Source of the DNA: Tumebacillus algifaecis | GTDB lineage: Bacteria > Bacillota > Bacilli > Tumebacillales > Tumebacillaceae | Direction: 5' to 3' | Assembly (NCBI RefSeq): GCF_002243515.1 | Contig: NZ_CP022657.1 | Coordinates: 3,891,501 to 3,955,500, forward strand | Length of the DNA stretch: 64,000 nucleotides | Shown: positions 1-64,000 of the stretch, in pieces | Position numbering within the stretch: position 1 is the stretch's first letter | Layout: every line of letters begins with the position of its first letter | The notes under the pieces: model-generated | What the model was told of the DNA's origin: nothing | The model's input: the letters and a program-made list of their open reading frames with translations, nothing else | Databases searched by the model: none | Made by a program: the position numbers and the translations under genes

Positions 1-677
1 TTCCATCGAAATGACTCCATCGGGAGACCGTATACGGGATCATAAGGATCAGTAAAGCTGGTTTGACCTAAGTTGATAAATTGTAAAAACTGAGTGGCAT
101 TCACTCCTGTAACGGCCATCGGTAATTGATAGATCGAAACATTAAGCGGCCCGAGAAACGTCCAAAGTAACAACAAAAGCGGATATGCGGCTTTTGATTT
201 CATGTACGCCCCGACGATCATTCCGATGATGCCCGATAGGAAGAACGGTACTCCCCAATACAAGAGCAAGTACAACAAGGCTTTCTGATAAAACACAGCC
301 GCTACATCTGCTCGGAAATAGAAACCATAAAGCACCAAAAGAGTGCTTGCAAGAAATAGAGTGAGTATGCTCCACAAAGCTGCAAGTTTCCCCAAGATTT
401 TCGAACGAAAACCGTTTGCAAGACTGAGAAAAATCTCCTCAGAGGAAGAAAAGTACTCTCTCCTTACCAGGGACAGACCTAAGAGTAACGAAACAAAAAT
501 ACCAACCTGCACGATAAAAGCGGAAGCAACGAGTGTCCCCCCAGGGTCTTTTTCACCCATAAAAAATGAAAATGTATACCCAACATACGTTACTAAAAGA
601 AAGAAAAACAGCCATGTCCAATAATTTCGTCGTAACAACTTGATTTCCACAGCAAAGGAACTCAAGAATGTGTTCAT
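1..677 (-). CDS. Multi-pass membrane protein, ABC-2 permease-like (partial)
   Basis: The minus strand is open without a stop from an ATG at 677 to the window edge, giving 225 codons, so the C-terminus lies outside. The product is strongly hydrophobic with about five predicted membrane segments separated by short basic loops (for example around residues 18-36, 48-66, 95-113, 125-148 and 155-175). An AAGAG-type ribosome site lies just upstream of the ATG. The pattern of an initial cytoplasmic stretch ending in KLLRRNYWTW and then alternating helices resembles permease subunits of ABC-2 exporters, but I see no diagnostic motif, so the family is a guess. It is followed downstream (leftwards) by unseen sequence, where an ATPase partner could be. 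Confidence 0.7.
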   Translation of the reverse strand, partial: MNTFLSSFAVEIKLLRRNYWTWLFFFLLVTYVGYTFSFFMGEKDPGGTLVASAFIVQVGIFVSLLLGLSLVRREYFSSSEEIFLSLANGFRSKILGKLAALWSILTLFLASTLLVLYGFYFRADVAAVFYQKALLYLLLYWGVPFFLSGIIGMIVGAYMKSKAAYPLLLLLWTFLGPLNVSIYQLPMAVTGVNATQFLQFINLGQTSFTDPYDPVYGLPMESFRW

Positions 678-739
678 CCAACTCTTCCCTTCAAACTCGT
701 ATGTAAGGACAGACCGGTTGCCCAATCTGTCCTGAAGAA

Positions 740-1114
740 TTAATTCGTAGCACTACCACTTGCAACTACACCATAGTAGTTTGGCCCATCCGGATCGAGC
801 CAAAGATAGTGGAGGGATTCCGATGCATTAAACGTGTAATTAGTAAAAGATGCGCCAGCAGTCAATGATTGATCAAATTTTCTGGTATCTGGGCAAGCTG
901 TGCAGTTTTGTTGGTATACTTCAACCCAAACTTTGTTCGTTGAAATCGGGTTGTTATAGCCATCTACTGAAACTGTCCCTTTCATTGACACCGAACCGCC
1001 GCGAGCAAAAGTATCATAGTACCCAATCGTAGCCGAAGAGGTACCTGCCGCGTAAGCAGAAGATCCCACCAAAAATGCGGCTGCTAAAAGTGGTAAGTAG
1101 AGCTTTTTGTCCAT
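740..1114 (-). CDS. Small secreted protein of unknown function
   Basis: A 124-residue protein with a clear Sec signal peptide: basic MDKK, a hydrophobic core of about 15 residues and an AYA-A cleavage site near residue 23. The mature part is about 100 residues, rich in Ser, Thr, Gly, Tyr and Asn, contains one CxxC pair (NCTACPD) and looks like a beta-sandwich. A strong AGGAGG site lies 9 nt before the ATG. It has no recognisable family. It sits upstream of, and in the same orientation as, the membrane protein at 1-677 with about 60 bp between them, so the two may be co-transcribed. Confidence 0.75.
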   Translation of the reverse strand: MDKKLYLPLLAAAFLVGSSAYAAGTSSATIGYYDTFARGGSVSMKGTVSVDGYNNPISTNKVWVEVYQQNCTACPDTRKFDQSLTAGASFTNYTFNASESLHYLWLDPDGPNYYGVVASGSATN

Positions 1115-1669
1115 ATCATATTCCTCCTAGATCTGTGATTTCATTCATAGTTGAAAAAGTAACATAACAAATCATTCGTCATAAACGCAAGTGTAAGTAT
1201 ATATTTTGTTACAAGATTCGTCAACTAAAATTTCCCAAATAGATAAACCATGTATAAACTTTTCAACACCTTACAAAATCTTTCTTTCCCAAGCGCTCTT
1301 CACCCACATTTTTCTTTTGGCCCCGCTGCTATTCATAAAAAACGTACTGTTCGTTGATCAAAATGAAATTCGCTACACAATCAAATGGCTTGCGATTCGA
1401 CTGTGAGGAAGAGTTGCAAAGCTGAACACGACCGCTGAAAATAAATATGAACTCGTCTGATGGGCGACAAAATGCATCTTCGTTCATGTCCATCATCTCA
1501 TAATATAGAGGCTAATGCGTTTTCGTCCGCACTACTTCGATCAAGCACTCGAAGCGTTTACAAACGACAGACAATTCCCTTGCGCAAACATCCCGATTCT
1601 GAATGGCTGTGAAAACACGAATTTGCATCCCCGCCCTTTGCAATTGCAAAGAGGGTTATACGAATACGT
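1115..1669. other. Intergenic stretch, no supported gene
   Basis: The left half is A+T-rich and probably carries the promoter of the small secreted protein. Open frames here (for example plus-strand 1206-1406) lack a ribosome site and read like noise. A 16-bp perfect palindrome centred near 1642 (CTTTGCAATTGCAAAG) lies about 30 bp past the end of the acetyltransferase gene; it has no T-run, so I do not call it a terminator. Confidence 0.5.
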
Positions 1670-2530
1670 TTACAACGGCAGACGGTAATAGCCGAACGCT
1701 GTGGTCAGCTCAAACCCGATCGATTGATAGAGCCCGAGCGCTTTGCGGTTTTCGGTTGCTACCTCGAGCGCATGGCGCGAACGTCCCGCCGCCTGTAGCC
1801 GATTGACCAGCGTCCAGAGGATATAGCGCCCATATCCTTTGCCGCGCTGCTCTGGCTCAACGACGAATCCGTAGTAAAATGCGGTATCCGCCTCACTTAA
1901 ACTGATCGAGATCGCGGCGATCTGCCGACCCTCGACGACCCCAAGGTAGACCTGGCGGTTCGGGTTGTTCAAGTCGTTGGCGATGTTGTCTCGCATGTCA
2001 GCTTCCGAAAGCCCAAACCCAACCGCCATCAAATGCGCGATCACCGCCGCATCCTCCTTCGTTTGCGCCCGTACCAGCTCTACGTCACCACCTTGAGGCG
2101 CTGAGCCCGCTCCTTTCAGATCCATCCCATACTCGGAAAACGCGTACGCTGCGCCGATTTTTCTTGCAAATGCCTCTGCTGGCAGCGCATCCTCTTCCAC
2201 GATGAACAACATGTTTTGGTAACCTCGCGCCGCACACTCGTCCTTCGCCGCTTCGTACAGTCGTGTGAATACGCCTTGACGACGATGTGCCGGGTGCACC
2301 ATGCCGCTGATCTCAATCTCTTTTTTGTTAAAACCATACATGCCTAAGTAGCCGATCAACTGACCATCCTGATAGAACAGGAAGTCATTCACCACATCCC
2401 CACTGCGGTTTTTCACCAGATCAAGAACCAGCTTGAGCGCCACTTTGTCCTGTTGCCTGACCAGGCTTGCCAGCGCAGTGATCTCTTCCAATTCTGTCGG
2501 TGATACTTGCGTTCGTGCTTCGATCGTCAT
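1670..2530 (-). CDS. Tandem GNAT-fold N-acetyltransferase
   Basis: A 286-residue protein with two GNAT halves. The N-terminal half has the acetyl-CoA pyrophosphate loop as RRQGVFTRLYEAA near residues 83-95. The C-terminal half has the canonical EQRGKGYGRYIL loop near residues 225-237 and ends with ALGLYQSIGFE, the usual GNAT beta-6/beta-7 ending. Such double-GNAT proteins include mycothiol synthase-like and antibiotic or peptide acetylases; the substrate cannot be told from sequence. It is transcribed divergently from the regulator/exporter pair starting at 2693, so it may belong to the same resistance or detoxification unit. Confidence 0.85.
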   Translation of the reverse strand: MTIEARTQVSPTELEEITALASLVRQQDKVALKLVLDLVKNRSGDVVNDFLFYQDGQLIGYLGMYGFNKKEIEISGMVHPAHRRQGVFTRLYEAAKDECAARGYQNMLFIVEEDALPAEAFARKIGAAYAFSEYGMDLKGAGSAPQGGDVELVRAQTKEDAAVIAHLMAVGFGLSEADMRDNIANDLNNPNRQVYLGVVEGRQIAAISISLSEADTAFYYGFVVEPEQRGKGYGRYILWTLVNRLQAAGRSRHALEVATENRKALGLYQSIGFELTTAFGYYRLPL

Positions 2531-2581
2531 CGTTTGTCGATTTCCCCTTTTTTCCAGTGATACTCATAAGTATACAGAACA

Positions 2582-2611
2582 TTGACAACATTTTGGAGTC
2601 GAGCGTATACT
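2582..2611 (+). promoter_or_regulatory. Sigma-A promoter of the regulator/MFS operon
   Basis: TTGACA at 2582-2587 and TATACT at 2606-2611, with an 18-bp spacer, lie 82 bp before the regulator start codon. The two operator palindromes begin 10 bp downstream of the -10 box, a position expected for repression. Confidence 0.75.
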
Positions 2612-2621
2612 ATGGATAACC

Positions 2622-2675
2622 GATCAAGAAAATTTGATCGAGCTGTAAAAATAGATCAAGCAAGTTTGACTGATC
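2622..2675 (+). promoter_or_regulatory. Paired operator palindromes for the ArsR-like regulator
   Basis: Site 1 is a perfect palindrome, GATCAA-N6-TTGATC (2622-2639). Site 2 starts 32 bp (three helical turns) later as GATCAA-N6-TTGAct (2654-2671). Both lie between the -10 box and the start codon of the winged-helix regulator, so autoregulation is likely. The assignment to this regulator is inference from position. Confidence 0.65.
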
Positions 2676-2692
2676 ATAATCTGAGGTGAGGG

Positions 2693-3283
2693 ATGAAACA
2701 GGATTCCGTCTATGAAGTGACCTCATTGGAGCAGATGAAGGCACTGTCCAACCAATTGCGAGTGCAGATCCTCAACCAATTTGATGACGAGCCGCGCACC
2801 TCCAAGCAGTTAGCCGACCTGTTGGAACTGCCCGCATCCAAGGTTCACTACCATGTGCGGGAGTTACATAAAAGCGGCCTGCTCGTGCTGGTCGAGACGC
2901 GGGAGAAAGGTGGGGTGATCGAAAAATACTACATGCCGGTGGCAAAGCAGATCCGCATTGCCCTACAAGAGTCGGACACGTACAACAATGAGGAGCGCAC
3001 GGTGCGCTACGAAATTGGGCGAGCGTTTGTCGATGAGTATTTGAACGCCTACCACAAATCATTGCAACTGGTTGACCAACTGCGCGAGGAAGGCAAGGAC
3101 ACGGAAGGCTTAGGGCCAGCGACCGTGATGGGCTGGCTCTACCTGACCAAAGAGCAACAACAAGAGATGCGCAAAGAGATCAAAGAACTATTGAAAACGT
3201 GGGAAGAGCGATACAGCCAGCAGGAGAAGACCGATCAGACCCGTCCTTGGCGGGCATTCCTTTCGCTGTTCCCGGAACTGTAA
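2693..3283 (+). CDS. ArsR-like winged-helix transcriptional regulator
   Basis: A 196-residue protein. Residues about 8-80 form a winged helix-turn-helix: LSNQLRVQIL, then the recognition-helix region TSKQLADLLELPASKVHYHV and a wing ending at EKYYMPVA. The C-terminal 110 residues are mostly helical, probably for dimerisation or ligand sensing. No metal-binding Cys cluster is seen, so it is not a classic metal sensor. GAGGTGAGGG lies just before the ATG. It is followed 36 bp later by an MFS exporter gene in the same direction, and probably controls that exporter and itself through the palindromes upstream. Confidence 0.85.
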   Translation: MKQDSVYEVTSLEQMKALSNQLRVQILNQFDDEPRTSKQLADLLELPASKVHYHVRELHKSGLLVLVETREKGGVIEKYYMPVAKQIRIALQESDTYNNEERTVRYEIGRAFVDEYLNAYHKSLQLVDQLREEGKDTEGLGPATVMGWLYLTKEQQQEMRKEIKELLKTWEERYSQQEKTDQTRPWRAFLSLFPEL

Positions 3284-3319
3284 CGCATCGCATGTCACTA
3301 AAAAAGGAGAGAGTTGCAA

Positions 3320-4564
3320 ATGCTGGCATTTCTCAAAGGCAACCCGCGCTATTTTTGTTATTGGGCAGCCACTTGGCTTTCCGAATTTGCTGACTGGATT
3401 CGCAACATGGCCTTGCTCTACATCGTCATGGAGCTTTCGGGCAATTCACCGCTAGCCGTGTCGTCCATCCTGTTCGGCGAGTATGCACCGATTTTCTTGT
3501 TCGGCTTCTTCGTCGGCGTGTTTGCAGACCGTTGGGACCGTCGCAAAACCATGCTTGGGGCGGTTGGGTTCCGAGTCTTGGTCATGCTGTTGTTCGTCGG
3601 AGCGATTCTGATCGAGTCGCTGTGGTTGCTTTACATCGGGGCGTTCTTGGCCACGGTCGCTTCGCTGTTTTACCGCTCGCCGTCTGCTGCGTTTGTGATG
3701 CAGTTCGTGCCGCGCGAAAATCTAAAGACGGCGATGAGCTTGCGTCAAATCACCAACTCTGTCACGATGTTGATCGGCCCGGCCGTCGGGACGGCAGTGT
3801 TCATGTCGTATGGTGGCGCAGTGGCGCTGGGGCTGACCGCACTGTTGCTGTTCGGTTCGTTCCTTTTGATCCTCGCCATCAAGGTTCCGTCGAGCGCGCG
3901 TGAGGCTGACAACTCGAAAGGGAAGATCAAAGGTGTCATGCTCGAAATGATCGAGGGGTTCAAATACTCGTGGAGCAATCTGGCGGTGCGTCCGCTCCTG
4001 TTCACACAAGCGTTTATCGGGCTGGGCTCCGGTTTGATCAACGTTGTCGAAATCTTCATCATCACCGAATTCTTAGGACTGCCTAAAGAGATGCTGACTT
4101 GGGTTGTCATGGTGCAAGGAGGCGCGATGCTGATCGGGGCCATGATCGTGCAACGGATGAGTACGGCGCCGGAGCGACTGTTGGTCTACGGTCTGCTGGT
4201 GATGGGCGTCGGATTGGCCGGTGCGGTAGCCTACCCTGCACTGTGGGTGACGATCGTGTCGATCAGCGTGTTCTCCTTCGGGAACTCGATGCTGACGATC
4301 GGTATCGGTACGACGATGCAAACCTACATTGCGTTCGAATTCCAAGGCCGCACCGGAACGACTGTCGTGACCCTGTTCAACGGTTTCATGGTCGTGGCGA
4401 TGCTCTCCGCCGGCTTCTTGCAAAAAGCGTTGACCACCGTGCCGCTGGTGTTGGCATCTGGGATCAGCATTGTGCTCGGCGGACTGGTCTGCTGGTACAT
4501 GTTCCATCGTGCATTCAAAGCCGGGTTGGAACCCGCACAATCTTCTCATCAGGCTCAAGCCTAG
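3320..4564 (+). CDS. MFS drug/solute exporter (DHA3-like)
   Basis: A 414-residue protein with 12 predicted membrane segments. The loop between helices 2 and 3 holds the MFS motif FADRWDRRKTM (near residues 72-82). The protein starts with the short cytoplasmic FLKGNPRYFCYW typical of DHA3-type exporters. I place the start at the ATG at 3320, 7 nt after AAGGAGAGA; a TTG six bases earlier is less likely. It is co-transcribed with the upstream regulator and followed by a strong terminator. The substrate is unknown; proximity to the RiPP locus (1.4 kb away) makes peptide export or self-resistance possible but unproven. Confidence 0.85.
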   Translation: MLAFLKGNPRYFCYWAATWLSEFADWIRNMALLYIVMELSGNSPLAVSSILFGEYAPIFLFGFFVGVFADRWDRRKTMLGAVGFRVLVMLLFVGAILIESLWLLYIGAFLATVASLFYRSPSAAFVMQFVPRENLKTAMSLRQITNSVTMLIGPAVGTAVFMSYGGAVALGLTALLLFGSFLLILAIKVPSSAREADNSKGKIKGVMLEMIEGFKYSWSNLAVRPLLFTQAFIGLGSGLINVVEIFIITEFLGLPKEMLTWVVMVQGGAMLIGAMIVQRMSTAPERLLVYGLLVMGVGLAGAVAYPALWVTIVSISVFSFGNSMLTIGIGTTMQTYIAFEFQGRTGTTVVTLFNGFMVVAMLSAGFLQKALTTVPLVLASGISIVLGGLVCWYMFHRAFKAGLEPAQSSHQAQA

Positions 4565-4566
4565 CC

Positions 4567-4603
4567 AAAAGACCTCGTGGATGTTGTCCACGAGGTCTTT
4601 TCC
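4567..4603 (+). terminator. Rho-independent terminator after the MFS gene
   Basis: An 11-bp perfect stem (GACCTCGTGGA at 4571-4581 with its complement at 4587-4597) around a 5-nt loop, followed by TTTTCC. Confidence 0.9.
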
Positions 4604-4759
4604 TTTGCCCCTTACCATCATAAAGACTAGTTCATAAGGTCAAATGCTAGCTGGAGCCGCTCCGTTCTCGACTTGCGAGGACGGACATAATTTATTGCAC
4701 AATTCCGTAAACTGTAAAAAGTCATCGTCATTCCAATTTTGGAAAAGAGGTGGATGCTC

Positions 4760-5053
4760 GTGCCGCGTATGATCAGCCATGAGAGCTATGAAGAATCCAG
4801 ATCCCGATTTGTCACCCTCGTCACCGATCACTCACAATATGACCTCGTGATCTCTTACTCCTCACATTTTCTAGGCAAAGCGCTCATCTTGCACATTCAG
4901 ACCAACCTGTTCGACATTTTTGACTTGCATGACGTCCGAGACCACGCGACCTTCGGAGCCAAACTCGGCATTGCCAACTGCGAAGACGCGGAACTGGTGA
5001 GCGACTACCTCGAAGATGTGATGCCGATGATCTACACGCCAACCCAATACTGA
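4760..5053 (+). CDS. Small conserved cytosolic protein (DUF3055/SAV0927-like?)
   Basis: A 97-residue acidic, soluble protein. The frame is open upstream, but GAGGTGG at 4747-4753 fits a GTG start at 4760 best; an ATG at 4769 is the alternative. The central part reads as beta strands (DLVISYSSHFLGKALILHI) followed by a C-terminal acidic helix (EDAELVSDYLEDVMP). This resembles small Bacillales proteins of the DUF3055/SAV0927 type, a resemblance from memory only. The gene stands alone between two terminators. No function can be assigned. Confidence 0.65.
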   Translation: MPRMISHESYEESRSRFVTLVTDHSQYDLVISYSSHFLGKALILHIQTNLFDIFDLHDVRDHATFGAKLGIANCEDAELVSDYLEDVMPMIYTPTQY

Positions 5054-5061
5054 GCGGTCGT

Positions 5062-5093
5062 CAAAAAGGCAAGCGCCTGTGCGCTTGCCTTTT
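5062..5093. terminator. Bidirectional terminator between convergent genes
   Basis: The stem GGCAAGCGC (5068-5076) pairs with 5081-5089 around CTGT. It has A-runs on the left and T-runs on the right, so it serves both the plus-strand small gene and the minus-strand response regulator. Confidence 0.85.
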
Positions 5094-5097
5094 GCAA

Positions 5098-5790
5098 TCA
5101 TTCTGCGGAGGTGGCTGGGCCATCCTCCTCCAACATCTCCTGTAACAGTGTGACCACTGTTGCGCGATCATGGATGCCGACTTTGCTGTAGATGACGCTC
5201 ACATAATTTTTGACCGTCCCTTCGCTCATAAACAGCGCATCGGCAATCTGTCGGTTCTTCAGCCCCTGCACCATCAGCACAGCCACCTCTCGTTCACGGT
5301 CGGTCAAATAAAAGCCCCGGCGTTTCGAGCGCTCCTCTTCAGCGCTCTTCTGCTCTGGCGTGGAGAGGTGATGCAGGCGGGCCGCCAAGCGATTTGCAAC
5401 CTGTACGGGCAACATCAACTGCCCATTCACCGCTTCTCGAATCGATTGGATCAGCTTATCGCCCTGAATATCTTTTAACAGATATCCGACCGCCCCCTTT
5501 AACAAGCCTTCTACAATAAAGTCCTCCTCATCGAAGGTGGTCAGGATCAAAACTTTCATCTCCGGCAGATGCTTTTTGATGATCGTGATCCCTTCAATCC
5601 CGTTTACACCAGGCATCTTGATATCCATCAGCACGAGGTCCGGCTGCAGTTCCTTCGCTTTTTCAAACGCTTCCAGCCCGTTTCCTGCCGTTGCGATGAC
5701 TTCCATATCGTCTTCTAAATTGATGATCGTCTTCAATGCGTCGCGCAATAGAACTTGATCATCCGCCAGAACTATTCTCAAATGACTCAA
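5098..5790 (-). CDS. NarL/FixJ-type response regulator
   Basis: A 230-residue protein. The receiver domain occupies residues 4-120, with acidic D10-D11, phosphoacceptor D56 in VLMDIKMPG, the conserved T in ILTTFDEEDF and K in GYLLKD. A LuxR-type helix-turn-helix lies at about 160-220 (LTDREREVAVLMVQGLKNRQ, then SEGTVKNYVSVIYSKVG). The start is a TTG at 5790, 9 nt after GAAGGG; the open frame extends further upstream, but that part does not align with receiver domains. It is divergent from the azole-peptide operon at 5991. The natural partner is the NarL-type histidine kinase module at the C-terminus of the giant protein at 9993-15062, on the other side of that operon, so the pair probably controls the peptide genes. 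Confidence 0.9.
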   Translation of the reverse strand: MSHLRIVLADDQVLLRDALKTIINLEDDMEVIATAGNGLEAFEKAKELQPDLVLMDIKMPGVNGIEGITIIKKHLPEMKVLILTTFDEEDFIVEGLLKGAVGYLLKDIQGDKLIQSIREAVNGQLMLPVQVANRLAARLHHLSTPEQKSAEEERSKRRGFYLTDREREVAVLMVQGLKNRQIADALFMSEGTVKNYVSVIYSKVGIHDRATVVTLLQEMLEEDGPATSAE

Positions 5791-5894
5791 AGCGCTCGTC
5801 CCTTCATTTTCTGTATCAGCACGTGCGACCCTCCCTTCAATTGTAACCCACAACGCGATTCGTAAAAAGCGAGAAATATTATCAACTTCTCTGT

Positions 5895-5924
5895 TTGAAT
5901 TGCCTAACATTCACATGCTATGAT
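5895..5924 (+). promoter_or_regulatory. Promoter of the azole-peptide operon
   Basis: TTGAAT at 5895-5900, an 18-bp spacer and TATGAT at 5919-5924, preceded by an extended -10 TGC. The precursor start codon is 67 bp downstream of the -10 box. Confidence 0.65.
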
Positions 5925-5990
5925 CAACTCGAAAGATGGAGCGCTCCGACCAGGAGTTCCTTCATCTAATCATGATAGGAGGAACGACAA

Positions 5991-6248
5991 ATGAATGAAG
6001 AAATGCAATTGAAATATGCAAAGTTGATCGCCGCCGCGTGGATGGACGAGCAATTGTTGAACCGTTTACGCCAAGAGCCTGCCGCCGTGCTGGCCGAATA
6101 TGGGATCACCATCCCCGGCGCTGAACACAAACGGATCGTTCTTGTCGAGGACACATCCGATACGATCCACCTGCTTCTTCCATACAAACCAGACCATGAG
6201 CAAAAGCCGTCACACGATCTGTGCTGCATGCCGAACACCCTCACATGA
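5991..6248 (+). CDS. NHLP-type azole (TOMM) RiPP precursor peptide
   Basis: An 85-residue peptide with a perfect AGGAGG 8 nt before the ATG. Residues about 8-65 match the nitrile-hydratase-alpha-like leader: LIAAAWMDEQLLNRLRQEPA, then VLAEYGITIP, then VEDTSDTIHLLLP. The tail after the leader (residues about 66-85) is Cys/Thr/Ser-containing: HDLCCMPNTLT follows KPDHEQKPS. In NHLP azole peptides the leader is bound by the cyclodehydratase and Cys/Ser/Thr of the core become azolines and azoles; the two adjacent Cys are the obvious targets. No Gly-Gly cleavage site is visible before the core, which is unusual. The stop overlaps the start of the next gene (ATGA), so precursor and enzyme are translationally coupled. 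Confidence 0.85.
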   Translation: MNEEMQLKYAKLIAAAWMDEQLLNRLRQEPAAVLAEYGITIPGAEHKRIVLVEDTSDTIHLLLPYKPDHEQKPSHDLCCMPNTLT

Positions 6249-8506
6249 CGGGCGGGTTGTCGCGCCCCGCATTCAGTGGCAACTATCGTGTGCTGACTGC
6301 GGGTGCCGATACCCTGATGCTGATGTCAGAAGCGGGTGACATCCTCCTGCAGGGCAGAGCGTATTCGGCACTCGCTCCGCTGATCGACGGGCAAAGGTCA
6401 TCCGATCAACTCGTGCGCATGGTGCGGGATCTCGTCCCCCCAGCCGAAGCCTACTATGCCTTGCTGCAGTTGGCGCAGCAAGGCTTTTTGACGGAGGGGG
6501 GTGACACTCTTCCAGCGGAGCAGGCCGCTTTTTGGCATGCGCTTGGCGTCGATTCTCGCACCGACCGTGAAGCACTGCTCCCGCGCAAAGTTGCCGTCAC
6601 CGCCCTCGATCCGCTCGACCGCAACACTTTTTTGGACAAGTTGCACCACCACGCAATCGAAGTGGCCGACCCATCCGAGCAAAGCGCGTTTGACATCGTG
6701 CTGACCGATCACTACCTGCGCGAGGAACTGCTCGCTTTCAATGAACAGGCATGGGCTATGAACCGTGCTTGGCTGCCTGCCAAACCGATCGGCTCCACCA
6801 TCTGGATCGGGCCTTTCATCCGCCCGTCGCACACCGCCTGCTTTGCCTGTCTCGCCCATCGGTTGCATGCCAAGCAGTTCGCTCGTGAACGGATCGCCGC
6901 GCATCAGAACTGGTCGAACCGTGATCACATTCCACAGGCGACCACGCAGGCCAGCTTGCAGACCGCACTGGAACTGCTGGCATTGGAAACGGGAAAACTG
7001 CTCCGCCACGACCGCTATCCCACCTTGCATCACACGCTGATCTCCATCGATCTGCTGACCTTGCAGACACAGACGCACACCGTTGTGCGCCGTCCGCAAT
7101 GTCCGATCTGCGGCGACGGCAGCAGTCGTTCAACTCCTCCCGCGCCACCTGACTTGCAAAGTCGGCAGAAACTGAGCGCGTCAGATGGCAGTTCCCGCAC
7201 TGTGACAGCAGAAGCAACTTGGCAGACCTACGCGCATCATGTCAGCCCGATCACCGGGATCATCAAACAGCTTGCGGTTGCTGATCCCGATCCTGTACAT
7301 CCTGCGATCCACAACTATACGGCCGATGCGAATGTCGTGTTCACCCAAAGCCATGACCTCGACACGCTCAAACAGCATCTGCGCAGCAGAAGCGCTGGAA
7401 AAGGCACGAGCGCACTCCAAGCAAAAGTCGGCGCGCTCTGCGAGTCGCTGGAACGGTATTCCGGCCTGTATCAAGGGGATGAATTTAGCATTCGTTCGAG
7501 CTATCACCAGCTGGCCGACCGAGCGATTCACCCGCACCACTATCTGCTGTTCAGCGAGCGACAGTACGACCAGCGCGACAAAATCAACAGCGCGCGGCTA
7601 TCGATGTTTGAGTGGATTCCGCACCGCTTCGATGAGCACAGCGTCGTCGATTGGACGCCGCTGTGGTCGCTGACCGAGCAGCGTGTGAAATACCTGCCGA
7701 CCGCCTGTTGTTACTATTCCTATCCTCAACAGGCCGAGCGCGCGTTTGCCCTCGCCGATTCGAACGGGTGCGCCTCTGGCAACACGCTGGAAGAAGCGAT
7801 TTTGCACGGATTCTTCGAGCTTGTCGAACGCGATGCGGTCGCGATCTGGTGGTACAACCGCCTGCGCCGCGAACAGGTGGACCTGAACAGTTTCGGACAC
7901 CCTTACATCGCACAGTTGCGGGACGCCTATCGAAGCCACTATCAACGCGAGTTTTGGGTGCTCAATCTGACGCACGATCTGCAGATTCCGACCTTTGCCG
8001 CGATCAGCCGTCAATTGGGCCGTCCCGCGGAGCATCTGATCTTGGGATTCGGGGCGCATTTTGACCCTGAGATCGCATTGTTGCGCGCGCTCACCGAGAT
8101 GAATCAATCCCTCCCCCTGTTACGTCAAGGCATCTCCGCCAATGTCCATCGACAGATCGCCAATTGGTGGCGCACCGCTTCCTTGGAAAATCAGCCCTAT
8201 CTGGCACCCGATGCGACGCGTCCTGCCGTACGCGCTTCCGACTTCCGCAACGTTTGGCAGGATGATCTGCTCGACGATCTGCGACTCGCCCAACAGATCG
8301 TCGAGCAAAAAGGGATGGAGATGCTGGTGCTCGATCAGACGCGGCCCGATGTTGGCCTGCCCGTCGCCAAGGTGATCGTACCCGGCCTGCGACACTTTTG
8401 GACGCGATTCGCTCCAGGTCGTCTCTACGATCTACCCGCTCAGCAGAATTGGTTGGCACAGCCGCATGCGGAAACGGAGCTCAATCCGATTCCGATGTTT
8501 TTGTAA
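6245..8506 (+). CDS. Fused leader-binding domain/YcaO cyclodehydratase
   Basis: A 753-residue protein that installs azolines in the precursor with ATP. Residues 1 to about 330 form the E1-like (ocin-ThiF) leader-binding part, with two CxxC pairs (CFAC near 200, CPIC near 290) that probably bind structural zinc. Residues about 360-753 are the YcaO domain: the ATP-binding GKGTSALQAKVGALCESLER, a second motif NTLEEAILHGFFELVERDAV, and a C-terminal NPIP that fits the Pro-rich YcaO tail. I place the start at the ATG at 6245, which overlaps the precursor stop as ATGA. An in-frame ATG 24 nt earlier is less likely. The C/D fusion is the standard architecture for this RiPP class. The next gene starts 18 bp later. 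Confidence 0.92.
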   Translation: MTGGLSRPAFSGNYRVLTAGADTLMLMSEAGDILLQGRAYSALAPLIDGQRSSDQLVRMVRDLVPPAEAYYALLQLAQQGFLTEGGDTLPAEQAAFWHALGVDSRTDREALLPRKVAVTALDPLDRNTFLDKLHHHAIEVADPSEQSAFDIVLTDHYLREELLAFNEQAWAMNRAWLPAKPIGSTIWIGPFIRPSHTACFACLAHRLHAKQFARERIAAHQNWSNRDHIPQATTQASLQTALELLALETGKLLRHDRYPTLHHTLISIDLLTLQTQTHTVVRRPQCPICGDGSSRSTPPAPPDLQSRQKLSASDGSSRTVTAEATWQTYAHHVSPITGIIKQLAVADPDPVHPAIHNYTADANVVFTQSHDLDTLKQHLRSRSAGKGTSALQAKVGALCESLERYSGLYQGDEFSIRSSYHQLADRAIHPHHYLLFSERQYDQRDKINSARLSMFEWIPHRFDEHSVVDWTPLWSLTEQRVKYLPTACCYYSYPQQAERAFALADSNGCASGNTLEEAILHGFFELVERDAVAIWWYNRLRREQVDLNSFGHPYIAQLRDAYRSHYQREFWVLNLTHDLQIPTFAAISRQLGRPAEHLILGFGAHFDPEIALLRALTEMNQSLPLLRQGISANVHRQIANWWRTASLENQPYLAPDATRPAVRASDFRNVWQDDLLDDLRLAQQIVEQKGMEMLVLDQTRPDVGLPVAKVIVPGLRHFWTRFAPGRLYDLPAQQNWLAQPHAETELNPIPMFL

Positions 8507-8524
8507 AAAGAGGGGGAGGATCTG

Positions 8525-9973
8525 ATGTCAGCAACCCTTTTGACCGGCTTTCGTCCAGATGTGGCCGTGCGCGAACAGCCGGATGGCACGCTGTCGATCT
8601 CGCTGTCCAGCCAGACCGTGCTGATTCGATCTGTACCGAACGGACTTGCTCGCGCCATTCGATGCTTGGCCACCACAGGAGCGAGCCAAGCTGACTTAGA
8701 GAAACTCGTGTTGGCGCATGATGGCATCGCGGGCATGTCGCTCTGGTATTATTGGCATCGGCAGTTTCTTCAGCTCAATTTCATCTGCTATCCGCTGGAG
8801 GTCGATCGTGTGCGCATTGCGACCGTTCTGTCCACCACACCCGAATTGCTGACCGCTTTCCCCGCCATCCGGCCCACCGACGCTTGTCAACTTTCCCGCT
8901 TCGCGAGCCTGCGCCTCGACCCGGAGCTTAGTTGCCTGCGCCTCGAGACGCCGCTGTCCCCTTTCGCTCTCCTCCTGCACGACCCGAGCGCTGTGACGCT
9001 GATCGGTGCCCTGTCCACCTCCAAAACGGTTGAAGAGCTCGCAGCCGTTCTGCCTGAGCACAGGGCGGTCATCGAACCGTTGCTCGCTCGTCTTTTGTTC
9101 GCGCGCCTCGCAGTCACCATAGACGAAACGGGCGCAACAGCTGAGACCAGCCATCCGACACTGCCGTACTGGGAATTTCATGATCTGCTTTTTCATAGTC
9201 AAAGCCGGATCGGCAGGTCTTCAGGCGCATTTGGTGGCACCTATCGCTTTGGCAAACACGATCCTCCCGCTCCGGTCGTCAAACCGAACATGTCGGAAGA
9301 AATCTATCCGCTGTACCGCCCTGATCTTTCGCAATTAATCGAGCAGGATGCCTCGTTCAGCGCCGTATTAAGCGCCCGTCGTTCGAAGCGCGCCTTCGAT
9401 GACGAGCATCCGCTCACTGGCCAACAGGTGGGGGAATTCCTGTATCGGGTGGCACGGATTCAAGAGCTCTTGCCCGCTTCGCCAAGCCATCGCGAACTGG
9501 AACTGAGCAAGCGTCCTTATCCGGCGGGAGGTGCGCTGTACGAACTCGACATCTACGTGGCGATCCTGCACAGTTTCGATCTGCCGCCTGGCTTGTACCA
9601 ATACAATCCGTTACAACACGAGCTGTGCAAGCTGTTCGAATCGACTGCTGAGTTGCAGAGCATGGTGCACACCTGCCGCCGCGCAGCTCTGCCCGATCAA
9701 GAAGCACCCGGTCAAACGCAAGCGCTGCTATTGATCACCTCCCGATTCCCTCGGCTGAGTTGGAAGTATGAGTCGATCGCCTATGCGACCACGCTCAAAA
9801 ACACGGGCGCCTTGTATCAGACGATGTATCTGGCCGCCGCAGCGATGGGGCTGGCCGGAACTGCGGTCGGCAGCGGGGATGCCGATCTGTTCGCCCGCCT
9901 GAGCGGAATCGACTATTATGAAGAAACGCTCGTCGGTGAATTTCTCCTCGGCACAGCAAAAGCCACACCCTGA
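8525..9973 (+). CDS. SagB-type FMN azoline dehydrogenase
   Basis: A 482-residue protein. The C-terminal half (about 260-482) is a nitroreductase-fold FMN domain: SARRSKRAF near 280, the SagB-specific RPYPAGGALYELDIYVAI near 327, GALYQTMYLAAAAMGLAGTA near 444, and VGEFLLGTA at the end. The N-terminal 240 residues are the less conserved SagB extension. It oxidises azolines made by the upstream cyclodehydratase to aromatic azoles. GGGGGAGG lies 6 nt before the ATG, 18 bp after the YcaO gene. The operon ends here, with a terminator overlapping the stop codon. No protease, methyltransferase or ABC exporter gene is in the operon. Confidence 0.9.
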   Translation: MSATLLTGFRPDVAVREQPDGTLSISLSSQTVLIRSVPNGLARAIRCLATTGASQADLEKLVLAHDGIAGMSLWYYWHRQFLQLNFICYPLEVDRVRIATVLSTTPELLTAFPAIRPTDACQLSRFASLRLDPELSCLRLETPLSPFALLLHDPSAVTLIGALSTSKTVEELAAVLPEHRAVIEPLLARLLFARLAVTIDETGATAETSHPTLPYWEFHDLLFHSQSRIGRSSGAFGGTYRFGKHDPPAPVVKPNMSEEIYPLYRPDLSQLIEQDASFSAVLSARRSKRAFDDEHPLTGQQVGEFLYRVARIQELLPASPSHRELELSKRPYPAGGALYELDIYVAILHSFDLPPGLYQYNPLQHELCKLFESTAELQSMVHTCRRAALPDQEAPGQTQALLLITSRFPRLSWKYESIAYATTLKNTGALYQTMYLAAAAMGLAGTAVGSGDADLFARLSGIDYYEETLVGEFLLGTAKATP

Positions 9974-9991
9974 GCGCAGGGTGTGGCTTTT
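9958..9991. terminator. Bidirectional terminator between sagB-like gene and giant kinase
   Basis: A perfect 14-bp stem (9958-9971 with 9978-9991) around GAGCGC, ending in TTTT on the plus strand and AAAA at its 5' side. The sagB stop codon lies in the loop region. Confidence 0.9.
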
Positions 9992-9992
9992 A

Positions 9993-12900
9993 CTATGGAA
10001 TAGGGACCACAAGGCGCAGCTTACAGCCTTCCCCGGGTGCAGAACTGACCAGTTGTTTGCCCCCCACTTCTTCGATCCGTTCGCGCATCGTCGTCAATCC
10101 AAATCCGAAAACAGAATCTTGGAAGCCGATTCCGTTATCGCGCAGTTCGAAGTGGATCGTGCCGTGCTCCTGATACAGACGGAACTGAAACTTGGTGCTC
10201 TTGCCGTGCCGCACACCGTTGGTCAGCCCCTCCTGCAAGGCGTGGTACAGCGTCTTCCGCAATTTTGCATCCAGATTCGGCATCGGGTCGATCTGATATT
10301 CGATCTCCAAACCGATCTGTGTTTGCGCATCGAGCAGCAATTTTTCGAGCGCTTGCCCGACCTCCATCTGCGAAATGTTATCTTTTAGCATCCGAACGGA
10401 GATCCGCACTTCGTGCAGACCGTTGCGAAGATTATCCTGGATCGCGTCCATGATTGGCAGCGCTTTGGTCAGATCTTTGGCTGCCAGCCGCTTGCAAGAC
10501 TCCATCTGCACCACGGAGGTGGTGAGCGTGTGGCCGATCACATCATGCAATTCGTGGGCGATGCGCGTTCGCTCCTCTAGCACCGCAACGTCAGACCATG
10601 CCCGCGCCGTCTCTGCGATCGATCGCTCCAGCTGTCGTTTCGATTCTTCGAGGTCGGCCGTGCGACTGCGCACCTTTTCCTCCAAGTTAGCGTACAGGTT
10701 GGCATTCTCGATCGAGATCGCCAACTGCGTGCTGAGCAACTGCAACAGCTCGACGCGCTCGTCGGTAAACGCATGCGTGGTCAAATTGTTTTCGAGATAG
10801 AGCAGTCCGACCTGCTTGGCCTGATGTCTGACCGGCAGGCACAAGAGCGATTTGACCTGACGAGTTTGCAACGAGAGATCATTTCGAAACAGCCCTTCCT
10901 GACAAGCATCATGCAACACCACGCTTTCACCCGTTCGCGTCACATAATGCACCACCGCCTGACTCACTTCCACCTCGGTATCGTGCGGGACAAATCGCCC
11001 ATGCTGTTCGAAGAGCATCGTCCCCACTTGTGCCCCCGCATTTTCCAGCAGGATCTGCATCATCTTTTCGATCAGCTTCGGCAGCACGATCTCACCTGTG
11101 ATCGCTTGGGCCGACTTGATCACGGCGAGGTAATCCAAATTGTGCTCCCGTTGGACCGCCGACAGCTCCTCCCCAAAGAGATGCGGGTAGCGCGCTTTCA
11201 TTTGCATGGCCTTGCTCTTCGCGCCCCATTTCAAAAAGGCATGGTAGGCGGCGCGCAAATAGGAATGGGCAATCTGCGTTTTGCCGATGTGCAGATAGAA
11301 GTTGGCCGCACACTCATGCGCAATCCCCTCGTCATTCCAGAACTGTTGCTCCAAAGCGCGGGAAACGGCCTGATCGTACAAATCCATCGCCCGTTGGCTG
11401 TGCCCCTTCAGGCGCGCGACTTCTGCGGCCAACAGAATCGATTTGTGCCGATAGTTCTCCGGACAGCGCTGTGCGGCGCGGTGAAGCAGTTTTTGCAAGC
11501 GACCGATCTTTTTCCACGCTTTCGTCTGCTCCTGCTCCTCCAACTGATCGAAATGCTGAGTAAGCGTCAGCGCATACAAATAAAAGAAATTGACCTCGAC
11601 AAAATGCCCGCGCGGAAACATCTTCTCCCGCTCCATCTCTTCGGCAAGCAGCAACGCCTGTCCATACTCCCCCGCCAAAAACAACAACAGCAACTTGCTG
11701 TACAAGTAGTTGAGCGGTTGCATCTGATTGGGTTGGCGACCTTCCAGCACCGTTTGGCGATATTTGGCCTCATCAAAATCTGGGTGGGACAGCTCGAACG
11801 GGCCTGCCCCCTGTCCGATCAGATTGCGGACGGCACCCATGAGAATCTGCGACGCTTGCAACAACCATTCGTTGTTGCTGATGCGCACGGCAGGCAGTCC
11901 CTTTTGCAATTCGGCCTGCACCTCATCCAACGGGATGCCGCTGGCGATCATCCCATGCACCTTCATGACCAGAGAGTTGGCAAAGATTCGCAGGTCCCCT
12001 GTCTCCTGCGCCCGTTGCAAGACGGTCGCAAACGATCGGTTGACATCGCGCATCGGTGCGACAAATGGCATGATGTTGGTCGTATAGCTAAACAAGCCCT
12101 GACAGCTGACCCCGCCTTGCCGTCTCCAATAGGCCACTTCTGTCTCCACACCCAACTGCCCATAGGCCGCGCTCAGTTCAAAGTTACCGCGTTGTGCGAC
12201 CAGATTCCCGTACATGATATAGGCGGTGCAGGTCGGTGCCGCCGGCCCATGCGCCAAGGAGAGTTCTAGGATCTTCAAAATCAGCCGGATCATCACTTTT
12301 TCATCGACCACCAGCATCACCACTGCCATCGCCCACAAAATTTCCATCTGCGCGATCACCTTGGCATCGCTGGCGAACGGCAAAGCGGTCACGTTCTGAA
12401 TGCGCTTTTTGGTCAGGCGGCTTCTGATCCTCACATAGGCGGCCGTCCGCGAGGCCACGTCCGATTGCAACGGACGCTTCATGCCAAATTGTCGCAACGC
12501 CTCCATCCCCAGTTCGAACGACTTCTGGGCGCGATTCTCTCTGGAGACGGTCAAAATCCGAAATTTATAGATCGGCAGTTTCTCCACATCCGTTTTCGCA
12601 TGCTGTAGCAGCAGAGCAAAATAACGATCCGCCTCTGCAACCTGTCCACCAAAGGACACCAGTTCGAAACGCTCTCGATACAGCTCAAACGTCAAGGCGT
12701 GCTGATCCTGCCAACAGTTTTCCGTCAGCAGCGCGATCCCATTTTCACAAAAACGCAAGGCTTGTTCATAATCGAGCGCTGCCTTAGCACGTTTGGCAAC
12801 CGCCAGATTGAGTTGTGCCACATATTCGCGCTCCGCTTGAGTTTCCAGTCGGTCCAACGCGCGATTAAAATGATTCACCTGTTCATACTGCAAGTCTGCA

Positions 12901-15062
12901 GAAAGGTCTGCGTCTGAACCGGTTTGCAACTGTCTGGCGAGCAGTAGGTGAATGCGCTTTTTTTCATCCTCCGCCACCGACGCATAGGCGGCCTGTTGGA
13001 TGCGGTCATGCGCAAATTGCAATTGGTTTTGCCACTCGATCTGCTCATCCGCTTCTGGCAAGCGATACAGCCACTGACTGCTTGTGCCTTTCGCATAGAG
13101 CAGACGCTCTTCGATCAACAAGAGCAGATCGCGGGCGATCGCAGAGAGCTCGGTTGTCAACACATGCTGCAAGGTCTCCAGTGAAAACGTCATCCCGATA
13201 CAGGCGGCCGCTCCTAACAGGTGGCGCGCGCGCTCCGGCAATTCCCTGATCGTGCTCAGAATGTATTCAACTTGGCTTTCGTTCACCGCTAAGGCGTTGA
13301 TGGTGTCCATGTCCCATCGCCACTCTCCGGTCTGCACCTCTAAACTGAGCAATCCTTTTGCGGGCAACGCTTGCACAAACTGTTTGACCACAAACGGGCT
13401 GCCTCCCGTTTTCTCCGTCACCGATTGGGCCAACTGAGCGACGCTTTCACCCGAACTGCGCAGCGTGTCCTGTAACAGCTTTTGCACATCGAACACCGTA
13501 AGCGGACGCACGTGCATTTCGATCAAGGTAGCTTGTCCAGTCTGCAATTTGGCGATGCGCTCTAACAACGGGATGTCGGCGCCCTCCTGCTCGACCCGAT
13601 AACTGCCGATCACCAGCAGATGCGGAATCTTGCGCTCCGTCAACAACACTGCGATCAGATGAGCAGAGGCCGGGTCGGCCCATTGCAGATCGTCGAGAAA
13701 GAGCAGGACGGGATGTTGAGCGGTCGGCAGAATGCTGAGCACTTGAAGAATGGCCAGCAGAAAGCGGTTGTTCGTTTCCTGGGCCGGCAATATCGGAACG
13801 GGCGGCTGTGATCCGACGATCAATTTTAACGCAGGAAGCGCCTCCACCAGCACGCCGCTCAGTTGACCCAACGCGCGCAAGATCTCCTCTTTCCACCAAG
13901 CAATGCTCACTTCGCCTTCTGCCAAAATGCGCATCACCCATTGCTTGAGCGCTTGCAACACACCTTCATAAGGCGCATGTCTGATGTTTTGTTCAAATTT
14001 TCCTTCGAGAAAGCAAACCGGCTCCTCTGAGACACGATGGTTTAACTCGCGCACCAGTGTAGATTTGCCAATTCCAGCCGGGCCGACGAGCAACACCCCT
14101 TCACTGCCTCCGCGCCGCGTGCGTTCGAACGCCGCTTGCAGTGTCTCCATCTCCCGCTCCCGACCGTACACCAGATTGGAGAGATGAAAATGCTCAGAAC
14201 GGTCTTCCTCGCCGAGGATGAGGTCCTCGATCCGCCCGTGTTCACGCCATTGATCTTTGCAACGCGTCAAATCATGCAACAGACCAAAAGCGCTCTGATA
14301 GCGCTCCTCTGCGTCTTTTGCCAAACATTTCAGCACCAGATCACCAAGGATCGTCGGCACTTGCGGATTGAGCAGAGCTGGCGATACCGCCTCCTGCGTA
14401 AAATGCTGATAGATCAATTTGACAGCGTTTTGTTCTTCAAAAGGCAGTCGTCCGGTCAGCATCTCATAGAAGATGACGCCCGCCGAGTACAGGTCGGAAC
14501 GATGATCTGCCATTCGGTTCATGCGCCCGGTCTGCTCCGGTGAACTGTAGGCGCTGTATGATTCGAAAACCTGCTCGTCCGACCGTTCGTCGGGGAGCCA
14601 AGCCGCACTGGAAAAATTGGTGATTTTCACAACAGGTTCGACCGATCGCACCAACAGGTTCTCGGGGCGCAGATCGCGATGGATGATGTTTTTGCGATGC
14701 AGTTGCAAAATCGCTTCTGCCAAAGCGATAGCCAGATCGAAAAAGCGTGACAGGTGCAAGCGCTCCATGTCCAACACCTGTCTCAGCATCTCACCGCCGC
14801 CATCTTCCAGCAGGAGCAACCACGTGTGCCGATAACGCTCCAGTCCGATCGGAGCGACCACGCCTAGCGAAGCGGCCCGTTTCGCCATCTCATACTCATA
14901 TTTGAGCTTTAATACATCTTGCGGAGTCGGATATTCCATCTGCAACGTCTTGATCAGCACCCGCTTCCCTGTCCTGGCGCAACTTGCCCGATAGAGCACG
15001 GTCTGCTGTTCTTGGTGCAACAATTCGAACGCCTCATATTCAGAGTCTGCTGGAAACTGCAT
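9993..15062 (-). CDS. Giant Ser/Thr (pseudo)kinase-AAA ATPase-GAF-histidine kinase
   Basis: A 1689-residue multidomain signalling protein. In order: a protein-kinase-like domain (about 10-270), with VLIKTL at K38, HRDLRPENLL at 128 and the signature SPEQTGRMNR; an AAA/NTPase module with Walker A GPAGIGKST (about 327-335) and Walker B VLLFLDDLQWAD; a long helical TPR-like middle; a GAF domain (about 1300-1460); a coiled linker; and a NarL-type histidine kinase with ERTRIAHELHD (phosphoacceptor His near 1505) and ATPase motifs NGVRHG and DNGIGF. The kinase domain has NFS in place of DFG and no Gly-rich loop, so catalysis by it is doubtful. The start is the ATG at 15062, 8 nt after GGAGG. It likely phosphorylates the response regulator at 5098-5790. 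Confidence 0.9.
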   Translation of the reverse strand: MQFPADSEYEAFELLHQEQQTVLYRASCARTGKRVLIKTLQMEYPTPQDVLKLKYEYEMAKRAASLGVVAPIGLERYRHTWLLLLEDGGGEMLRQVLDMERLHLSRFFDLAIALAEAILQLHRKNIIHRDLRPENLLVRSVEPVVKITNFSSAAWLPDERSDEQVFESYSAYSSPEQTGRMNRMADHRSDLYSAGVIFYEMLTGRLPFEEQNAVKLIYQHFTQEAVSPALLNPQVPTILGDLVLKCLAKDAEERYQSAFGLLHDLTRCKDQWREHGRIEDLILGEEDRSEHFHLSNLVYGREREMETLQAAFERTRRGGSEGVLLVGPAGIGKSTLVRELNHRVSEEPVCFLEGKFEQNIRHAPYEGVLQALKQWVMRILAEGEVSIAWWKEEILRALGQLSGVLVEALPALKLIVGSQPPVPILPAQETNNRFLLAILQVLSILPTAQHPVLLFLDDLQWADPASAHLIAVLLTERKIPHLLVIGSYRVEQEGADIPLLERIAKLQTGQATLIEMHVRPLTVFDVQKLLQDTLRSSGESVAQLAQSVTEKTGGSPFVVKQFVQALPAKGLLSLEVQTGEWRWDMDTINALAVNESQVEYILSTIRELPERARHLLGAAACIGMTFSLETLQHVLTTELSAIARDLLLLIEERLLYAKGTSSQWLYRLPEADEQIEWQNQLQFAHDRIQQAAYASVAEDEKKRIHLLLARQLQTGSDADLSADLQYEQVNHFNRALDRLETQAEREYVAQLNLAVAKRAKAALDYEQALRFCENGIALLTENCWQDQHALTFELYRERFELVSFGGQVAEADRYFALLLQHAKTDVEKLPIYKFRILTVSRENRAQKSFELGMEALRQFGMKRPLQSDVASRTAAYVRIRSRLTKKRIQNVTALPFASDAKVIAQMEILWAMAVVMLVVDEKVMIRLILKILELSLAHGPAAPTCTAYIMYGNLVAQRGNFELSAAYGQLGVETEVAYWRRQGGVSCQGLFSYTTNIMPFVAPMRDVNRSFATVLQRAQETGDLRIFANSLVMKVHGMIASGIPLDEVQAELQKGLPAVRISNNEWLLQASQILMGAVRNLIGQGAGPFELSHPDFDEAKYRQTVLEGRQPNQMQPLNYLYSKLLLLFLAGEYGQALLLAEEMEREKMFPRGHFVEVNFFYLYALTLTQHFDQLEEQEQTKAWKKIGRLQKLLHRAAQRCPENYRHKSILLAAEVARLKGHSQRAMDLYDQAVSRALEQQFWNDEGIAHECAANFYLHIGKTQIAHSYLRAAYHAFLKWGAKSKAMQMKARYPHLFGEELSAVQREHNLDYLAVIKSAQAITGEIVLPKLIEKMMQILLENAGAQVGTMLFEQHGRFVPHDTEVEVSQAVVHYVTRTGESVVLHDACQEGLFRNDLSLQTRQVKSLLCLPVRHQAKQVGLLYLENNLTTHAFTDERVELLQLLSTQLAISIENANLYANLEEKVRSRTADLEESKRQLERSIAETARAWSDVAVLEERTRIAHELHDVIGHTLTTSVVQMESCKRLAAKDLTKALPIMDAIQDNLRNGLHEVRISVRMLKDNISQMEVGQALEKLLLDAQTQIGLEIEYQIDPMPNLDAKLRKTLYHALQEGLTNGVRHGKSTKFQFRLYQEHGTIHFELRDNGIGFQDSVFGFGLTTMRERIEEVGGKQLVSSAPGEGCKLRLVVPIP

Positions 15063-15093
15063 ACTGCACACCTCCGTCCGTTCCGTCATGTCT

Positions 15094-15147
15094 AGTCATA
15101 TATTGCGATCAAAAGTCATATATGACTAAAATTAAAAACCCATGACT
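15094..15147. promoter_or_regulatory. Symmetric four-half-site operator upstream of the giant kinase
   Basis: AGTCAT occurs at 15094 and 15114, and its complement ATGACT at 15122 and 15142. The central pair forms the perfect palindrome AGTCATATATGACT (15114-15127), and the outer half-sites lie exactly 20 bp on either side, so the whole 54-bp block is a dyad centred at 15120.5. It lies 32-85 bp upstream of the kinase start codon. Confidence 0.6.
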
Positions 15148-15149
15148 GA

Positions 15150-15898
15150 AATCTATCGTAATTCAAAGATATGATATGCTCAAGAACTGCTTGATCTAGA
15201 TGTTAGGGTCTTCACTCGTTTGTTAATCGCTATCCACAAGTGGTTTAACATCGAATCCCCTCACCTGTCAAGGCCTACGATTCGGTCGCACAGCAAGAAG
15301 CGTCTGCGCTGAGAACTTCCTTCGTGCTGCCGATCGACGTGCTGAGACAGCTCTCTTGCCCGGTGTTGGGCAACGCTATCGTGTCCTATTAGACGCTGCT
15401 ACCCAACTCGCCTTGCAGTACGAAGTGACGAGCGCACTCTTGGGATCGACTGTTCCCTGTTGCGAACAGCCCCCTCACTTGCCAAGAGCCACTTCGCCTG
15501 CGTACTGCTCCCCGATGCGCGGTGCTCGGCTGTTTCAGCCACAGCGTCTGGGCCGCCCCCACGTTTGCCCAGCTGATGGCAGAGTTCGACGCACCCTGCT
15601 CGTCGGTGGGCCCGCAAGCCCCTACATGGACGGCAGGCAGTTCGAAACAGATTCCTTACCGAAGTCAGATGACGTTCGATTCCAGCAGTCCCCAATCGTA
15701 AACGTGAAATAGATTGGCATCAAAAACAGAACATGAGCTTGCAGACATCATCGCAAGCCACAAGCAAGTCTGCTCGACCACGACAGCTACTCGCCAACTG
15801 TATGGGAGGCACGCGCAGACTCAACGAATGTTACGACCCGATCGTCCTTCACACGCCCGATCGTTTTCAACTAGAAGAAGAGGAAGTGACGTTATCCC
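15150..15898. other. Long intergenic stretch, possibly degenerate coding sequence
   Basis: About 750 bp without a gene I can support. Base composition is coding-like (GC-rich), and several frames stay open for 60-118 codons, but none has a ribosome site or a recognisable domain, and plausible peptide stretches change frame. A 60-codon frame at 15733-15915 overlaps the next gene by 17 bp without a ribosome site. This may be a decayed gene. Confidence 0.4.
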
Positions 15899-16879
15899 AT
15901 GCAGAATCCGTTTGAAAATCCGCCGCGCACAACCCGCCAACTGCCGTTTACCGGCATCGAGTTTGGAGGCGTGCGCGAAGCTCCCCCGATCGCTCAGTTG
16001 CGCGGCGAGCTGAATCAGCATTTATTTGCCTTGACTGCAGACCTGCCTGAGCCGCTATGCGCCGAAGCGCATCAGGTCCTGCGCGGATACTCAGGCGGGG
16101 ATGGCGATTTCTACCGCCTTTTTTACACCCCGATCTGGTCTTTTCTGCACTGGGTACCGGAAGCGAGCGGCCAAGCGGCCGATGCAATACTGCTGCAGGA
16201 AGCTCAGAAAGCACATGCGATGTCCCTGTTTCTCTATCTCTGGGACGACCACCTGTCCGATCATCTGCTGCCTGTCGATCTGCTTCGGCTGCAAGTTCGC
16301 ACGCTGGCCTGGCAGAGCTTTGCATCGCGAAGCCGCTCGCTGTGCAAACGCATCGGGACCAACCCGAGCTTGCCCGATTGGCATGCCAACTCTTATCTCG
16401 CCTCTCTCCATCGACCGCGACACGTATTGAATCTGGAGGACTACTGCCAACAGTTTCAACAACAGGTATCGATTTGGACAGTGGTTCCCTATCTGTTGGG
16501 CAGCGTCGTAGGAGGTGACGAGTCGGCGTCTGCCCTCGCCCGCCTGATCATGAATTTCGCGGTGGCTTGGCGATTGCTCGACGATGTGCAGGACATTGAA
16601 CACGATCTGCTGCGCGGGACAGAGTCGGCCGTCTGGATCGAATTGGACCCAAGCGGCAAAGAACTGTGGGCTGCCTGCCACTCCCAGCCGCAATCTGCAG
16701 AAGCGTGGGCCGAGCTGGTGCAACACATTCAAGGCTCGGGCTGCTTGCAACGACTGTTACATCTGATCGACTGCAACTTGCAGACCGCATCGGCAACGGC
16801 CGCCGCCCAAGGCTGGTTTGGCATCGTGCAAGAACTTGAGCAGTGCAGACAAGGGATTGGCATCCGTCCCAAGCGTTAA
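15899..16879 (+). CDS. Class I isoprenoid synthase-like protein
   Basis: A 326-residue, mostly helical protein. Two metal-binding Asp clusters are visible. The first is DDHLSD at 116-121 within FLYLWDDHLSD, and the second is DDVQD at 228-232 within AWRLLDDVQDIEHD. The second is the textbook prenyltransferase DDxxD; the first has the DDxxxD spacing seen in some terpene cyclases. The N-terminal GGKR/R motif that binds isopentenyl diphosphate is not evident, so chain elongation is doubtful. Terpene cyclisation or prenyl transfer to another acceptor, as in ComQ, is possible. GAGGAAG precedes the ATG. It stands alone about 0.8 kb past the giant kinase; a link to the peptide locus is speculation. 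Confidence 0.75.
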   Translation: MQNPFENPPRTTRQLPFTGIEFGGVREAPPIAQLRGELNQHLFALTADLPEPLCAEAHQVLRGYSGGDGDFYRLFYTPIWSFLHWVPEASGQAADAILLQEAQKAHAMSLFLYLWDDHLSDHLLPVDLLRLQVRTLAWQSFASRSRSLCKRIGTNPSLPDWHANSYLASLHRPRHVLNLEDYCQQFQQQVSIWTVVPYLLGSVVGGDESASALARLIMNFAVAWRLLDDVQDIEHDLLRGTESAVWIELDPSGKELWAACHSQPQSAEAWAELVQHIQGSGCLQRLLHLIDCNLQTASATAAAQGWFGIVQELEQCRQGIGIRPKR

Positions 16880-17300
16880 AATTTTGACACGCGAAGTGAA
16901 CCTGTTCCGATCACCGCAAGTCGGGCTCGCTCTTTGCTGGGAACGATCTCAGCGGTTGACTGCTGTCCGGCTGGCATCAAGCAGTTGCCGAAATCGAACA
17001 CTTCTCGCGAACCAATTCTCGAGATTGCGCGAGATATGCGATACATTTATTACCTGCAAGACATGCAGTACATCCATTACAGGCAGTAGATGCAAATCTT
17101 AAAATAGATCCCTTTCATGCGATACACCTTTTATACGTGATGCATCCGTTACACCGTTACACGCCATCGTCATACGAAAAAAGGGAGGCCCTCCGCGGGT
17201 CTCCCTTGCTTGTTCTGTCCGTCTCGTCAATGTAAAAAAGCTGAACCTCCGACCGAATCTGTGCGTGCCTGAGCACAAATGGATGTCCGACCCGCTCTCG
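16880..17300. other. Intergenic region with loose repeats and a terminator
   Basis: No gene is supported. Between 17037 and 17150 a loose motif of the form (G)ATxCATxxATTAC/xxGTTAC recurs four or five times at irregular spacing. At 17177-17205 there is a terminator for hisZ (listed separately). Confidence 0.5.
17177..17205 (-). terminator. Terminator of hisZ
   Basis: On the minus strand GGGAGACCC and GGGCCTCCC pair (one G-U) around a 5-nt loop, followed by TTTTTT. It lies about 100 bp past the hisZ stop. Confidence 0.75.
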
Positions 17301-18542
17301 TCACAACGAGAACATGTGACAGAAATCGGTGAACATCGCCCGCAGCAATTTGTTCGACTCGAGGAGCTTGCCACCCTTAAATGGAATCAGCGTCACATGC
17401 TCCTCTGAGCGCTCTTTCATCGCCGCTTCTACATCATCGACATGTTGTGCCGTGATGATAAAACGTTTGGAGCGCAAATAGGTGGCAAATCCGATCACCG
17501 GATAACGATCGGCCGCCTCATATAATATCAGAAAACGTTCTTTCGGGTCTTTCGGGAACGACTTCTCCAACACATGAAGCACTCGCTCGATGCCGATCAT
17601 AAACCCGGTCGCAGGCATCGCCCGCCCAAATCTGCCGACCAGTTCATCATAGCGTCCGCCCGAGCAGATCGGGAGGTCAACATTAGGACCGTATCCTTCA
17701 AAAATCGCACCCGTGTAATAGGGCCGCGACAACAGCAGACTCAAATCGATCTGCGCGTGCTCCGCCGCGTTGTACAGGACGAGGATCTCCCAGATCGTGC
17801 GCAGATTGTCGAGCGCCGCCAAAGCCTGCGCAGACGAGGTGATCGCAGCCGCATCCGCCAAGATGGCGATCCCACCACGCAGGTGTGGCACTTTTAGCAA
17901 GCTGCCCCGCGACGCTTCCGATTCCACCTGCTCCTGGACCAACTGCTCATAGCGCACATACTCTTTGGCTACCAACGCGTCTGACAACTGCCCACGCAGG
18001 TTGTCGTCACCGACATGCTCAGCTAACAACGCCTGCACGAATTGTACCTGTCCGATCTCAAGTCGGAAGCCTTTCACCCCGGCCGCTTGCAGCGCACTCG
18101 CCGCCAATGCGATCAAGCCCGCATCCGCATCGGGGGAACCATCCCCCATCAGTTCCACTCCGGCCTGCGTAAATTCGGCATCGCGCCCCGCTTCCGGATG
18201 CTGTTGCCGGAAGATGCTCGCATTGTAGGACAGACGAATCGGCAGCGGTTTCTCTTTCATTAAGGAAGAGACCACCCGCGCGATCGGCGCCGTCATGTCG
18301 GGGCGTAAGGCGACAGTGCGTCCCGAGCGATCTACCGATTTGAACAGGCTGTCTTCCTCATCGCGAAACGCACCGTTTAAAAACGTATCTGCATATTCAA
18401 ATGTCGGAGTGACGATCTCCTCATAGCCCCAACGCTGAAACACTCCAGCGATCTTTTTTTCTACCTCTCGTTTTCGTGCTGCCAGCGGAGGCAACACATC
18501 GCGCACACCGCGCGGTTTCTCCAATCTTATTGGTTGATCCAC
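17301..18542 (-). CDS. hisZ: ATP phosphoribosyltransferase regulatory subunit HisZ
   Basis: A 413-residue paralogue of histidyl-tRNA synthetase that lacks catalysis and activates short-form HisG in the first step of histidine synthesis. The start region PRGVRDVLPP, motif 2 as SYNASIFRQQHPEAGRDAEF (near 115-134) and SGGRYDELVGRFG with the short ending fit HisZ better than HisS: the class-specific anticodon domain is reduced. I place the start at a GTG at 18542, 10 nt after GAGGG. The gene stands alone here, with hisG and other his genes not in the window. A palindromic element lies just upstream. Confidence 0.85.
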   Translation of the reverse strand: MDQPIRLEKPRGVRDVLPPLAARKREVEKKIAGVFQRWGYEEIVTPTFEYADTFLNGAFRDEEDSLFKSVDRSGRTVALRPDMTAPIARVVSSLMKEKPLPIRLSYNASIFRQQHPEAGRDAEFTQAGVELMGDGSPDADAGLIALAASALQAAGVKGFRLEIGQVQFVQALLAEHVGDDNLRGQLSDALVAKEYVRYEQLVQEQVESEASRGSLLKVPHLRGGIAILADAAAITSSAQALAALDNLRTIWEILVLYNAAEHAQIDLSLLLSRPYYTGAIFEGYGPNVDLPICSGGRYDELVGRFGRAMPATGFMIGIERVLHVLEKSFPKDPKERFLILYEAADRYPVIGFATYLRSKRFIITAQHVDDVEAAMKERSEEHVTLIPFKGGKLLESNKLLRAMFTDFCHMFSL

Positions 18543-18561
18543 TTTCTGCACACCCTCTTTA

Positions 18562-18585
18562 CTTTAGTATACTAATGTACTAAAG
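18562..18585. promoter_or_regulatory. Palindromic element upstream of hisZ
   Basis: CTTTAGTA (18562-18569) is the inverted complement of TACTAAAG (18578-18585), and TTAGTATACTAA (18564-18575) is itself a perfect palindrome. It lies 20-43 bp upstream of the hisZ start, where a repressor would act. A TrpR-fold his regulator is a possible binder; this is inference. Confidence 0.45.
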
Positions 18586-18623
18586 ATGCGTTACGGCTAT
18601 CCTAACATGGCATCCAACATCTG

Positions 18624-18770
18624 TCAACGCAAGACCCGCCATGTTGTTAACACGCCGGCCAGCATCACATTGACCACGACGAGCACATGCACCCACAGCG
18701 GCATCGTCTCCCACATTTTCAAATCCCACAACACGACAAACGCGGTCAAAACATAAAAAGGCTTCAGCAA
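18624..18770 (-). CDS. Possible 48-residue membrane protein
   Basis: A TTG start at 18770, preceded by GGGGG at 7 nt spacing, opens a 48-codon frame. The product has two hydrophobic stretches (residues about 4-17 and 24-44) separated by a short charged turn (DLKMWE), typical of tiny two-helix membrane proteins. No homologue comes to mind. It lies between the divergent hisZ and radical SAM genes. The hydrophobic pattern and ribosome site support it; its small size and non-ATG start weaken it. Confidence 0.45.
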   Translation of the reverse strand: MLKPFYVLTAFVVLWDLKMWETMPLWVHVLVVVNVMLAGVLTTWRVLR

Positions 18771-18914
18771 TCACACACCCCCATTTTACTTATCATCCCC
18801 CAAAAACCGACCTAAAAAAAAGCATTAAGAATTAACAAAAAGTGCTGGTAATTCTGAATTTATCGAGTTAATATACTTGTATCCGTAAATACAACCAATA
18901 GGGAGGCGCAAGCA

Positions 18915-20057
18915 ATGTCCACGACTTCAGAAACCACGAAAAAGAAGTTATCCGAACGTGAACGTCAGATGCAACAAACCGTACTGAAACGCTTTCGTTC
19001 CAAAGTTAGCCCGTCTCTAGCGCAACTGGTCAAGAAATCTGACGCAGTCGCTAAACAGTTCCTCCCAAGCCCGTATGAAGCCCTTGATTTTGGGACTGAA
19101 GCACCGTTTGAAGAAGGCAAAAACAACCACGGCATTTACGGTCTCGAACGTATTTATGAAGACCGCGCCGTCCTGACTCCTTATTTTGAATGTTCCGCAT
19201 ACTGTCGCTACTGCTTCAAAAAGACCCGTACTCTGGGTGGCGAAGCAAAGCGCATGACCGATGAAAACATCGATGCGGCCATCCGCTATATCGGCAGCGA
19301 CTCGCGGATCAAAACGGTGTTGATCACCGGCGGTGACCCGTTTATCGACGCTGAATTGCTCGAGCAGGTACTGGTGAAAGTTGCAGAAATCCCGCACGTG
19401 CGCAACATTCGCGTCGGTACTCGCAACATCTTGTTCCAACCGGAAAAGATCACCGATGAACTGGCGGAGATGGTCAGTCGCTTCAACCATATCGATTATG
19501 AAAACCCGAAAAATTCGCGTAACATCTCGGTCGGTCTGTCGATCAACCATCCGGATGAACTGACCCCCGAAGTGGTGCGTGCCGCACAGCGCTTTATCCA
19601 GCGCGGGATCACCATTCGCGGTCAGACCGTTTTAATGAAAGGCATCAACGATGACGCCAAGACGATCCACGAATTGATCTCGCTGTTCCTGGCCGTGGGT
19701 ATCGTGCCGTACTACCTGTTCCACTGCATGCCGGTCATCGGTGCGAAGCACTTCCGCACCTCGGTGCAAAAAGGCATCGACATTTTGAAAGCACTGTCGC
19801 CGTTCTCCGGCTCGACCGCCCCGCACTATGTCTATGTTACCCAAATTGGCAAACACCGCGTCGGTCCGGGCCACCAGCTCGACTACGTAGAAATTGACGG
19901 CCTCAAATACATCAAAGCGACCACTCCGTACAAAGCTGCCGACTTCCTCGAGTTCTCCGACAACACCAAGCTACCACCGTTGCATGAGATCGACGAAAAT
20001 GGCTACGTAGTGTCCTACTATTTGGACGGAGATGACGACGAACTGGAGGTACTGTAA
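18915..20057 (+). CDS. KamA-family radical SAM aminomutase-like enzyme
   Basis: A 380-residue protein. The SAM/[4Fe-4S] cysteines are C93, C97 and C100 (CSAYCRYC), followed by ITGGDP at 137-142, as in lysine 2,3-aminomutase. K313 in IGKHRVGP aligns with the PLP lysine of KamA enzymes (K then x3 then GP). The two acidic residues that hold the lysine side chain in Clostridium lysine 2,3-aminomutase (in VCDLS and VVDAPGGGGK) are replaced: HCMPV around M272, and a non-acidic VYVTQIGK. Isomerisation of a non-basic alpha-amino acid to a beta-amino acid is therefore my best guess. GGAGG lies 8 nt before the ATG. It is the first gene of an operon with an ATP-grasp ligase (2 bp gap) and an MFS exporter. 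Confidence 0.85.
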   Translation: MSTTSETTKKKLSERERQMQQTVLKRFRSKVSPSLAQLVKKSDAVAKQFLPSPYEALDFGTEAPFEEGKNNHGIYGLERIYEDRAVLTPYFECSAYCRYCFKKTRTLGGEAKRMTDENIDAAIRYIGSDSRIKTVLITGGDPFIDAELLEQVLVKVAEIPHVRNIRVGTRNILFQPEKITDELAEMVSRFNHIDYENPKNSRNISVGLSINHPDELTPEVVRAAQRFIQRGITIRGQTVLMKGINDDAKTIHELISLFLAVGIVPYYLFHCMPVIGAKHFRTSVQKGIDILKALSPFSGSTAPHYVYVTQIGKHRVGPGHQLDYVEIDGLKYIKATTPYKAADFLEFSDNTKLPPLHEIDENGYVVSYYLDGDDDELEVL

Positions 20058-20059
20058 CG

Positions 20060-21451
20060 ATGACGCAGCAAAAATCGTTCGTTTTTATTGATAATATGTA
20101 CCCGCTCATCATGGCACGCCGTGCTGTCACCGCAAGAGAGCGTGGGTATCGCTCCGTGTTGATTTCCCTGACCCTCTCCGAGATGGAACTGAACGCGATC
20201 AAGGATTTCGAGACCAAACACAACATGCTGATCTTTGATGAGGTGATCTCGACCGATGCGTTTGACCTCGACACGTTGCGTAACCTGCTGGCCGGTTTTG
20301 AAAACGAGTATCCGATCGCTGCCTTCATGAGCAACATCGGCATGTTCCACCAAGGCACGCTGGTCGGCTCCAATGTTGCCATCCTCGCCGAAGAGCGCGG
20401 CTTGCCATCGCTAAGCTCCGATGCGGTTTTCCGTTGCAACAACAAGTATCTCATGCGTGACGCGCTTCGCCACGCAGGCGTACCGACCGTTGATTTTGGA
20501 CTTGCTACCGACGAAGTAACGGCTGTTGAACATGCGAACCGTATCGGCTATCCGATCATTTTGAAGCCGCTGAATGGCGCAGCTTCGCACATGATCGTCA
20601 AGTGCTCCAACGAGGAAGAAGTGATCAGCAAATTTAAGGATGCGATGGTTCGACTCCCCGCTTCCACCAACCTTGCCGCATATGAATCGGCACACAGCTA
20701 TCCGAACAAAGCGGGCGAACTGGTGCACTTCGATCCGTTGCGCACGATGCTGATCGAAAAGTATATCGACGGTCGTGAAGCGAGCGTGGAATTGCTGATC
20801 ACCGAAGATCAGGTCATTCCTTTGCTCGTGCATGACAAAGTGACGCTGACCGAGCAAGAGCGCTGCTTCTACGAGCACTTGCTCGTCGTGCCGCCGCAGC
20901 GCTTTACGGAACGTGAGTCCCAAGAGATGAAAGACTACGCCGTGGCGGTCGCCAAAGCGGTCGGTCTCAAAAACACTTTCTCCCACGTAGAACTGCGCTA
21001 TGACAATCATGGCACCGGCCCGCAGCTTTTGGAGATCAACCCGCGTATCGGCGGCATGTGGGTGCATGAAAGCATCCGCTCGATGGTTGGCATCGATTGG
21101 CAAGCCACCTTGGTCAGCCTGTGCGAAGGTACCTTTACCCCAGAGTCGCACTACGAATCGAGCGAAGAGATTCACGCCATGTTCTGCATCTATCCTCCCC
21201 ACTCCGGGCTCTTGGAAAATGTCGAGGGCATGGATCAACTGCAAGAACTGCCGGGGATGCTTTTTGCTAGGCAATCGGTTCCCAACGGCTCGGTCATCTA
21301 TGGAGATGATGAAGAATGCTTTGCCGTGATATGCTTCCTGAAGGCGGAGTCGTATGAGAAAGTGTATGAAGTGTACGACCAAGCGTTGGAGCTCGTCACC
21401 TTTACGGTCAACCCGAATATCACATCGAGGGAAGAAGTGACAAAAGCATGA
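20060..21451 (+). CDS. ATP-grasp amino-acid ligase-like enzyme, paralogue 1
   Basis: A 463-residue ATP-grasp protein. An N-terminal Rossmann-like region (residues 1 to about 110) is followed by the ATP-grasp fold: ATP-binding lysine in GYPIILKPLNGAASHMIVK, then LIEKYIDGREASVELLI, and the Mg-binding LLEINPRIGG. The last motif is typical of L-amino-acid ligases (BacD-like), which join a carboxylate to an amine through an acyl phosphate. It starts 2 bp after the radical SAM gene and its stop overlaps the exporter start (ATGA), so the three are tightly coupled. It is clearly homologous to the two ligases at 23024 and 24450 but the most divergent of the three. Confidence 0.88.
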   Translation: MTQQKSFVFIDNMYPLIMARRAVTARERGYRSVLISLTLSEMELNAIKDFETKHNMLIFDEVISTDAFDLDTLRNLLAGFENEYPIAAFMSNIGMFHQGTLVGSNVAILAEERGLPSLSSDAVFRCNNKYLMRDALRHAGVPTVDFGLATDEVTAVEHANRIGYPIILKPLNGAASHMIVKCSNEEEVISKFKDAMVRLPASTNLAAYESAHSYPNKAGELVHFDPLRTMLIEKYIDGREASVELLITEDQVIPLLVHDKVTLTEQERCFYEHLLVVPPQRFTERESQEMKDYAVAVAKAVGLKNTFSHVELRYDNHGTGPQLLEINPRIGGMWVHESIRSMVGIDWQATLVSLCEGTFTPESHYESSEEIHAMFCIYPPHSGLLENVEGMDQLQELPGMLFARQSVPNGSVIYGDDEECFAVICFLKAESYEKVYEVYDQALELVTFTVNPNITSREEVTKA

Positions 21452-22722
21452 CGAATGCTGTCCCAGCGCCGGACAACAAAAAATCGTTCCGGCACTTGTA
21501 CCAATTGACAGCAGGTAAGACGATTTCCGACATCGGTAACAATTTTGACATGGTTGCGCTGAACATGTTCGTTTACCTGCTGACCGACAGCGCGCTCTAT
21601 ATGGGGCTGTTCATGTCAATCCGTCTGATCGGTGCTTTTGTGGCTGGATTCTATGCAGGTATTCTCGCTGACCGGATGAACCGCAAGCATCTGATGATCA
21701 TTTCCGATATCGGACGTTCACTCGCCCTCGTCCTGATCGTACTCACACCGAGCGATTACCAGTTTTACATGCTCTTGCCTGTCACCTTCGTAATGGGATG
21801 CCTGTCCACGCTGTTTGGTGTATCGTTACAGTCGAGCATCCCATCGATCGTCGGCAAGGAGAATATCATCAAGGCCAATGCGGTCTTGACCGCTTGGGGC
21901 TCGGTCGCGATGGTGATCGGTCTGTTCGGAGCTGGGATCTTGCTTGGCAAAGTCTCCTATGAGACGGTGTTTATCATCGATGCCTGCACCTACCTGCTGT
22001 CAGCGCTCAACCTGCTGTCACTACCACTGCGCACCAGCGAAGAGCGCTTAGCCGGCGCCCCGAAAGAGAACATGTCGTTCTTCAGCGAATTCAAGCTGAT
22101 CTACGTCTACCTGCGCACCGTTCCGATCCTGCTGTCCTTGATGGCGATCCGCCTGATCGACACGTTCGGCTCGGCGGCGCACAATGTCGGGATGCCGGTC
22201 TTCTCAGCCCAGCTCAATCCTGCGCAGCCCTCCTTTTATATGGGGATCATCTGGGGTGTCTGGGGCATTGGCAACTTGATCGGCTCGCGAATCATGGCGA
22301 AGAAGTTTACGGGAGATGATACCTCGCTCAATGAGCGGGCCTTTGGGATAGCAACGTTCTTCATGTCGTTCTTCTTCATCCTGCTCTTCTTCGAGAGTCC
22401 CATCTACCTGATTCTGCTCTTTGCCGCCTTAGCGGGCATTGCGGACGGTGTGTCGATGATCGTCTACAACACCCGCCTCCAGCAAACGCCCGATGAGAAA
22501 CGCGGCCGGATGTTTGGCGTCTCGTCCACCTTGCAGACGGTCGGCTTTGCGATCGGCATGGTGATCTGCTCACCTCTGTTCGATCTGTTCAAGCCTGTCG
22601 TCGTGGTCGGCGTCCTGCACGGTCTGCCGATGATCATGGCGCTGCTGTTCACCTTGTACTACTTTGGAAAATGGAAACCGAACCGAACCAGAAAAAGAGA
22701 AAACAGCCACGATGTCGCATAG
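21448..22722 (+). CDS. MFS exporter of the KamA/ATP-grasp cluster
   Basis: A 424-residue protein with 12 predicted membrane segments. The MFS motif in the loop between helices 2 and 3 reads LADRMNRKHLM (near residues 68-78). Its start overlaps the stop of the upstream ATP-grasp gene (ATGA), and a terminator overlaps its own stop, so it closes the first operon of this cluster. By position it probably exports the product of the radical SAM/ATP-grasp enzymes and gives self-resistance. Confidence 0.85.
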   Translation: MTNAVPAPDNKKSFRHLYQLTAGKTISDIGNNFDMVALNMFVYLLTDSALYMGLFMSIRLIGAFVAGFYAGILADRMNRKHLMIISDIGRSLALVLIVLTPSDYQFYMLLPVTFVMGCLSTLFGVSLQSSIPSIVGKENIIKANAVLTAWGSVAMVIGLFGAGILLGKVSYETVFIIDACTYLLSALNLLSLPLRTSEERLAGAPKENMSFFSEFKLIYVYLRTVPILLSLMAIRLIDTFGSAAHNVGMPVFSAQLNPAQPSFYMGIIWGVWGIGNLIGSRIMAKKFTGDDTSLNERAFGIATFFMSFFFILLFFESPIYLILLFAALAGIADGVSMIVYNTRLQQTPDEKRGRMFGVSSTLQTVGFAIGMVICSPLFDLFKPVVVVGVLHGLPMIMALLFTLYYFGKWKPNRTRKRENSHDVA

Positions 22723-22740
22723 ACATCGTGGCCGTTTCTT
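22706..22740 (+). terminator. Terminator after the MFS exporter
   Basis: An 11-bp perfect stem (22706-22716 with 22722-22732) around GCATA, followed by CGTTTCTT. It overlaps the stop codon of the exporter. Confidence 0.8.
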
Positions 22741-23023
22741 CGTTAGGAACACGAAAACGCCGCTTTACTGTTTCCTCTTCTGTCGATTCTGCGAAGCAGG
22801 CCCCCCGGCCGAACAGCAGAGCGTCTTCTGTCCGTATTTTTCTACGCGCTTGTCATTTATCCTGCTTACACTTAGTAAAATTGTCCTATGAATTCAATAA
22901 AGTTACAGAAGCATAAAAATTAGTTGCAGTGCATTTTATGACAAAGTATTATAAAATATATCAAGTTAAATCATGAAAAAGTATACAGACATAAAAACTG
23001 CATGGACAGGAGGTCTTGATCGC
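22741..23023 (+). other. Intergenic region with the promoter of the second ligase operon
   Basis: About 280 bp that become very A+T-rich towards the right. The only supported element is the promoter listed at 22924-22952. I see no riboswitch-like fold. Confidence 0.5.
22924..22952 (+). promoter_or_regulatory. Promoter of the two-ligase operon
   Basis: TTGCAG at 22924-22929, a 17-bp spacer and TATTAT at 22947-22952, within an A+T-rich tract about 72 bp before the first start codon. Confidence 0.65.
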
Positions 23024-24415
23024 ATGAGCCGACCACAAGCTGTCGTATTTATTGATAACGTCTTAGTGCTTTTGTTGGCCCGACGCGCTTCTTACGCCCA
23101 GGATTTAGGCTATCGTACCTATCTGATCGCCCCACCTATGCTCGAGGCACACACGGAAGCGATGGCGCAATACGAGCAAACCGAACGGGACGGTAGACCT
23201 ACCTACGATCAGATCTTTCCAACGGAGCATTTTGACATCGACACCTTGCGCACTCTGCTCGCAGAAATTGAACAAGAGGCGGACATCAAAGGACTGGTCG
23301 TCGGCAACGGGCCTTTTTGCAAAGATGGCTTGGTCGGTGCCCATGTCGCCACTCTGGCCGAAGAGCGCGGGTTGCCATCGCAAAACGCGGAGGCGCTCTA
23401 TCTGTGTGGCAACAAATACCTGATGCGCGACAGTTTCCGCGCGGACGGGCTGAACACGATCGACTTCGGCTTGGCAGTCGATGAAGCGTCACTGCTCACA
23501 CATGCTTCGCGGATCGGCTATCCCGTGCTGATGAAGCCGATCAACGGCGTCGCCTCACATCTGATTCTGAAAAGCAATAATGAAGCGGAACTGCTCGGCA
23601 ACTTCCGCCTCGCGATGGAGAAGCTGCCAGGATCAGCTTTTCAAGATTTTTACCAAGGCGTACACGCCTTTCCCAACCGACAGGGCGAACTGATGCATTT
23701 CGACCCGATGCGCTGCATGTTGCTCGAACAGTACATTCCGGGCCGCGAAGTGTCGATCGAGATGCTGATCACCGAAGACCGCTGCATCCCTCTCCTGGTG
23801 CATGACAAGGTGGACATCTCCGAAGACGCGCGCTGTGTCTACGAAAATCTGGCCATCGTGCCGCCGGTGCGGTTCACACAAGAAGAATGCAACGCTCTGG
23901 AAGCTTGTGCTGTGCAGGCCGTCCAAGCGGTCGGATTGAAAAACACCGTCGCCCACGTCGAACTGCGCTACGGAGAAAACGGGCTCGGCCCGCAGGTGTT
24001 GGAAATCAACCCGCGCATGGGCGGTGCTTACATCATGGAAAGTCTAAAAACGATGGTTGGAGTCGATCACAATACGACCCATGTCGAACTGATGACCGGC
24101 ACCTTTCAACCGAAAGCAACGTATGACGTTCTGCCAGAGTTGCACGCCATGATGGTGCTGTACGCCCCACACGGAGGTCTTTTTCAAGCGATAGATGGTA
24201 TCGAAGAATGTCAAGCCTTGCCCAGCGTCCTGAAGACGATGCAACCCTTTCCTGTCGGCCACATCATCCACGGGGATGACGAAGAAGTCAGCCTCTTGCT
24301 CATCTGGATGAAGGGCGACTCAGCTCAGCAGATTGCAGAGACCGGACAAAAGATCCGCGAGATCGTCACCTTCAAGATCGACCCGAGCGATCAAGCAAAT
24401 CAGCCTGTCACGTAA
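23024..24415 (+). CDS. ATP-grasp amino-acid ligase-like enzyme, paralogue 2
   Basis: A 463-residue protein, the same length as paralogue 1 and closest to paralogue 3. Key parts: RIGYPVLMKPINGVASHLI with the ATP-binding lysine, LLEQYIPGREVSIEMLITED, and VLEINPRMGG for metal binding. An N-terminal VVFIDNVLVLLLARR opening is shared by all three ligases. The start is the ATG at 23024, 9 nt after AGGAGGT; the frame is open 17 codons further upstream but without a ribosome site. The gene has its own promoter and is followed 34 bp later by paralogue 3. It probably adds one building block in an NRPS-free peptide pathway with the radical SAM enzyme. Confidence 0.87.
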   Translation: MSRPQAVVFIDNVLVLLLARRASYAQDLGYRTYLIAPPMLEAHTEAMAQYEQTERDGRPTYDQIFPTEHFDIDTLRTLLAEIEQEADIKGLVVGNGPFCKDGLVGAHVATLAEERGLPSQNAEALYLCGNKYLMRDSFRADGLNTIDFGLAVDEASLLTHASRIGYPVLMKPINGVASHLILKSNNEAELLGNFRLAMEKLPGSAFQDFYQGVHAFPNRQGELMHFDPMRCMLLEQYIPGREVSIEMLITEDRCIPLLVHDKVDISEDARCVYENLAIVPPVRFTQEECNALEACAVQAVQAVGLKNTVAHVELRYGENGLGPQVLEINPRMGGAYIMESLKTMVGVDHNTTHVELMTGTFQPKATYDVLPELHAMMVLYAPHGGLFQAIDGIEECQALPSVLKTMQPFPVGHIIHGDDEEVSLLLIWMKGDSAQQIAETGQKIREIVTFKIDPSDQANQPVT

Positions 24416-24449
24416 ATCAAATCCTATACGTATTGGAGGTCTTACCGTT

Positions 24450-25838
24450 ATGAACCGACCGCAAGCAATTGTCTTTATCGATCATGCGCAGGCCGTGCTC
24501 TTGACCCTTCGCGCCGCCTATGCCCAAGATCAGGGCTATCGAACCTTCCTCATCGCTCCGCCCTTCGAGCCCGGCCCACTCTCTGCCATGCAAAACTATG
24601 AACGGGACAAGCGCGACGGGAAACCGATCTATGAACGCATGTATATGACCGAAGATTTTGACATGGATACGCTGCGCTCCTACATCGCCGAAATCGAGCA
24701 AGAGGCTGACATCGCAGCGTTTATTACCGGCAATGGCCCGTTCTGCAAAGACGGTTTGGTCGGCGCCCATGCCGCGATCTTGGCCGAAGAGCGCGGCCTG
24801 CCATCCCAAGGCAGCGACGCGCTCTACCTCGCCAACAACAAATACTTGATGCGCGACGCCTTCCGCGCAGGCGGACTGAATACGATCGACTACGGACTCG
24901 CCGTCGATGAAGAGTCGGCCATCGCCGAGGCCGCACGCATCGGCTATCCGGTGCTGATGAAACCGATCAACGGAATCGCCTCACACTTGATCATGAAGTG
25001 TAAAAACGAAGACGAACTGCGCACCCACTTCCGCCATGCGATGGAAAAACTGCCCGGTTCGACCTTCCAATCCTTCTACGAAGGTGCACACTCCTATCCG
25101 ACCAAGGATGGCGTGCTGATCCACTTTGACCCGATGCGCTCCCTGCTGCTTGAACAGTACATCCCAGGCCGTGAAGTGTCGGTAGAAGTGCTGATCACCG
25201 AGGACCGCTACGTTCCGCTGATCATGCAGGACAAAGCGATCGTCACCGAAGAGGAACGCTGTGTCTATGAGGACATCATGATCACACCACCGATGCGCTT
25301 TACCGAAGAGGAGTGCCGCGAACTGGAAGCCTATGCAGTTCAGGCAGCGAAAACGATCGGTTTGAAGAACTCGATCGCCCACATCGAACTTCGCTACGGA
25401 GAAAACGGCCTCGGCCCGCAGGTGTTAGAAATCAACCCGCGTTTAGGCGGCGGCTACACACACGAAGTCCTGCGCACGATGGTCGGCCTTGATTATGTAT
25501 CGGCCTATATCGAACTGATGACCGGAACCTTGCAAGCAAAGGAATCGTATGAACGCAAAACAGAGCCCCACGGGTTCTTCACCCTGTTCGCACCACACGC
25601 GGGCTTTTTCGAATCGGTCGAAGGTCTCGAAGAATTGAAAGCTATGCCGGGTATCTTGAACACGATGCATCCGTTCGCTGTCGGAACCGTCATTCCCGGC
25701 GATGAAGAAGAGGCCATGCTGTTGTTGGTTTGGATGAAAGCTGAAACCTCCGAAGAACTCCTCGCCACCTACAAGCGGGCCAAGGAGATCATCAAATTTA
25801 ACATCGATCCGACCAAAACTTCCGTACCGCTCACGTAG
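24450..25838 (+). CDS. ATP-grasp amino-acid ligase-like enzyme, paralogue 3
   Basis: A 462-residue protein. It shares with paralogue 2 long identical stretches such as NGPFCKDGLVGAH, GYPVLMKPINGIASHLIMK and YGENGLGPQVLEINPR; the third carries the Mg ligands. The start is the ATG at 24450, 9 nt after TTGGAGGT; the upstream open frame overlaps paralogue 2 and is not used. Paralogues 2 and 3 look like a recent tandem duplication and therefore differ mainly in the substrate-facing segments. The operon ends with a strong terminator. Confidence 0.87.
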   Translation: MNRPQAIVFIDHAQAVLLTLRAAYAQDQGYRTFLIAPPFEPGPLSAMQNYERDKRDGKPIYERMYMTEDFDMDTLRSYIAEIEQEADIAAFITGNGPFCKDGLVGAHAAILAEERGLPSQGSDALYLANNKYLMRDAFRAGGLNTIDYGLAVDEESAIAEAARIGYPVLMKPINGIASHLIMKCKNEDELRTHFRHAMEKLPGSTFQSFYEGAHSYPTKDGVLIHFDPMRSLLLEQYIPGREVSVEVLITEDRYVPLIMQDKAIVTEEERCVYEDIMITPPMRFTEEECRELEAYAVQAAKTIGLKNSIAHIELRYGENGLGPQVLEINPRLGGGYTHEVLRTMVGLDYVSAYIELMTGTLQAKESYERKTEPHGFFTLFAPHAGFFESVEGLEELKAMPGILNTMHPFAVGTVIPGDEEEAMLLLVWMKAETSEELLATYKRAKEIIKFNIDPTKTSVPLT

Positions 25839-25854
25839 CTCGATCCGAAACATG

Positions 25855-25885
25855 AAAAACCCTCTCCACCGTGGAGAGGGTTTTT
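25855..25885. terminator. Bidirectional terminator between ligase operon and yvoF-like gene
   Basis: A 9-bp stem (25860-25868 with 25872-25880) around a 3-nt loop, with AAAAA before and TTTTT after. Confidence 0.88.
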
Positions 25886-25898
25886 CTTATTGCGACAC

Positions 25899-26468
25899 TT
25901 AGTGCAAGATCGTGGTGCTGTCCTCGTCGTGCTCCTGCACAGTCTCTTCCGCCTCGCTCACCCGTTCTGGTGGCAGGGGTGCCTCATCTGCGGCACGAAT
26001 CACACGAATCGGGTTGCCGCCGACAAACGAGCCCGGTGCCACGTCACGATTGACTAGCGACCCAGCTGCCACGACCGCGCCGTCCCCGATCGTGATGCCG
26101 GGAAGCAGCGTTGAATTGGCGCCGATCATGACGTTGTCCCCGATGATCACGCGGCCGAGACGATATTCGTCGATCAGATACTCATGGGCGAGAATCGTCG
26201 TGTTGTAACCGATGATCGTGTTGCGCCCCACCGAGATCAACTCCGGATACATCACGTCCACCATCACCATCAAGGCCAGCGCCGTCTGATCTCCAACCTT
26301 CATGCCCAAAAACGTGCTGTAGAGCCAATTTTTCAACTTGAGAAAAGGTGTGTAGCGGGCGAGCTGAATCACCACGAAATTCTTCATCACCTTCCAGAAG
26401 CTGACCGTTTGATAGATCTGCCACAGGGCGTTCGTCCCTTCGACAGGATAGCGTACCGTCTTGCGCAT
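25899..26468 (-). CDS. yvoF: Hexapeptide-repeat O-acetyltransferase, YvoF-like
   Basis: A 189-residue left-handed beta-helix acyltransferase. Hexapeptide repeats run from about residue 75 to 150 (ISVGRNTIIGYNTTILAHEY, then VIIGDNVMIGANSTLLPGIT, IGDGAVVAAGSLV). The N-terminal 70 residues are an amphipathic helical region. In Bacillus subtilis yvoF is the last gene of the hprK-lgt-yvoD-ppaX-yvoF operon, and here it follows ppaX by 3 nt. The acceptor is unknown. The acidic tail after about 165 is longer than usual. Confidence 0.85.
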   Translation of the reverse strand: MRKTVRYPVEGTNALWQIYQTVSFWKVMKNFVVIQLARYTPFLKLKNWLYSTFLGMKVGDQTALALMVMVDVMYPELISVGRNTIIGYNTTILAHEYLIDEYRLGRVIIGDNVMIGANSTLLPGITIGDGAVVAAGSLVNRDVAPGSFVGGNPIRVIRAADEAPLPPERVSEAEETVQEHDEDSTTILH

Positions 26469-26471
26469 AGG

Positions 26472-27116
26472 TCACCTCGTTTCGAGCAATATCTTTTGCA
26501 GTTCCTGCATGTCATGAATCATGTAATCCGGCTTGTGTTCGCGCAATCCGGCCTCCCCGCGCAGACTCCACGCCACGGCGGCGGTCTTCACACCGGCCGC
26601 CTGACCGCCGAGGATGTCATACGGCGAATCCCCGACCATCAACGTCTGCTCCGGATCGGCCCCTAACAGCCGCATCGCCATCAAAAGCGGGTCGGGATGA
26701 GGCTTATGCTTCTCTGTATCATCTGCGGTCACAAAGGCGTCAAAGTATCGACCGATCCCGACCAATTCCCAGCCCATCTGCGCGGTCAAGCGCATTTTGG
26801 ACGTGACGATCGCCATTTTGATTCCCGCCTGATGCAATTTTTCCAACACCTCATTCACCTGCGGAAATTCGGTGACCAGCGCATCATGGTGCTCAATGTT
26901 GAACTTCCGGTATGTCGCGACCAGTTCCTGCGAGCGTCCCGGCACGAATCGTTCCATCTGATCGATCAGCGCCTCGCCCATATGCGGCAGCACGTGCTCG
27001 CGGGTGTATTGGCCTGGCACGTGCGTTTCCAACGCGTGTTCAAACGAGCGCAAGATCAGTTCATTCGTATCGAGCAGCGTTCCGTCTAAATCAAAGAGTA
27101 CATAGCGGTATTTCAT
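26472..27116 (-). CDS. ppaX: Pyrophosphatase PpaX (HAD family)
   Basis: A 214-residue HAD hydrolase: motif I LFDLDGTLLDTN with both catalytic Asp at the N-terminus, motif II VTSK, motif III/IV around KPHPDPLLMAM and MVGDSPYDILGG. In B. subtilis PpaX removes pyrophosphate made when HPr kinase/phosphorylase dephosphorylates Ser46-phospho-HPr, and it sits in the hprK operon, as here. AGGAGGG lies 8 nt before the ATG. Neighbours are yvoD-like upstream and yvoF-like downstream. Confidence 0.9.
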   Translation of the reverse strand: MKYRYVLFDLDGTLLDTNELILRSFEHALETHVPGQYTREHVLPHMGEALIDQMERFVPGRSQELVATYRKFNIEHHDALVTEFPQVNEVLEKLHQAGIKMAIVTSKMRLTAQMGWELVGIGRYFDAFVTADDTEKHKPHPDPLLMAMRLLGADPEQTLMVGDSPYDILGGQAAGVKTAAVAWSLRGEAGLREHKPDYMIHDMQELQKILLETR

Positions 27117-27146
27117 CTGTCTTTCCCTCCTGGTGCACTTGTACAG

Positions 27147-28103
27147 CTACATTTCAATTTGGCCTTTGGACACCGTCTGCCGTCCTGCTTGCCTGCGCCA
27201 AAGACGAGCCAGCAGGAAGGTCAGCACCAATGCGGAGACCAAGCGGATCGCGAGCAGGTACCAGCCGTTAACTCCCAGCGGCAGGAAGATCAACGTATCT
27301 TCGACCACAGCGTGACAGAGCACGAGAAATACCATCAGCAGGTAGAGCTCGCGTTTTTCCATCGGCTTTTCCCGCGTCGCTTCCAGAATCACGCCCGCGC
27401 CGTAAGCGAGCCCAAACCAGATGCCTGCCAGCATCGGAATCGCCGCATGTTCTGACAAACCGAGCATCCGCATCAGCGGCGTCATCTTCACCGCAAGCTT
27501 GTCGAGCACCTTGCGCTCTTTCAATACCTGAATCAACATCATCAGCGGAATGACGATCAAGGCCAACTGCCAGACCGCTTTGAAAATCGTCCCCCCAACT
27601 TCGCCAAGCACGGACAACAGCGGCATCTCCCAGAGATAGGCGAGATGCGTGTACGTGCCTGCTACGGCGCCGACCTGATTGCCGAGCGCCAGATGGAGCG
27701 TCACACCGCCGATAAACGCCATGCCAAACCGCACGAGGACCACGATGGCGCTGTTCAACCCCAAGCGCTTCGCAACCGCCGTTTCCACGAACAGGTTGTG
27801 GCAAAATGACAACATCACACAAAGGATTAAAATCTCCGGCGAGTTCAGCGCCAAGGAAAACATGGCACCGATCGCCGCGTATAAGTTCAATGTAAATCCT
27901 AATGCCAGCACGATGGCAGCTTCACCTGGCAGGCCGAAGAGCCCCATCAGCGGCGCAAACAGATGAACGACCCACTCGATGACGGGCGTGTGCTTGAGCA
28001 GCGAGACGAGCAACGTGATCGGCACAATCACTTTTCCCAGAATCCACGTCGTTCGGAGTCCCGTCAGCCAGCCGCGGTAGATAACGCCTTGCAACACCCT
28101 CAC
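27147..28103 (-). CDS. yvoD: YvoD-like nucleoside-recognition (Gate) membrane protein
   Basis: A 318-residue membrane protein with about eight hydrophobic segments and the Gate-domain pattern twice (LFAPLMGLFGLPGEAAIVLA and MTPLMRMLGLSEHAAIPMLA), each ending in a helix with conserved small residues. The family is linked to nucleoside or solute transport, but its role in the hprK operon is not known. The GTG start at 28103 is uncertain; a second GTG lies two codons later and the ribosome site GGGGTGAGG overlaps both. It is upstream of ppaX in the same direction. Confidence 0.75.
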   Translation of the reverse strand: MRVLQGVIYRGWLTGLRTTWILGKVIVPITLLVSLLKHTPVIEWVVHLFAPLMGLFGLPGEAAIVLALGFTLNLYAAIGAMFSLALNSPEILILCVMLSFCHNLFVETAVAKRLGLNSAIVVLVRFGMAFIGGVTLHLALGNQVGAVAGTYTHLAYLWEMPLLSVLGEVGGTIFKAVWQLALIVIPLMMLIQVLKERKVLDKLAVKMTPLMRMLGLSEHAAIPMLAGIWFGLAYGAGVILEATREKPMEKRELYLLMVFLVLCHAVVEDTLIFLPLGVNGWYLLAIRLVSALVLTFLLARLWRRQAGRQTVSKGQIEM

Positions 28104-28153
28104 CCCACTGTACGTATAGCCTCAAGTAAACTTATGGCTCAATTATAACATAA

Positions 28154-28181
28154 AGAGACCCGCAACTTGCACGGGCCTCTT
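28154..28181 (-). terminator. Weak terminator after the LysM/G5/M23 gene
   Basis: On the minus strand GAGGCCCG pairs imperfectly with CGGGTCTC, followed by TTTATG. A TATAAT box on the same strand (28142-28147) just downstream may be the promoter of the yvoD-ppaX-yvoF unit. Confidence 0.5.
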
Positions 28182-28200
28182 CACGAAGACTGCTTGTTTC

Positions 28201-29673
28201 TTACATATACGGGCTCGGGTTGATCTGCGCGCCATTGATGCGCACCTCATAATGCAAATGAGCGCCTGTTGACCAACCGGTGGAACCGACGCCGCCGATG
28301 TACTGGCCTTTGCCAACCGATTGGCCAGGTGACACAGCCATCGAACTCAAATGACCATACAGCGTCACAATCCCGTTGCCATGCGAAATTCGTATGCAGT
28401 TGCCATAACCGTCGCCTGCATCGCCCACATAGCTCACCGTTCCTGAGTTGGATGCATAGACGGCCGTTCCGGTCGATGCCGCGATGTCGATCGCCAAGTG
28501 CGGGCGACCGCCGCGGTTCTCGCCATAGTACGACGAGACGTACCCGCCGCCGACCGGATAGGCCCAACTGCCACCACCGATCGCTGTCACAGGACCGTTG
28601 TAGAAGCCGTAGGTCGGCTTCTTCTTCGTGCCCTTGGCGATGATCTCTTTGACCGGAGCGGCAAGTTCCTCTTCCTTCAGGATGTCCTCTTTGAGGACGA
28701 TGCCATTTTTCTTGGTGATTTTCACAACCTGCTTGATCTTGCCTGTCTCGCCTTCCTGCACGACTTCCTCTTGACCTTCAAAGATCGAGCTATCATCGCG
28801 ATACTCAACCTCATAGTTCTTGGTGATCTCGCGCGTCACTTCACTGATCGTCTGCACGCTGATCAGCGGTTCTTTGGCCACAAGATTGATCTCCTGACCT
28901 TCACCGATCGCGTCGATGTTTGCGATGTTCGGATTGGCATCATGCAATTGCTCGACCGACATCATGTTCTTAAGCGCAATGTCCCACAGCGAATCACCGC
29001 GCGACACTACGTATGTTTTCTGCTCGATGACACCTTGTGCGATCAATTGGAAGGCAGCTTCAAAAGAAGTGACCTTCTGCACTTCGTCCTGCACCTTAAT
29101 AAAGTCTACCGTTTCCGCAAGGGAGACTTGCTCCTGCTCATTCGGATTGACGTATTGATCCTTCAATCTCGCGATCAGCTTTTCAGCCGTCTCTTGGTCT
29201 TGAACCGTCACCACATCACGACCATCGACGCGAACAACGACAACTTCCGCATACTCCTTGGTCGATTCGATGATCGCGTTGGCGACGTGAATCTCATTGG
29301 TCACACTCACATGCTGATGAACTGGCTGGAAGATCACTTCCGCCTTCATTTCCGTGCCGAGCGATTGAATTGTCGATTCGATCGACGCTTTATCCTCGAT
29401 CACTCCGTAATACTGGCCATCTATGTACACACGATAAACATGCTCTGTAGCGGCAACTTTTTCCGAGAATGTATATACACCGACCGAAGTCAGCAACAAG
29501 ACTGCTAAAGCGGCCATCGAGTTGCGAAGATGGAACGTGCCTTTTACCTCCGCGACACAATTTGCCTTTACCTGTTTCCAATTGATATTTTTGATGTAAT
29601 TTCTGACTCCTGTAACGCTGCCAGCTACGATTTGACGACCGCGGTCGTTGAGTACTTCTGTCAGCTTACCCAT
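28201..29673 (-). CDS. LysM-G5-M23 peptidoglycan endopeptidase, membrane-anchored
   Basis: A 490-residue protein. Residues about 45-68 form a single signal anchor (MAALAVLLLTSVGVYTF). A LysM domain (about 220-265, YVVSRGDSLWDIALKNMMS) follows, then a G5 domain (about 275-350, TREITKNYEVEYRDD) and a C-terminal M23 domain with all zinc and catalytic motifs: HLAIDIA, the strand SHGNGIVTLYGHL and the final HLHYEV. It cuts cross-links in the cell wall outside the membrane. The start is the ATG at 29673, with GGGGAGGGA upstream. It occupies the position that lgt has between hprK and yvoD in Bacillus. Confidence 0.9.
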   Translation of the reverse strand: MGKLTEVLNDRGRQIVAGSVTGVRNYIKNINWKQVKANCVAEVKGTFHLRNSMAALAVLLLTSVGVYTFSEKVAATEHVYRVYIDGQYYGVIEDKASIESTIQSLGTEMKAEVIFQPVHQHVSVTNEIHVANAIIESTKEYAEVVVVRVDGRDVVTVQDQETAEKLIARLKDQYVNPNEQEQVSLAETVDFIKVQDEVQKVTSFEAAFQLIAQGVIEQKTYVVSRGDSLWDIALKNMMSVEQLHDANPNIANIDAIGEGQEINLVAKEPLISVQTISEVTREITKNYEVEYRDDSSIFEGQEEVVQEGETGKIKQVVKITKKNGIVLKEDILKEEELAAPVKEIIAKGTKKKPTYGFYNGPVTAIGGGSWAYPVGGGYVSSYYGENRGGRPHLAIDIAASTGTAVYASNSGTVSYVGDAGDGYGNCIRISHGNGIVTLYGHLSSMAVSPGQSVGKGQYIGGVGSTGWSTGAHLHYEVRINGAQINPSPYM

Positions 29674-29863
29674 GATATCCCTCCCCAGGAACGAACAACC
29701 GCCTAAAAATACGAACTTTAGTTCGCATTTACCCATTGCTTTAGACGGACATTAAAGATTATAAAACCCGATAGTCTGTATTCGACAATATCCTACACGT
29801 TCCTTCCGTACTTTTTGTAAAAAATATAATTTGTTACCTACTCATAAGAACCAGAAAACTCCC

Positions 29864-30805
29864 TCAATCGAGGAAGCTTTCTGAGTTCATCGTCTTCATC
29901 ATCTTGTCTGACAAGTCTCGCGCCGCATTGTAACCCATCAGTTTCAAGCGCTGATTCATCGCGGCAACTTCCAAAATTACCGCTAAATTACGACCAGGTC
30001 TTACAGGCAATGTGAGCAACGGGATGTCGATATCGAGGATGTTGATCGTCTCTTCATCCAATCCCAAGCGGTCATAAGCGACATTGTCTTCCCACATCGT
30101 CAGTTTGATCACCAGTTCCAAATCTTTGTGCGTGCGAATCGCGCCTGCCCCGAACAGCGTCATCACGTTCAGCACGCCTAAGCCGCGAATCTCGATCAGA
30201 TGGCGGAGCATTTCCGGAGACGTACCTTCCAACTGGGTATCGGCGATGTTGCGGATTTCCACCGCATCATCGGCGACGAGGCGATGACCACGCTTGACCA
30301 GTTCGAGCGCCGTCTCACTTTTTCCAATGCCGCTGGAACCGGTGATCAGGATGCCGATGCCGTACACATCGACGAGCACACCGTGCAACAGCGTCTCCTT
30401 GGCCAGCTTGCGGTCGAAATAGGACTGCAAGCGTCCGGTCAGCTTGGTCGTGGACAGCGCCGTGCGCAAGATCGGCAAGCGATTTTCCCGCGCAGCGTTC
30501 ATCAGCGCTGCAGGAACTTCCATCGCCCGGGCCAAAATCAGGCATGGCGTCTGTTCATACGAGCAGAGCAGATCGGCACGCTCCTTTTGCTGGAGCGCGC
30601 TCATCCCTTCAAAAAAAGTGACCTCGGTGCGCCCCATCACCTGCACGCGCTCCGCCGGGTGATAGGTAAAAAATCCGGCCAGAGCAAGCCCTGGACGGTT
30701 GATATCTGAAACGGAGATCAGGCGGCTCATGTCCGCCCCTTCATTGATCAATTCCAACTCAAAGTCGCTGCGCAACTCTTCGATGGAGATCGTCTTTGGC
30801 ATCAT
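29864..30805 (-). CDS. hprK: HPr kinase/phosphorylase
   Basis: A 313-residue bifunctional enzyme that phosphorylates HPr on Ser46 with ATP or PPi and reverses it by phosphorolysis; it is the sensor of carbon catabolite repression in Firmicutes. Visible features: Walker A GSSGIGKSE near 155, the following RGHRLVADD, and the family signature LIEIRGLGVLNVMTLFGAGA near 203. Full family length (about 310). Its ATG overlaps the stop of the upstream epimerase gene by 3 bp, so both are co-transcribed. PpaX, which removes the PPi it makes, is encoded downstream. Confidence 0.95.
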   Translation of the reverse strand: MMPKTISIEELRSDFELELINEGADMSRLISVSDINRPGLALAGFFTYHPAERVQVMGRTEVTFFEGMSALQQKERADLLCSYEQTPCLILARAMEVPAALMNAARENRLPILRTALSTTKLTGRLQSYFDRKLAKETLLHGVLVDVYGIGILITGSSGIGKSETALELVKRGHRLVADDAVEIRNIADTQLEGTSPEMLRHLIEIRGLGVLNVMTLFGAGAIRTHKDLELVIKLTMWEDNVAYDRLGLDEETINILDIDIPLLTLPVRPGRNLAVILEVAAMNQRLKLMGYNAARDLSDKMMKTMNSESFLD

Positions 30806-31728
30806 GCTTGCTCACCGTACGCGTTGCGGCCCCACTCGATCGTCTTCGCCAAGCCCTCGCGCAGCGAAGTCTTCGGTTGCCAACCCAGTTCGGTGACCGC
30901 CATCCGATTGCTCATCGTGCTGTGATAGATGTCACCGATGCGGGCCGGGCCGTGTACAGCTTCCAAAGGATAGTCGGTCAGGTCTTTCATCGTGCTGTAC
31001 AGTTCGTTGACCGACACCTGAGTCGCGGTCGAGATGTTGACAGTTAGGTTTTTGTCGGAAGTCAGCGCGATCAGGTTGGCTTCGGCCACATCGCCGATAT
31101 AGATGTAGTCGCGAGTCGCCCCGCCATCCCCTTCGATGTTGACCTGTTGGCCCTTGATCATCTGTTCCAAGAAGATTGACACAACGCCGCCTTCACCAAA
31201 TCGCCCTTGGCGCGGGCCGTAGATGTTGGCATAGCGAAGGATCGTATAGTTGACGCCGTACAGCTCACCGTACATGCGAATGTAGTCTTCGTTCACCTTT
31301 TTGCTCAAGCCGTAAAACGAAAGCGGGTTGAGCGGATGTTGCTCATCGATCGGCAAGTATTCTGGCGTCCCGTACATCGCAGCAGACGCTGCGAAGATAA
31401 ATTTCAGCCCAAACTTACGGGCCGCTTCGAGAACTTGAATCGTACCCATGATGTTGATCTGAGCATCGAGCCCGGGGTCCTTGATCGAAAGCGGCACTTT
31501 GATCTGAGCCGCTTGGTGCGAGATCGCTTCGATGCCTTCCGCTTCGATCATGCTGTGCAGAGCGGGGTCGTTGATATCCATCTCGTAAAATTTGGCTTTG
31601 GGGTGGAGATTGTCCCTTGACCCGGTGGAAAGGTCGTCCACAACTACGACATCATGTCCAGCCGCAATGAATGTGTCAACGATGTGCGATCCGGCAAATC
31701 CGGCACCGCCCGTCACAAGAATCTTCAT
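30802..31728 (-). CDS. NAD-dependent nucleotide-sugar epimerase (GalE-like SDR)
   Basis: A 308-residue extended short-chain dehydrogenase. N-terminal NAD motif ILVTGGAGFAGSHIVD, catalytic Tyr and Lys in SFYGLSKKVNEDY (near residue 143), and a preceding SAAMYG for the Ser/Thr of the triad. It most resembles UDP-glucose 4-epimerase-type enzymes, acting on UDP-sugars in the cytosol. The start is the ATG at 31728, after GGAGGGATTACTTACG; the open frame begins earlier without a ribosome site. It overlaps hprK, an arrangement I do not recall from Bacillus, so a link to envelope sugar metabolism is only inferred. Confidence 0.88.
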   Translation of the reverse strand: MKILVTGGAGFAGSHIVDTFIAAGHDVVVVDDLSTGSRDNLHPKAKFYEMDINDPALHSMIEAEGIEAISHQAAQIKVPLSIKDPGLDAQINIMGTIQVLEAARKFGLKFIFAASAAMYGTPEYLPIDEQHPLNPLSFYGLSKKVNEDYIRMYGELYGVNYTILRYANIYGPRQGRFGEGGVVSIFLEQMIKGQQVNIEGDGGATRDYIYIGDVAEANLIALTSDKNLTVNISTATQVSVNELYSTMKDLTDYPLEAVHGPARIGDIYHSTMSNRMAVTELGWQPKTSLREGLAKTIEWGRNAYGEQA

Positions 31729-31800
31729 CGTAAGTAATCCCTCCATCGTCCGATTAGATTTCCTTTTACAGGTATCATATCTTGTTTTGCCCAAAAACAA

Positions 31801-31826
31801 AAGGAGCGGGATTCCCGCTCCTTTTT
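31801..31826 (-). terminator. Terminator of the 31880-32527 gene
   Basis: An 8-bp stem (31803-31810 with 31814-31821) with T-runs on both strands. Confidence 0.8.
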
Positions 31827-31879
31827 CTCACAGACTAGCATAATGGTGCCGGAAGAGACGTAGATATAGCAACAAGCAA

Positions 31880-32527
31880 CTAGTGTTCTGTTCCTTTGGA
31901 ACCGCCCATCGTGCTCTCCACCGAGTGGGTGATTAGCTTTTGCGTGCGTTCTACAAATTCCTGAACCGTCTCTTCAGCTATGGACGAGTGATCGCCGACT
32001 TGCTCCAACGCGCCGAGCATCAAGTTGATCAAGCGGACCATCGATTCGGTATCATCTTCAAGGACGAGCGAAGTATCGTCATTGCGCATCACTTTCATAT
32101 TGAGATAAGGGCCGCCGAACTCTGGCTTGGTGACGGCAAAGCTACACTTGTGCCAGCCGAGCGGATAGTGCACGCGACGGCGGTACGCTTTAAACACAGG
32201 GCCGTAGCGAGCGACCAAGTAGCGTAGAAACTGGACGGTCTGCTCGTCATATCCTGCATCGCGCAACTCTTCGATCTCCTCGTGTGTATCGAGCAGACGA
32301 AGCGAGGCCACGACAGCCTGAGCGATGTCCGGTCCGGTCAAAATCGACAGACCTTGTTCGATGTCGTGCGCTTCCATCTGGGAGCGGGACAGCTGTTCAT
32401 GAATCACCGATTCCATCTGCGAACGAAGCTGGGGCTCTTCCTTGAGTCGTTTGGAAAGCTCAACCACGCCTTGATCAATATAGCGCACAAACTCTTGCGA
32501 TAAACGCTCATGCTTCCAGGTTCCCAT
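31880..32527 (-). CDS. Conserved hypothetical soluble protein
   Basis: A 215-residue protein with no recognised domain. It is highly charged and helical in the first 90 residues, then a more beta-like part (GWHKCSFAVTKPEFGGPYLN) and an amphipathic C-terminal helix. AGGAG lies 8 nt before the ATG. It is a single-gene unit with its own terminator, between the epimerase gene and a divergent membrane protein gene. Function unknown. Confidence 0.75.
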   Translation of the reverse strand: MGTWKHERLSQEFVRYIDQGVVELSKRLKEEPQLRSQMESVIHEQLSRSQMEAHDIEQGLSILTGPDIAQAVVASLRLLDTHEEIEELRDAGYDEQTVQFLRYLVARYGPVFKAYRRRVHYPLGWHKCSFAVTKPEFGGPYLNMKVMRNDDTSLVLEDDTESMVRLINLMLGALEQVGDHSSIAEETVQEFVERTQKLITHSVESTMGGSKGTEH

Positions 32528-32652
32528 CTACAAACTCCTTATCTTCCGATCGTTTCTTCACAACATGCTACTAAAGTGGCGCGCAAAACGCAAGTGCCTC
32601 TACTTTTTACATTATTAATACTACTTTCCGAATAATGAGGTGTCAACGGAAC

Positions 32653-33153
32653 ATGATAGAGAAACTTTTCATTTTAATCGTTCTGCTCGGCAGTTCCCTA
32701 CTGACCGCAGCGGTGCTGTATGGGCTAGCCAAACGAGGCCGCAACTTGAGCCGCTTCCGGGAGCGGCAGCAATTTTACAGCGACCTGCACCGCTTCAGCG
32801 TCACGATCGTCACCACTTTCGCTCTCTACCTGCTCTACACCCGCGTCCCACTCTGGGCGATCCTGCCCCTGCCTGACGCCATCCCGCTGTTTGCGACCAC
32901 CGTCTTCCCGATGCTTGCGCTCTGCCTGCTCGCAGGCCGTTGGTACGTCGGCTGCACAGCGGCCCTCCTCCTGCAATGGTTCGTGCTCGCCGTGAACGAC
33001 CAGGCCCATTTTTTCCTGCAAAATGCGGTGCTGTCCTTGATCGGGCTCGGCCTGTATCTGCTCCATCACCTCAGCAGTCGCTCTGCAAAAAAACGTCAGC
33101 ATGAATTCTTACGTTTAATCCGCGCGTTGAGACTCAAAAAGCAGGCTTCCTAA
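32653..33153 (+). CDS. Small multi-pass membrane protein
   Basis: A 166-residue protein with four hydrophobic segments (about residues 3-23, 48-66, 74-108 in two parts, and 118-136) and a basic C-terminus (RSAKKRQHEFLRLIRALRLK). I prefer the ATG at 32653, with GAGGTG about 10 nt upstream; an ATG six codons earlier contains that site inside the frame. No family recognised. It is convergent with uvrA and ends in a shared terminator. Confidence 0.7.
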   Translation: MIEKLFILIVLLGSSLLTAAVLYGLAKRGRNLSRFRERQQFYSDLHRFSVTIVTTFALYLLYTRVPLWAILPLPDAIPLFATTVFPMLALCLLAGRWYVGCTAALLLQWFVLAVNDQAHFFLQNAVLSLIGLGLYLLHHLSSRSAKKRQHEFLRLIRALRLKKQAS

Positions 33154-33167
33154 AGAGCCTGCTTTTT
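33136..33167. terminator. Bidirectional terminator between membrane protein gene and uvrA
   Basis: A 12-bp perfect stem (33136-33147 with 33156-33167) with AAAAA and TTTTT at its ends. Confidence 0.9.
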
Positions 33168-33176
33168 GACTGACGC

Positions 33177-36047
33177 CTACGACTGCACCGCGATCTTGGC
33201 CTGCTCCTTGGCGCGCGCTTTGTCACGCACCAGAATCGGTCCGAGGAATTTCCCGGTCCACGATTCTTCGATCTTCGCGATCTGTTCCGGCGTTCCAGAG
33301 CCGACGATGGTACCGCCCTTGTCGCCGCCTTCAGGACCGAGATCGACCAGATAGTCGGCCGTCTTGATCACATCGAGATTATGCTCGATGACGACAACAG
33401 ATTCGCCTGAATCCACCAATCGTTGCAACACGTTGAGCAAACGGTCAATATCGGCCGTGTGCAGACCGGTGGTCGGTTCATCTAAAATGTACATGGTGCG
33501 CCCTGTGCTGCGGCGATGTAGTTCGGAGGCCAGTTTGACCCGCTGCGCTTCGCCGCCGGACAGCGTGGTTGCAGGCTGTCCCAAACGGACATATCCCAGA
33601 CCCACATCGAGCAGCGTCTGCATCTTGCGCGCGATCTTTGGCACGTTTTTGAAAAACTCGACGGCATCCTCCACCGTCATGTTCAACACGTCGGCAATGC
33701 TCTTGCCTTTATATTTTACCTCTAACGTTTCACGATTGTATCGCTTGCCTTTGCAGATCTCACACGGCACATAGACGTCGGGCAAGAAGTGCATCTCGAT
33801 CTTGATGATCCCATCGCCTTTGCACGCTTCACAGCGTCCGCCTTTGACGTTAAACGAGAAGCGCCCTTTTTTGTACCCGCGCATCTTCGCTTCGTTCGTC
33901 GCCGCAAACACATCGCGCACATCATCGAAAACGCCCGTATAGGTGGCCGGATTGGAGCGCGGGGTCCGCCCGATCGGAGATTGGTCGATGTCGATGATCT
34001 TGTCGAGCAGCTCCAACCCTTCGATCGACTTGTGCGCGCCAGGTTTCGTCTTGGCCCCGTTCAGATGCATCGCCAACGATTTTTTCAAAATCTCGTTGAC
34101 CAGCGTCGATTTGCCCGAGCCTGACACGCCCGTTACACACGTGAACAACCCGATCGGAAACTTGACGGAGATGTTTTTCAAATTGTTCTCTTTGGCCCCG
34201 TTCACCTTGACCCACTTGTCGCCAGGCTTGCGGCGCTCCTCCGGCACCGGAATGAACTTCCGCCCGCTCAGGTAAGCTCCGGTCATCGAATTCTCATCGG
34301 CCATGACCTGCTCTGGCGTCCCTTGCGACACGATCTGCCCGCCGTGCACGCCTGCCCCAGGCCCGATGTCGATGATATAGTCGCACGCGAGCATCGTGTC
34401 TTCATCATGCTCGACGACGATCAGCGTGTTGCCCAGATTGCGCATGTGCACCAGCGTGTTGATCAAACGCTCGTTGTCGCGCTGGTGCAGCCCGATCGAC
34501 GGCTCATCCAAGATGTACAGCACGCCCATCAGCGACGACCCGATCTGCGTCGCCAAGCGAATCCGCTGTGCCTCGCCTCCGGACAGCGTGCCTGCCGAAC
34601 GCGACAAGTTGAGATAATCGAGCCCCACATCGCGCAGGAAGCCGAGCCGCGCTTCAATCTCTTTCAAGATCAGCTTGGCGATCGTCAGCTCCTTTTCAGA
34701 TAGGGAAAGACCGCCAAAATAGCCAAGCGCATCGATGACCGACAACCCGGTCACATACGAGATGCTCTCCCCGCCGATCGTCACCGCCAAGCTCTCCGGG
34801 CGCAAACGCTTGCCTTTGCAGGCCGGACACGGCTTGGCGCTCATGTACTCTTCGATAAACTCACGCACATAGTCGGACGTCGTCTCCCGATAGCGGCGCT
34901 CCAAGTTGGTGATGACCCCTTCGAATTCCATCTCCGCTATCTTCGACTGACCAAAATCATTTTCATACTTGAACTTGATCTTATCACCTTGACTGCCGTA
35001 GAGAATCTTTTTCAGCTTCTCTTCCGGCACGTCGCGAAACGGCAGTTTCGTATCGACCTCGAAATATTTGGCCGCCGCTTCGAGCAGCTGCGGGTAATAG
35101 TTGGAAGTCCGCCCTTGCCACGGTTCGATCGCATCTTCTGCCAGCGACTTCGACCAGTCAGGAATCACCAAATCCGGGTCGATTTCCATGTTCGTGCCAA
35201 GACCAGCGCACGTTTCACAGGCCCCAAAGGGCGAGTTGAACGAAAACATGCGCGGGGCCAGTTCGGGCACGGAGAACCCGCACTCCGGGCAAGACAAGCT
35301 GGAGGAGAACAGCATCTCTTCTCCGTCCACGATGCCCACGATCACCGTGCCTTCTGCCAGCTTCAGCGCCGTCTCCAGCGAATCGGCGAGGCGGGTCTGC
35401 ACTTCGTCTTTGACCACGATGCGGTCAACGACCACTTCGATCGTGTGCTTTTTGTTTTTCTCCAGTTTGATCTCGTCGCTTAACTCCCGCAACTGACCAT
35501 CGACGCGGACGCGGACGAATCCCTGCTTAGAAATGTCTTCGAACACTTTCGTATGCTCGCCTTTGCGGCCTTTGACGAGCGGGGCGTAGATTTGAATCCG
35601 CGTGCGCTCTGGGAGTTCCATGATTCGATCGACCATCTGCTCCACCGTCTGGGACGTGATCTCGATGTTCGGGTGGTTCGGACAATGCGGCCGCCCGACG
35701 CGGGCAAACAGCAAGCGCAGATAGTCATAGATCTCGGTGACCGTTCCGACCGTCGAGCGCGGGTTGCGCGAGGTGGTCTTCTGGTCGATGGAGATCGCCG
35801 GAGACAGCCCGTCGATCGAGTCCACATCCGGCTTGTCCATCTGTCCCAAGAACTGTCGTGCATAGGCAGAAAGCGATTCCACATAGCGGCGCTGGCCCTC
35901 TGCATAGATCGTATCGAACGCCAAAGACGATTTGCCCGAACCGGACAGTCCGGTCAAGACGACAAACTTGTCGCGCGGGATCGTCACATCAACATTTTTC
36001 AAATTGTGTGCGCGCGCACCTTTGACAACAATGTTCTCTTGTGCCAT
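33177..36047 (-). CDS. uvrA: Excinuclease ABC subunit A
   Basis: A 956-residue ABC-type damage sensor of nucleotide excision repair. Two ATP sites: GLSGSGKSS near residue 32 and GVSGSGKST near 640, each with an SGGEAQRI/V signature. Zinc-binding cysteines lie in CPECGFS...CETC and in CEACKGDG...CEICKGKR. Length is normal (about 950). The start is the ATG at 36047, after AAGAGGAAGGAA. Unlike B. subtilis, uvrB and uvrA are separated by about 475 bp containing a tiny gene, so uvrA has its own promoter region with a LexA-like box. Confidence 0.97.
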
Positions 36048-36073
36048 TTCCTTCCTCTTTTCCACGATGTATA

Positions 36074-36087
36074 CGAACAAACATTCT
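36074..36087. promoter_or_regulatory. LexA-like SOS box upstream of uvrA
   Basis: CGAACAAACATTCT matches the Bacillus SOS consensus (CGAAC-RNRY-GTTYC/G) at about 12 of 14 positions, and lies 27 bp before the uvrA start codon. Confidence 0.5.
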
Positions 36088-36147
36088 CTAACTCCTATAT
36101 TGACCCATTTTCTTCAAAAAAGCAACGGACGATAAGAAAAATCAAAA

Positions 36148-36181
36148 AAACCCCAACCTATAAATTAGGCTGGGGTCCTTA
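36148..36181 (-). terminator. Terminator of the 13-codon gene
   Basis: On the minus strand ACCCCAGCCTA pairs with TAGGTTGGGGT (one G-U) around a 5-nt loop, followed by TTTTTT. The only reading frame upstream is the tiny gene at 36204-36245. Confidence 0.8.
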
Positions 36182-36203
36182 TTGAATGATTATTTGGTCT
36201 GAC

Positions 36204-36245
36204 CTAACTACAGATGTTGCCGCCACGGATGATCACATTTTTCAT
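36204..36245 (-). CDS. 13-codon micropeptide gene
   Basis: The frame encodes MKNVIIRGGNICS and stops with TAG. AGGTGG lies 6 nt before the ATG, a TATAAT box lies at 36287-36292 on the same strand, and a strong rho-independent terminator follows 25 bp after the stop, so the whole unit is an independent transcript of about 130 nt. It is not a leader of uvrA, because the terminator separates them. The single Cys near the C-terminus and the Gly-Gly may matter. Alternatives: a signalling or RiPP-like peptide, or a small RNA that happens to carry a short frame. Confidence 0.55.
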   Translation of the reverse strand: MKNVIIRGGNICS

Positions 36246-36286
36246 AAAATGCCACCTCGGTTAGCAAGTTTCGAATTGGTATCTTA

Positions 36287-36292
36287 ATTATA
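36287..36292 (-). promoter_or_regulatory. -10 box of the micropeptide gene
   Basis: TATAAT on the minus strand, 42 bp before the ATG. No good -35 box is visible (TAGTCA at 17-bp spacing). Confidence 0.45.
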
Positions 36293-36295
36293 GCT

Positions 36296-36505
36296 TACAT
36301 CTCGATTCTTGACTAGCAGTATTTTTAACTTCAGGGAAAACCAATAAATAACACGGTATTAATATATCTCTTAACATTCGATGTCACCCTTCATTTAACC
36401 GATCGTTTCACCAGCTGGGGTCCCACTTTGTTATGCCTGCTTACCTGCTACCTCGATGCAAGCACTTGCCCTCTGCAACTGCGCTCCCCATTTCGGCAAA
36501 AAGAA
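36296..36505. other. Intergenic stretch between the micropeptide gene and uvrB
   Basis: A+T-rich on the left and mixed on the right. I see no gene or repeat. Confidence 0.4.
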
Positions 36506-36530
36506 AAACGCCGCAGGATTCCCTACGACG
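36505..36530 (-). terminator. Terminator overlapping the end of uvrB
   Basis: On the minus strand CGTCGTAGG pairs with CCTGCGGCG (two G-U) around GAAT, followed by TTTTT. The uvrB stop codon lies in the stem. Confidence 0.7.
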
Positions 36531-38514
36531 CTTTCAATTCCAAAATGATATCGCGCAACTCGGCCGCACGCTCAAACTGCAATGCTTTGGCCGCATCTTT
36601 CATCTCTTGCTCCAGACGAGCGATCAGTTGCTCTTTGTCCTTTTTCGACATCTTCTCTACATTCTGCTCCACCTTGAGTTGCTCTTTTGCATCGGTGGTT
36701 TTCACAGCTTCGATGACATCGCGGACTTTCTTGTTGATCGTTGTCGGAACGATTCCGTGGGCCGTGTTATATTCGATCTGGATGCCGCGGCGACGTTCGG
36801 TCTCTTTGATCGCAATGTCCATCGACTTGGTGATTTTGTCCGCATACATCACCACTTCCCCGCCTGAATTGCGCGCCGCTCGGCCGATCGTCTGAATCAA
36901 CGAGCGCTCGGCGCGGAGGAAGCCCTCTTTGTCCGCATCGAGAATCGCCACCAGCGACACTTCCGGCAAGTCCAGCCCCTCCCGCAACAGGTTGATGCCG
37001 ATCAGCACGTCAAACGCACCGACGCGCAGGTCGCGCAGAATCACCATCCGCTCCAACGCTTTGATATCAGAATGCAGGTAGCGCACTTTGATCCCCAAGT
37101 CTTTGAAATAGTCGGTGAGGTCCTCCGCCATCTTCTTGGTCAGCGTGGTCACCAACACACGCTCATCACGGGCGATGCGCTTGTTGATCTCTCCGACCAA
37201 ATCGTCGATCTGCCCTTTGATCGGTCGAACGTGGATCATCGGGTCGAGCAAGCCGGTCGGACGGATGATCTGCTCGACGACAAGCGTGCTGTGCTCCTGC
37301 TCGTACACGCCAGGGGTCGCCGTGACGTACACGGCCTGCTGGAAGCTTTGTTCAAACTCGTCAAATTTCATCGGGCGGTTGTCCTTCGCAGACGGCAAGC
37401 GGAAGCCGTGATCGACGAGCACATTTTTCCGCGCTTGGTCGCCGTTATACATCCCGTTGATCTGCGGAATCGTCACGTGCGCCTCATCGATGATCAGCAA
37501 AAAGTCGTCCGGGAAGTAGTCGAACAGCGTGCTCGGCTTGCTGCCCGGCGGACGCCCTTCCATATGCATCGAGTAGTTTTCAATCCCGGAGCAAAAGCCG
37601 ATCTCCGCCATCATCTCCAAGTCATAGTTGGTGCGCTGCTCCAAGCGCTGCGCTTCGAGCAACTTGCCGTTGTCGCGCAGCTCGGTGAGCCGCACTTCCA
37701 ACTCGGCACGAATGCTCTCCATCGCATCTTTCAACTTGTCACCCGAAGTCACAAAGTGCGATGCCGGATAGATCGCCACATGAGCGCGCGTCCCGACGAT
37801 CTCACCTGTCACCACGTCCACCTCGGTGATTCGATCGATCTCATCCCCGAAAAATTCGACCCGCACCGCCTGCTCGGAGCGTTGCACCGGGAAGATTTCC
37901 ACCACGTCGCCTCGCACGCGAAACGTCCCGCGAGTGAAGTTGATGTCGTTGCGCTCGTACTGCATGTCGATCAAGCGCCGCAACACATCGTCGCGACCTT
38001 TTTCCATGCCGACGCGCAGGGACAGCACGAACTTGCTGTACTCGGTTGGCGAACCCAAGCCGTAGATCGAGGAAACGGAGGCCACCACCACCACATCGCT
38101 GCGTTCAATCAAAGAAGAGGTCGCGGAGTGGCGCAGTTTTTCGATCTCGTCATTGATCTTAGCGTCCTTTTCAATAAACGTGTCAGAAGAGGGTATGTAC
38201 GCTTCCGGCTGATAGTAATCGTAGTAGGAGACAAAATATTCGACGGCGTTGTTAGGAAAAAACTCCTTAAACTCTGCCGCAAGCTGTGCGGCCAGCGTCT
38301 TGTTGTGTGCGATGATCAACGTCGGCCTGTTCACGTTAGCGATCACGTTCGCCATCGTAAAGGTCTTCCCCGACCCGGTCACCCCGAGCAACGTCTGATG
38401 ACGGTTGCCTTGATGCAATCCATCGACCAACTTCTCGATCGCCTTCGGTTGATCGCCTTGCGGTTTATATTCAGAAACCAGTTCAAAGTTGCGCTGTTCA
38501 CGAATCACTTCCAT
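36523..38514 (-). CDS. uvrB: Excinuclease ABC subunit B
   Basis: A 663-residue helicase-like subunit that loads damaged DNA from UvrA and recruits UvrC. Features: Walker [11 protein letters not shown] near 39, the beta-hairpin region [12 protein letters not shown] near 92, [11 protein letters not shown] near 334, motif [11 protein letters not shown] near 540, and the C-terminal UVR coiled coil ([20 protein letters not shown]). The start is the ATG at 38514, 8 nt after AGGAG; a GTG three codons earlier overlaps the ribosome site. It is upstream of uvrA in the same orientation but terminated separately. Confidence 0.97.
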
Positions 38515-38556
38515 GTTCGACACTCCTTCCGAATTCCATTATACAATATCCCGCAA

Positions 38557-38589
38557 ACAAAAAAGGCAAGATCTGGTGATCTTGCCTTT
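38557..38589 (-). terminator. Terminator of motAB
   Basis: A 12-bp perfect stem (38562-38573 with 38578-38589) followed on the minus strand by TTTTTTG. Confidence 0.88.
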
Positions 38590-38604
38590 CCGCTTGCTCA
38601 GTTG

Positions 38605-39411
38605 TTATTGAATCACATTGTTCTTATCAAACGGAGAGATCGATGCTGCTTTGTGTTGGCGCAGAACGATCAGGTTGACACGGCGGTTCGAGGCGCGATT
38701 GGCCACGGTGTCATTGGGGCTGAGCGGCTTGGTGTCCGCATAGCCGACCGCGTGCAACCGTTTGTCCGGAACGCCTTTCCCTTCGAGGTCGTGCAGTACG
38801 TTGATCGCCCGCGCTGCGGACAGTTCCCAGTTCGACGGGAAGCGGGAATTGTTGATCGGCACGTCGTCGGTGTGACCCTCCACGGCGATCTCATTGGGCA
38901 CCACTTGTAAGAACGGAGCCATCCCGCCCAAGATGCGTTGGGCCTCCGCTTTCAAGTTCGCGCTGCCCGATTCAAACAGTGCGGCATCGTTCAAGGTGAT
39001 CTGCACCCCGCGCGCGGTGTCGATCACGTTGATCTGACCTGCGAGGTTATTGTCATGGATGAACTTCTCCACCTTTTTCTTCAAATCTTCCAAACGCTGT
39101 TGTTCCTGCTCCTGGGCTCGCTGTTCGGCAGTCGCCCCTTGCGCTTTTTCCTTGGAATCCTGTTCGCCGTCCTTCGTCGTTTTCGAAATGATCCCCGTGT
39201 TCCCCATCGAGTCGATCTGCACCTGATTGCTCGGATGGAGTGCCTTGTTCAAAGACACCGACAAAGAGTCAAATTTCGCTTGGTCGATCGAAGACATCGC
39301 GTACATGACGACAAAGAAAATCATCAGCACAGTGATCAAATCCGCATAGGTGATCAGCCACCGCTCGTGGTTCTCATGGCCCCCGCTATGTTTTTTACGT
39401 CGTCTCGACAT
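38605..39411 (-). CDS. motB: Flagellar stator protein MotB
   Basis: A 268-residue protein. A short basic cytoplasmic tail (MSRRRKKHSGGHENHERW) precedes one transmembrane helix with the proton-channel Asp in ITYADLITVLMIFFVVMYAM. The periplasmic-side OmpA/MotB peptidoglycan-binding domain occupies about 140-255 (AVEGHTDDVPI, LSAARAINVLHDL, ANRASNRRVNLIVL). The start is the ATG at 39411; it overlaps the 3' end of motA by 17 bp, so the two are coupled. It anchors the stator to the wall. Confidence 0.93.
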   Translation of the reverse strand: MSRRRKKHSGGHENHERWLITYADLITVLMIFFVVMYAMSSIDQAKFDSLSVSLNKALHPSNQVQIDSMGNTGIISKTTKDGEQDSKEKAQGATAEQRAQEQEQQRLEDLKKKVEKFIHDNNLAGQINVIDTARGVQITLNDAALFESGSANLKAEAQRILGGMAPFLQVVPNEIAVEGHTDDVPINNSRFPSNWELSAARAINVLHDLEGKGVPDKRLHAVGYADTKPLSPNDTVANRASNRRVNLIVLRQHKAASISPFDKNNVIQ

Positions 39412-40189
39412 TGGCTTCCCCTGCCTCCGCTTTCGGTGCACGCAAGTTCGGCGCCAGGAACGCCTTCAGCTTCTGACCGAGAATGTTCGGGTTTTCACCC
39501 GCTTGGATCGACAAGATCCCTTCGATCATCAATTCGCGGATCAACACTTCCTGTTTGGTCCGACTTTTCAGTTTGGTCGCCAACGGGAGATAGATGACGT
39601 TGGCAGATGACACGCCGTACAAGGTAGCGATAAATGCGGTTGCAATCTGCGGCCCGAGGTTCTCAACGTCAGACAAGTTCCCAAGAACGTGTACCAATCC
39701 CATTACCGTACCGATAATCCCCATCGTCGGAGCGAAACCACCCGCTTGATCAAACGGCAGTACCGCTTTTTCATGACGGGATTCGATAAATGAAAGCTCC
39801 GTTTCCAAAATGCTGCGTACCAGCTCCGGGTCAACGCCGTCCACCACGAGGCGGACACCGTTTTTGAAAAATTCATCGTCGTACGTCTCGATCTTTTCTT
39901 CCAGCGCCAAGATCCCTTCCCGTCGGGCCGTCGTCGCCAGAGCGACCAGTTCCTCAATCGTCTCCATCGGGTCACGCGGCTTGTAGGTGAAGGCGATCTT
40001 CAGTAATTTCGGGATCTTCTTCAATTCTTCGAACGGAGTTGCCAGCGTCACCGCGCCGAACGTACCGCCAAATACGATGATAGCTGCAGTTGGCGAGAGC
40101 AGTGCTGATAAGTGACCGCCTTCGAGGAGGAACCCGCCTCCGAGCGCCACCAAGCCCAGCAGTAAGCCAACGATCGTTGTGATATCCAT
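39395..40189 (-). CDS. motA: Flagellar stator protein MotA
   Basis: A 264-residue, four-helix proton-channel protein. Helices lie at about 3-22, 32-52, 150-172 and 182-202, with a large cytoplasmic loop between helices 2 and 3 containing FEELKKIPKLLKIAF and a charged region that contacts FliG. The proline-containing segments GGFAPTMGIIGTVMGLVHVL and VIYLPLATKLK are conserved in the family. GGGAGG precedes the ATG. Forms the stator with MotB. Confidence 0.93.
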   Translation of the reverse strand: MDITTIVGLLLGLVALGGGFLLEGGHLSALLSPTAAIIVFGGTFGAVTLATPFEELKKIPKLLKIAFTYKPRDPMETIEELVALATTARREGILALEEKIETYDDEFFKNGVRLVVDGVDPELVRSILETELSFIESRHEKAVLPFDQAGGFAPTMGIIGTVMGLVHVLGNLSDVENLGPQIATAFIATLYGVSSANVIYLPLATKLKSRTKQEVLIRELMIEGILSIQAGENPNILGQKLKAFLAPNLRAPKAEAGEANVETT

Positions 40190-40220
40190 GTTACGTATCC
40201 TCCCAGATCTGTTCTACAGT

Positions 40221-41516
40221 TTAGTGGTATGAAGATGGTGCTTGCTTTCCGCCCCCAACCAGGCGCCCCCACAACCATCGCCACGGAGAGATCGAACCCA
40301 ACCGCACATACTGGCGGGCTTGATCGTCCGGCACGAGGATAATGCCTAGTTGATGATGATCCCCCATATAGATCGGCGTTGCGGCAAACCTCGGCTCACC
40401 TTCAGGAGTGAGCAGTTCCAGTTTGGCATACGCCGGATTCTGATTAATTGCAAAATGCAGCTCATACGGCGAGCTGACTTTCATGCCGTTGACTTTGACG
40501 ATCGTCTCCCCGGACATCAATCCAATCTCTTCGGCTGGTGATTTCGGCAACACGGAGAGAATTTTCAACCCTTGCAGCGGACGTACATACAGCGGTTGCC
40601 CACTCTGCTCCTCACGCACTTCCCAGAGGATTAACAGTTCGTGAGCGATCGTGCAGAACAAAGCGGTCAGCCAAAGCAGCGGTGTAAAATAGGAACCGCC
40701 GATCGACAGCCCGAGCAAGATCACACTGTAACCGAGCAGATAGTTGGACGTCCGCCGCGCTGTCTTTTGCGGCGTTTTGGTCAGCGCAGCCCCAGAGAAA
40801 CCAAGGATCGCAGGCACGGGCACAACCATCAGCCCAGCTCCGAGCGCACCAAGCGACATCAGCGGCCACCAGTCAGGTACCGCGACACCGGTCCCTGTTC
40901 CTGTCACCACAAATGCGCCCATCGGAATGACCCAAAACTTTTGCAGGATAAATCCGCCGATCAACCGCCCCCGCTTGCCTTCGACAAATACTGGAAGCGG
41001 CGCCTGCGCGCCATGAAAGCGAACAAGCAACGCCTCGACGAGGTGCAATACGGCAACCAGCGCCATCAGTGCAGGAATCTGTAGGCCCAGCAGATCCTGA
41101 TAGATGTTGTAAAGCCACGCAGGACCGCCAGAAAACACAGGCAAAGCCTGCAAGATCAGGCTGACCACCGAAAGGAGCCCCCCGGCATAGGCAAAACAGA
41201 CATAACGCACATTGAGAAGCGCCAACACAAGTGCGACCACCCAGACGTAGATCAGATCGACCGGAGACAGCACCACGCCGACCACGCTGAGCAACAGCGT
41301 TGCCAACACACCGCCGCCAATGCCAAACAGCAGCGAGCGCAGAAACTGGTCGGTGACCGAGGTGCAGCGCACGCCGAACATCCGGCGCTCCATACCGTTT
41401 TGACGCACATACTGCATCAAGACGAGCAGTAGTGCTACATAAAAAAGAGGATGTGCCACGACTTTGGCCAGGCCTGAGAAAACGGTGATGAAAATGGATA
41501 GCTCAGTCATACTCAC
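40221..41516 (-). CDS. minJ: MinJ-like polytopic PDZ protein
   Basis: A 431-residue membrane protein with about eight membrane segments up to residue 315, followed by a cytoplasmic PDZ domain (about 325-415, ILSVLPKSPAEEIGLMSGET, then VNGMKVSSPYELHFAI). Size and topology match MinJ (YvjD), which bridges DivIVA and MinD at the poles and septum. In B. subtilis minJ also lies near uvrBA and ctpB/ftsEX, so synteny supports the name. The ATG at 41516 or the next one two codons later may be used. Confidence 0.8.
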   Translation of the reverse strand: MSMTELSIFITVFSGLAKVVAHPLFYVALLLVLMQYVRQNGMERRMFGVRCTSVTDQFLRSLLFGIGGGVLATLLLSVVGVVLSPVDLIYVWVVALVLALLNVRYVCFAYAGGLLSVVSLILQALPVFSGGPAWLYNIYQDLLGLQIPALMALVAVLHLVEALLVRFHGAQAPLPVFVEGKRGRLIGGFILQKFWVIPMGAFVVTGTGTGVAVPDWWPLMSLGALGAGLMVVPVPAILGFSGAALTKTPQKTARRTSNYLLGYSVILLGLSIGGSYFTPLLWLTALFCTIAHELLILWEVREEQSGQPLYVRPLQGLKILSVLPKSPAEEIGLMSGETIVKVNGMKVSSPYELHFAINQNPAYAKLELLTPEGEPRFAATPIYMGDHHQLGIILVPDDQARQYVRLGSISPWRWLWGRLVGGGKQAPSSYH

Positions 41517-41559
41517 ACGCGCTCCTTTTCACGTAAAGAAAAACAATAATATACATTTA

Positions 41560-41592
41560 AAAAATACCCGAAGAGCCTTATGCTCCTCGGGT
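41560..41592 (-). terminator. Terminator of the S41 peptidase gene
   Basis: On the minus strand ACCCGAGGAGC pairs with GCTCTTCGGGT (one G-U), followed by ATTTTTT. Confidence 0.8.
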
Positions 41593-41635
41593 ACAATACT
41601 TCGACATCATTCGCCTGCACTCCTGCTGTTTTTGC

Positions 41636-43045
41636 TTATGGAATCAATTTACGAAGCACACGTTGCGCCATCTCCAACTGCGTATCGTTTTTCTTCAATT
41701 TTTCGTGCAGAAGTTCCATCATTTTGGTCGTTGTCTTTCCTTGGATCGTCCCTGTCGCTTCGATGTTGTTCGCCTTTTGGAACGCGGTGACCGCTTCGGT
41801 CGTCTTGTTGTCGAAGAAACCGTCCACGCGGCCTGGGTGGAAGCCGAGTGCATCGAGCATCGTCTGCGCCGCTTTGACCTCATTGGAAAACTGCTCTTGC
41901 TTCAGCTCTTTTTCCGGGTCGATCGCAGGCAGACTGGCGTATGCTGGCAATTCTACCTTGTAGTCCGGCTCGATGCCGTTTTTATGAATCCAGTTTCCAT
42001 CCGGAGTCAGCCACTTGGCGATCGTGTACTTGATGTCTGAGCCGTCCTCAAACTGCTTGGTCGTCTGCACGGTGCCTTTGCCAAACGATTTCGTGCCAAC
42101 CAGCGGCACACCGCCCGATTCTTTCAAGGCGCTGGCCAAAATTTCGGCTGCCGAGGCGGTGCCTTCGTCGATCAGCACGACGATCGGCAGGTCGAAGGAC
42201 TTCGCATTCGACTTGTAGGTATCTCGCTCCCCGTTGCGATACTCAACTTGCAGGATCATCTTCCCTTCCGGAAGCAGTTCATCCACCATTTTTACCGTCA
42301 TGTTGAGCAGTCCGCCCGGATTTTGGCGCACGTCGATGATCAGACCTTTCATGCCTTGCGCTTTCAGATCTTCCAGCGCTTTGGAAAATTCGGTATAGGT
42401 CGTCTCAGACACCTTGGTGATCTGAATTTTGCCCATTTGCTCTGGCAACATCTCCGAGTAGACCGTCTCCAGCGGAATCGTGTCGCGGATGAGCGAGATG
42501 TTGATTTCCCCCTGTACGCCAGGGCGTTCGATGATCAGTTCGGCCTTGGAACCTTTTTTCCCGCGGATGTGCACGACCGCTTCCGATGCGGTCATGCCAT
42601 CCAGCACTTTGCCGTCTACCGAGCGGATGCGGTCGTTCGGCTTGACACCCGCTTTTTCGGCCGGGGAGCCTTTGATCGGCGAGACGACAACAATTTTGCC
42701 TTCTTCTGCGCGAATCTCCGCGCCGATGCCCTCGAAGGAGGACTCGATGTTTTCATGAAATTGGGCCGCTTCTGTCGGCGCCATATAGGTGGAATACGGG
42801 TCGTCGAGCGACTTGATCATCCCTTCGATCGCCCCGTTCAGCAGTTGATCGCTTTTCGCTTCTTGGTAGAACGATTTTTGGAGCGTGCTGTACGTCTCCA
42901 TCAGTTTTTGAAATTCGGGCGTCGCGGTCGTGCTCTCGGGAAGAGCGCTTGTCCCGTCGCCACTCGTCAAGAGTGCGGTCACTCCGCTGCTGATCACGAT
43001 CGCTGCGATCAGCGCCAGAATTAAATAGCGGCCTCGTATGTACAT
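41636..43045 (-). CDS. ctpB: S41 carboxy-terminal processing protease, CtpB-like
   Basis: A 469-residue secreted or membrane-anchored serine protease. An N-terminal anchor (LILALIAAIVISSGVTALL) is followed by a PDZ domain (about 100-185), the S41 catalytic core with the nucleophile Ser in GTASAAEILASAL and the general-base Lys in SFGKGTVQT, and a C-terminal peptidoglycan-binding domain (ALGFHPGRVDGFFDNKTTEA). In B. subtilis CtpB (YvjB), encoded next to ftsEX, cleaves SpoIVFA in sporulation. Here it follows the M23 gene and ftsX in the same direction. Start: ATG at 43045 after AAGGTGGTG. Confidence 0.9.
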   Translation of the reverse strand: MYIRGRYLILALIAAIVISSGVTALLTSGDGTSALPESTTATPEFQKLMETYSTLQKSFYQEAKSDQLLNGAIEGMIKSLDDPYSTYMAPTEAAQFHENIESSFEGIGAEIRAEEGKIVVVSPIKGSPAEKAGVKPNDRIRSVDGKVLDGMTASEAVVHIRGKKGSKAELIIERPGVQGEINISLIRDTIPLETVYSEMLPEQMGKIQITKVSETTYTEFSKALEDLKAQGMKGLIIDVRQNPGGLLNMTVKMVDELLPEGKMILQVEYRNGERDTYKSNAKSFDLPIVVLIDEGTASAAEILASALKESGGVPLVGTKSFGKGTVQTTKQFEDGSDIKYTIAKWLTPDGNWIHKNGIEPDYKVELPAYASLPAIDPEKELKQEQFSNEVKAAQTMLDALGFHPGRVDGFFDNKTTEAVTAFQKANNIEATGTIQGKTTTKMMELLHEKLKKNDTQLEMAQRVLRKLIP

Positions 43046-43124
43046 CGTCTTCTGCACCACCTTGTCTCTGTTGTCTGCCAACAAATATTCATTTTATTAT
43101 ACTCCATCCGTTAGATGATAGTAC

Positions 43125-43152
43125 AACACCCTTCCTGGGCAGGAAGGGTGTT
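43125..43152. terminator. Stem-loop after the EnvC-like gene
   Basis: A 12-bp perfect stem (43125-43136 with 43141-43152) around GGGC. It lacks a strong T-run on the minus strand, so termination may be partial. Confidence 0.6.
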
Positions 43153-43169
43153 TGCAAAATCGTAAAATT

Positions 43170-44393
43170 TTAGAGATACGTATACGGATCGATATCCTTA
43201 CCGTTTTGATAGACACCAAAATGCAAATGCGGTCCGGTCGAGCGTCCCGTGGAGCCCATCTTGCCGATAATCTGACCTTGTCCGACCTGTTGACCGACCG
43301 AGACCAGCACGCCGCCGTTCATCAAGTGTCCGTACAACGTCCAAAGATCACCGCCGTGGTCGATGATGATGCAGTTGCCAAAGCCAGTTACCCAACCGGC
43401 CGTGATCACGATACCACCTTGTGCAGCCGAAATATCGGTGCCCGTGTTGGCCGCGATGTCCATGCCGTTATGACCAGCGCGCTGCCCGGTGAACGGGTCG
43501 ATTCGATTGCCCCAGTTGGAGGTGATCACACCGCCGCTTGGCACAGGCCAGGAGAACGGACCGCTGAGCGCAGGTCCGTTGCCGCCTGTGTTCGGATTTT
43601 GCGGGTTCTGAGTGCTTTGCTTGCGACGTTCTTCGCTGATCTGCTGTTGGATACTATAGATCGCATTGATCGACGCTTCCTGAATGTTACGCTGTTCCGA
43701 TTCGATTCGCTCCTGCTCTTCTTTGTTCGCTTCGAGCTGTTTGGCGATCTCCTCTTTTTTCGATTTCAGGCTATCGAGCTGCGTTTTTTGCTCAAGTTGG
43801 GTGGCTTGCATGTTGACGAGCGTGTTTTTCTCATCTTCCAATTTCTTTTTCATTTCTGCGATCAGATCGCGGTCCTCTTTGTTCTTGCGCAGGATGACCG
43901 TGTCTTGTGCAAAGATCATCTGCAATGCATTAAATCGCTCCAGGAAGTCGGAGAAGGAAGTGGCACCAAGCAGCACCTCAAGGTATTGCACTTCCCCTTT
44001 TTCATACATCAGCCGCAAGCGCTCTTTGAGCAACTTATCCCGCTCAGCTACGCGCTTTTCGGCCTCTTCAAGCTCGCCTTGCGTGCGCTCGATCTGCTGA
44101 CCTTTTTTGTAGAGCTCGGTCTGCAGACGAGCGATCTCGCCTTCTTTTTCATTGATTTGTGAGGAGAGCTTTTCAATCTCCGAGGCGTTGACATTGATCT
44201 GCTTTTGAAACTGGTCTTTCTTCTCTTTTGCCGCCTTCTCTTTCGCACGGGCGTCGTCGAGTCTGTTCTGCTCATTTTGTTGCTGTTCTTGCAGATCATT
44301 GAGGTCGGCCACTGCGACTTGCGGCACGATCAGGGCAAGCGCAAGCGCAGAGGTGATCCCCCACGTAAGGCGTTTGTGAGACTTGAATTGCAT
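43170..44393 (-). CDS. EnvC-like coiled-coil M23 peptidase
   Basis: A 407-residue exported protein. Signal peptide (residues 1 to about 30, ITSALALALIVPQVAVA), two long coiled-coil segments rich in Glu, Lys and Gln (about 32-125 and 160-235), and a C-terminal M23 domain (about 290-405) with intact motifs HNGMDIA, DHGGDLWTLYGHL and HLHFGV. The coiled coil plus M23 layout is that of proteins activated by FtsEX (EnvC-like or CwlO-like). It is encoded directly downstream of ftsX, which supports that partnership. The start is the second ATG (44393), 9 nt after GGGAG. The catalytic motifs are complete, so it is probably an active endopeptidase rather than only an activator. Confidence 0.88.
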   Translation of the reverse strand: MQFKSHKRLTWGITSALALALIVPQVAVADLNDLQEQQQNEQNRLDDARAKEKAAKEKKDQFQKQINVNASEIEKLSSQINEKEGEIARLQTELYKKGQQIERTQGELEEAEKRVAERDKLLKERLRLMYEKGEVQYLEVLLGATSFSDFLERFNALQMIFAQDTVILRKNKEDRDLIAEMKKKLEDEKNTLVNMQATQLEQKTQLDSLKSKKEEIAKQLEANKEEQERIESEQRNIQEASINAIYSIQQQISEERRKQSTQNPQNPNTGGNGPALSGPFSWPVPSGGVITSNWGNRIDPFTGQRAGHNGMDIAANTGTDISAAQGGIVITAGWVTGFGNCIIIDHGGDLWTLYGHLMNGGVLVSVGQQVGQGQIIGKMGSTGRSTGPHLHFGVYQNGKDIDPYTYL

Positions 44394-44506
44394 GTTCATG
44401 GTCTCCCTTCCCAAAGCGACAAATGTTTAGCCCGCATCGGCTGCGGACAAACTGAAATCATCAAGTAAAAAGAGCATATGCTCGTGTACTTATGATTTTT
44501 CTATAG

Positions 44507-45391
44507 TTAGATGCGCAGGAAACGACTGATCGACATCACCGAGCCGATCATCCCGATCAGGGCCCCGATCGCAAGCAGAATGCCAGCGACGGTGAACATG
44601 AGCGGATCAAAATCGGCAAAACGAAAGAGCATGATACCCGGCACGCTTTTCGTCAGATAGTCATAGCCGATACCCAGCGCCAGAATTGGCAGAATTGACC
44701 CGAACACACCGATCAACAGACCTTCGATCAAAAAGGGCCAGCGGATGAACCAGTTGGTCGCCCCGCAGAGCTTCATGATCTCGATCTCTTTGCGGCGAGC
44801 GAAGATCGTCACCTTGATCGTGTTGTTGATCAAAAACAAAGCGGTGAAACACAGACCGATCACAAAAACGGCTCCGGCGTTGCGCACCAGCTCGGTCACA
44901 TTGAACAGTTGATCGACCGTCTCATTGCCGTAATCGACCTTTTCGACATGATTCAACGTGCGGACTTTCGTGGCGAGACTGGCCGTTTGCTGCGGGTCCG
45001 ACGCTTTTACCCAAAAGACGTCGGGCAACGGGTTGTCCTGTTCGAGTCCATCGAGCAGTTGACCGTTGTCAGCAAGCTTATTTTTTAAGGAGGCTAAACC
45101 CTCCTCTTTGGGAACAAATTTTATTGACGCCACACCGGGCAGATTTTTCAGTTGGCGCTCCAACTCGACCACTTGCGCCCGGTCCGTATTTTCCACAACC
45201 GAAACGCTCATCTCGACTTGGTTTTCCAACTGATACGAAAACTGTTGCACGTTGTAAGCGAGCAAGAGGAACACGCCGAGCAACAGCAGAGTAACAGTGA
45301 CAGCAGACAGGGATGCGAACGTCATCCACGCATTGCGGGTCAAGTTCTTCAACCCTTCACGGCAATGACGGCCAAACGTGCTAATTTTCAT
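44507..45391 (-). CDS. ftsX: Cell division ABC permease FtsX
   Basis: A 294-residue protein with four membrane segments (about 25-48, 170-192, 220-245 and 262-288) and a large extracellular loop after the first. This is the FtsX topology. The short GREGLKNLTRNAWMTFAS-like opening is family-typical. The start is the ATG at 45391, which overlaps the end of ftsE by 11 bp. With FtsE it transmits an ATP-driven signal to a wall hydrolase, here probably the M23 protein encoded next. Confidence 0.93.
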   Translation of the reverse strand: MKISTFGRHCREGLKNLTRNAWMTFASLSAVTVTLLLLGVFLLLAYNVQQFSYQLENQVEMSVSVVENTDRAQVVELERQLKNLPGVASIKFVPKEEGLASLKNKLADNGQLLDGLEQDNPLPDVFWVKASDPQQTASLATKVRTLNHVEKVDYGNETVDQLFNVTELVRNAGAVFVIGLCFTALFLINNTIKVTIFARRKEIEIMKLCGATNWFIRWPFLIEGLLIGVFGSILPILALGIGYDYLTKSVPGIMLFRFADFDPLMFTVAGILLAIGALIGMIGSVMSISRFLRI

Positions 45392-46067
45392 AGCCGTAGA
45401 CCCCCCGTTTCTCGTCACGGACGATCTGACCTTCTTCGATGGCGATGACTCGTCGTTTCATGGTGTTGACAATCTCTTTGTTGTGGGTCGCCATCACGAT
45501 CGTCGTGCCGCGTCGGTTGATCTCTTCAAACAGGTCCATGATCTCCCAAGACGTTTCCGGGTCGAGGTTCCCCGTCGGCTCGTCCGCGATGATGACAGCC
45601 GGGGAATTGATCAGCGCGCGCGCAATCGATACGCGCTGCTGCTGACCGCCTGACAACTGGCTCGGGAGTGCATCCGCTTTATCGCTGAGCCCGACCAGTT
45701 CCAGCACTTCGGGCACGCGAGTTTTAATCTTGCGCTTCGGCGCTTCGATCACCTCTAGCGCGAACGCTACATTTTCGAAAATGGTCAGATTGGGCAAGAG
45801 TTTGAAATCCTGAAAGACGACGCCGATCTGACGGCGCATCAAAGGAATCTTGCGCTCTTTGAGCCGCTCGATGTTGAAGCCGTTGACGTAGATCGAACCG
45901 TTGGTCGGACGTTCTTCGCGATACATCAATTTAATAAACGTGGATTTACCGGCGCCGCTAGGGCCGACCACGTAGACAAACTCACCCTTATCAATCCGAA
46001 CGCTTACACCTTGCAAAGCAACAGATCCGTTCGGGTATTGCTTCCAAACGTCGTGCATCTCGATCAT
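45381..46067 (-). CDS. ftsE: Cell division ABC ATPase FtsE
   Basis: A 228-residue ABC ATPase: Walker A GPSGAGKST near 36, signature LSGGQQQRVSIARAL near 136, Walker B IIADEPTGNLDP near 160, H-loop MATHNKE. The start is the ATG at 46067, which gives the standard FtsE length; upstream codons of the open frame do not fit. The ribosome site is weak (AGTGGTG). Operon order ftsE-ftsX-M23-ctpB. Confidence 0.95.
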   Translation of the reverse strand: MIEMHDVWKQYPNGSVALQGVSVRIDKGEFVYVVGPSGAGKSTFIKLMYREERPTNGSIYVNGFNIERLKERKIPLMRRQIGVVFQDFKLLPNLTIFENVAFALEVIEAPKRKIKTRVPEVLELVGLSDKADALPSQLSGGQQQRVSIARALINSPAVIIADEPTGNLDPETSWEIMDLFEEINRRGTTIVMATHNKEIVNTMKRRVIAIEEGQIVRDEKRGVYGYEN

Positions 46068-46207
46068 CGTTTCACACCACTTTCTAGTCTGAGATTGTCG
46101 GCACGTGCCGCTTTGACGATGTCGAAAAAAGAGACAGTTGGTCATACACCACTCCCTCCTATTCGACGCGACCGTGTCAGTTCCTGTAATAAAATGCTGG
46201 AAACATA

Positions 46208-46236
46208 AGAAAAACACCCGAGGAGGGTGTTTTTTC
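46208..46236. terminator. Bidirectional terminator between znuB and ftsE
   Basis: A 9-bp stem AAAACACCC/GGGTGTTTT around GAGGA, with long A- and T-runs. Confidence 0.88.
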
Positions 46237-46256
46237 TTAATAGGTTCATTCCGTTC

Positions 46257-47129
46257 CTAGCGCTCTTCGACCGTTTTACCCGCGATCACACCTGCATCTT
46301 CTTTTGAGCCCAGGCGCGTTTGGATAAACAGCACGACCCGCTTGATCCCAAGCACGGAGATGAGGATGCCGATCAGGACGAGGACGATCGTGCCGCCTGG
46401 CGGGATGTCTTGATAAAACGACAGCGTGAGCCCTGACAGGACGCCGAAGAGCCCGATCACGACGGCGAGCACGACGGCCAGCGTAAACCCTTTGCTGAGC
46501 CGAAGCGCGATCGCCGCCGGAAGCACCATCAGCGACGAGACGAGCAAGACGCCGACGATCGGCATCGAGACGGCGACGACCAGACCTGTCAACAGTGAAA
46601 AGGCGAGTGACAGCCAGCGCGTCGGGATTCCGCTGACCTCGGCCGTTTCTTCATCGAAGGTCAGCACGTACATCGGGCGCCACAGGAAAAAGAAAAAGAG
46701 CGCGCACAAGAGCAGCACGCCTGCCATCACCAGCAGGTCGGTCGAGTTGACCGCGATGATCGACCCGAACAGATAGGAGGTGAAGCTGCGGCTCACCCCT
46801 TGGTTCATGCTCATCAAAACGAGTGCGGTCGCGAGGCCCCCCGACATCAAGATCGCGATCGACAGCTCGCTGTAAGATCGAAATGAGCGACGCAACGTAT
46901 CGACCAAAATGGCACCAAACAGCGCCGCAGCCATTCCGGTCAGCATCGGATAATAGCCGAGCAACACACCGAGCGCGACCCCGGCCAGCGAGACGTGAGA
47001 CAGCGTTTCGGCCACCAACGATTGGCGGCGCAACACGATGTACACACCGATCACCGGAGCGATCAGTGCGATCATGCCACCGGCCAGGAAGGCATTTTTT
47101 AAAAAGCCGTATTGCAGCATTTCAAGCAC
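46257..47129 (-). CDS. znuB: Zinc ABC transporter permease
   Basis: A 290-residue permease of the ABC-3 (metal) family with about eight membrane segments; LVAETLSHVSLAGVALGVLL near 33-52 is the conserved cytoplasmic coupling region. A GTG start at 47129 directly follows the znuC stop, with GGAAGGAG upstream. Zinc is inferred from the Zur boxes and the histidine-rich binding protein encoded upstream. Confidence 0.9.
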   Translation of the reverse strand: MLEMLQYGFLKNAFLAGGMIALIAPVIGVYIVLRRQSLVAETLSHVSLAGVALGVLLGYYPMLTGMAAALFGAILVDTLRRSFRSYSELSIAILMSGGLATALVLMSMNQGVSRSFTSYLFGSIIAVNSTDLLVMAGVLLLCALFFFFLWRPMYVLTFDEETAEVSGIPTRWLSLAFSLLTGLVVAVSMPIVGVLLVSSLMVLPAAIALRLSKGFTLAVVLAVVIGLFGVLSGLTLSFYQDIPPGGTIVLVLIGILISVLGIKRVVLFIQTRLGSKEDAGVIAGKTVEER

Positions 47130-47909
47130 TTATCTCACTCCTTCCGCTTGCTCTTGGCGCAGGATCGGCTGCTGATCATCATAACAGCAATATAAAGGAA
47201 GCGACTGCGGACGACCGCTCAGGTCCATGCGCTCACGGAACTGTTCCGGCGTGCCGTCGAAGCGAATCCATTTGTCGAGGACGAGCAGACGCGACAGACG
47301 CGGCAAGGTCTCTTCCAAGTCATGCGTGACCATCAGGACGGTGCGGCCATGCGCCTTGACCTGATGGTGAAGCAGGTCGTAAAACATCGTGCGGGCGGTG
47401 ACGTCCATCCCGGTCGTCGGCTCATCGAGCACGAGCAGATCGGGCTCCAGCACCAGCGTGCGGGCAAGACAGACGCGCTGCTTTTGCCCGCCGGACAGCT
47501 CGCCGATCTTGCGCTTGCGGTGTTCCCACATCCCGACTTGGCGCAACACCTGCTCGACGCGGGCGACCTCCTCCTTGGGCAGAAAGCCAAACCAGCGTTT
47601 GCGGGTGAACAGACCTGAGCGCACCAGTTCATAGACGGTGCTGGGGAACCCTACATTAAAGGAAGCGATTTCCTGCGGGACGTAGCCGATGACGACCGGT
47701 TTGCCACTTCCGCTTTGTTTGTCGATCACAATCGAGCCGCGCTGAGGTTGCAAAAGCCCGAGCAAAAGTTTTAACGTTGTGGTTTTTGCGGAGCCGTTTG
47801 GCCCGGTCAGCCCGATAAATTCTGACTGACGAATCGTCAAGTTCAACCCTTCCAACACCGGCGTGGGCCCATACCCAAAGACTACCTCGCGCATTGCTGC
47901 CAGTTCCAT
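47130..47909 (-). CDS. znuC: Zinc ABC transporter ATPase
   Basis: A 259-residue ABC ATPase: Walker A GPNGSAKTT near 35, signature LSGGQKQRVCLARTL near 140, Walker B LLVLDEPTTGMD. The Ala in place of the last Walker Gly is a variant I know from zinc-family ATPases, so it is not a defect. The ATG at 47909 is 7 nt after GGAGG. A His/Cys-rich tail is absent. It follows znuA with a 137-bp gap containing a large inverted repeat. Confidence 0.9.
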   Translation of the reverse strand: MELAAMREVVFGYGPTPVLEGLNLTIRQSEFIGLTGPNGSAKTTTLKLLLGLLQPQRGSIVIDKQSGSGKPVVIGYVPQEIASFNVGFPSTVYELVRSGLFTRKRWFGFLPKEEVARVEQVLRQVGMWEHRKRKIGELSGGQKQRVCLARTLVLEPDLLVLDEPTTGMDVTARTMFYDLLHHQVKAHGRTVLMVTHDLEETLPRLSRLLVLDKWIRFDGTPEQFRERMDLSGRPQSLPLYCCYDDQQPILRQEQAEGVR

Positions 47910-47967
47910 CTGCAATCCTCCTCTCCTCTATCGAATCTAGTTTCGGTGTCAGCATGCGCACCCGAAT

Positions 47968-48026
47968 CGCTTGCTCCGCACGTCTTCGCTGTACCACTGT
48001 TCTATGTGTACGCGGCGGAGCAAGCG
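47968..48026. repeat. 12-bp inverted repeat between znuA and znuC
   Basis: CGCTTGCTCCGC (47968-47979) is perfectly complementary to GCGGAGCAAGCG (48015-48026), with a 35-nt loop. No T-run follows on either strand, so it is a candidate mRNA-stabilising or processing hairpin, not a terminator. Confidence 0.6.
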
Positions 48027-48046
48027 AACAATTGCGCCTGCTGCTA

Positions 48047-49018
48047 TTATTTGGTCAGCGCTTTTGTCAACGCCTCAAGATTCTGTTTCATCACGCCAAT
48101 GTAATCAAGTCCGCTTTTCTTCTCCTCTTCGGTCAGACCTTCTAACGGATTGAGCACCGCCGTGACCGCTCCGACCTCTTTGGCGACCGCTTCGGCCACT
48201 TTTGGCGAGACGAGCGTTTCAAAGAAGATCGTATTCACGTTGTGCGATTTGGCGAAGGCGACAATGTCTTTCATCTCCGACGCGGACGGCTCCTGTTCCG
48301 GTGAGATGCCTGCGATCGGCACCTGTTTCAATCCATAGCGGTGTGCGAGATAGGCAAATGCGGTGTGCGACGTGACAAACTCTTTCGATTTCACCTGTTT
48401 CAAGCCATCTTGGAACGACTGATCGAGCGCTTTCAATTCCTTGAGATAGGCTTCCGTGTTCTTTTGGTATTCCGCTTGATGTGCGGGGTCAGCCTTTTGC
48501 AGCATCGCGGAGATTTCCTGCACTTCATGCTGAGCTAGTACCGGGTCGAGCCAGATGTGCGGATCGAAATTGCCATGATCGTGATCATGCGCATGATCGC
48601 CATCCTTGTGCCCTTCGTGTCCTTCTTCTTCGACGCCTTCCATCAGATCGGCGCCGTGCGAAGCTTCGACCACTTTCAGATTCTTGTTGCCTACCGTTCC
48701 CAGCACACTATCGACCCAAGATTCAAACCCTGCACCATTATATACGAAAATGTCCGCTTCGGAAATGCGCGCCACATCTTTTGCAGTCGGTTCCCAGTCG
48801 TGCGGCTCCGTACCGGCCGGAACGAGCACAGTGACGTCCGCAAGGTCGCCTGCTACTTTTTTGGTAAACTCGTACATTGGGTAAAAGCTGGTGACGACCT
48901 TTATTTTATCGGAAGTGGACGAGTTTCCAGGGCCGGAATTCGGCTTTTCAGCACATCCTGTCAGGATCAGTGAAGCGGCGACAAGACTGCTTGCCGTTAG
49001 TTTCCACCATTTGTTCAT
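48047..49018 (-). CDS. znuA: Zinc-binding lipoprotein ZnuA/AdcA-like
   Basis: A 323-residue cluster A-I binding protein. Lipobox LILTGC gives a lipidated Cys near 22. Metal ligands of the family are all present: His in EPHDWEPT, His in DPHIWLDP, His in TSHTAFAYL and the acidic ligand in FFETLV. A His/Asp-rich loop (GHKDGDHAHDHDHG, near 125-140) is typical of zinc-specific members. Ribosome site GGGGGAG. Upstream lie a promoter and two Zur-like boxes. First gene of znuACB. Confidence 0.92.
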   Translation of the reverse strand: MNKWWKLTASSLVAASLILTGCAEKPNSGPGNSSTSDKIKVVTSFYPMYEFTKKVAGDLADVTVLVPAGTEPHDWEPTAKDVARISEADIFVYNGAGFESWVDSVLGTVGNKNLKVVEASHGADLMEGVEEEGHEGHKDGDHAHDHDHGNFDPHIWLDPVLAQHEVQEISAMLQKADPAHQAEYQKNTEAYLKELKALDQSFQDGLKQVKSKEFVTSHTAFAYLAHRYGLKQVPIAGISPEQEPSASEMKDIVAFAKSHNVNTIFFETLVSPKVAEAVAKEVGAVTAVLNPLEGLTEEEKKSGLDYIGVMKQNLEALTKALTK

Positions 49019-49038
49019 TTTGCAAACTCCCCCTAAAA

Positions 49039-49051
49039 CGTAATCATTACG
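49039..49051. promoter_or_regulatory. Zur-like box 1 (downstream of -10)
   Basis: A perfect palindrome CGTAATCATTACG, 21 bp before the znuA start codon and just downstream of the -10 box. It matches the Gram-positive Zur pattern (TCGTAATNATTACGA). Confidence 0.75.
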
Positions 49052-49065
49052 AATTCGATGTTTCC

Positions 49066-49094
49066 ACTATACTCCTTTCGTATCCGTTTGTAAA
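49066..49094 (-). promoter_or_regulatory. znuA promoter
   Basis: On the minus strand TTTACA (49089-49094), a 17-bp spacer and TATAGT (49066-49071), flanked by the two Zur-like boxes. Confidence 0.7.
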
Positions 49095-49095
49095 A

Positions 49096-49108
49096 CGTAA
49101 TTCTTACG
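49096..49108. promoter_or_regulatory. Zur-like box 2 (at -35)
   Basis: CGTAATTCTTACG, an imperfect copy of box 1, directly upstream of the -35 box of znuA. Confidence 0.65.
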
Positions 49109-49120
49109 ATTCTTGCCACA

Positions 49121-49167
49121 AAAAAGAACACTCAATCACTGTCACGCAGATTGAGTGCCTTTTTTTG
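49121..49167 (-). terminator. Terminator of the ZnuA-like paralogue
   Basis: CACTCAATC (49129-49137) pairs with 49150-49158, with runs of A and T on the two sides. Confidence 0.8.
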
Positions 49168-49184
49168 CTGGATTTTGCGATTGC

Positions 49185-50153
49185 TTACTGATTGAGCGCT
49201 TCCTTGAGTACGGCGAGATTTTCCTCCATCACCTGCAGATATCCTTTCAGCTTATCCGGCTCCATTTTGCCCTCGTACGTGTTTAGTGTCTTCGCTTGGT
49301 AGCCCATCTGGCCGAGGAACTCCTGCACGCGCGGTGCGGCTTCCCCTTCAAAGAAGATGTTCGCAGCGTCATGTTTTGCAAAATCGACTTTGACCGCATC
49401 CATTTCATCAAATTTGTCCTGCGGGAATTCGTTGATGGCAATCGACGTCGGAACGTAGTAGTTCAGACCATAGCGTTTGGTGAGATATTGAAACGCCGGG
49501 TAGGGCGAGACGATTTCCTTGCGCTTCACTTTGGAGAGCGTGTCCGCATATTCTTGATCGAGTTGATCGAGTTTGTGTTTGAACTCCTCGGCGTTTTTCT
49601 GAAATTCCTCAGCATAAGCGGGTGCTTTTTTCGAAAGGGCCGTGGCGATCGTATCGACCTCGACTTTGGCATTTTGCGGGTCGAGGTAGTGCCACGGGTC
49701 AAAACGTTTCTTCACTTTGTCATCTTCGCTGGCGTCCGGGTTGTAGTAACGCAGCAAGTTGAGCTTGTCCAGACCTTGCGACGCGTCGATGACGAGCAGA
49801 TCATCATTTTTGATCTTCACGGTCGCATACATTTGATCCCACCAGCGATCTTCCACACCGTTGCCGTTCAAGATCATGACATGCGCTTGCTCCAAGTCGC
49901 GCATCTCCTTCAGCGTCGGGGCCCATTGCCAGAAGTTCTGTCCGGGCGGCATGTACGTTTGCACGTCCACCTTGTCGCCGCCGATCTCCTTGGCAAAACT
50001 CGCTTGGGCTTGGAGTGTCGAGTACACGACCACCTTCTCGCCTTCTTTGACCGTTTTGCCGACTTTCGGACCGTCCGACTCCGAGCAGCCCACCGCCAAC
50101 ACAAGGCTTAGCCCAAGTCCGATCGCCATCATTTTCTGCACCATTCGTTTCAT
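49185..50153 (-). CDS. ZnuA-like lipoprotein lacking the metal-site histidines
   Basis: A 322-residue cluster A-I type binding protein. Lipobox LVLAVGC gives a lipidated Cys near 23. Aligned with the neighbouring ZnuA, the three metal His are replaced by aromatics: EPHDWEPT becomes NFWQWAPT, DPHIWLDP becomes DPWHYLDP, and SHTAFAYL becomes SPYPAFQYL. The fourth, acidic ligand (FFE) is kept, and there is no His-rich loop. The fold is otherwise well preserved. Transition-metal binding in the usual way is unlikely, so the ligand is unknown. The start is the ATG at 50153 after AGGGGG. No Zur box is seen upstream. No own ATPase or permease is next to it. Confidence 0.85.
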   Translation of the reverse strand: MKRMVQKMMAIGLGLSLVLAVGCSESDGPKVGKTVKEGEKVVVYSTLQAQASFAKEIGGDKVDVQTYMPPGQNFWQWAPTLKEMRDLEQAHVMILNGNGVEDRWWDQMYATVKIKNDDLLVIDASQGLDKLNLLRYYNPDASEDDKVKKRFDPWHYLDPQNAKVEVDTIATALSKKAPAYAEEFQKNAEEFKHKLDQLDQEYADTLSKVKRKEIVSPYPAFQYLTKRYGLNYYVPTSIAINEFPQDKFDEMDAVKVDFAKHDAANIFFEGEAAPRVQEFLGQMGYQAKTLNTYEGKMEPDKLKGYLQVMEENLAVLKEALNQ

Positions 50154-50311
50154 CGAAGTGACCCCCTGCATCTCTCTAAACTCTATTATTTATTCGAAAA
50201 TTCGATCTCTTATAGGCATTGTATTATAAAAAACGACTGGAAGTCTATAAGGGTATTTTACAACAGTCTGAACGAATTGTGACTAACTACATTTCGCGGT
50301 ACGATGAAGCT

Positions 50312-50590
50312 ATGAAAAACAAGATGATTTGGACAAATGTGATCTGGGCAGTTGTATTGCTTGTGGTGTTGGGGTTTGAAGCGGGAAGTTGGCTGAAGCA
50401 ATGGAACGCGAAGCACATCTTGGATGACCCGCTGTTGCAGCAGCAACTGGGTGGCGTGCAAATCGAGCAGGTGGAAAACGTCGAATATCTTGGCAAAGGA
50501 GGCTATCGGTTGCAGGCCGGAGCAAAGGAAATGATCGCCGTGCAGACCTATACATCGGTGATGAATTATCGGTGGGATGTGTACGAGTAG
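50312..50590 (+). CDS. Small single-pass membrane protein
   Basis: A 92-residue protein with one N-terminal membrane helix (residues about 6-24, WTNVIWAVVLLVVLGFEAGS) and a soluble 65-residue tail. The frame is open from 50219, but I see no ribosome site there; the ATG at 50312 gives a clean short N-terminus, although its own ribosome site is weak. A strong terminator follows at 50701. Function unknown. Confidence 0.6.
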   Translation: MKNKMIWTNVIWAVVLLVVLGFEAGSWLKQWNAKHILDDPLLQQQLGGVQIEQVENVEYLGKGGYRLQAGAKEMIAVQTYTSVMNYRWDVYE

Positions 50591-50700
50591 GAGGTGGGTG
50601 ATTGGCGGTGGAGTGGGGGTTGTAGGAGGGAGTATGGAGTGAGGACCTTGGGCAGTCGCGTGGTGACTGGAATGTGAATGTGCCGATCTGGAAGTGTGGA

Positions 50701-50742
50701 AAAAGACCTTCGCCTGGGACTGTACCTTGGCGAAGGTCTTTT
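50701..50742 (+). terminator. Terminator after the small membrane protein
   Basis: A 14-bp perfect stem (50701-50714 with 50729-50742) around a 14-nt loop, beginning with AAAA and ending with TTTT. Confidence 0.85.
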
Positions 50743-50829
50743 GATTTGATATGTGCTTTTAGTTTTCGATTGAGTGGGTTTGCCGTGGTTACAAGCGAAG
50801 AAAGTCATGAAGTATCGTAAAGTTCATTC

Positions 50830-51017
50830 CTTGTAGTCTCCTGTGTGACGGGTCTGTCATTGTTACAATCTGACCAAGACCGTAACGTTGCCAATCGTTT
50901 CCTTCTTTCAGTCCCCTAACTAACAGGTCTGCCATTGTTACATTTAGATTGGTCTTATTGCAGACAAAAGAGTCCGTGACCTTGCAGTCCCCTATATAAC
51001 GGGTCTGCCATTGTTAC
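50830..51017 (-). CRISPR. CRISPR array 1: three repeats, two spacers
   Basis: Repeats of 37 bp at 50830-50866, 50905-50941 and 50981-51017, spacers of 38 and 39 bp. All contain CGGGTCTGCCATTGTTAC or a close variant on the plus strand. The leftmost copy is degenerate (at least nine changes), which marks the leader-distal end, and a leader lies on the right, so the array is transcribed leftwards. On that strand the repeat begins GTAACAATGGCAGACCCG and ends with a GGGGACTGAAAG-like tail. Confidence 0.9.
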
Positions 51018-51213
51018 CGACCGAATCAGGCACAAAAAACAAGGCGTAGCTAGGATTCAAGCACTCTTTGAATCGGACGGCGTTCTGCCTTTTTTCGAGG
51101 ATCGGCTTTTTGCTTCAAAACAGGGGGGGATCCTCGAAACTGTGGTTTTCTTGAAGTTATTATTTCCCTCCTCAGTATATCGTATTCCTTCCTTGGACAG
51201 AATAACTAAGTTA
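51018..51213 (-). promoter_or_regulatory. CRISPR leader copy 1
   Basis: About 195 bp, near-identical to the sequence at 55128-55325 and, in its first 130 bp, to 60308-60440. Contains an 11-bp inverted repeat (51093-51103 with 51129-51139). It starts directly at the last repeat. Confidence 0.75.
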
Positions 51214-51218
51214 TCGTG

Positions 51219-51490
51219 TCACAGCAACGCGAGACATTCGGACGGCCTTCGAAACCGATCAAGAAGGCGATATTTTTTATGAGAACACTGCAACTCTCGA
51301 AAAATTTTTTCTGATCGCACGCTGGGTATGTTCTCAACAAAAAGACGACCAACAAAGGTCGCCGTAGATGATTCCCAACCGTCCAAGCCTTCCAGATGCA
51401 CCTTCGCATCCGTTTCTGTACCAGTTTCGAACTCGTATCCACACCAGTAGTCTATTAGCTCTTCTCTCTCATTTAGTATTTGATGAGTAT
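51219..51490 (-). pseudogene. Gene fragment abutting leader copy 1
   Basis: A minus-strand frame without a proper start reads like real protein (DYWCGYEFETG, VHLEGLDGW, TFVGRLFVENIPS) and stops just before the shared leader. Its 5' part overlaps the end of the 51469 gene in another frame. Not recognised. It could be the end of an accessory gene cut by recombination at the leader. Confidence 0.35.
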
Positions 51491-51915
51491 AACGATCTTC
51501 TAACCAAAGAGACTATCACTCTTGATGCCCTTTCAAACGCTGCTACAGTAGCAGTCGCGGTAAAGCACCAAGGAGTAAACCAGATTTCCTTTGGCACCAA
51601 AAAACCAATTCCAGACACAACCAACAAAAGTAGTGCCCATCGTATTACAGATGCAAGATACTTTAAGATCATTTGGTCTGTTTGATCGATTGCCAAAATG
51701 TAACCCACAACTTCATGAGACGAGATAACAACCATAATTGAAAGAACACTTGCAAGAAAACCGATTGCTATTGCTGAGAATGTTACCCCTGCTGACATCA
51801 GATTTGTGTAGGCGGTGTCAGCGACCTTACCATTTGTAACCATGTAGTAGGCGATTAAACCAGATACAACACCAACGATCCAGGCCTCTAACTTCTCTAA
51901 GAGACTGAGGCTCAT
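51469..51915 (-). CDS. Four-helix membrane protein of a two-gene accessory operon
   Basis: A 148-residue protein with four hydrophobic segments (about 9-25, 38-62, 85-106 and 112-128) and a basic C-terminal tail. AGGAGGTAC lies 10 nt before the ATG. It follows the 301-residue gene by 18 bp and is probably translated from the same mRNA. A soluble protein paired with a small membrane protein, surrounded by CRISPR debris, is the common layout of membrane-acting defence modules; this is inference from context. Confidence 0.75.
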   Translation of the reverse strand: MSLSLLEKLEAWIVGVVSGLIAYYMVTNGKVADTAYTNLMSAGVTFSAIAIGFLASVLSIMVVISSHEVVGYILAIDQTDQMILKYLASVIRWALLLLVVSGIGFLVPKEIWFTPWCFTATATVAAFERASRVIVSLVRRSLYSSNTK

Positions 51916-51933
51916 TTTGTCAGTACCTCCTCA

Positions 51934-52839
51934 TCATCTGATCAAAAAGAGAGCATTAATTTCCTCCTCCCGTTCGCCCCACACTTTGATTAGCTCTCTT
52001 GACATGCGATCGTGGGTAAGCGGTTCTTTTCGGCTAACATCTAATTCTACATTTTCATGGATACGATCTTCAAGAAGATCGATCCACTCAAGTCGTCCTT
52101 TGTAGTCATCCTCTTTTGCCCTTACCTTAAATTTTCCAATGTAATCCTGTTCCTTGACAGCAATGCGCGCTGCTTCCTTAATCGCGTTAACGATCATACT
52201 CGCATTTCTTTTCCTTCCCATTGACAATGTAAGGGACATTGTCTCTGATCCCGTGTCTTCAAGGTTATCAATCCACTTGTTCAGCACTTGATTTTTCCTT
52301 AATTTCGATGCGATCTCCGGATTGTCAGGTAAAGCCAACCTAACATCTACTTTTCGTATGATCTGTTGACGTTCCAATTTTTCAAAAGCATCTTCCCCAA
52401 CGATTGCTAAGAACTCTAACAGGATCTCCTTAGTCAAACCTTTGCTGTCCTTATATAGCTTTCGCATGTATTGATTGAATCCTTCAATGCGAACGCCATA
52501 GTAATTCCGTTGGTATAAAATAACATTTGTGTTTTCGTTGTACATAAAACTTGTTTCCTCACCAATTCCTTGGTCAGGATTCAATCCGAGATCTTCGAGC
52601 CCAGCTTGACCTTTTGTTGCTTTTTTCGGAAGGAAATCCATTCGGATCTTTACAAGGTGTCCAAGCCAATTTCCATCGGTCAAGCGTTCTATTTTTTCAA
52701 GTCGGATCGGGTAGTCCTTCACATTAAACTCACGATCCTCCAGATTTGCGGCTTTGGCTACCTCCAGCATTTTCTTAAACTTTACCCCAGAAGGCAATGA
52801 AACTCTGTAAAAGTCAATCAGAATCGATCTGTTTGCCAT
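51934..52839 (-). CDS. Soluble protein of a two-gene accessory operon
   Basis: A 301-residue, highly charged cytosolic protein. The N-terminus reads ILIDFYRVSL, followed by NWLGHLVKIRMDFLPKK and a conserved-looking FMYNENTNVILYQRNYYGVR (near 100-119); the C-terminal half is helical. It reminds me of phage/defence-associated DUF proteins of about 300 residues, but I cannot name the family with confidence. GAGGTG lies 12 nt before the ATG. Base composition is more A+T-rich than the chromosomal genes to the left, consistent with transfer. Confidence 0.75.
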   Translation of the reverse strand: MANRSILIDFYRVSLPSGVKFKKMLEVAKAANLEDREFNVKDYPIRLEKIERLTDGNWLGHLVKIRMDFLPKKATKGQAGLEDLGLNPDQGIGEETSFMYNENTNVILYQRNYYGVRIEGFNQYMRKLYKDSKGLTKEILLEFLAIVGEDAFEKLERQQIIRKVDVRLALPDNPEIASKLRKNQVLNKWIDNLEDTGSETMSLTLSMGRKRNASMIVNAIKEAARIAVKEQDYIGKFKVRAKEDDYKGRLEWIDLLEDRIHENVELDVSRKEPLTHDRMSRELIKVWGEREEEINALFLIR

Positions 52840-53104
52840 ATTCGAGTTAACACCTCTTGTACAATGATTTTCTATAATAATACAAGTTAGTTAACCACGA
52901 AGCAATGATCATTTTTGTTTATGAATTTTATTCTGACAAGAACTGCATACTCATACTAAATTGCTCAGTGTCAGCCCCAGTTCCCATACATCCTATTTAT
53001 TCGGGTCAAGTCACCTCCTTTCAAATTCACAGTGATTGGGAATATAGAGATAGGCTCTATTCAGTCAAAAAAAGAGCTCCCTTGATGGAGTGCCCATTTT
53101 TTCC

Positions 53105-54352
53105 TCAATCTAATTCACTTAGAATAGTTTCGTACTCAATTTTTTTCTCGCTATTGTCCTCAAAAAACTTAGTTACCTTATCTACAAATTTTGACCCCGT
53201 TATTTGTAGGATATCTCGCAATTCCTCAACTACATATTTGTCAAATTCCATTTCGCTTAGAGCTGAAAGAATCATTTCAGAATTACGGTCAGCGTACATT
53301 TTATTGTTTTTGTTCTTTTTTGAAAGTCGCTTCTTCATAAACACGTACTCCCGGTAGTGTTCCAGGAAGTTTATTTGTTTTAAAACAAGATACTGTATAT
53401 CTGTTGGTGGAGTTTTCGGTAGATTCTTCATTAGTTTGACGATAAATTCTGAATAATTAAGTTCATCTAGCAGTTGCTTTCCGATAATGCTACACACTAC
53501 TCCCCAAGTATTTGGTCCTCGATGTCTTTTCTCGAACATATAACTTACCCAGAATTCTCTTAACCGCTGTGAAGAATTAGCAACTGCATTAATCTTGTCC
53601 GGGTGAGAATGAATAAACATCACCATATCAACCTCGTCCAACCAAAGCACATTAGACAAAGCATCAGACAATTCACAATCCCGTAAGTCAAAAATATCGT
53701 TAATAAACGAATGGAATCTATCATCAAGATAATAATCTTCATCTAACTCGGCAATAACTTTCACCATATCTTTAAAAAAATCTTCAAATTGGTGTTTTTG
53801 AACACTCGATCGAATTTGACTCACAAGATGACTGTGACCTTTAAGTCTAGATGTTTTCGTGAAGTCGAAATGATCCTTAATTTCCTGAAGTAGCACCTCT
53901 TTACTTCCAGGAAACACAAATTTCGGAAGATTCGATATTAAAAACAACCAGAAAGATTCAACGTATGCATAATCAATCGAGTTAGATTTTGCATGTGCAG
54001 AATCATTTCTTCTAGCTCGCCAGAAACTAACCTGATCTCTCACATCGCTAGGTATATCAAACATTGGTTTTTTTTTATTTTCGATATAACCCTTAAGATG
54101 AGTATCCCAAATATCATCGTTAACCAGTTTTCGCCTTACATCTTCCCATTCTTGTTCGGCATAACCATTTGGTGGTACTTTTGTCCCTAAAATCCTGTAT
54201 CTTAAAACGGAAGAAAAGAACAGAAATGAATAAAGTAACGCAGCTCTGTAAGCCCCTGCTTTATAACAAAGGATCGACTCCCCCATTAATAGTTTCGACT
54301 CGGTGTCGAAACTATGTTCAGTTACCCATTCCTCAATGCGCATTGGTCTCAA
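53105..54352 (-). CDS. HEPN-motif protein, putative defence RNase
   Basis: A 415-residue, A+T-rich gene. The N-terminal 130 residues are helical and contain RRNDSAHAKS, a good match to the HEPN RNase motif (R-x4-6-H with a polar residue after R), preceded by a helix with GAYRAALLYSFLFF as in HEPN folds. The remaining 280 residues are unrecognised. Stand-alone HEPN proteins of this kind often act as abortive-infection nucleases. I place the start at the TTG at 54352, 8 nt after AGGGG; an ATG three codons downstream is the alternative. A promoter lies at 54375-54403. Confidence 0.75.
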   Translation of the reverse strand: MRPMRIEEWVTEHSFDTESKLLMGESILCYKAGAYRAALLYSFLFFSSVLRYRILGTKVPPNGYAEQEWEDVRRKLVNDDIWDTHLKGYIENKKKPMFDIPSDVRDQVSFWRARRNDSAHAKSNSIDYAYVESFWLFLISNLPKFVFPGSKEVLLQEIKDHFDFTKTSRLKGHSHLVSQIRSSVQKHQFEDFFKDMVKVIAELDEDYYLDDRFHSFINDIFDLRDCELSDALSNVLWLDEVDMVMFIHSHPDKINAVANSSQRLREFWVSYMFEKRHRGPNTWGVVCSIIGKQLLDELNYSEFIVKLMKNLPKTPPTDIQYLVLKQINFLEHYREYVFMKKRLSKKNKNNKMYADRNSEMILSALSEMEFDKYVVEELRDILQITGSKFVDKVTKFFEDNSEKKIEYETILSELD

Positions 54353-54374
54353 AACACTATCCCCTTTCATATAA

Positions 54375-54403
54375 ATTATACAATAACATATTATTAACAT
54401 CAA
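54375..54403 (-). promoter_or_regulatory. Promoter of the HEPN gene
   Basis: On the minus strand TTGATG, a 17-bp spacer and TATAAT (54375-54380), about 22 bp before the TTG start. Confidence 0.65.
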
Positions 54404-54423
54404 CTGATTATCACTTATTATTT

Positions 54424-54468
54424 AGACCACTTGCTTTGCTCTGCTGATCAATCTGCAAGTGGTCTTTC
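54424..54468. repeat. Terminator-like inverted repeat
   Basis: AGACCACTTGC (54424-54434) pairs with 54455-54465, followed by TT. No gene obviously ends here. Confidence 0.5.
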
Positions 54469-54489
54469 CATCGTTTACTCCCTCTGGCG

Positions 54490-54850
54490 ACAGTTTACCC
54501 TTTCTGCTTAAACTGGAACAGAAGCATACCAAACTCCAAAAGTTGATCAAAGCCATGGCGTGGTTTTGAAAACAACGACTTCATCTTTTGTCATGAAGAC
54601 GGAAGATTCTTTGATCCAGACAAAATCAGCAACTGGTTTAAGAAGATCATGGAGTAGCTAGGTTGGAGGTATCGGCTTCACGATATCCGTCACCCACACG
54701 CTTGCTAGTTGATCATGGACAACGTGCACAGCCACCGGATGGGTCACTCTTCCACATCGTTCACAATGGACGTATACGGACACCTCATCTCTGGACATGC
54801 AAGAGGCGGCTGCAAAAACTCTGTACAAAAGCACAAAAAACAGGTCGATT
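54490..54850 (+). pseudogene. Remnant of a tyrosine recombinase (phage integrase)
   Basis: Read in one frame from about 54570, the sequence gives NNDFIFCHEDGRFFDPDKIS, later RLHDIRH and HRMGHSSTSFTMDVYGHL. These are the box II His-x-x-Arg and the terminal region of the catalytic domain of phage-type integrases. Two in-frame stops (near 54655 and 54708) and a frame change upstream of 54570 show it is dead. It marks an old mobile-element insertion. Confidence 0.75.
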
Positions 54851-54876
54851 AGCGCATTTCGTTAGCAACAAACCAA

Positions 54877-54926
54877 AAAACCACCAAGAAAGCCTTGTAA
54901 CATCAAGGTTTTCTTGGTGGTTTTCG
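54877..54926. terminator. Strong terminator-like hairpin left of array 2
   Basis: A 21-bp stem (54877-54897 with 54904-54924, one G-U) with AAAAAA before and TTTT after. It would stop transcription of array 2 (leftwards) or of anything entering from the left. Confidence 0.8.
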
Positions 54927-54941
54927 AACGTTCTAGCGTGA

Positions 54942-55127
54942 CTTTCAGTCCCCTATCTAACGGGTCTGCCATTGTTACTGACGATTGAAAGGATGTGAGA
55001 ACGTGGGAACAATTCCTTTCAGTCCCCTACATAACGGGTCTGCCATTGTTACGAACGATAACCAGTCAATTCTAAAGTCTAGCAGCTCATCTTTCAGTCC
55101 CCTACATAACGGGTCTGCCATTGTTAC
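54942..55127 (-). CRISPR. CRISPR array 2: three repeats, two spacers
   Basis: Repeats of 37 bp at 54942-54978, 55016-55052 and 55091-55127, spacers of 37 and 38 bp. The second and third repeats are identical; the leftmost differs slightly. Same repeat family and polarity as array 1. Confidence 0.93.
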
Positions 55128-55325
55128 CGACCGAATCGAGCACAGAAAAAACGAGGCGTAGCAAGGCTTCACGCGCCCTTTGATTCGGACTGCATCTTGC
55201 ATTTTTTCGAGGATCGACTTTTTGCTTCAAAACAGGGGGGGATCCTCGAAACAGGTGTTTTCCTGAATTTATTGTTTCCCTCCTCAGTATACCGTATTCC
55301 TCCAATGGATAGAATATTTAAGTTT
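55128..55325 (-). promoter_or_regulatory. CRISPR leader copy 2
   Basis: Starts at the last repeat and parallels leader copy 1 for nearly 200 bp. Inverted repeats: CCGAATC near its left end with GATTCGG about 60 bp later, and TTTCGAGGATC (55205-55215) with its complement at 55241-55251. Confidence 0.75.
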
Positions 55326-55475
55326 ACCTTGCACATCCACTCGATAAATCCCCAACCCTTCCTCGCGGTGCGCTTGTGTCTGGCGAGGAATACCTACTAC
55401 TTCACGCAGAGCATTTAGAGCGTACTTGAAACACTTGAGCAGGCCGTCGATATTCGCACCACGCCAAAAAACTCC
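55284..55475 (-). pseudogene. Gene fragment abutting leader copy 2
   Basis: A 63-codon open stretch on the minus strand without a start codon (GANIDGLLKCFKYALNALRE and EEGLGIYRVDVQGKLKY are readable). Its last codons lie inside the shared leader. I do not recognise it. Like the fragments at leaders 1 and 3 it probably arose by recombination at the leader. Confidence 0.35.
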
Positions 55476-55527
55476 TCATAAGTTCGAGGACAAGCTGTGC
55501 GACTGCCAGTGTCAACTTACCCTAGCA

Positions 55528-55626
55528 TCATACGGACTTTGGAAAATGGTCAAGAACTTCGATACCGTCTTCGATCAAATAAGCATTTAATTTTGTTGAA
55601 CGCTCGCTCCCCTTCTTCAAATACAT
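55528..55626 (-). CDS. 32-codon frame separated from its upstream region by the IS21 insertion
   Basis: The frame MYLKKGSERSTKLNAY... runs from 55626 to 55528. Joining the two sides of the IS element restores AAGGAGAAAC directly before the ATG, so the insertion destroyed its ribosome site or cut a longer gene. Function unknown. Confidence 0.35.
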   Translation of the reverse strand: MYLKKGSERSTKLNAYLIEDGIEVLDHFPKSV

Positions 55627-55777
55627 GTTTCTCTGTTTATCGCATAATGAAATTGCAGAATGTCGCGGCGTAAAAGTGCAGACTTTGCCCGCGACATTTT
55701 GGCATAAAAAAAGCACTTGCCAACATCGATCTACTAACTTACCCTACGGTTTGCGACGACCAAGGGGGATCGAGAGG

Positions 55778-58002
<2,225 letters not shown>

Positions 58003-58077
58003 ATTTCGATGTTGGCGGTGCTATGCACAAAATGGCCGCGATACTCTGCACTTTTCAGTTGCGAAACACAGTTTCTC

Positions 58078-58446
58078 CTTGTATGTATGAGCCGAGGGGA
58101 TTCAAAGCTCCCCACGACCCCACTTCAAAAGCACGGTTGCATTTTCACACATTTATTACTGGCGCAACGAGTGCTACATGCCGATAAACGTATTTTTGCT
58201 AAAAGGACCCCAATTTGCGTCATCAAAACCTCTCCGTCCCTCTTCATTCACAAAACAAGGGAGTACGTGATGCATAAGACCCGTTATGGCATTCAATCGA
58301 AAGGTCATGACGAATCTCATTTTCGAATCATCGACAGGTCGAATGATTGCGGAATCCGGACGTACCGAGTTGGAATCGGTCAGCTCATAGTCCATCCCCT
58401 CTGTTGAGATCCCTGTGGGAATGGGGTACTCGATGTTACTTCGTAT
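58078..58446. other. Right flank of the IS21 element, no supported gene
   Basis: Several short frames exist on both strands (for example minus 58174-58395) but none has a ribosome site at proper spacing. Probably decayed sequence. Confidence 0.4.
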
Positions 58447-58716
58447 CTAATAGTTGGATACATTTGTTGCAGAGGCCAAATCGGTCCGCCGATCATAGTG
58501 AAGGAATAGTTGATTGGGAGCAATTTGTCTTGCCTCCAGCAAGAGGGGATGAGGAACCTTTTGTCTGTTGATGTGAAAAAAGAACATTTGATTTATGGAT
58601 TCGATTTGCCGTTGCTGATCGGCTATCATCTGTCGGTCGTACTCTTTGCACCAATCTTCCTCAAGGCAGGCGGCATCTCGATTCCATTCATCATGCAGAT
58701 CAAAACGGCGGCTCAT
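58447..58716 (-). CDS. Small hypothetical cytosolic protein
   Basis: An 89-residue protein (MSRRFDLHDEWNRDAACLEE...). GGAGG lies 7 nt before the ATG at 58716, and a promoter with TTGGAC and TAAGAT at 17-bp spacing lies at 58746-58774. The sequence is highly charged with one amphipathic helix and no known domain. The ribosome site and promoter make it credible despite its size. Confidence 0.55.
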   Translation of the reverse strand: MSRRFDLHDEWNRDAACLEEDWCKEYDRQMIADQQRQIESINQMFFFHINRQKVPHPLLLEARQIAPNQLFLHYDRRTDLASATNVSNY

Positions 58717-58745
58717 GCGATTGCCTCCTTCGTTCGAACTCGACA

Positions 58746-58774
58746 ATCTTATCGTATTTTCAAGGAATGTCCAA
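58746..58774 (-). promoter_or_regulatory. Promoter of the 89-residue protein gene
   Basis: On the minus strand TTGGAC (58769-58774), 17 bp, TAAGAT (58746-58751); the start codon is 30 bp downstream. Confidence 0.5.
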
Positions 58775-59385
58775 AGTGCTTGAATTTCATAAACAAAAAG
58801 AACAGGCCGAACCGCCCTACGCTGATTCATTCCAAAAGAGCTGAAGATTCGTATAAACACACTGGATACACGAACGCAGACGAGATCAAGGTGGCACCTG
58901 CATTAGTTCAAAAATTGGTCAACGCAGATGAAGTCATATGAAAGTTTGATAAGTCATCCATGACCTCCACTGAATAAACAGTTACTGAAATTTTAACCCA
59001 TTGCGATTTATAATTACCTCAAGAGCTGCTACAGATCATAGCGATCAACACTTGCTCCCTCGTTTTGGAGGCTTCACAAGAAGATCGCATGTATGAGTCT
59101 ACACGATGCGTCCATCGGGATAGACAAGTATTGCGGAACATCTGCTCAGTTTTCATGACAAGCAGACAAACGCAGAAGATTTGAAAATGAGCAAGTAGCT
59201 CCTTGTAGTAGCATTCGCGGCTGATCTACGCCAGAAAAAAGGTCAGCGCCATCGATCCAGCGCGAATTCAGCTACTAGACTGTCCTGGTTGGCACAACTG
59301 ATTTCACTTTGCATCCATTCAGTATGAAGTTTCATTTGTTCAACGAATACTCCGACATGTGATGCAACCAAAACATTTATCTATT
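58775..59385. other. Intergenic stretch, nothing supported
   Basis: About 600 bp of mixed composition. A plus-strand frame 58510-58941 overlaps the small minus-strand gene and has no ribosome site. I see no repeat or RNA fold. Confidence 0.4.
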
Positions 59386-59404
59386 TTAGGAGGTTTCAAT
59401 CATT

Positions 59405-59887
59405 ATGGTACAAGTAGCAAACTATCAAGCGGCAAAAGATATCCAACAAGGGCAACTCGTCGGCAAAGTCACAACCGACACCACATGGGACAACGCAGCA
59501 AGCACCACCTGTAACACTTGGGTGAACCCGACGGAGGGCGGCTGCTTCATCTGGTCCAAAGACCATCCGGCAAGCATGCACTGTGCGACTTACAAGACGT
59601 TCAACATCAACACCACAAAACCGTTGATCTCTGCTACATTGTTCCTTGCCGTTGACAACTACGGCTCCGTCTTCATCAACGGCAAGACGGTGACAGTTGA
59701 CGATCCAACTCCGGAACCTTCCAATTATAAACAAGGCCGCTACTTCATCTTCTCGAAAGAAGATTGCGAACAATACTTTGTGGCTGGTCAGAACATCATC
59801 ACCATCCTCGCGTACAACTACGCTCCGACTGGCGATACGACAGACAACCCGGCTGGCGTATATACGTCTCTGGAAGTCTTCGCTTAA
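59405..59887 (+). CDS. Stand-alone beta-sandwich (galactose-binding-like) protein
   Basis: A 160-residue protein without a signal peptide. AGGAGG precedes the ATG. The pattern of strands, with LISATLFLAVDNYGSVFING, a Gly-rich turn, then AGQNIITILAYN and AGVYTSLEVFA at the end, is that of galactose-binding-like domains found in glycosidases and lectins, here as a single free domain. There are four Cys in the first 125 residues. It is a single-gene unit with its own strong terminator. The ligand is unknown; a bacterial cytosolic lectin or a phage-tail-like domain are options. Confidence 0.75.
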   Translation: MVQVANYQAAKDIQQGQLVGKVTTDTTWDNAASTTCNTWVNPTEGGCFIWSKDHPASMHCATYKTFNINTTKPLISATLFLAVDNYGSVFINGKTVTVDDPTPEPSNYKQGRYFIFSKEDCEQYFVAGQNIITILAYNYAPTGDTTDNPAGVYTSLEVFA

Positions 59888-60017
59888 TCCGCGTATTCTG
59901 ATCAGGCATCGATTCAACTCCAAGCTGACTTGCACGAAGCAAACACTTGCGTACAATCTGCCAAGTTAGTGCATGAACAGCGCGAAACAATAGAGCATTT
60001 GTCGGCTCGTGATTGAC

Positions 60018-60064
60018 AAAAAGTAGACCTCCCTGGTTGCTAAATCTGGGAGGTCTACTTTTTT
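60018..60064 (+). terminator. Terminator after the 160-residue protein
   Basis: A 15-bp perfect stem (60019-60033 with 60048-60062), followed by TTTTTT. Confidence 0.9.
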
Positions 60065-60117
60065 ATAACGGTAAGGTTCGATGTGCAAGTGCGATCTTCG
60101 CTATCTGTTGGGTCTCA

Positions 60118-60307
60118 GAAAACGATGGCGTTTTAACGTGCCTACCATCGTTACCTCATGTGCAATTATCTCATACAAGTTAATCATTTCGAACTTCCAG
60201 TCCCCTTCATAACGGGTCTGCCATTGTTACCGTTCATCGAAGCGTTCTACTCGTTCAAATGGAGTGACGACTTTCAGTCCCCTTCATAACGGGTCTGCCA
60301 TTGTTAC
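60118..60307 (-). CRISPR. CRISPR array 3: two good repeats plus one degenerate
   Basis: Good 37-bp repeats at 60194-60230 and 60271-60307 with a 40-bp spacer. A degenerate leftmost copy ends at 60154 (CCTACCATCGTTAC), and the distance of 39 bp to the next repeat fits a spacer. Same repeat family, polarity and leader as arrays 1 and 2. Confidence 0.88.
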
Positions 60308-60440
60308 CGACCGAATCAGCCATCGAAAAACCGAGGCGCAGCAAGGCTTCACGCACTCTCAGATTCGGACTACATCCTGCTTTATTTTCGAGGATCGACT
60401 TTTTGCTTCAAAACAGGGGTAATCCTCGACAACCTATCTT
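60308..60440 (-). promoter_or_regulatory. CRISPR leader copy 3 (shortened)
   Basis: Matches leader copies 1 and 2 from the repeat to about 60430 (GAGGATCGACTTTTTGCTTC is exact), then departs from them at the end of the truncated cas3. Confidence 0.72.
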
Positions 60441-60447
60441 CTCCAAC

Positions 60448-60870
60448 TTATGACGATGAACTGGAGGTTCCATAGGCGAGACCAATATAAGCGCTCAATA
60501 GTTGATCGATCGTAGTAAAGACGATGTCTCCTTGAAAGAACGGGTCACTCGGTTGATTCCCCATCTGAAGAGTCACTTTCAACCCAAACTTTTTTTCAAC
60601 CAGTTCTTTCGTCGATCTATGCAAAGAAGAAGCCAGCGCTCGTACCGGAAGAGCGTAGATCACACGGTCTGCGATCGGTTTTCCGATCTGTTTCGAATAG
60701 AGGAACGGAGCGAGGGCCGCCCACGTCTTGCCCGCACCAGTAGGAGCAACCAGCACCACATTTTTATCTTGCAGTACCTCGGTTGCCACCAGCTCCTGAT
60801 ACGGATACGGCTGATTCCCAAACGTTTGGTAGAAAAAATCGTGAAATGTTCCTCCTTCCATCCTCATCAC
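60448..60870 (-). pseudogene. cas3: cas3 helicase, truncated after the first motifs
   Basis: A 140-residue N-terminal piece of a type I Cas3 helicase. It has motif I APTGAGKTWAAL, ALPVRALASSL and FTTIDQLLSAYIGLAYGTSS, then stops in a short serine run directly beside leader copy 3. The DEAH box, helicase domain 2 and any HD nuclease are missing; a normal Cas3 is about 700-900 residues. Its ATG overlaps the cas6 stop (ATGA). There is no HD domain before the helicase, as in Cas3' proteins of some subtypes. Interference cannot work with this remnant. Confidence 0.8.
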
Positions 60871-61826
60871 CCGATTCGAATTCGTCCTAGGTCAAACGCC
60901 GTGTTTTTGCCTAGATGGATGATCTCGGCCACTTTCAACCACGGCAAAAACGCTTCCCATTCCCCTTCATACTGCGCCCATCCCATCATACCGCCGAGCT
61001 TCATCTTAGAATCTTGCCGTGCGGAAAAGCGGTCATAATCAACCCATCTCGTCTCCTGCCGAACCAACTGGATCTGTTCAGCTTTTTCTATTAGACCGCG
61101 GTAATTCACGGTGCTCGTGTCGATTCCATGATGATATTGAAGGAGTCCTGTCACACGGCGCAATATATTCCGAAAAATCACGTGAAATTGCGGGTCGCTC
61201 GTGTAGCGACCTTGCCATTTCATCCGCAAAGGCGTTTCAAAGAACAACGTGAGCCGCGAATGGCTAGATTGCGGTTGAATCTTTGCGATTATGTCAGCAC
61301 CAGTTGCAAGGATCGGATCGTGAAGTTGGTGTTCTCCATCCATGTATAGCGTTCTGGCAGCAGCGCCACCCACATCTTCCGTTGCGACATGGATCAGTCG
61401 ATATGGTTTGCGCCCTTTTCCGATGCCCTCAATCCCCAGTTCGCGAAAGGTCGAGATGAACAACGGGGCGTAATCGATTCCTCGCCCGAACAAACGCAGG
61501 CGAAGAGAAAGCAGTTCCCCCGGCTCATAGAACGTCTGGCGATCGGATGGAACTTCCAGCAAGTATGGCCTTGGGATCTGATCATAACGCCCCATAAATC
61601 CACCCGTCTCCCCATCAGGCGAGGTTTCAAAGATATAACCATAGGCACAGGTGGAGCTCGCTTCACAGCGGTCACAAATAGATTCGGCTCGCATGCATGC
61701 TCGCTTTTTGAAAATATGGCCAAAACCGCCACGGAAAGTGGAAGCCTTCCACGCTGGCAGTTCCAGTCCTTGTTTCCCAACTTGCAAGGTGAAACGATAG
61801 GTTGTAAACGTCAAGTTTTCTAGCAT
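60867..61826 (-). CDS. cas6: CRISPR repeat endoribonuclease Cas6
   Basis: A 319-residue RAMP protein that cuts the repeat in pre-crRNA. N-terminal STFRGGFGHIFKKRACM with the following CDRCEASSTCAYGYIFE is the hallmark of the PF10040-type Cas6 family. The Cys-rich stretch (CDRC...C) may bind zinc. The C-terminal RAMP fold carries GIEGIGKGRKPYRL and the Gly-rich ending LGGMMGWAQYEG. Length is normal. GGAGG lies 7 nt before the ATG, and the same 5' region carries a CRISPR repeat-like element. It is the only intact cas gene here, and no adaptation or Cascade genes remain. Confidence 0.85.
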   Translation of the reverse strand: MLENLTFTTYRFTLQVGKQGLELPAWKASTFRGGFGHIFKKRACMRAESICDRCEASSTCAYGYIFETSPDGETGGFMGRYDQIPRPYLLEVPSDRQTFYEPGELLSLRLRLFGRGIDYAPLFISTFRELGIEGIGKGRKPYRLIHVATEDVGGAAARTLYMDGEHQLHDPILATGADIIAKIQPQSSHSRLTLFFETPLRMKWQGRYTSDPQFHVIFRNILRRVTGLLQYHHGIDTSTVNYRGLIEKAEQIQLVRQETRWVDYDRFSARQDSKMKLGGMMGWAQYEGEWEAFLPWLKVAEIIHLGKNTAFDLGRIRIG

Positions 61827-61833
61827 TTAAAAT

Positions 61834-61871
61834 CCTCCGTCCCCTATAGCGGGTCAAATTTTGCTTGCTAC
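61834..61871 (-). promoter_or_regulatory. CRISPR repeat-like element over the cas6 ribosome site
   Basis: On the minus strand GACCCGCTATAGGGGACGG resembles the repeat segment GACCCGTTATGTAGGGGACT, with 2 bp deleted in the loop and the CCC/GGGG hairpin kept. The upstream GTAGCAAGCAAA resembles the repeat start. The ribosome site GGAGG is the end of the element, 7 nt before the cas6 ATG. Confidence 0.55.
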
Positions 61872-62270
61872 CAATATCATTCCAGTTCCTATTTTCGGGT
61901 CATAGCGGATTACTATCCATTATGACCGCGATTTCAGAAAATATGATCGACTCCACATATTTGGACGACTAATCGACATTCCGGCCCGCCAGAAACGCTC
62001 TAATAAAGAGGCAAATGACTGGGTATAAGGGAGCAATAACTTCGACATGCCTCATGTCGGTGATACAGAACAAAAGACGCTCACCATAAGTAAGCGTCTA
62101 ACTCTACCAGTCACTCAACGATCCACGAGTCATCACTGCCATTTCCATCCTGCACCTCAGGCAGCGCAATTTTCACTAAATATTCAACGAGGTTATGTCC
62201 CTGCATAACTCCTTTTGACTATCTCCGTTAAAGACTTAACCCCGATCAATAAGCCGGGGATTTTGGAGTA
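61872..62270. other. Intergenic stretch between cas6 and the surface-protein remnant
   Basis: About 400 bp. I see no gene; it probably contains the cas6 promoter. Confidence 0.4.
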
Positions 62271-62549
62271 TTACCACCAGAAAACATATCCATTTCCACT
62301 GGTCTTAATAGACGAACGGTTATAAATTCTAAGTTTGTACGTTCCTGCAGGAACATCCAAAAAACTAAACGATGTTGCAGTATCCGTGTAGGTACCATTG
62401 ATACGAATTTCTGATGTAGTTGTTCCGCAACACAAAACAGATACTAATTTATAGCCCATTGAAACAGAACCACTGTAATGGGAATACTGTACGAGTTTGA
62501 CGGGGACATCTTGCTTGCCACTAAGTTTGTACGATTCCCAAGTGTCAAT
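62271..62549 (-). pseudogene. C-terminal fragment of a secreted beta-sheet protein
   Basis: An open stretch of 92 codons on the minus strand without a credible start (an internal ATG at 62459 has no ribosome site). The readable protein (DTWESYKLSGKQDVPVKLVQ, SGSVSMGYK, LDVPAGTYKLRIYN) looks like an extracellular beta domain. It is in the same frame as the upstream gene at 62580-62941 but separated by three TAG codons, so it may be the lost C-terminal part of that gene. Confidence 0.45.
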
Positions 62550-62579
62550 CTACGTTGCGGAGTCCAATCCAACCTAATT

Positions 62580-62941
62580 CTAATTCATAGACGTGTAAAA
62601 ATCAGGGGCGACGATTGAATCCGTTAGGGTTTCGCTGCTTTTTGAACCTGCTGAAGGAAAGGTCTCCTCACTGATCGGTCTAGGCGCCGTAAAATGCTCA
62701 GAGTAAAAACCACCCTTAGCTTGTGCTTCTAACTTTTTATCTCTTTCACGGTCTACTTTGGGCTCTGGCAATTTGGTAAGATCCATCTTCAATAATTCTG
62801 CTCTCTCATTCTCCGGGATCGGCATTGGATCGGTAACGCCGTAGCTTTTTTCCTGAGTTGCAGTCGGAGTTGCTCCCGCAGTAATTGGGATCGATGTCAG
62901 GACGCAAATTGCAAGTACACTATAGTAGTTTTTTTGATCAT
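62580..62941 (-). pseudogene. Secreted protein gene with a frameshift in an A7 tract
   Basis: The ATG at 62941 has an ideal ribosome site (GGAGGGG), but its frame stops after 14 codons. One extra A in the A7 tract (minus strand, 62929-62935) would join it to the long frame and give MIKKNYYSVLAICVLTSIPI, a normal signal peptide, followed by about 95 polar, acidic residues (DPMPIPENERAELL...). The long frame alone starts only at poorly placed codons. Either a pseudogene, a phase-variable gene or a sequencing error. Confidence 0.5.
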
Positions 62942-63094
62942 ACTTGTTCACCCCTCCATTGCATTCACAGCGTTCACATCTAAGTTTTCCCATATATCAT
63001 TACTACACACACAATTTATTTCCTCTATCATTCTTTATTAAGTAAATATTTTGTCAATAAGATAAATCAAATCGTCTGACCGAAGGACTCCACA

Positions 63095-63125
63095 TTACCC
63101 TTCCTAACAGGTCCCCTATTGTTAC
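63095..63125. repeat. Possible degenerate CRISPR repeat
   Basis: CCTAACAGGTCCCCTATTGT followed by TAC resembles the right part of the repeat (CATAACGGGTCTGCCATTGT then TAC) with several changes. No second copy at spacer distance is seen. Confidence 0.35.
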
Positions 63126-63162
63126 TACATTCGACTGTGCAGCACTCACTCAATTCCGACAA

Positions 63163-63204
63163 CATCATTGCCCACCGCGCATCATTGCCCATTGTGCAAC
63201 GATG
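63163..63204. promoter_or_regulatory. Operator candidate for the TetR gene
   Basis: CATCATTGCCCA occurs twice (63163 and 63180), and the second copy forms an inverted repeat with GCAACGATG (63196-63204). It lies 50-90 bp before the tetR start. Confidence 0.45.
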
Positions 63205-63254
63205 TGTTAATGTAAATTCTAGTCGATCTATTCGTATCCAAACAAGAGAGGTAG

Positions 63255-63887
63255 ATGCGCTGTACGATGAACAAAAACAGCTTGCGTTTTATCAAAAAGG
63301 AGGCGACCGCACAAGCATTGGCGAACGCGGCGTTCGAGCTTGCACTTGAACGGGGGTTGGACGGCTTTGTCGTTGAAGATGTGGTGCAACGCGCCGGTTA
63401 CTCCAGAAGAACGTTTGCGAACCACTATTCTTGTAAGGAAGAAGCTGTGGTGATGGCGGTTGAGCCTATGAATGACATCAACGAATTTGAGAACTTGCTC
63501 GATGAACTGCACGAAAACACGTCCCCGGTTGACGCCCTTTACCACTTTATGAAGATGCAGCTTACAGCAGAGCTGCTATGGAAAATGCGCCATCTCTCGT
63601 CGCTCTCCAAACGGTATCCGACGCTCGAGCCCTATAGACTCAGCGTTCTCCACCAAATGCAAGCGTCGGCTCAGAATTTATTAAGCCAGTTATTTCACGG
63701 GCGTTACCCCGAGGGGTACGCGCATCTGCTTACTGGAGCAGTTGTAGGGGCATCGTTGCCTATCATTGATGGAAGCTTCAACGTGTTGCTACCGGATCAA
63801 TCGACGTCCGATAACCCTGAGGCAATGACATTCGATCAATATTGGGACACGATGTTCAGTTACTTGCGAAACGGTTTTAAGTTTTGA
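63255..63887 (+). CDS. TetR-family regulator
   Basis: A 210-residue TetR-like protein. Residues about 15-65 form the DNA-binding domain (ALANAAFELALERGLDGFVV, then VVQRAGYSRRTFANHYSCKE), the rest is the helical ligand-binding part. Two starts are possible: ATG 63255, 3 nt after AGAGAGG, or ATG 63267. It is followed 38 bp later by an MMPL-type transporter gene, the usual arrangement for efflux repressors. Confidence 0.88.
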   Translation: MRCTMNKNSLRFIKKEATAQALANAAFELALERGLDGFVVEDVVQRAGYSRRTFANHYSCKEEAVVMAVEPMNDINEFENLLDELHENTSPVDALYHFMKMQLTAELLWKMRHLSSLSKRYPTLEPYRLSVLHQMQASAQNLLSQLFHGRYPEGYAHLLTGAVVGASLPIIDGSFNVLLPDQSTSDNPEAMTFDQYWDTMFSYLRNGFKF

Positions 63888-63925
63888 CCCCTCACGATTT
63901 CTAGCAAAAGGAGACTATCACTTTC

Positions 63926-64000
63926 ATGTCTACATTCTTGTACAGATTAGGGAAGAAAGCATACGACAAACCCTGGTACTTTATCGTCGGTTGGACCTTG
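63926..64000 (+). CDS. MMPL-family transporter, N-terminal 25 codons
   Basis: An ATG after AAAGGAGAC opens a frame to the window edge: FLYRLGKKAYDKPWYFIVGW is the typical N-terminus of MMPL/RND transporters, just before the first membrane helix. The rest lies outside. Probably regulated by the TetR protein upstream. Confidence 0.7.
   Translation, partial: MSTFLYRLGKKAYDKPWYFIVGWTL

Follow-up and report, generated by a model that had tools for sequence, protein, structure and literature searches.

The stretch of 64,000 nucleotides of Tumebacillus algifaecis DNA analysed here (the window) carries a compact three-gene cassette, encoding a KamA-like radical SAM protein, an ATP-grasp ligase (AG1) and an MFS transporter, that probably makes and exports a short peptide containing a rearranged (beta-) amino acid; the reaction, substrate, specificity and export are what we infer from the sequences. 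In the scheme proposed, the KamA-like enzyme would move an amino group from carbon 2 to carbon 3 of an amino acid that is probably not lysine, glutamate or arginine, AG1 would spend ATP to couple the product to another amino acid, and the resulting peptide would leave the cell through the MFS protein. Two further ATP-grasp paralogues downstream, AG2 and AG3, would extend the chain or admit a broader range of partner amino acids. A preliminary description had proposed a peptide pathway of five genes with one ligase for each bond or substrate; the idea survives in its three-gene form and in the affinity of the ligases, but neither the five-gene unit nor the ligase rule does.

Table 1. Features of the cassette and of the adjoining ligase genes in the window
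Feature	Position	Strand	Remarks
KamA-like radical SAM gene	18915..20057	+	380 aa; PF04055 E=1.3e-13
AG1, ATP-grasp ligase, L-amino acid ligase type	20060..21451	+	463 aa; conserved core ligase
MFS transporter, predicted exporter	21448..22722	+	424 aa; PF07690
Terminator-like hairpin, 11 pairs, loop 5	22706..22732	+	straddles MFS stop codon
Possible AG2-AG3 promoter TTGCAG-17-TATTAT	22924..22952	+	by eye only; absent from sigma-70 scan list
AG2, extra ATP-grasp paralogue	23024..24415	+	463 aa; ATG 23024 preceded by AGGAGG
AG3, extra ATP-grasp paralogue	24450..25838	+	462 aa; ATG 24450 preceded by GGAGG

All five genes are open reading frames where they had been placed, and the near contact claimed for the first three is confirmed: 2 bp separate the KamA-like gene from AG1 and 4 bp are shared by AG1 and the MFS gene, so that translation of the three is probably coupled. 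The MFS protein scores 145.5 bits against TIGR00900, under the cut-off of 319.6. This KamA family was found in 18 genomes, from Bacilli to Myxococcota, each counted once, with nine loci coming from one scan and the rest from genome searches limited to a few scored candidates in each genome. Among them are the window's genome, three other Tumebacillus-type genomes, three Brevibacillus-like, two Kroppenstedtia-like, Caldalkalibacillus and three more of the class; the others are two Myxococcota, a deltaproteobacterial MAG, Pseudolabrys and a Diapherotrites MAG. The order KamA-ligase-MFS is kept in 14 of the 18 (the deltaproteobacterial MFS gene is truncated where its contig stops). In two more, KamA and ligase are present but the sequence retrieved gave no MFS match; one carries KamA and MFS only; and in the archaeal member KamA stands at the end of a contig and a ligase of this kind is absent. 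The conserved unit is thus the KamA-like gene, AG1 and the MFS gene, rather than the set of five.

Of the 298 genomes sampled for the class, 12 carry KamA and 11 carry the ligase, every ligase-bearing genome being one of the 12; the associated p value of 3.5e-19 is inflated by kinship and by prior knowledge of six of the 12 genomes (five from the nine-locus scan, plus G1160, which is the same as G403). Across the 398 genomes sampled for the phylum, the top score, 651.8 bits, belonged to the window's genome, with 253 bits for the runner-up. Elsewhere the family is rare, with one genome in 398 sampled Pseudomonadota, the seed itself, and two in 195 sampled Myxococcota, the seed included. Plasmids yielded no close copy: the 135 plasmid records matching KamA all fell below 60% identity, and the 30 matches listed reached at most about 35%. 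Relative to T. avium and G403, the window's proteins have diverged to 89-90% identity for KamA, 88% for MFS and 74-75% for AG1, the neighbouring hprK and hisZ standing at 89-90% and 78-79%. Conserved order, co-occurrence and co-divergence together uphold the coupling of KamA, ligase and transporter.

The KamA-like protein shares with lysine 2,3-aminomutase (2a5h) and its glutamate and arginine relatives the radical SAM fold, the CxxxCxxC motif (C93/C97/C100) and a candidate PLP lysine, K313, which aligns to K337 of 2a5h across a two-residue gap; plain alignments place K313 two columns off, and a lysine at this position is invariant in the best 120 homologues. Unlike 2a5h, it carries K102, M272 and V308 in place of Arg134, Asp293 and Asp330 (R134K, D293M, D330V). 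K102 and M272 are family-specific, lysine occupying position 134 in 117 of the best 120 homologues. Given that both side-chain aspartates have become Met and Val and the carboxylate-binding arginine Lys, while the cysteines and PLP lysine are kept, the protein is likely an aminomutase for a substrate other than lysine, and that substrate is probably uncharged. Under every KamA model reported it scores below the cut-off: 186.0 bits against 199.2 for TIGR00238, 176.5 against 525.4 for lysine 2,3-aminomutase (TIGR03820), 200.4 against 650 for glutamate 2,3-aminomutase (TIGR04368) and 192.5 against 600 for the arginine enzyme BlsG (TIGR04468). Likewise, the Lys/Asn pair at 293/330 of the glutamate-type reference L029, which passes TIGR04368 with 695.3 bits, and the Asp at 293 of the arginine-type L097 are absent, Met/Val and Met standing there. 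By these sequence measures it is a divergent relative of the 2,3-aminomutase superfamily and not a member of the curated TIGR00238 family; a separate canonical KamA gene (L017) is present in the window's own genome. A defence system was considered and rejected, the radical SAM domain giving only a weak viperin match of 17.7 bits.

The nearest described relative of the cassette lies within the Pbo cluster of Pseudomonas syringae pv. phaseolicola, where pboF, pboG, pboH and pboI encode in order a KamA-like protein, an ATP-grasp protein, a dioxygenase and an MFS protein (PMC8473136). As a combination of genes the cassette is therefore not entirely without precedent, although the preliminary description knew of none. 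As portrayed there, the likeness is that of a KamA-like, an L-amino-acid-ligase-like ATP-grasp and an MFS gene in the same order within one operon, whereas the Pbo cluster adds a 2OG-Fe dioxygenase and NRPS/PKS genes, and a further MFS gene, pboE, lies ahead of pboFGHI; the authors suggest that the product is a secondary metabolite with a possible role in phaseolotoxin regulation (PMC8473136). Among the five window genes there is no 2OG-Fe dioxygenase and no NRPS/PKS gene. In a literature search, only PMC8473136 combined aminomutase, ATP-grasp, radical SAM and gene cluster; subscription papers lie mostly outside the coverage of that search, and a description elsewhere is possible.

A Burkholderia cenocepacia replicon locus, L094, also has KamA, ligase, dioxygenase and MFS genes in order, and its ligase reaches 320 bits against the window ligase profile, rhizobial ligases reaching about 100. 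The KamA homologues of L094 include Pseudomonas, Dickeya and Xenorhabdus proteins. For the Dickeya homologues the Vfm quorum-sensing cluster was considered and dropped: the text of PMC9306890 contains none of the terms radical SAM, ATP-grasp, aminomutase, lysine and MFS, and that of PMC8860905 gives no link. Pbo-type KamA, for which P. savastanoi pv. glycinea protein P0192 served as a stand-in for PboF, forms a tree branch separate from that of the window KamA (with caution for long branches); it has Asn at 258 and, in all of the best 120 homologues, Glu at 134. A third arrangement is found in the rhizobial plasmid pairs L093 and L095, where, as in the cassette, KamA adjoins an LAL_C2-bearing ATP-grasp gene; unlike the window KamA, theirs belongs to the lysine/arginine branch and retains R134 and D293, and no match to the window MFS was seen among their ORFs of at least 120 aa. 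The recurrence of three KamA lineages beside ATP-grasp ligases argues for a real chemical partnership. Bacilysin, an antibiotic dipeptide, offers a further comparison. The cassette ligase resembles BacD of Bacillus subtilis, but at 20% identity, and, unlike the bacilysin pathway, the five genes include no look-alike of an anticapsin-making enzyme, the unusual amino acid being a predicted product of the radical SAM enzyme. The bacilysin pathway of B. subtilis has an MFS exporter of its own, BacE.

The order in which the two enzymes act might be the reverse of that proposed. If the ligase came first, the radical SAM enzyme would rearrange the N-terminal residue of a dipeptide, or a carrier-bound residue, and its substrate would have no free alpha-carboxylate. 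The replacement of the carboxylate-binding Arg134 by Lys in the window family and by Glu in the Pbo type, where Glu would repel a carboxylate, points in this direction, as does the adjacency of KamA to the same kind of ligase in one Pbo-type locus, L094. Lys can still bind a carboxylate, however, and the Pbo-type enzymes form their own branch. Ligation first appears rather unlikely. The changes at the side-chain and carboxylate positions beside a retained PLP lysine, together with scores far under all the KamA equivalog cut-offs, are also consistent with a different PLP-radical reaction, such as epimerisation, carbon-skeleton rearrangement or deamination, and thus with an exported peptide whose unusual amino acid is not a beta-amino acid. 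We regard such a reaction as unlikely, and amino-group migration before ligation remains the preferred reading.

The ligases themselves are, as had been described, three paralogues of about 463 residues (463, 463 and 462 aa) with intact motifs, the 16 conserved ATP-grasp positions being identical in AG1, AG2, AG3 and all 25 alignment rows. Pairwise identities are 47% (AG1/AG2), 46.5% (AG1/AG3) and 61% (AG2/AG3). By sequence, L-amino acid ligases are the best matches, and they are also the best structural matches of AG1, with carboxylases behind, structural comparisons covering only the families ranked by Foldseek. The LAL_C2 domain (PF18603, cut-off 29.4) scores above threshold in AG1 (31.3) and AG3 (30.7), with no match in AG2. 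The model for the BacD alanine-anticapsin ligase itself (NF053745, cut-off 850 bits) gives 29.7, 25.0 and 27.2 bits for AG1, AG2 and AG3, and that for biotin carboxylase accC (TIGR00514, cut-off 626.5) gives 31.2 for AG1, 22.8 for AG3 and no match for AG2. By sequence and predicted fold the affinity lies with L-amino acid ligases of the BacD type, ATP-dependent joining of amino acids being the predicted activity, and the amino-acid-ligase idea thus stands against the carboxylase orthology that would have counted against it.

The surroundings of the cassette recall histidine metabolism in some genomes. Upstream of the cassette, a divergently oriented hisZ is found in the window, L083, L015 and L086, followed by hisG in L015 and L086 and accompanied by hisD in L086; in L009 and L085 the upstream region has a histidyl-tRNA-synthetase-like gene at a distance of a few kb (in L085 by a weak tblastn match only). 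Downstream, hprK is present in the window, L083 and L015, and the cassette there consequently sits inside a syntenic core region. A link to histidine may exist. The other 11 of the 17 fetched loci, L016 included, gave no tblastn match to hisZ or hprK, and hence the cassette is not always found with a primary-metabolism operon. Most neighbours other than the histidine genes differ between loci; the largest shared family of non-trio neighbours occurs in four of 16, in a comparison that is incomplete, its overlap filter dropping genes in G+C-rich loci and losing even trio genes in L012, L084 and L015. That the ATP-grasp proteins are carboxylase- or purine-type ligases outside peptide chemistry, in a cassette serving central metabolism such as that of histidine, is very unlikely in view of the ligase matches, the LAL_C2 and accC scores, the sporadic distribution (12 of 298 genomes) and the 11 of 17 loci that gave no histidine-gene match.

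The order of the genes, then, is conserved, but the number of ligases is not: a single ligase is present in 13 of the 16 ligase-bearing genomes, two in two, and three in the window's genome (the count for G870 covers its 19.5 kb region only, and a distant second match in G405, at 30% identity, is left out). One ligase per bond is not general, since a single ligase is the rule outside the Tumebacillus clade. In the tree, AG2, AG3 and the extra ligases of other Tumebacillus genomes form one clade (support 100/100), within which AG3 is closest to the one extra ligase that T. avium and G403 each carry (100/96), and AG2 groups with P0136 (95/91). By this sequence phylogeny AG2 and AG3 are products of duplication in the Tumebacillus clade, occurring twice in the window's genome. 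In comparisons with the window, dN/dS values lie at 0.07-0.09 for the KamA and MFS genes and at 0.14-0.20 for the ligase genes, synonymous sites being near saturation. By the identities given above, the radical enzyme is more tightly conserved than the ligases, which would fit one fixed unusual amino acid with varying partners. The divergence of AG1 is only slightly above that of hisZ, which tempers that reading.

AG2 and AG3, 34 bp apart and both with good ribosome-binding sites, plausibly form a transcript of their own; AG2 has a longer reading frame from 22973, its best start being the ATG at 23024. The promoter claimed for the pair finds partial support in the hairpin at the MFS stop and in the motif picked out by eye, but a sigma-70 consensus scan listed no site in 22733-23023, and terminator-like sites in the scanned region number nine against a mean of 7.8 in shuffles, which is chance level. 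An Rfam search of the whole window at gathering score returned no riboswitch or other element.

A broader proposition, which we advance tentatively and with the balance somewhat against it, is that the cassette represents a cross-phylum class of peptides made without ribosome or NRPS, built around a new radical aminomutase whose pocket, with Met and Val for two aspartates, would accept an uncharged substrate and might even act on the ligated dipeptide, the Tumebacillus clade multiplying its ligases toward longer or mixed products. If the pathway is real, three genes in about 4 kb would suffice to make and export a peptide whose unusual amino acid comes from radical chemistry, a pathway small enough to be cloned whole into a laboratory strain, and the enzyme would represent a new aminomutase specificity. 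The pathway could also shed light on the KamA and ligase genes of the Pbo cluster, and the same enzyme pairing would then be present in three separate KamA lineages. More broadly, the cassette might point to a still unexploited group of small peptides made by bacteria.

A gene for histidine biosynthesis, hisZ, lies divergently upstream of the cassette in 4 of the 17 loci compared (the window, L083, L015 and L086), and of these four L086 is the one that does not belong to the Tumebacillus-type genomes; in addition, a hisS-like gene is found close to the cassette in L009 and L085. For the 326-aa ORF upstream of the cluster in the window, neither Pfam nor NCBIfam gave a match at E<=0.001. Elsewhere in the window, a 1698-aa ORF (9993-15089) may, judging from its sequence by eye, be a protein kinase/ATPase/GAF/histidine kinase fusion, and G+C drops to 0.376 at 52001-54000 from about 0.50-0.59 across 2001-50000.

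No cassette-family ligase was found at E<=1e-40 in the genome that holds L089 (G1143), and a search for the cassette ligase in the Diapherotrites MAG at E<=1e-20 was likewise negative.

Among the more distant KamA-ligase loci, the two rhizobial plasmids carry the KamA and ATP-grasp genes in reversed order relative to one another, and the gene order of L094, from Burkholderia cenocepacia, is the one reported for pboFGHI of the Pseudomonas syringae Pbo cluster (PMC8473136).

Positions of the features, in the window or in the locus named
Locus	Position	Feature	Setting
Window	15899-16879	326-aa ORF	Upstream of cluster
Window	17301-18551	hisZ, divergent	Upstream of cassette
L089	7920-10403	KamA and MFS of cassette family, adjoining	Genome G1143
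L016	8347-9468	KamA, 46% identical, at contig end	Diapherotrites MAG (archaeal)
L093	8848-11307	KamA family gene adjoining LAL_C2-type ATP-grasp gene	Rhizobial plasmid
L095	6401-9005	KamA family gene adjoining LAL_C2-type ATP-grasp gene	Rhizobial plasmid
L094	5598-10196	KamA gene, followed in turn by those for an ATP-grasp ligase, a 2OG-Fe dioxygenase and an MFS protein	Burkholderia cenocepacia replicon
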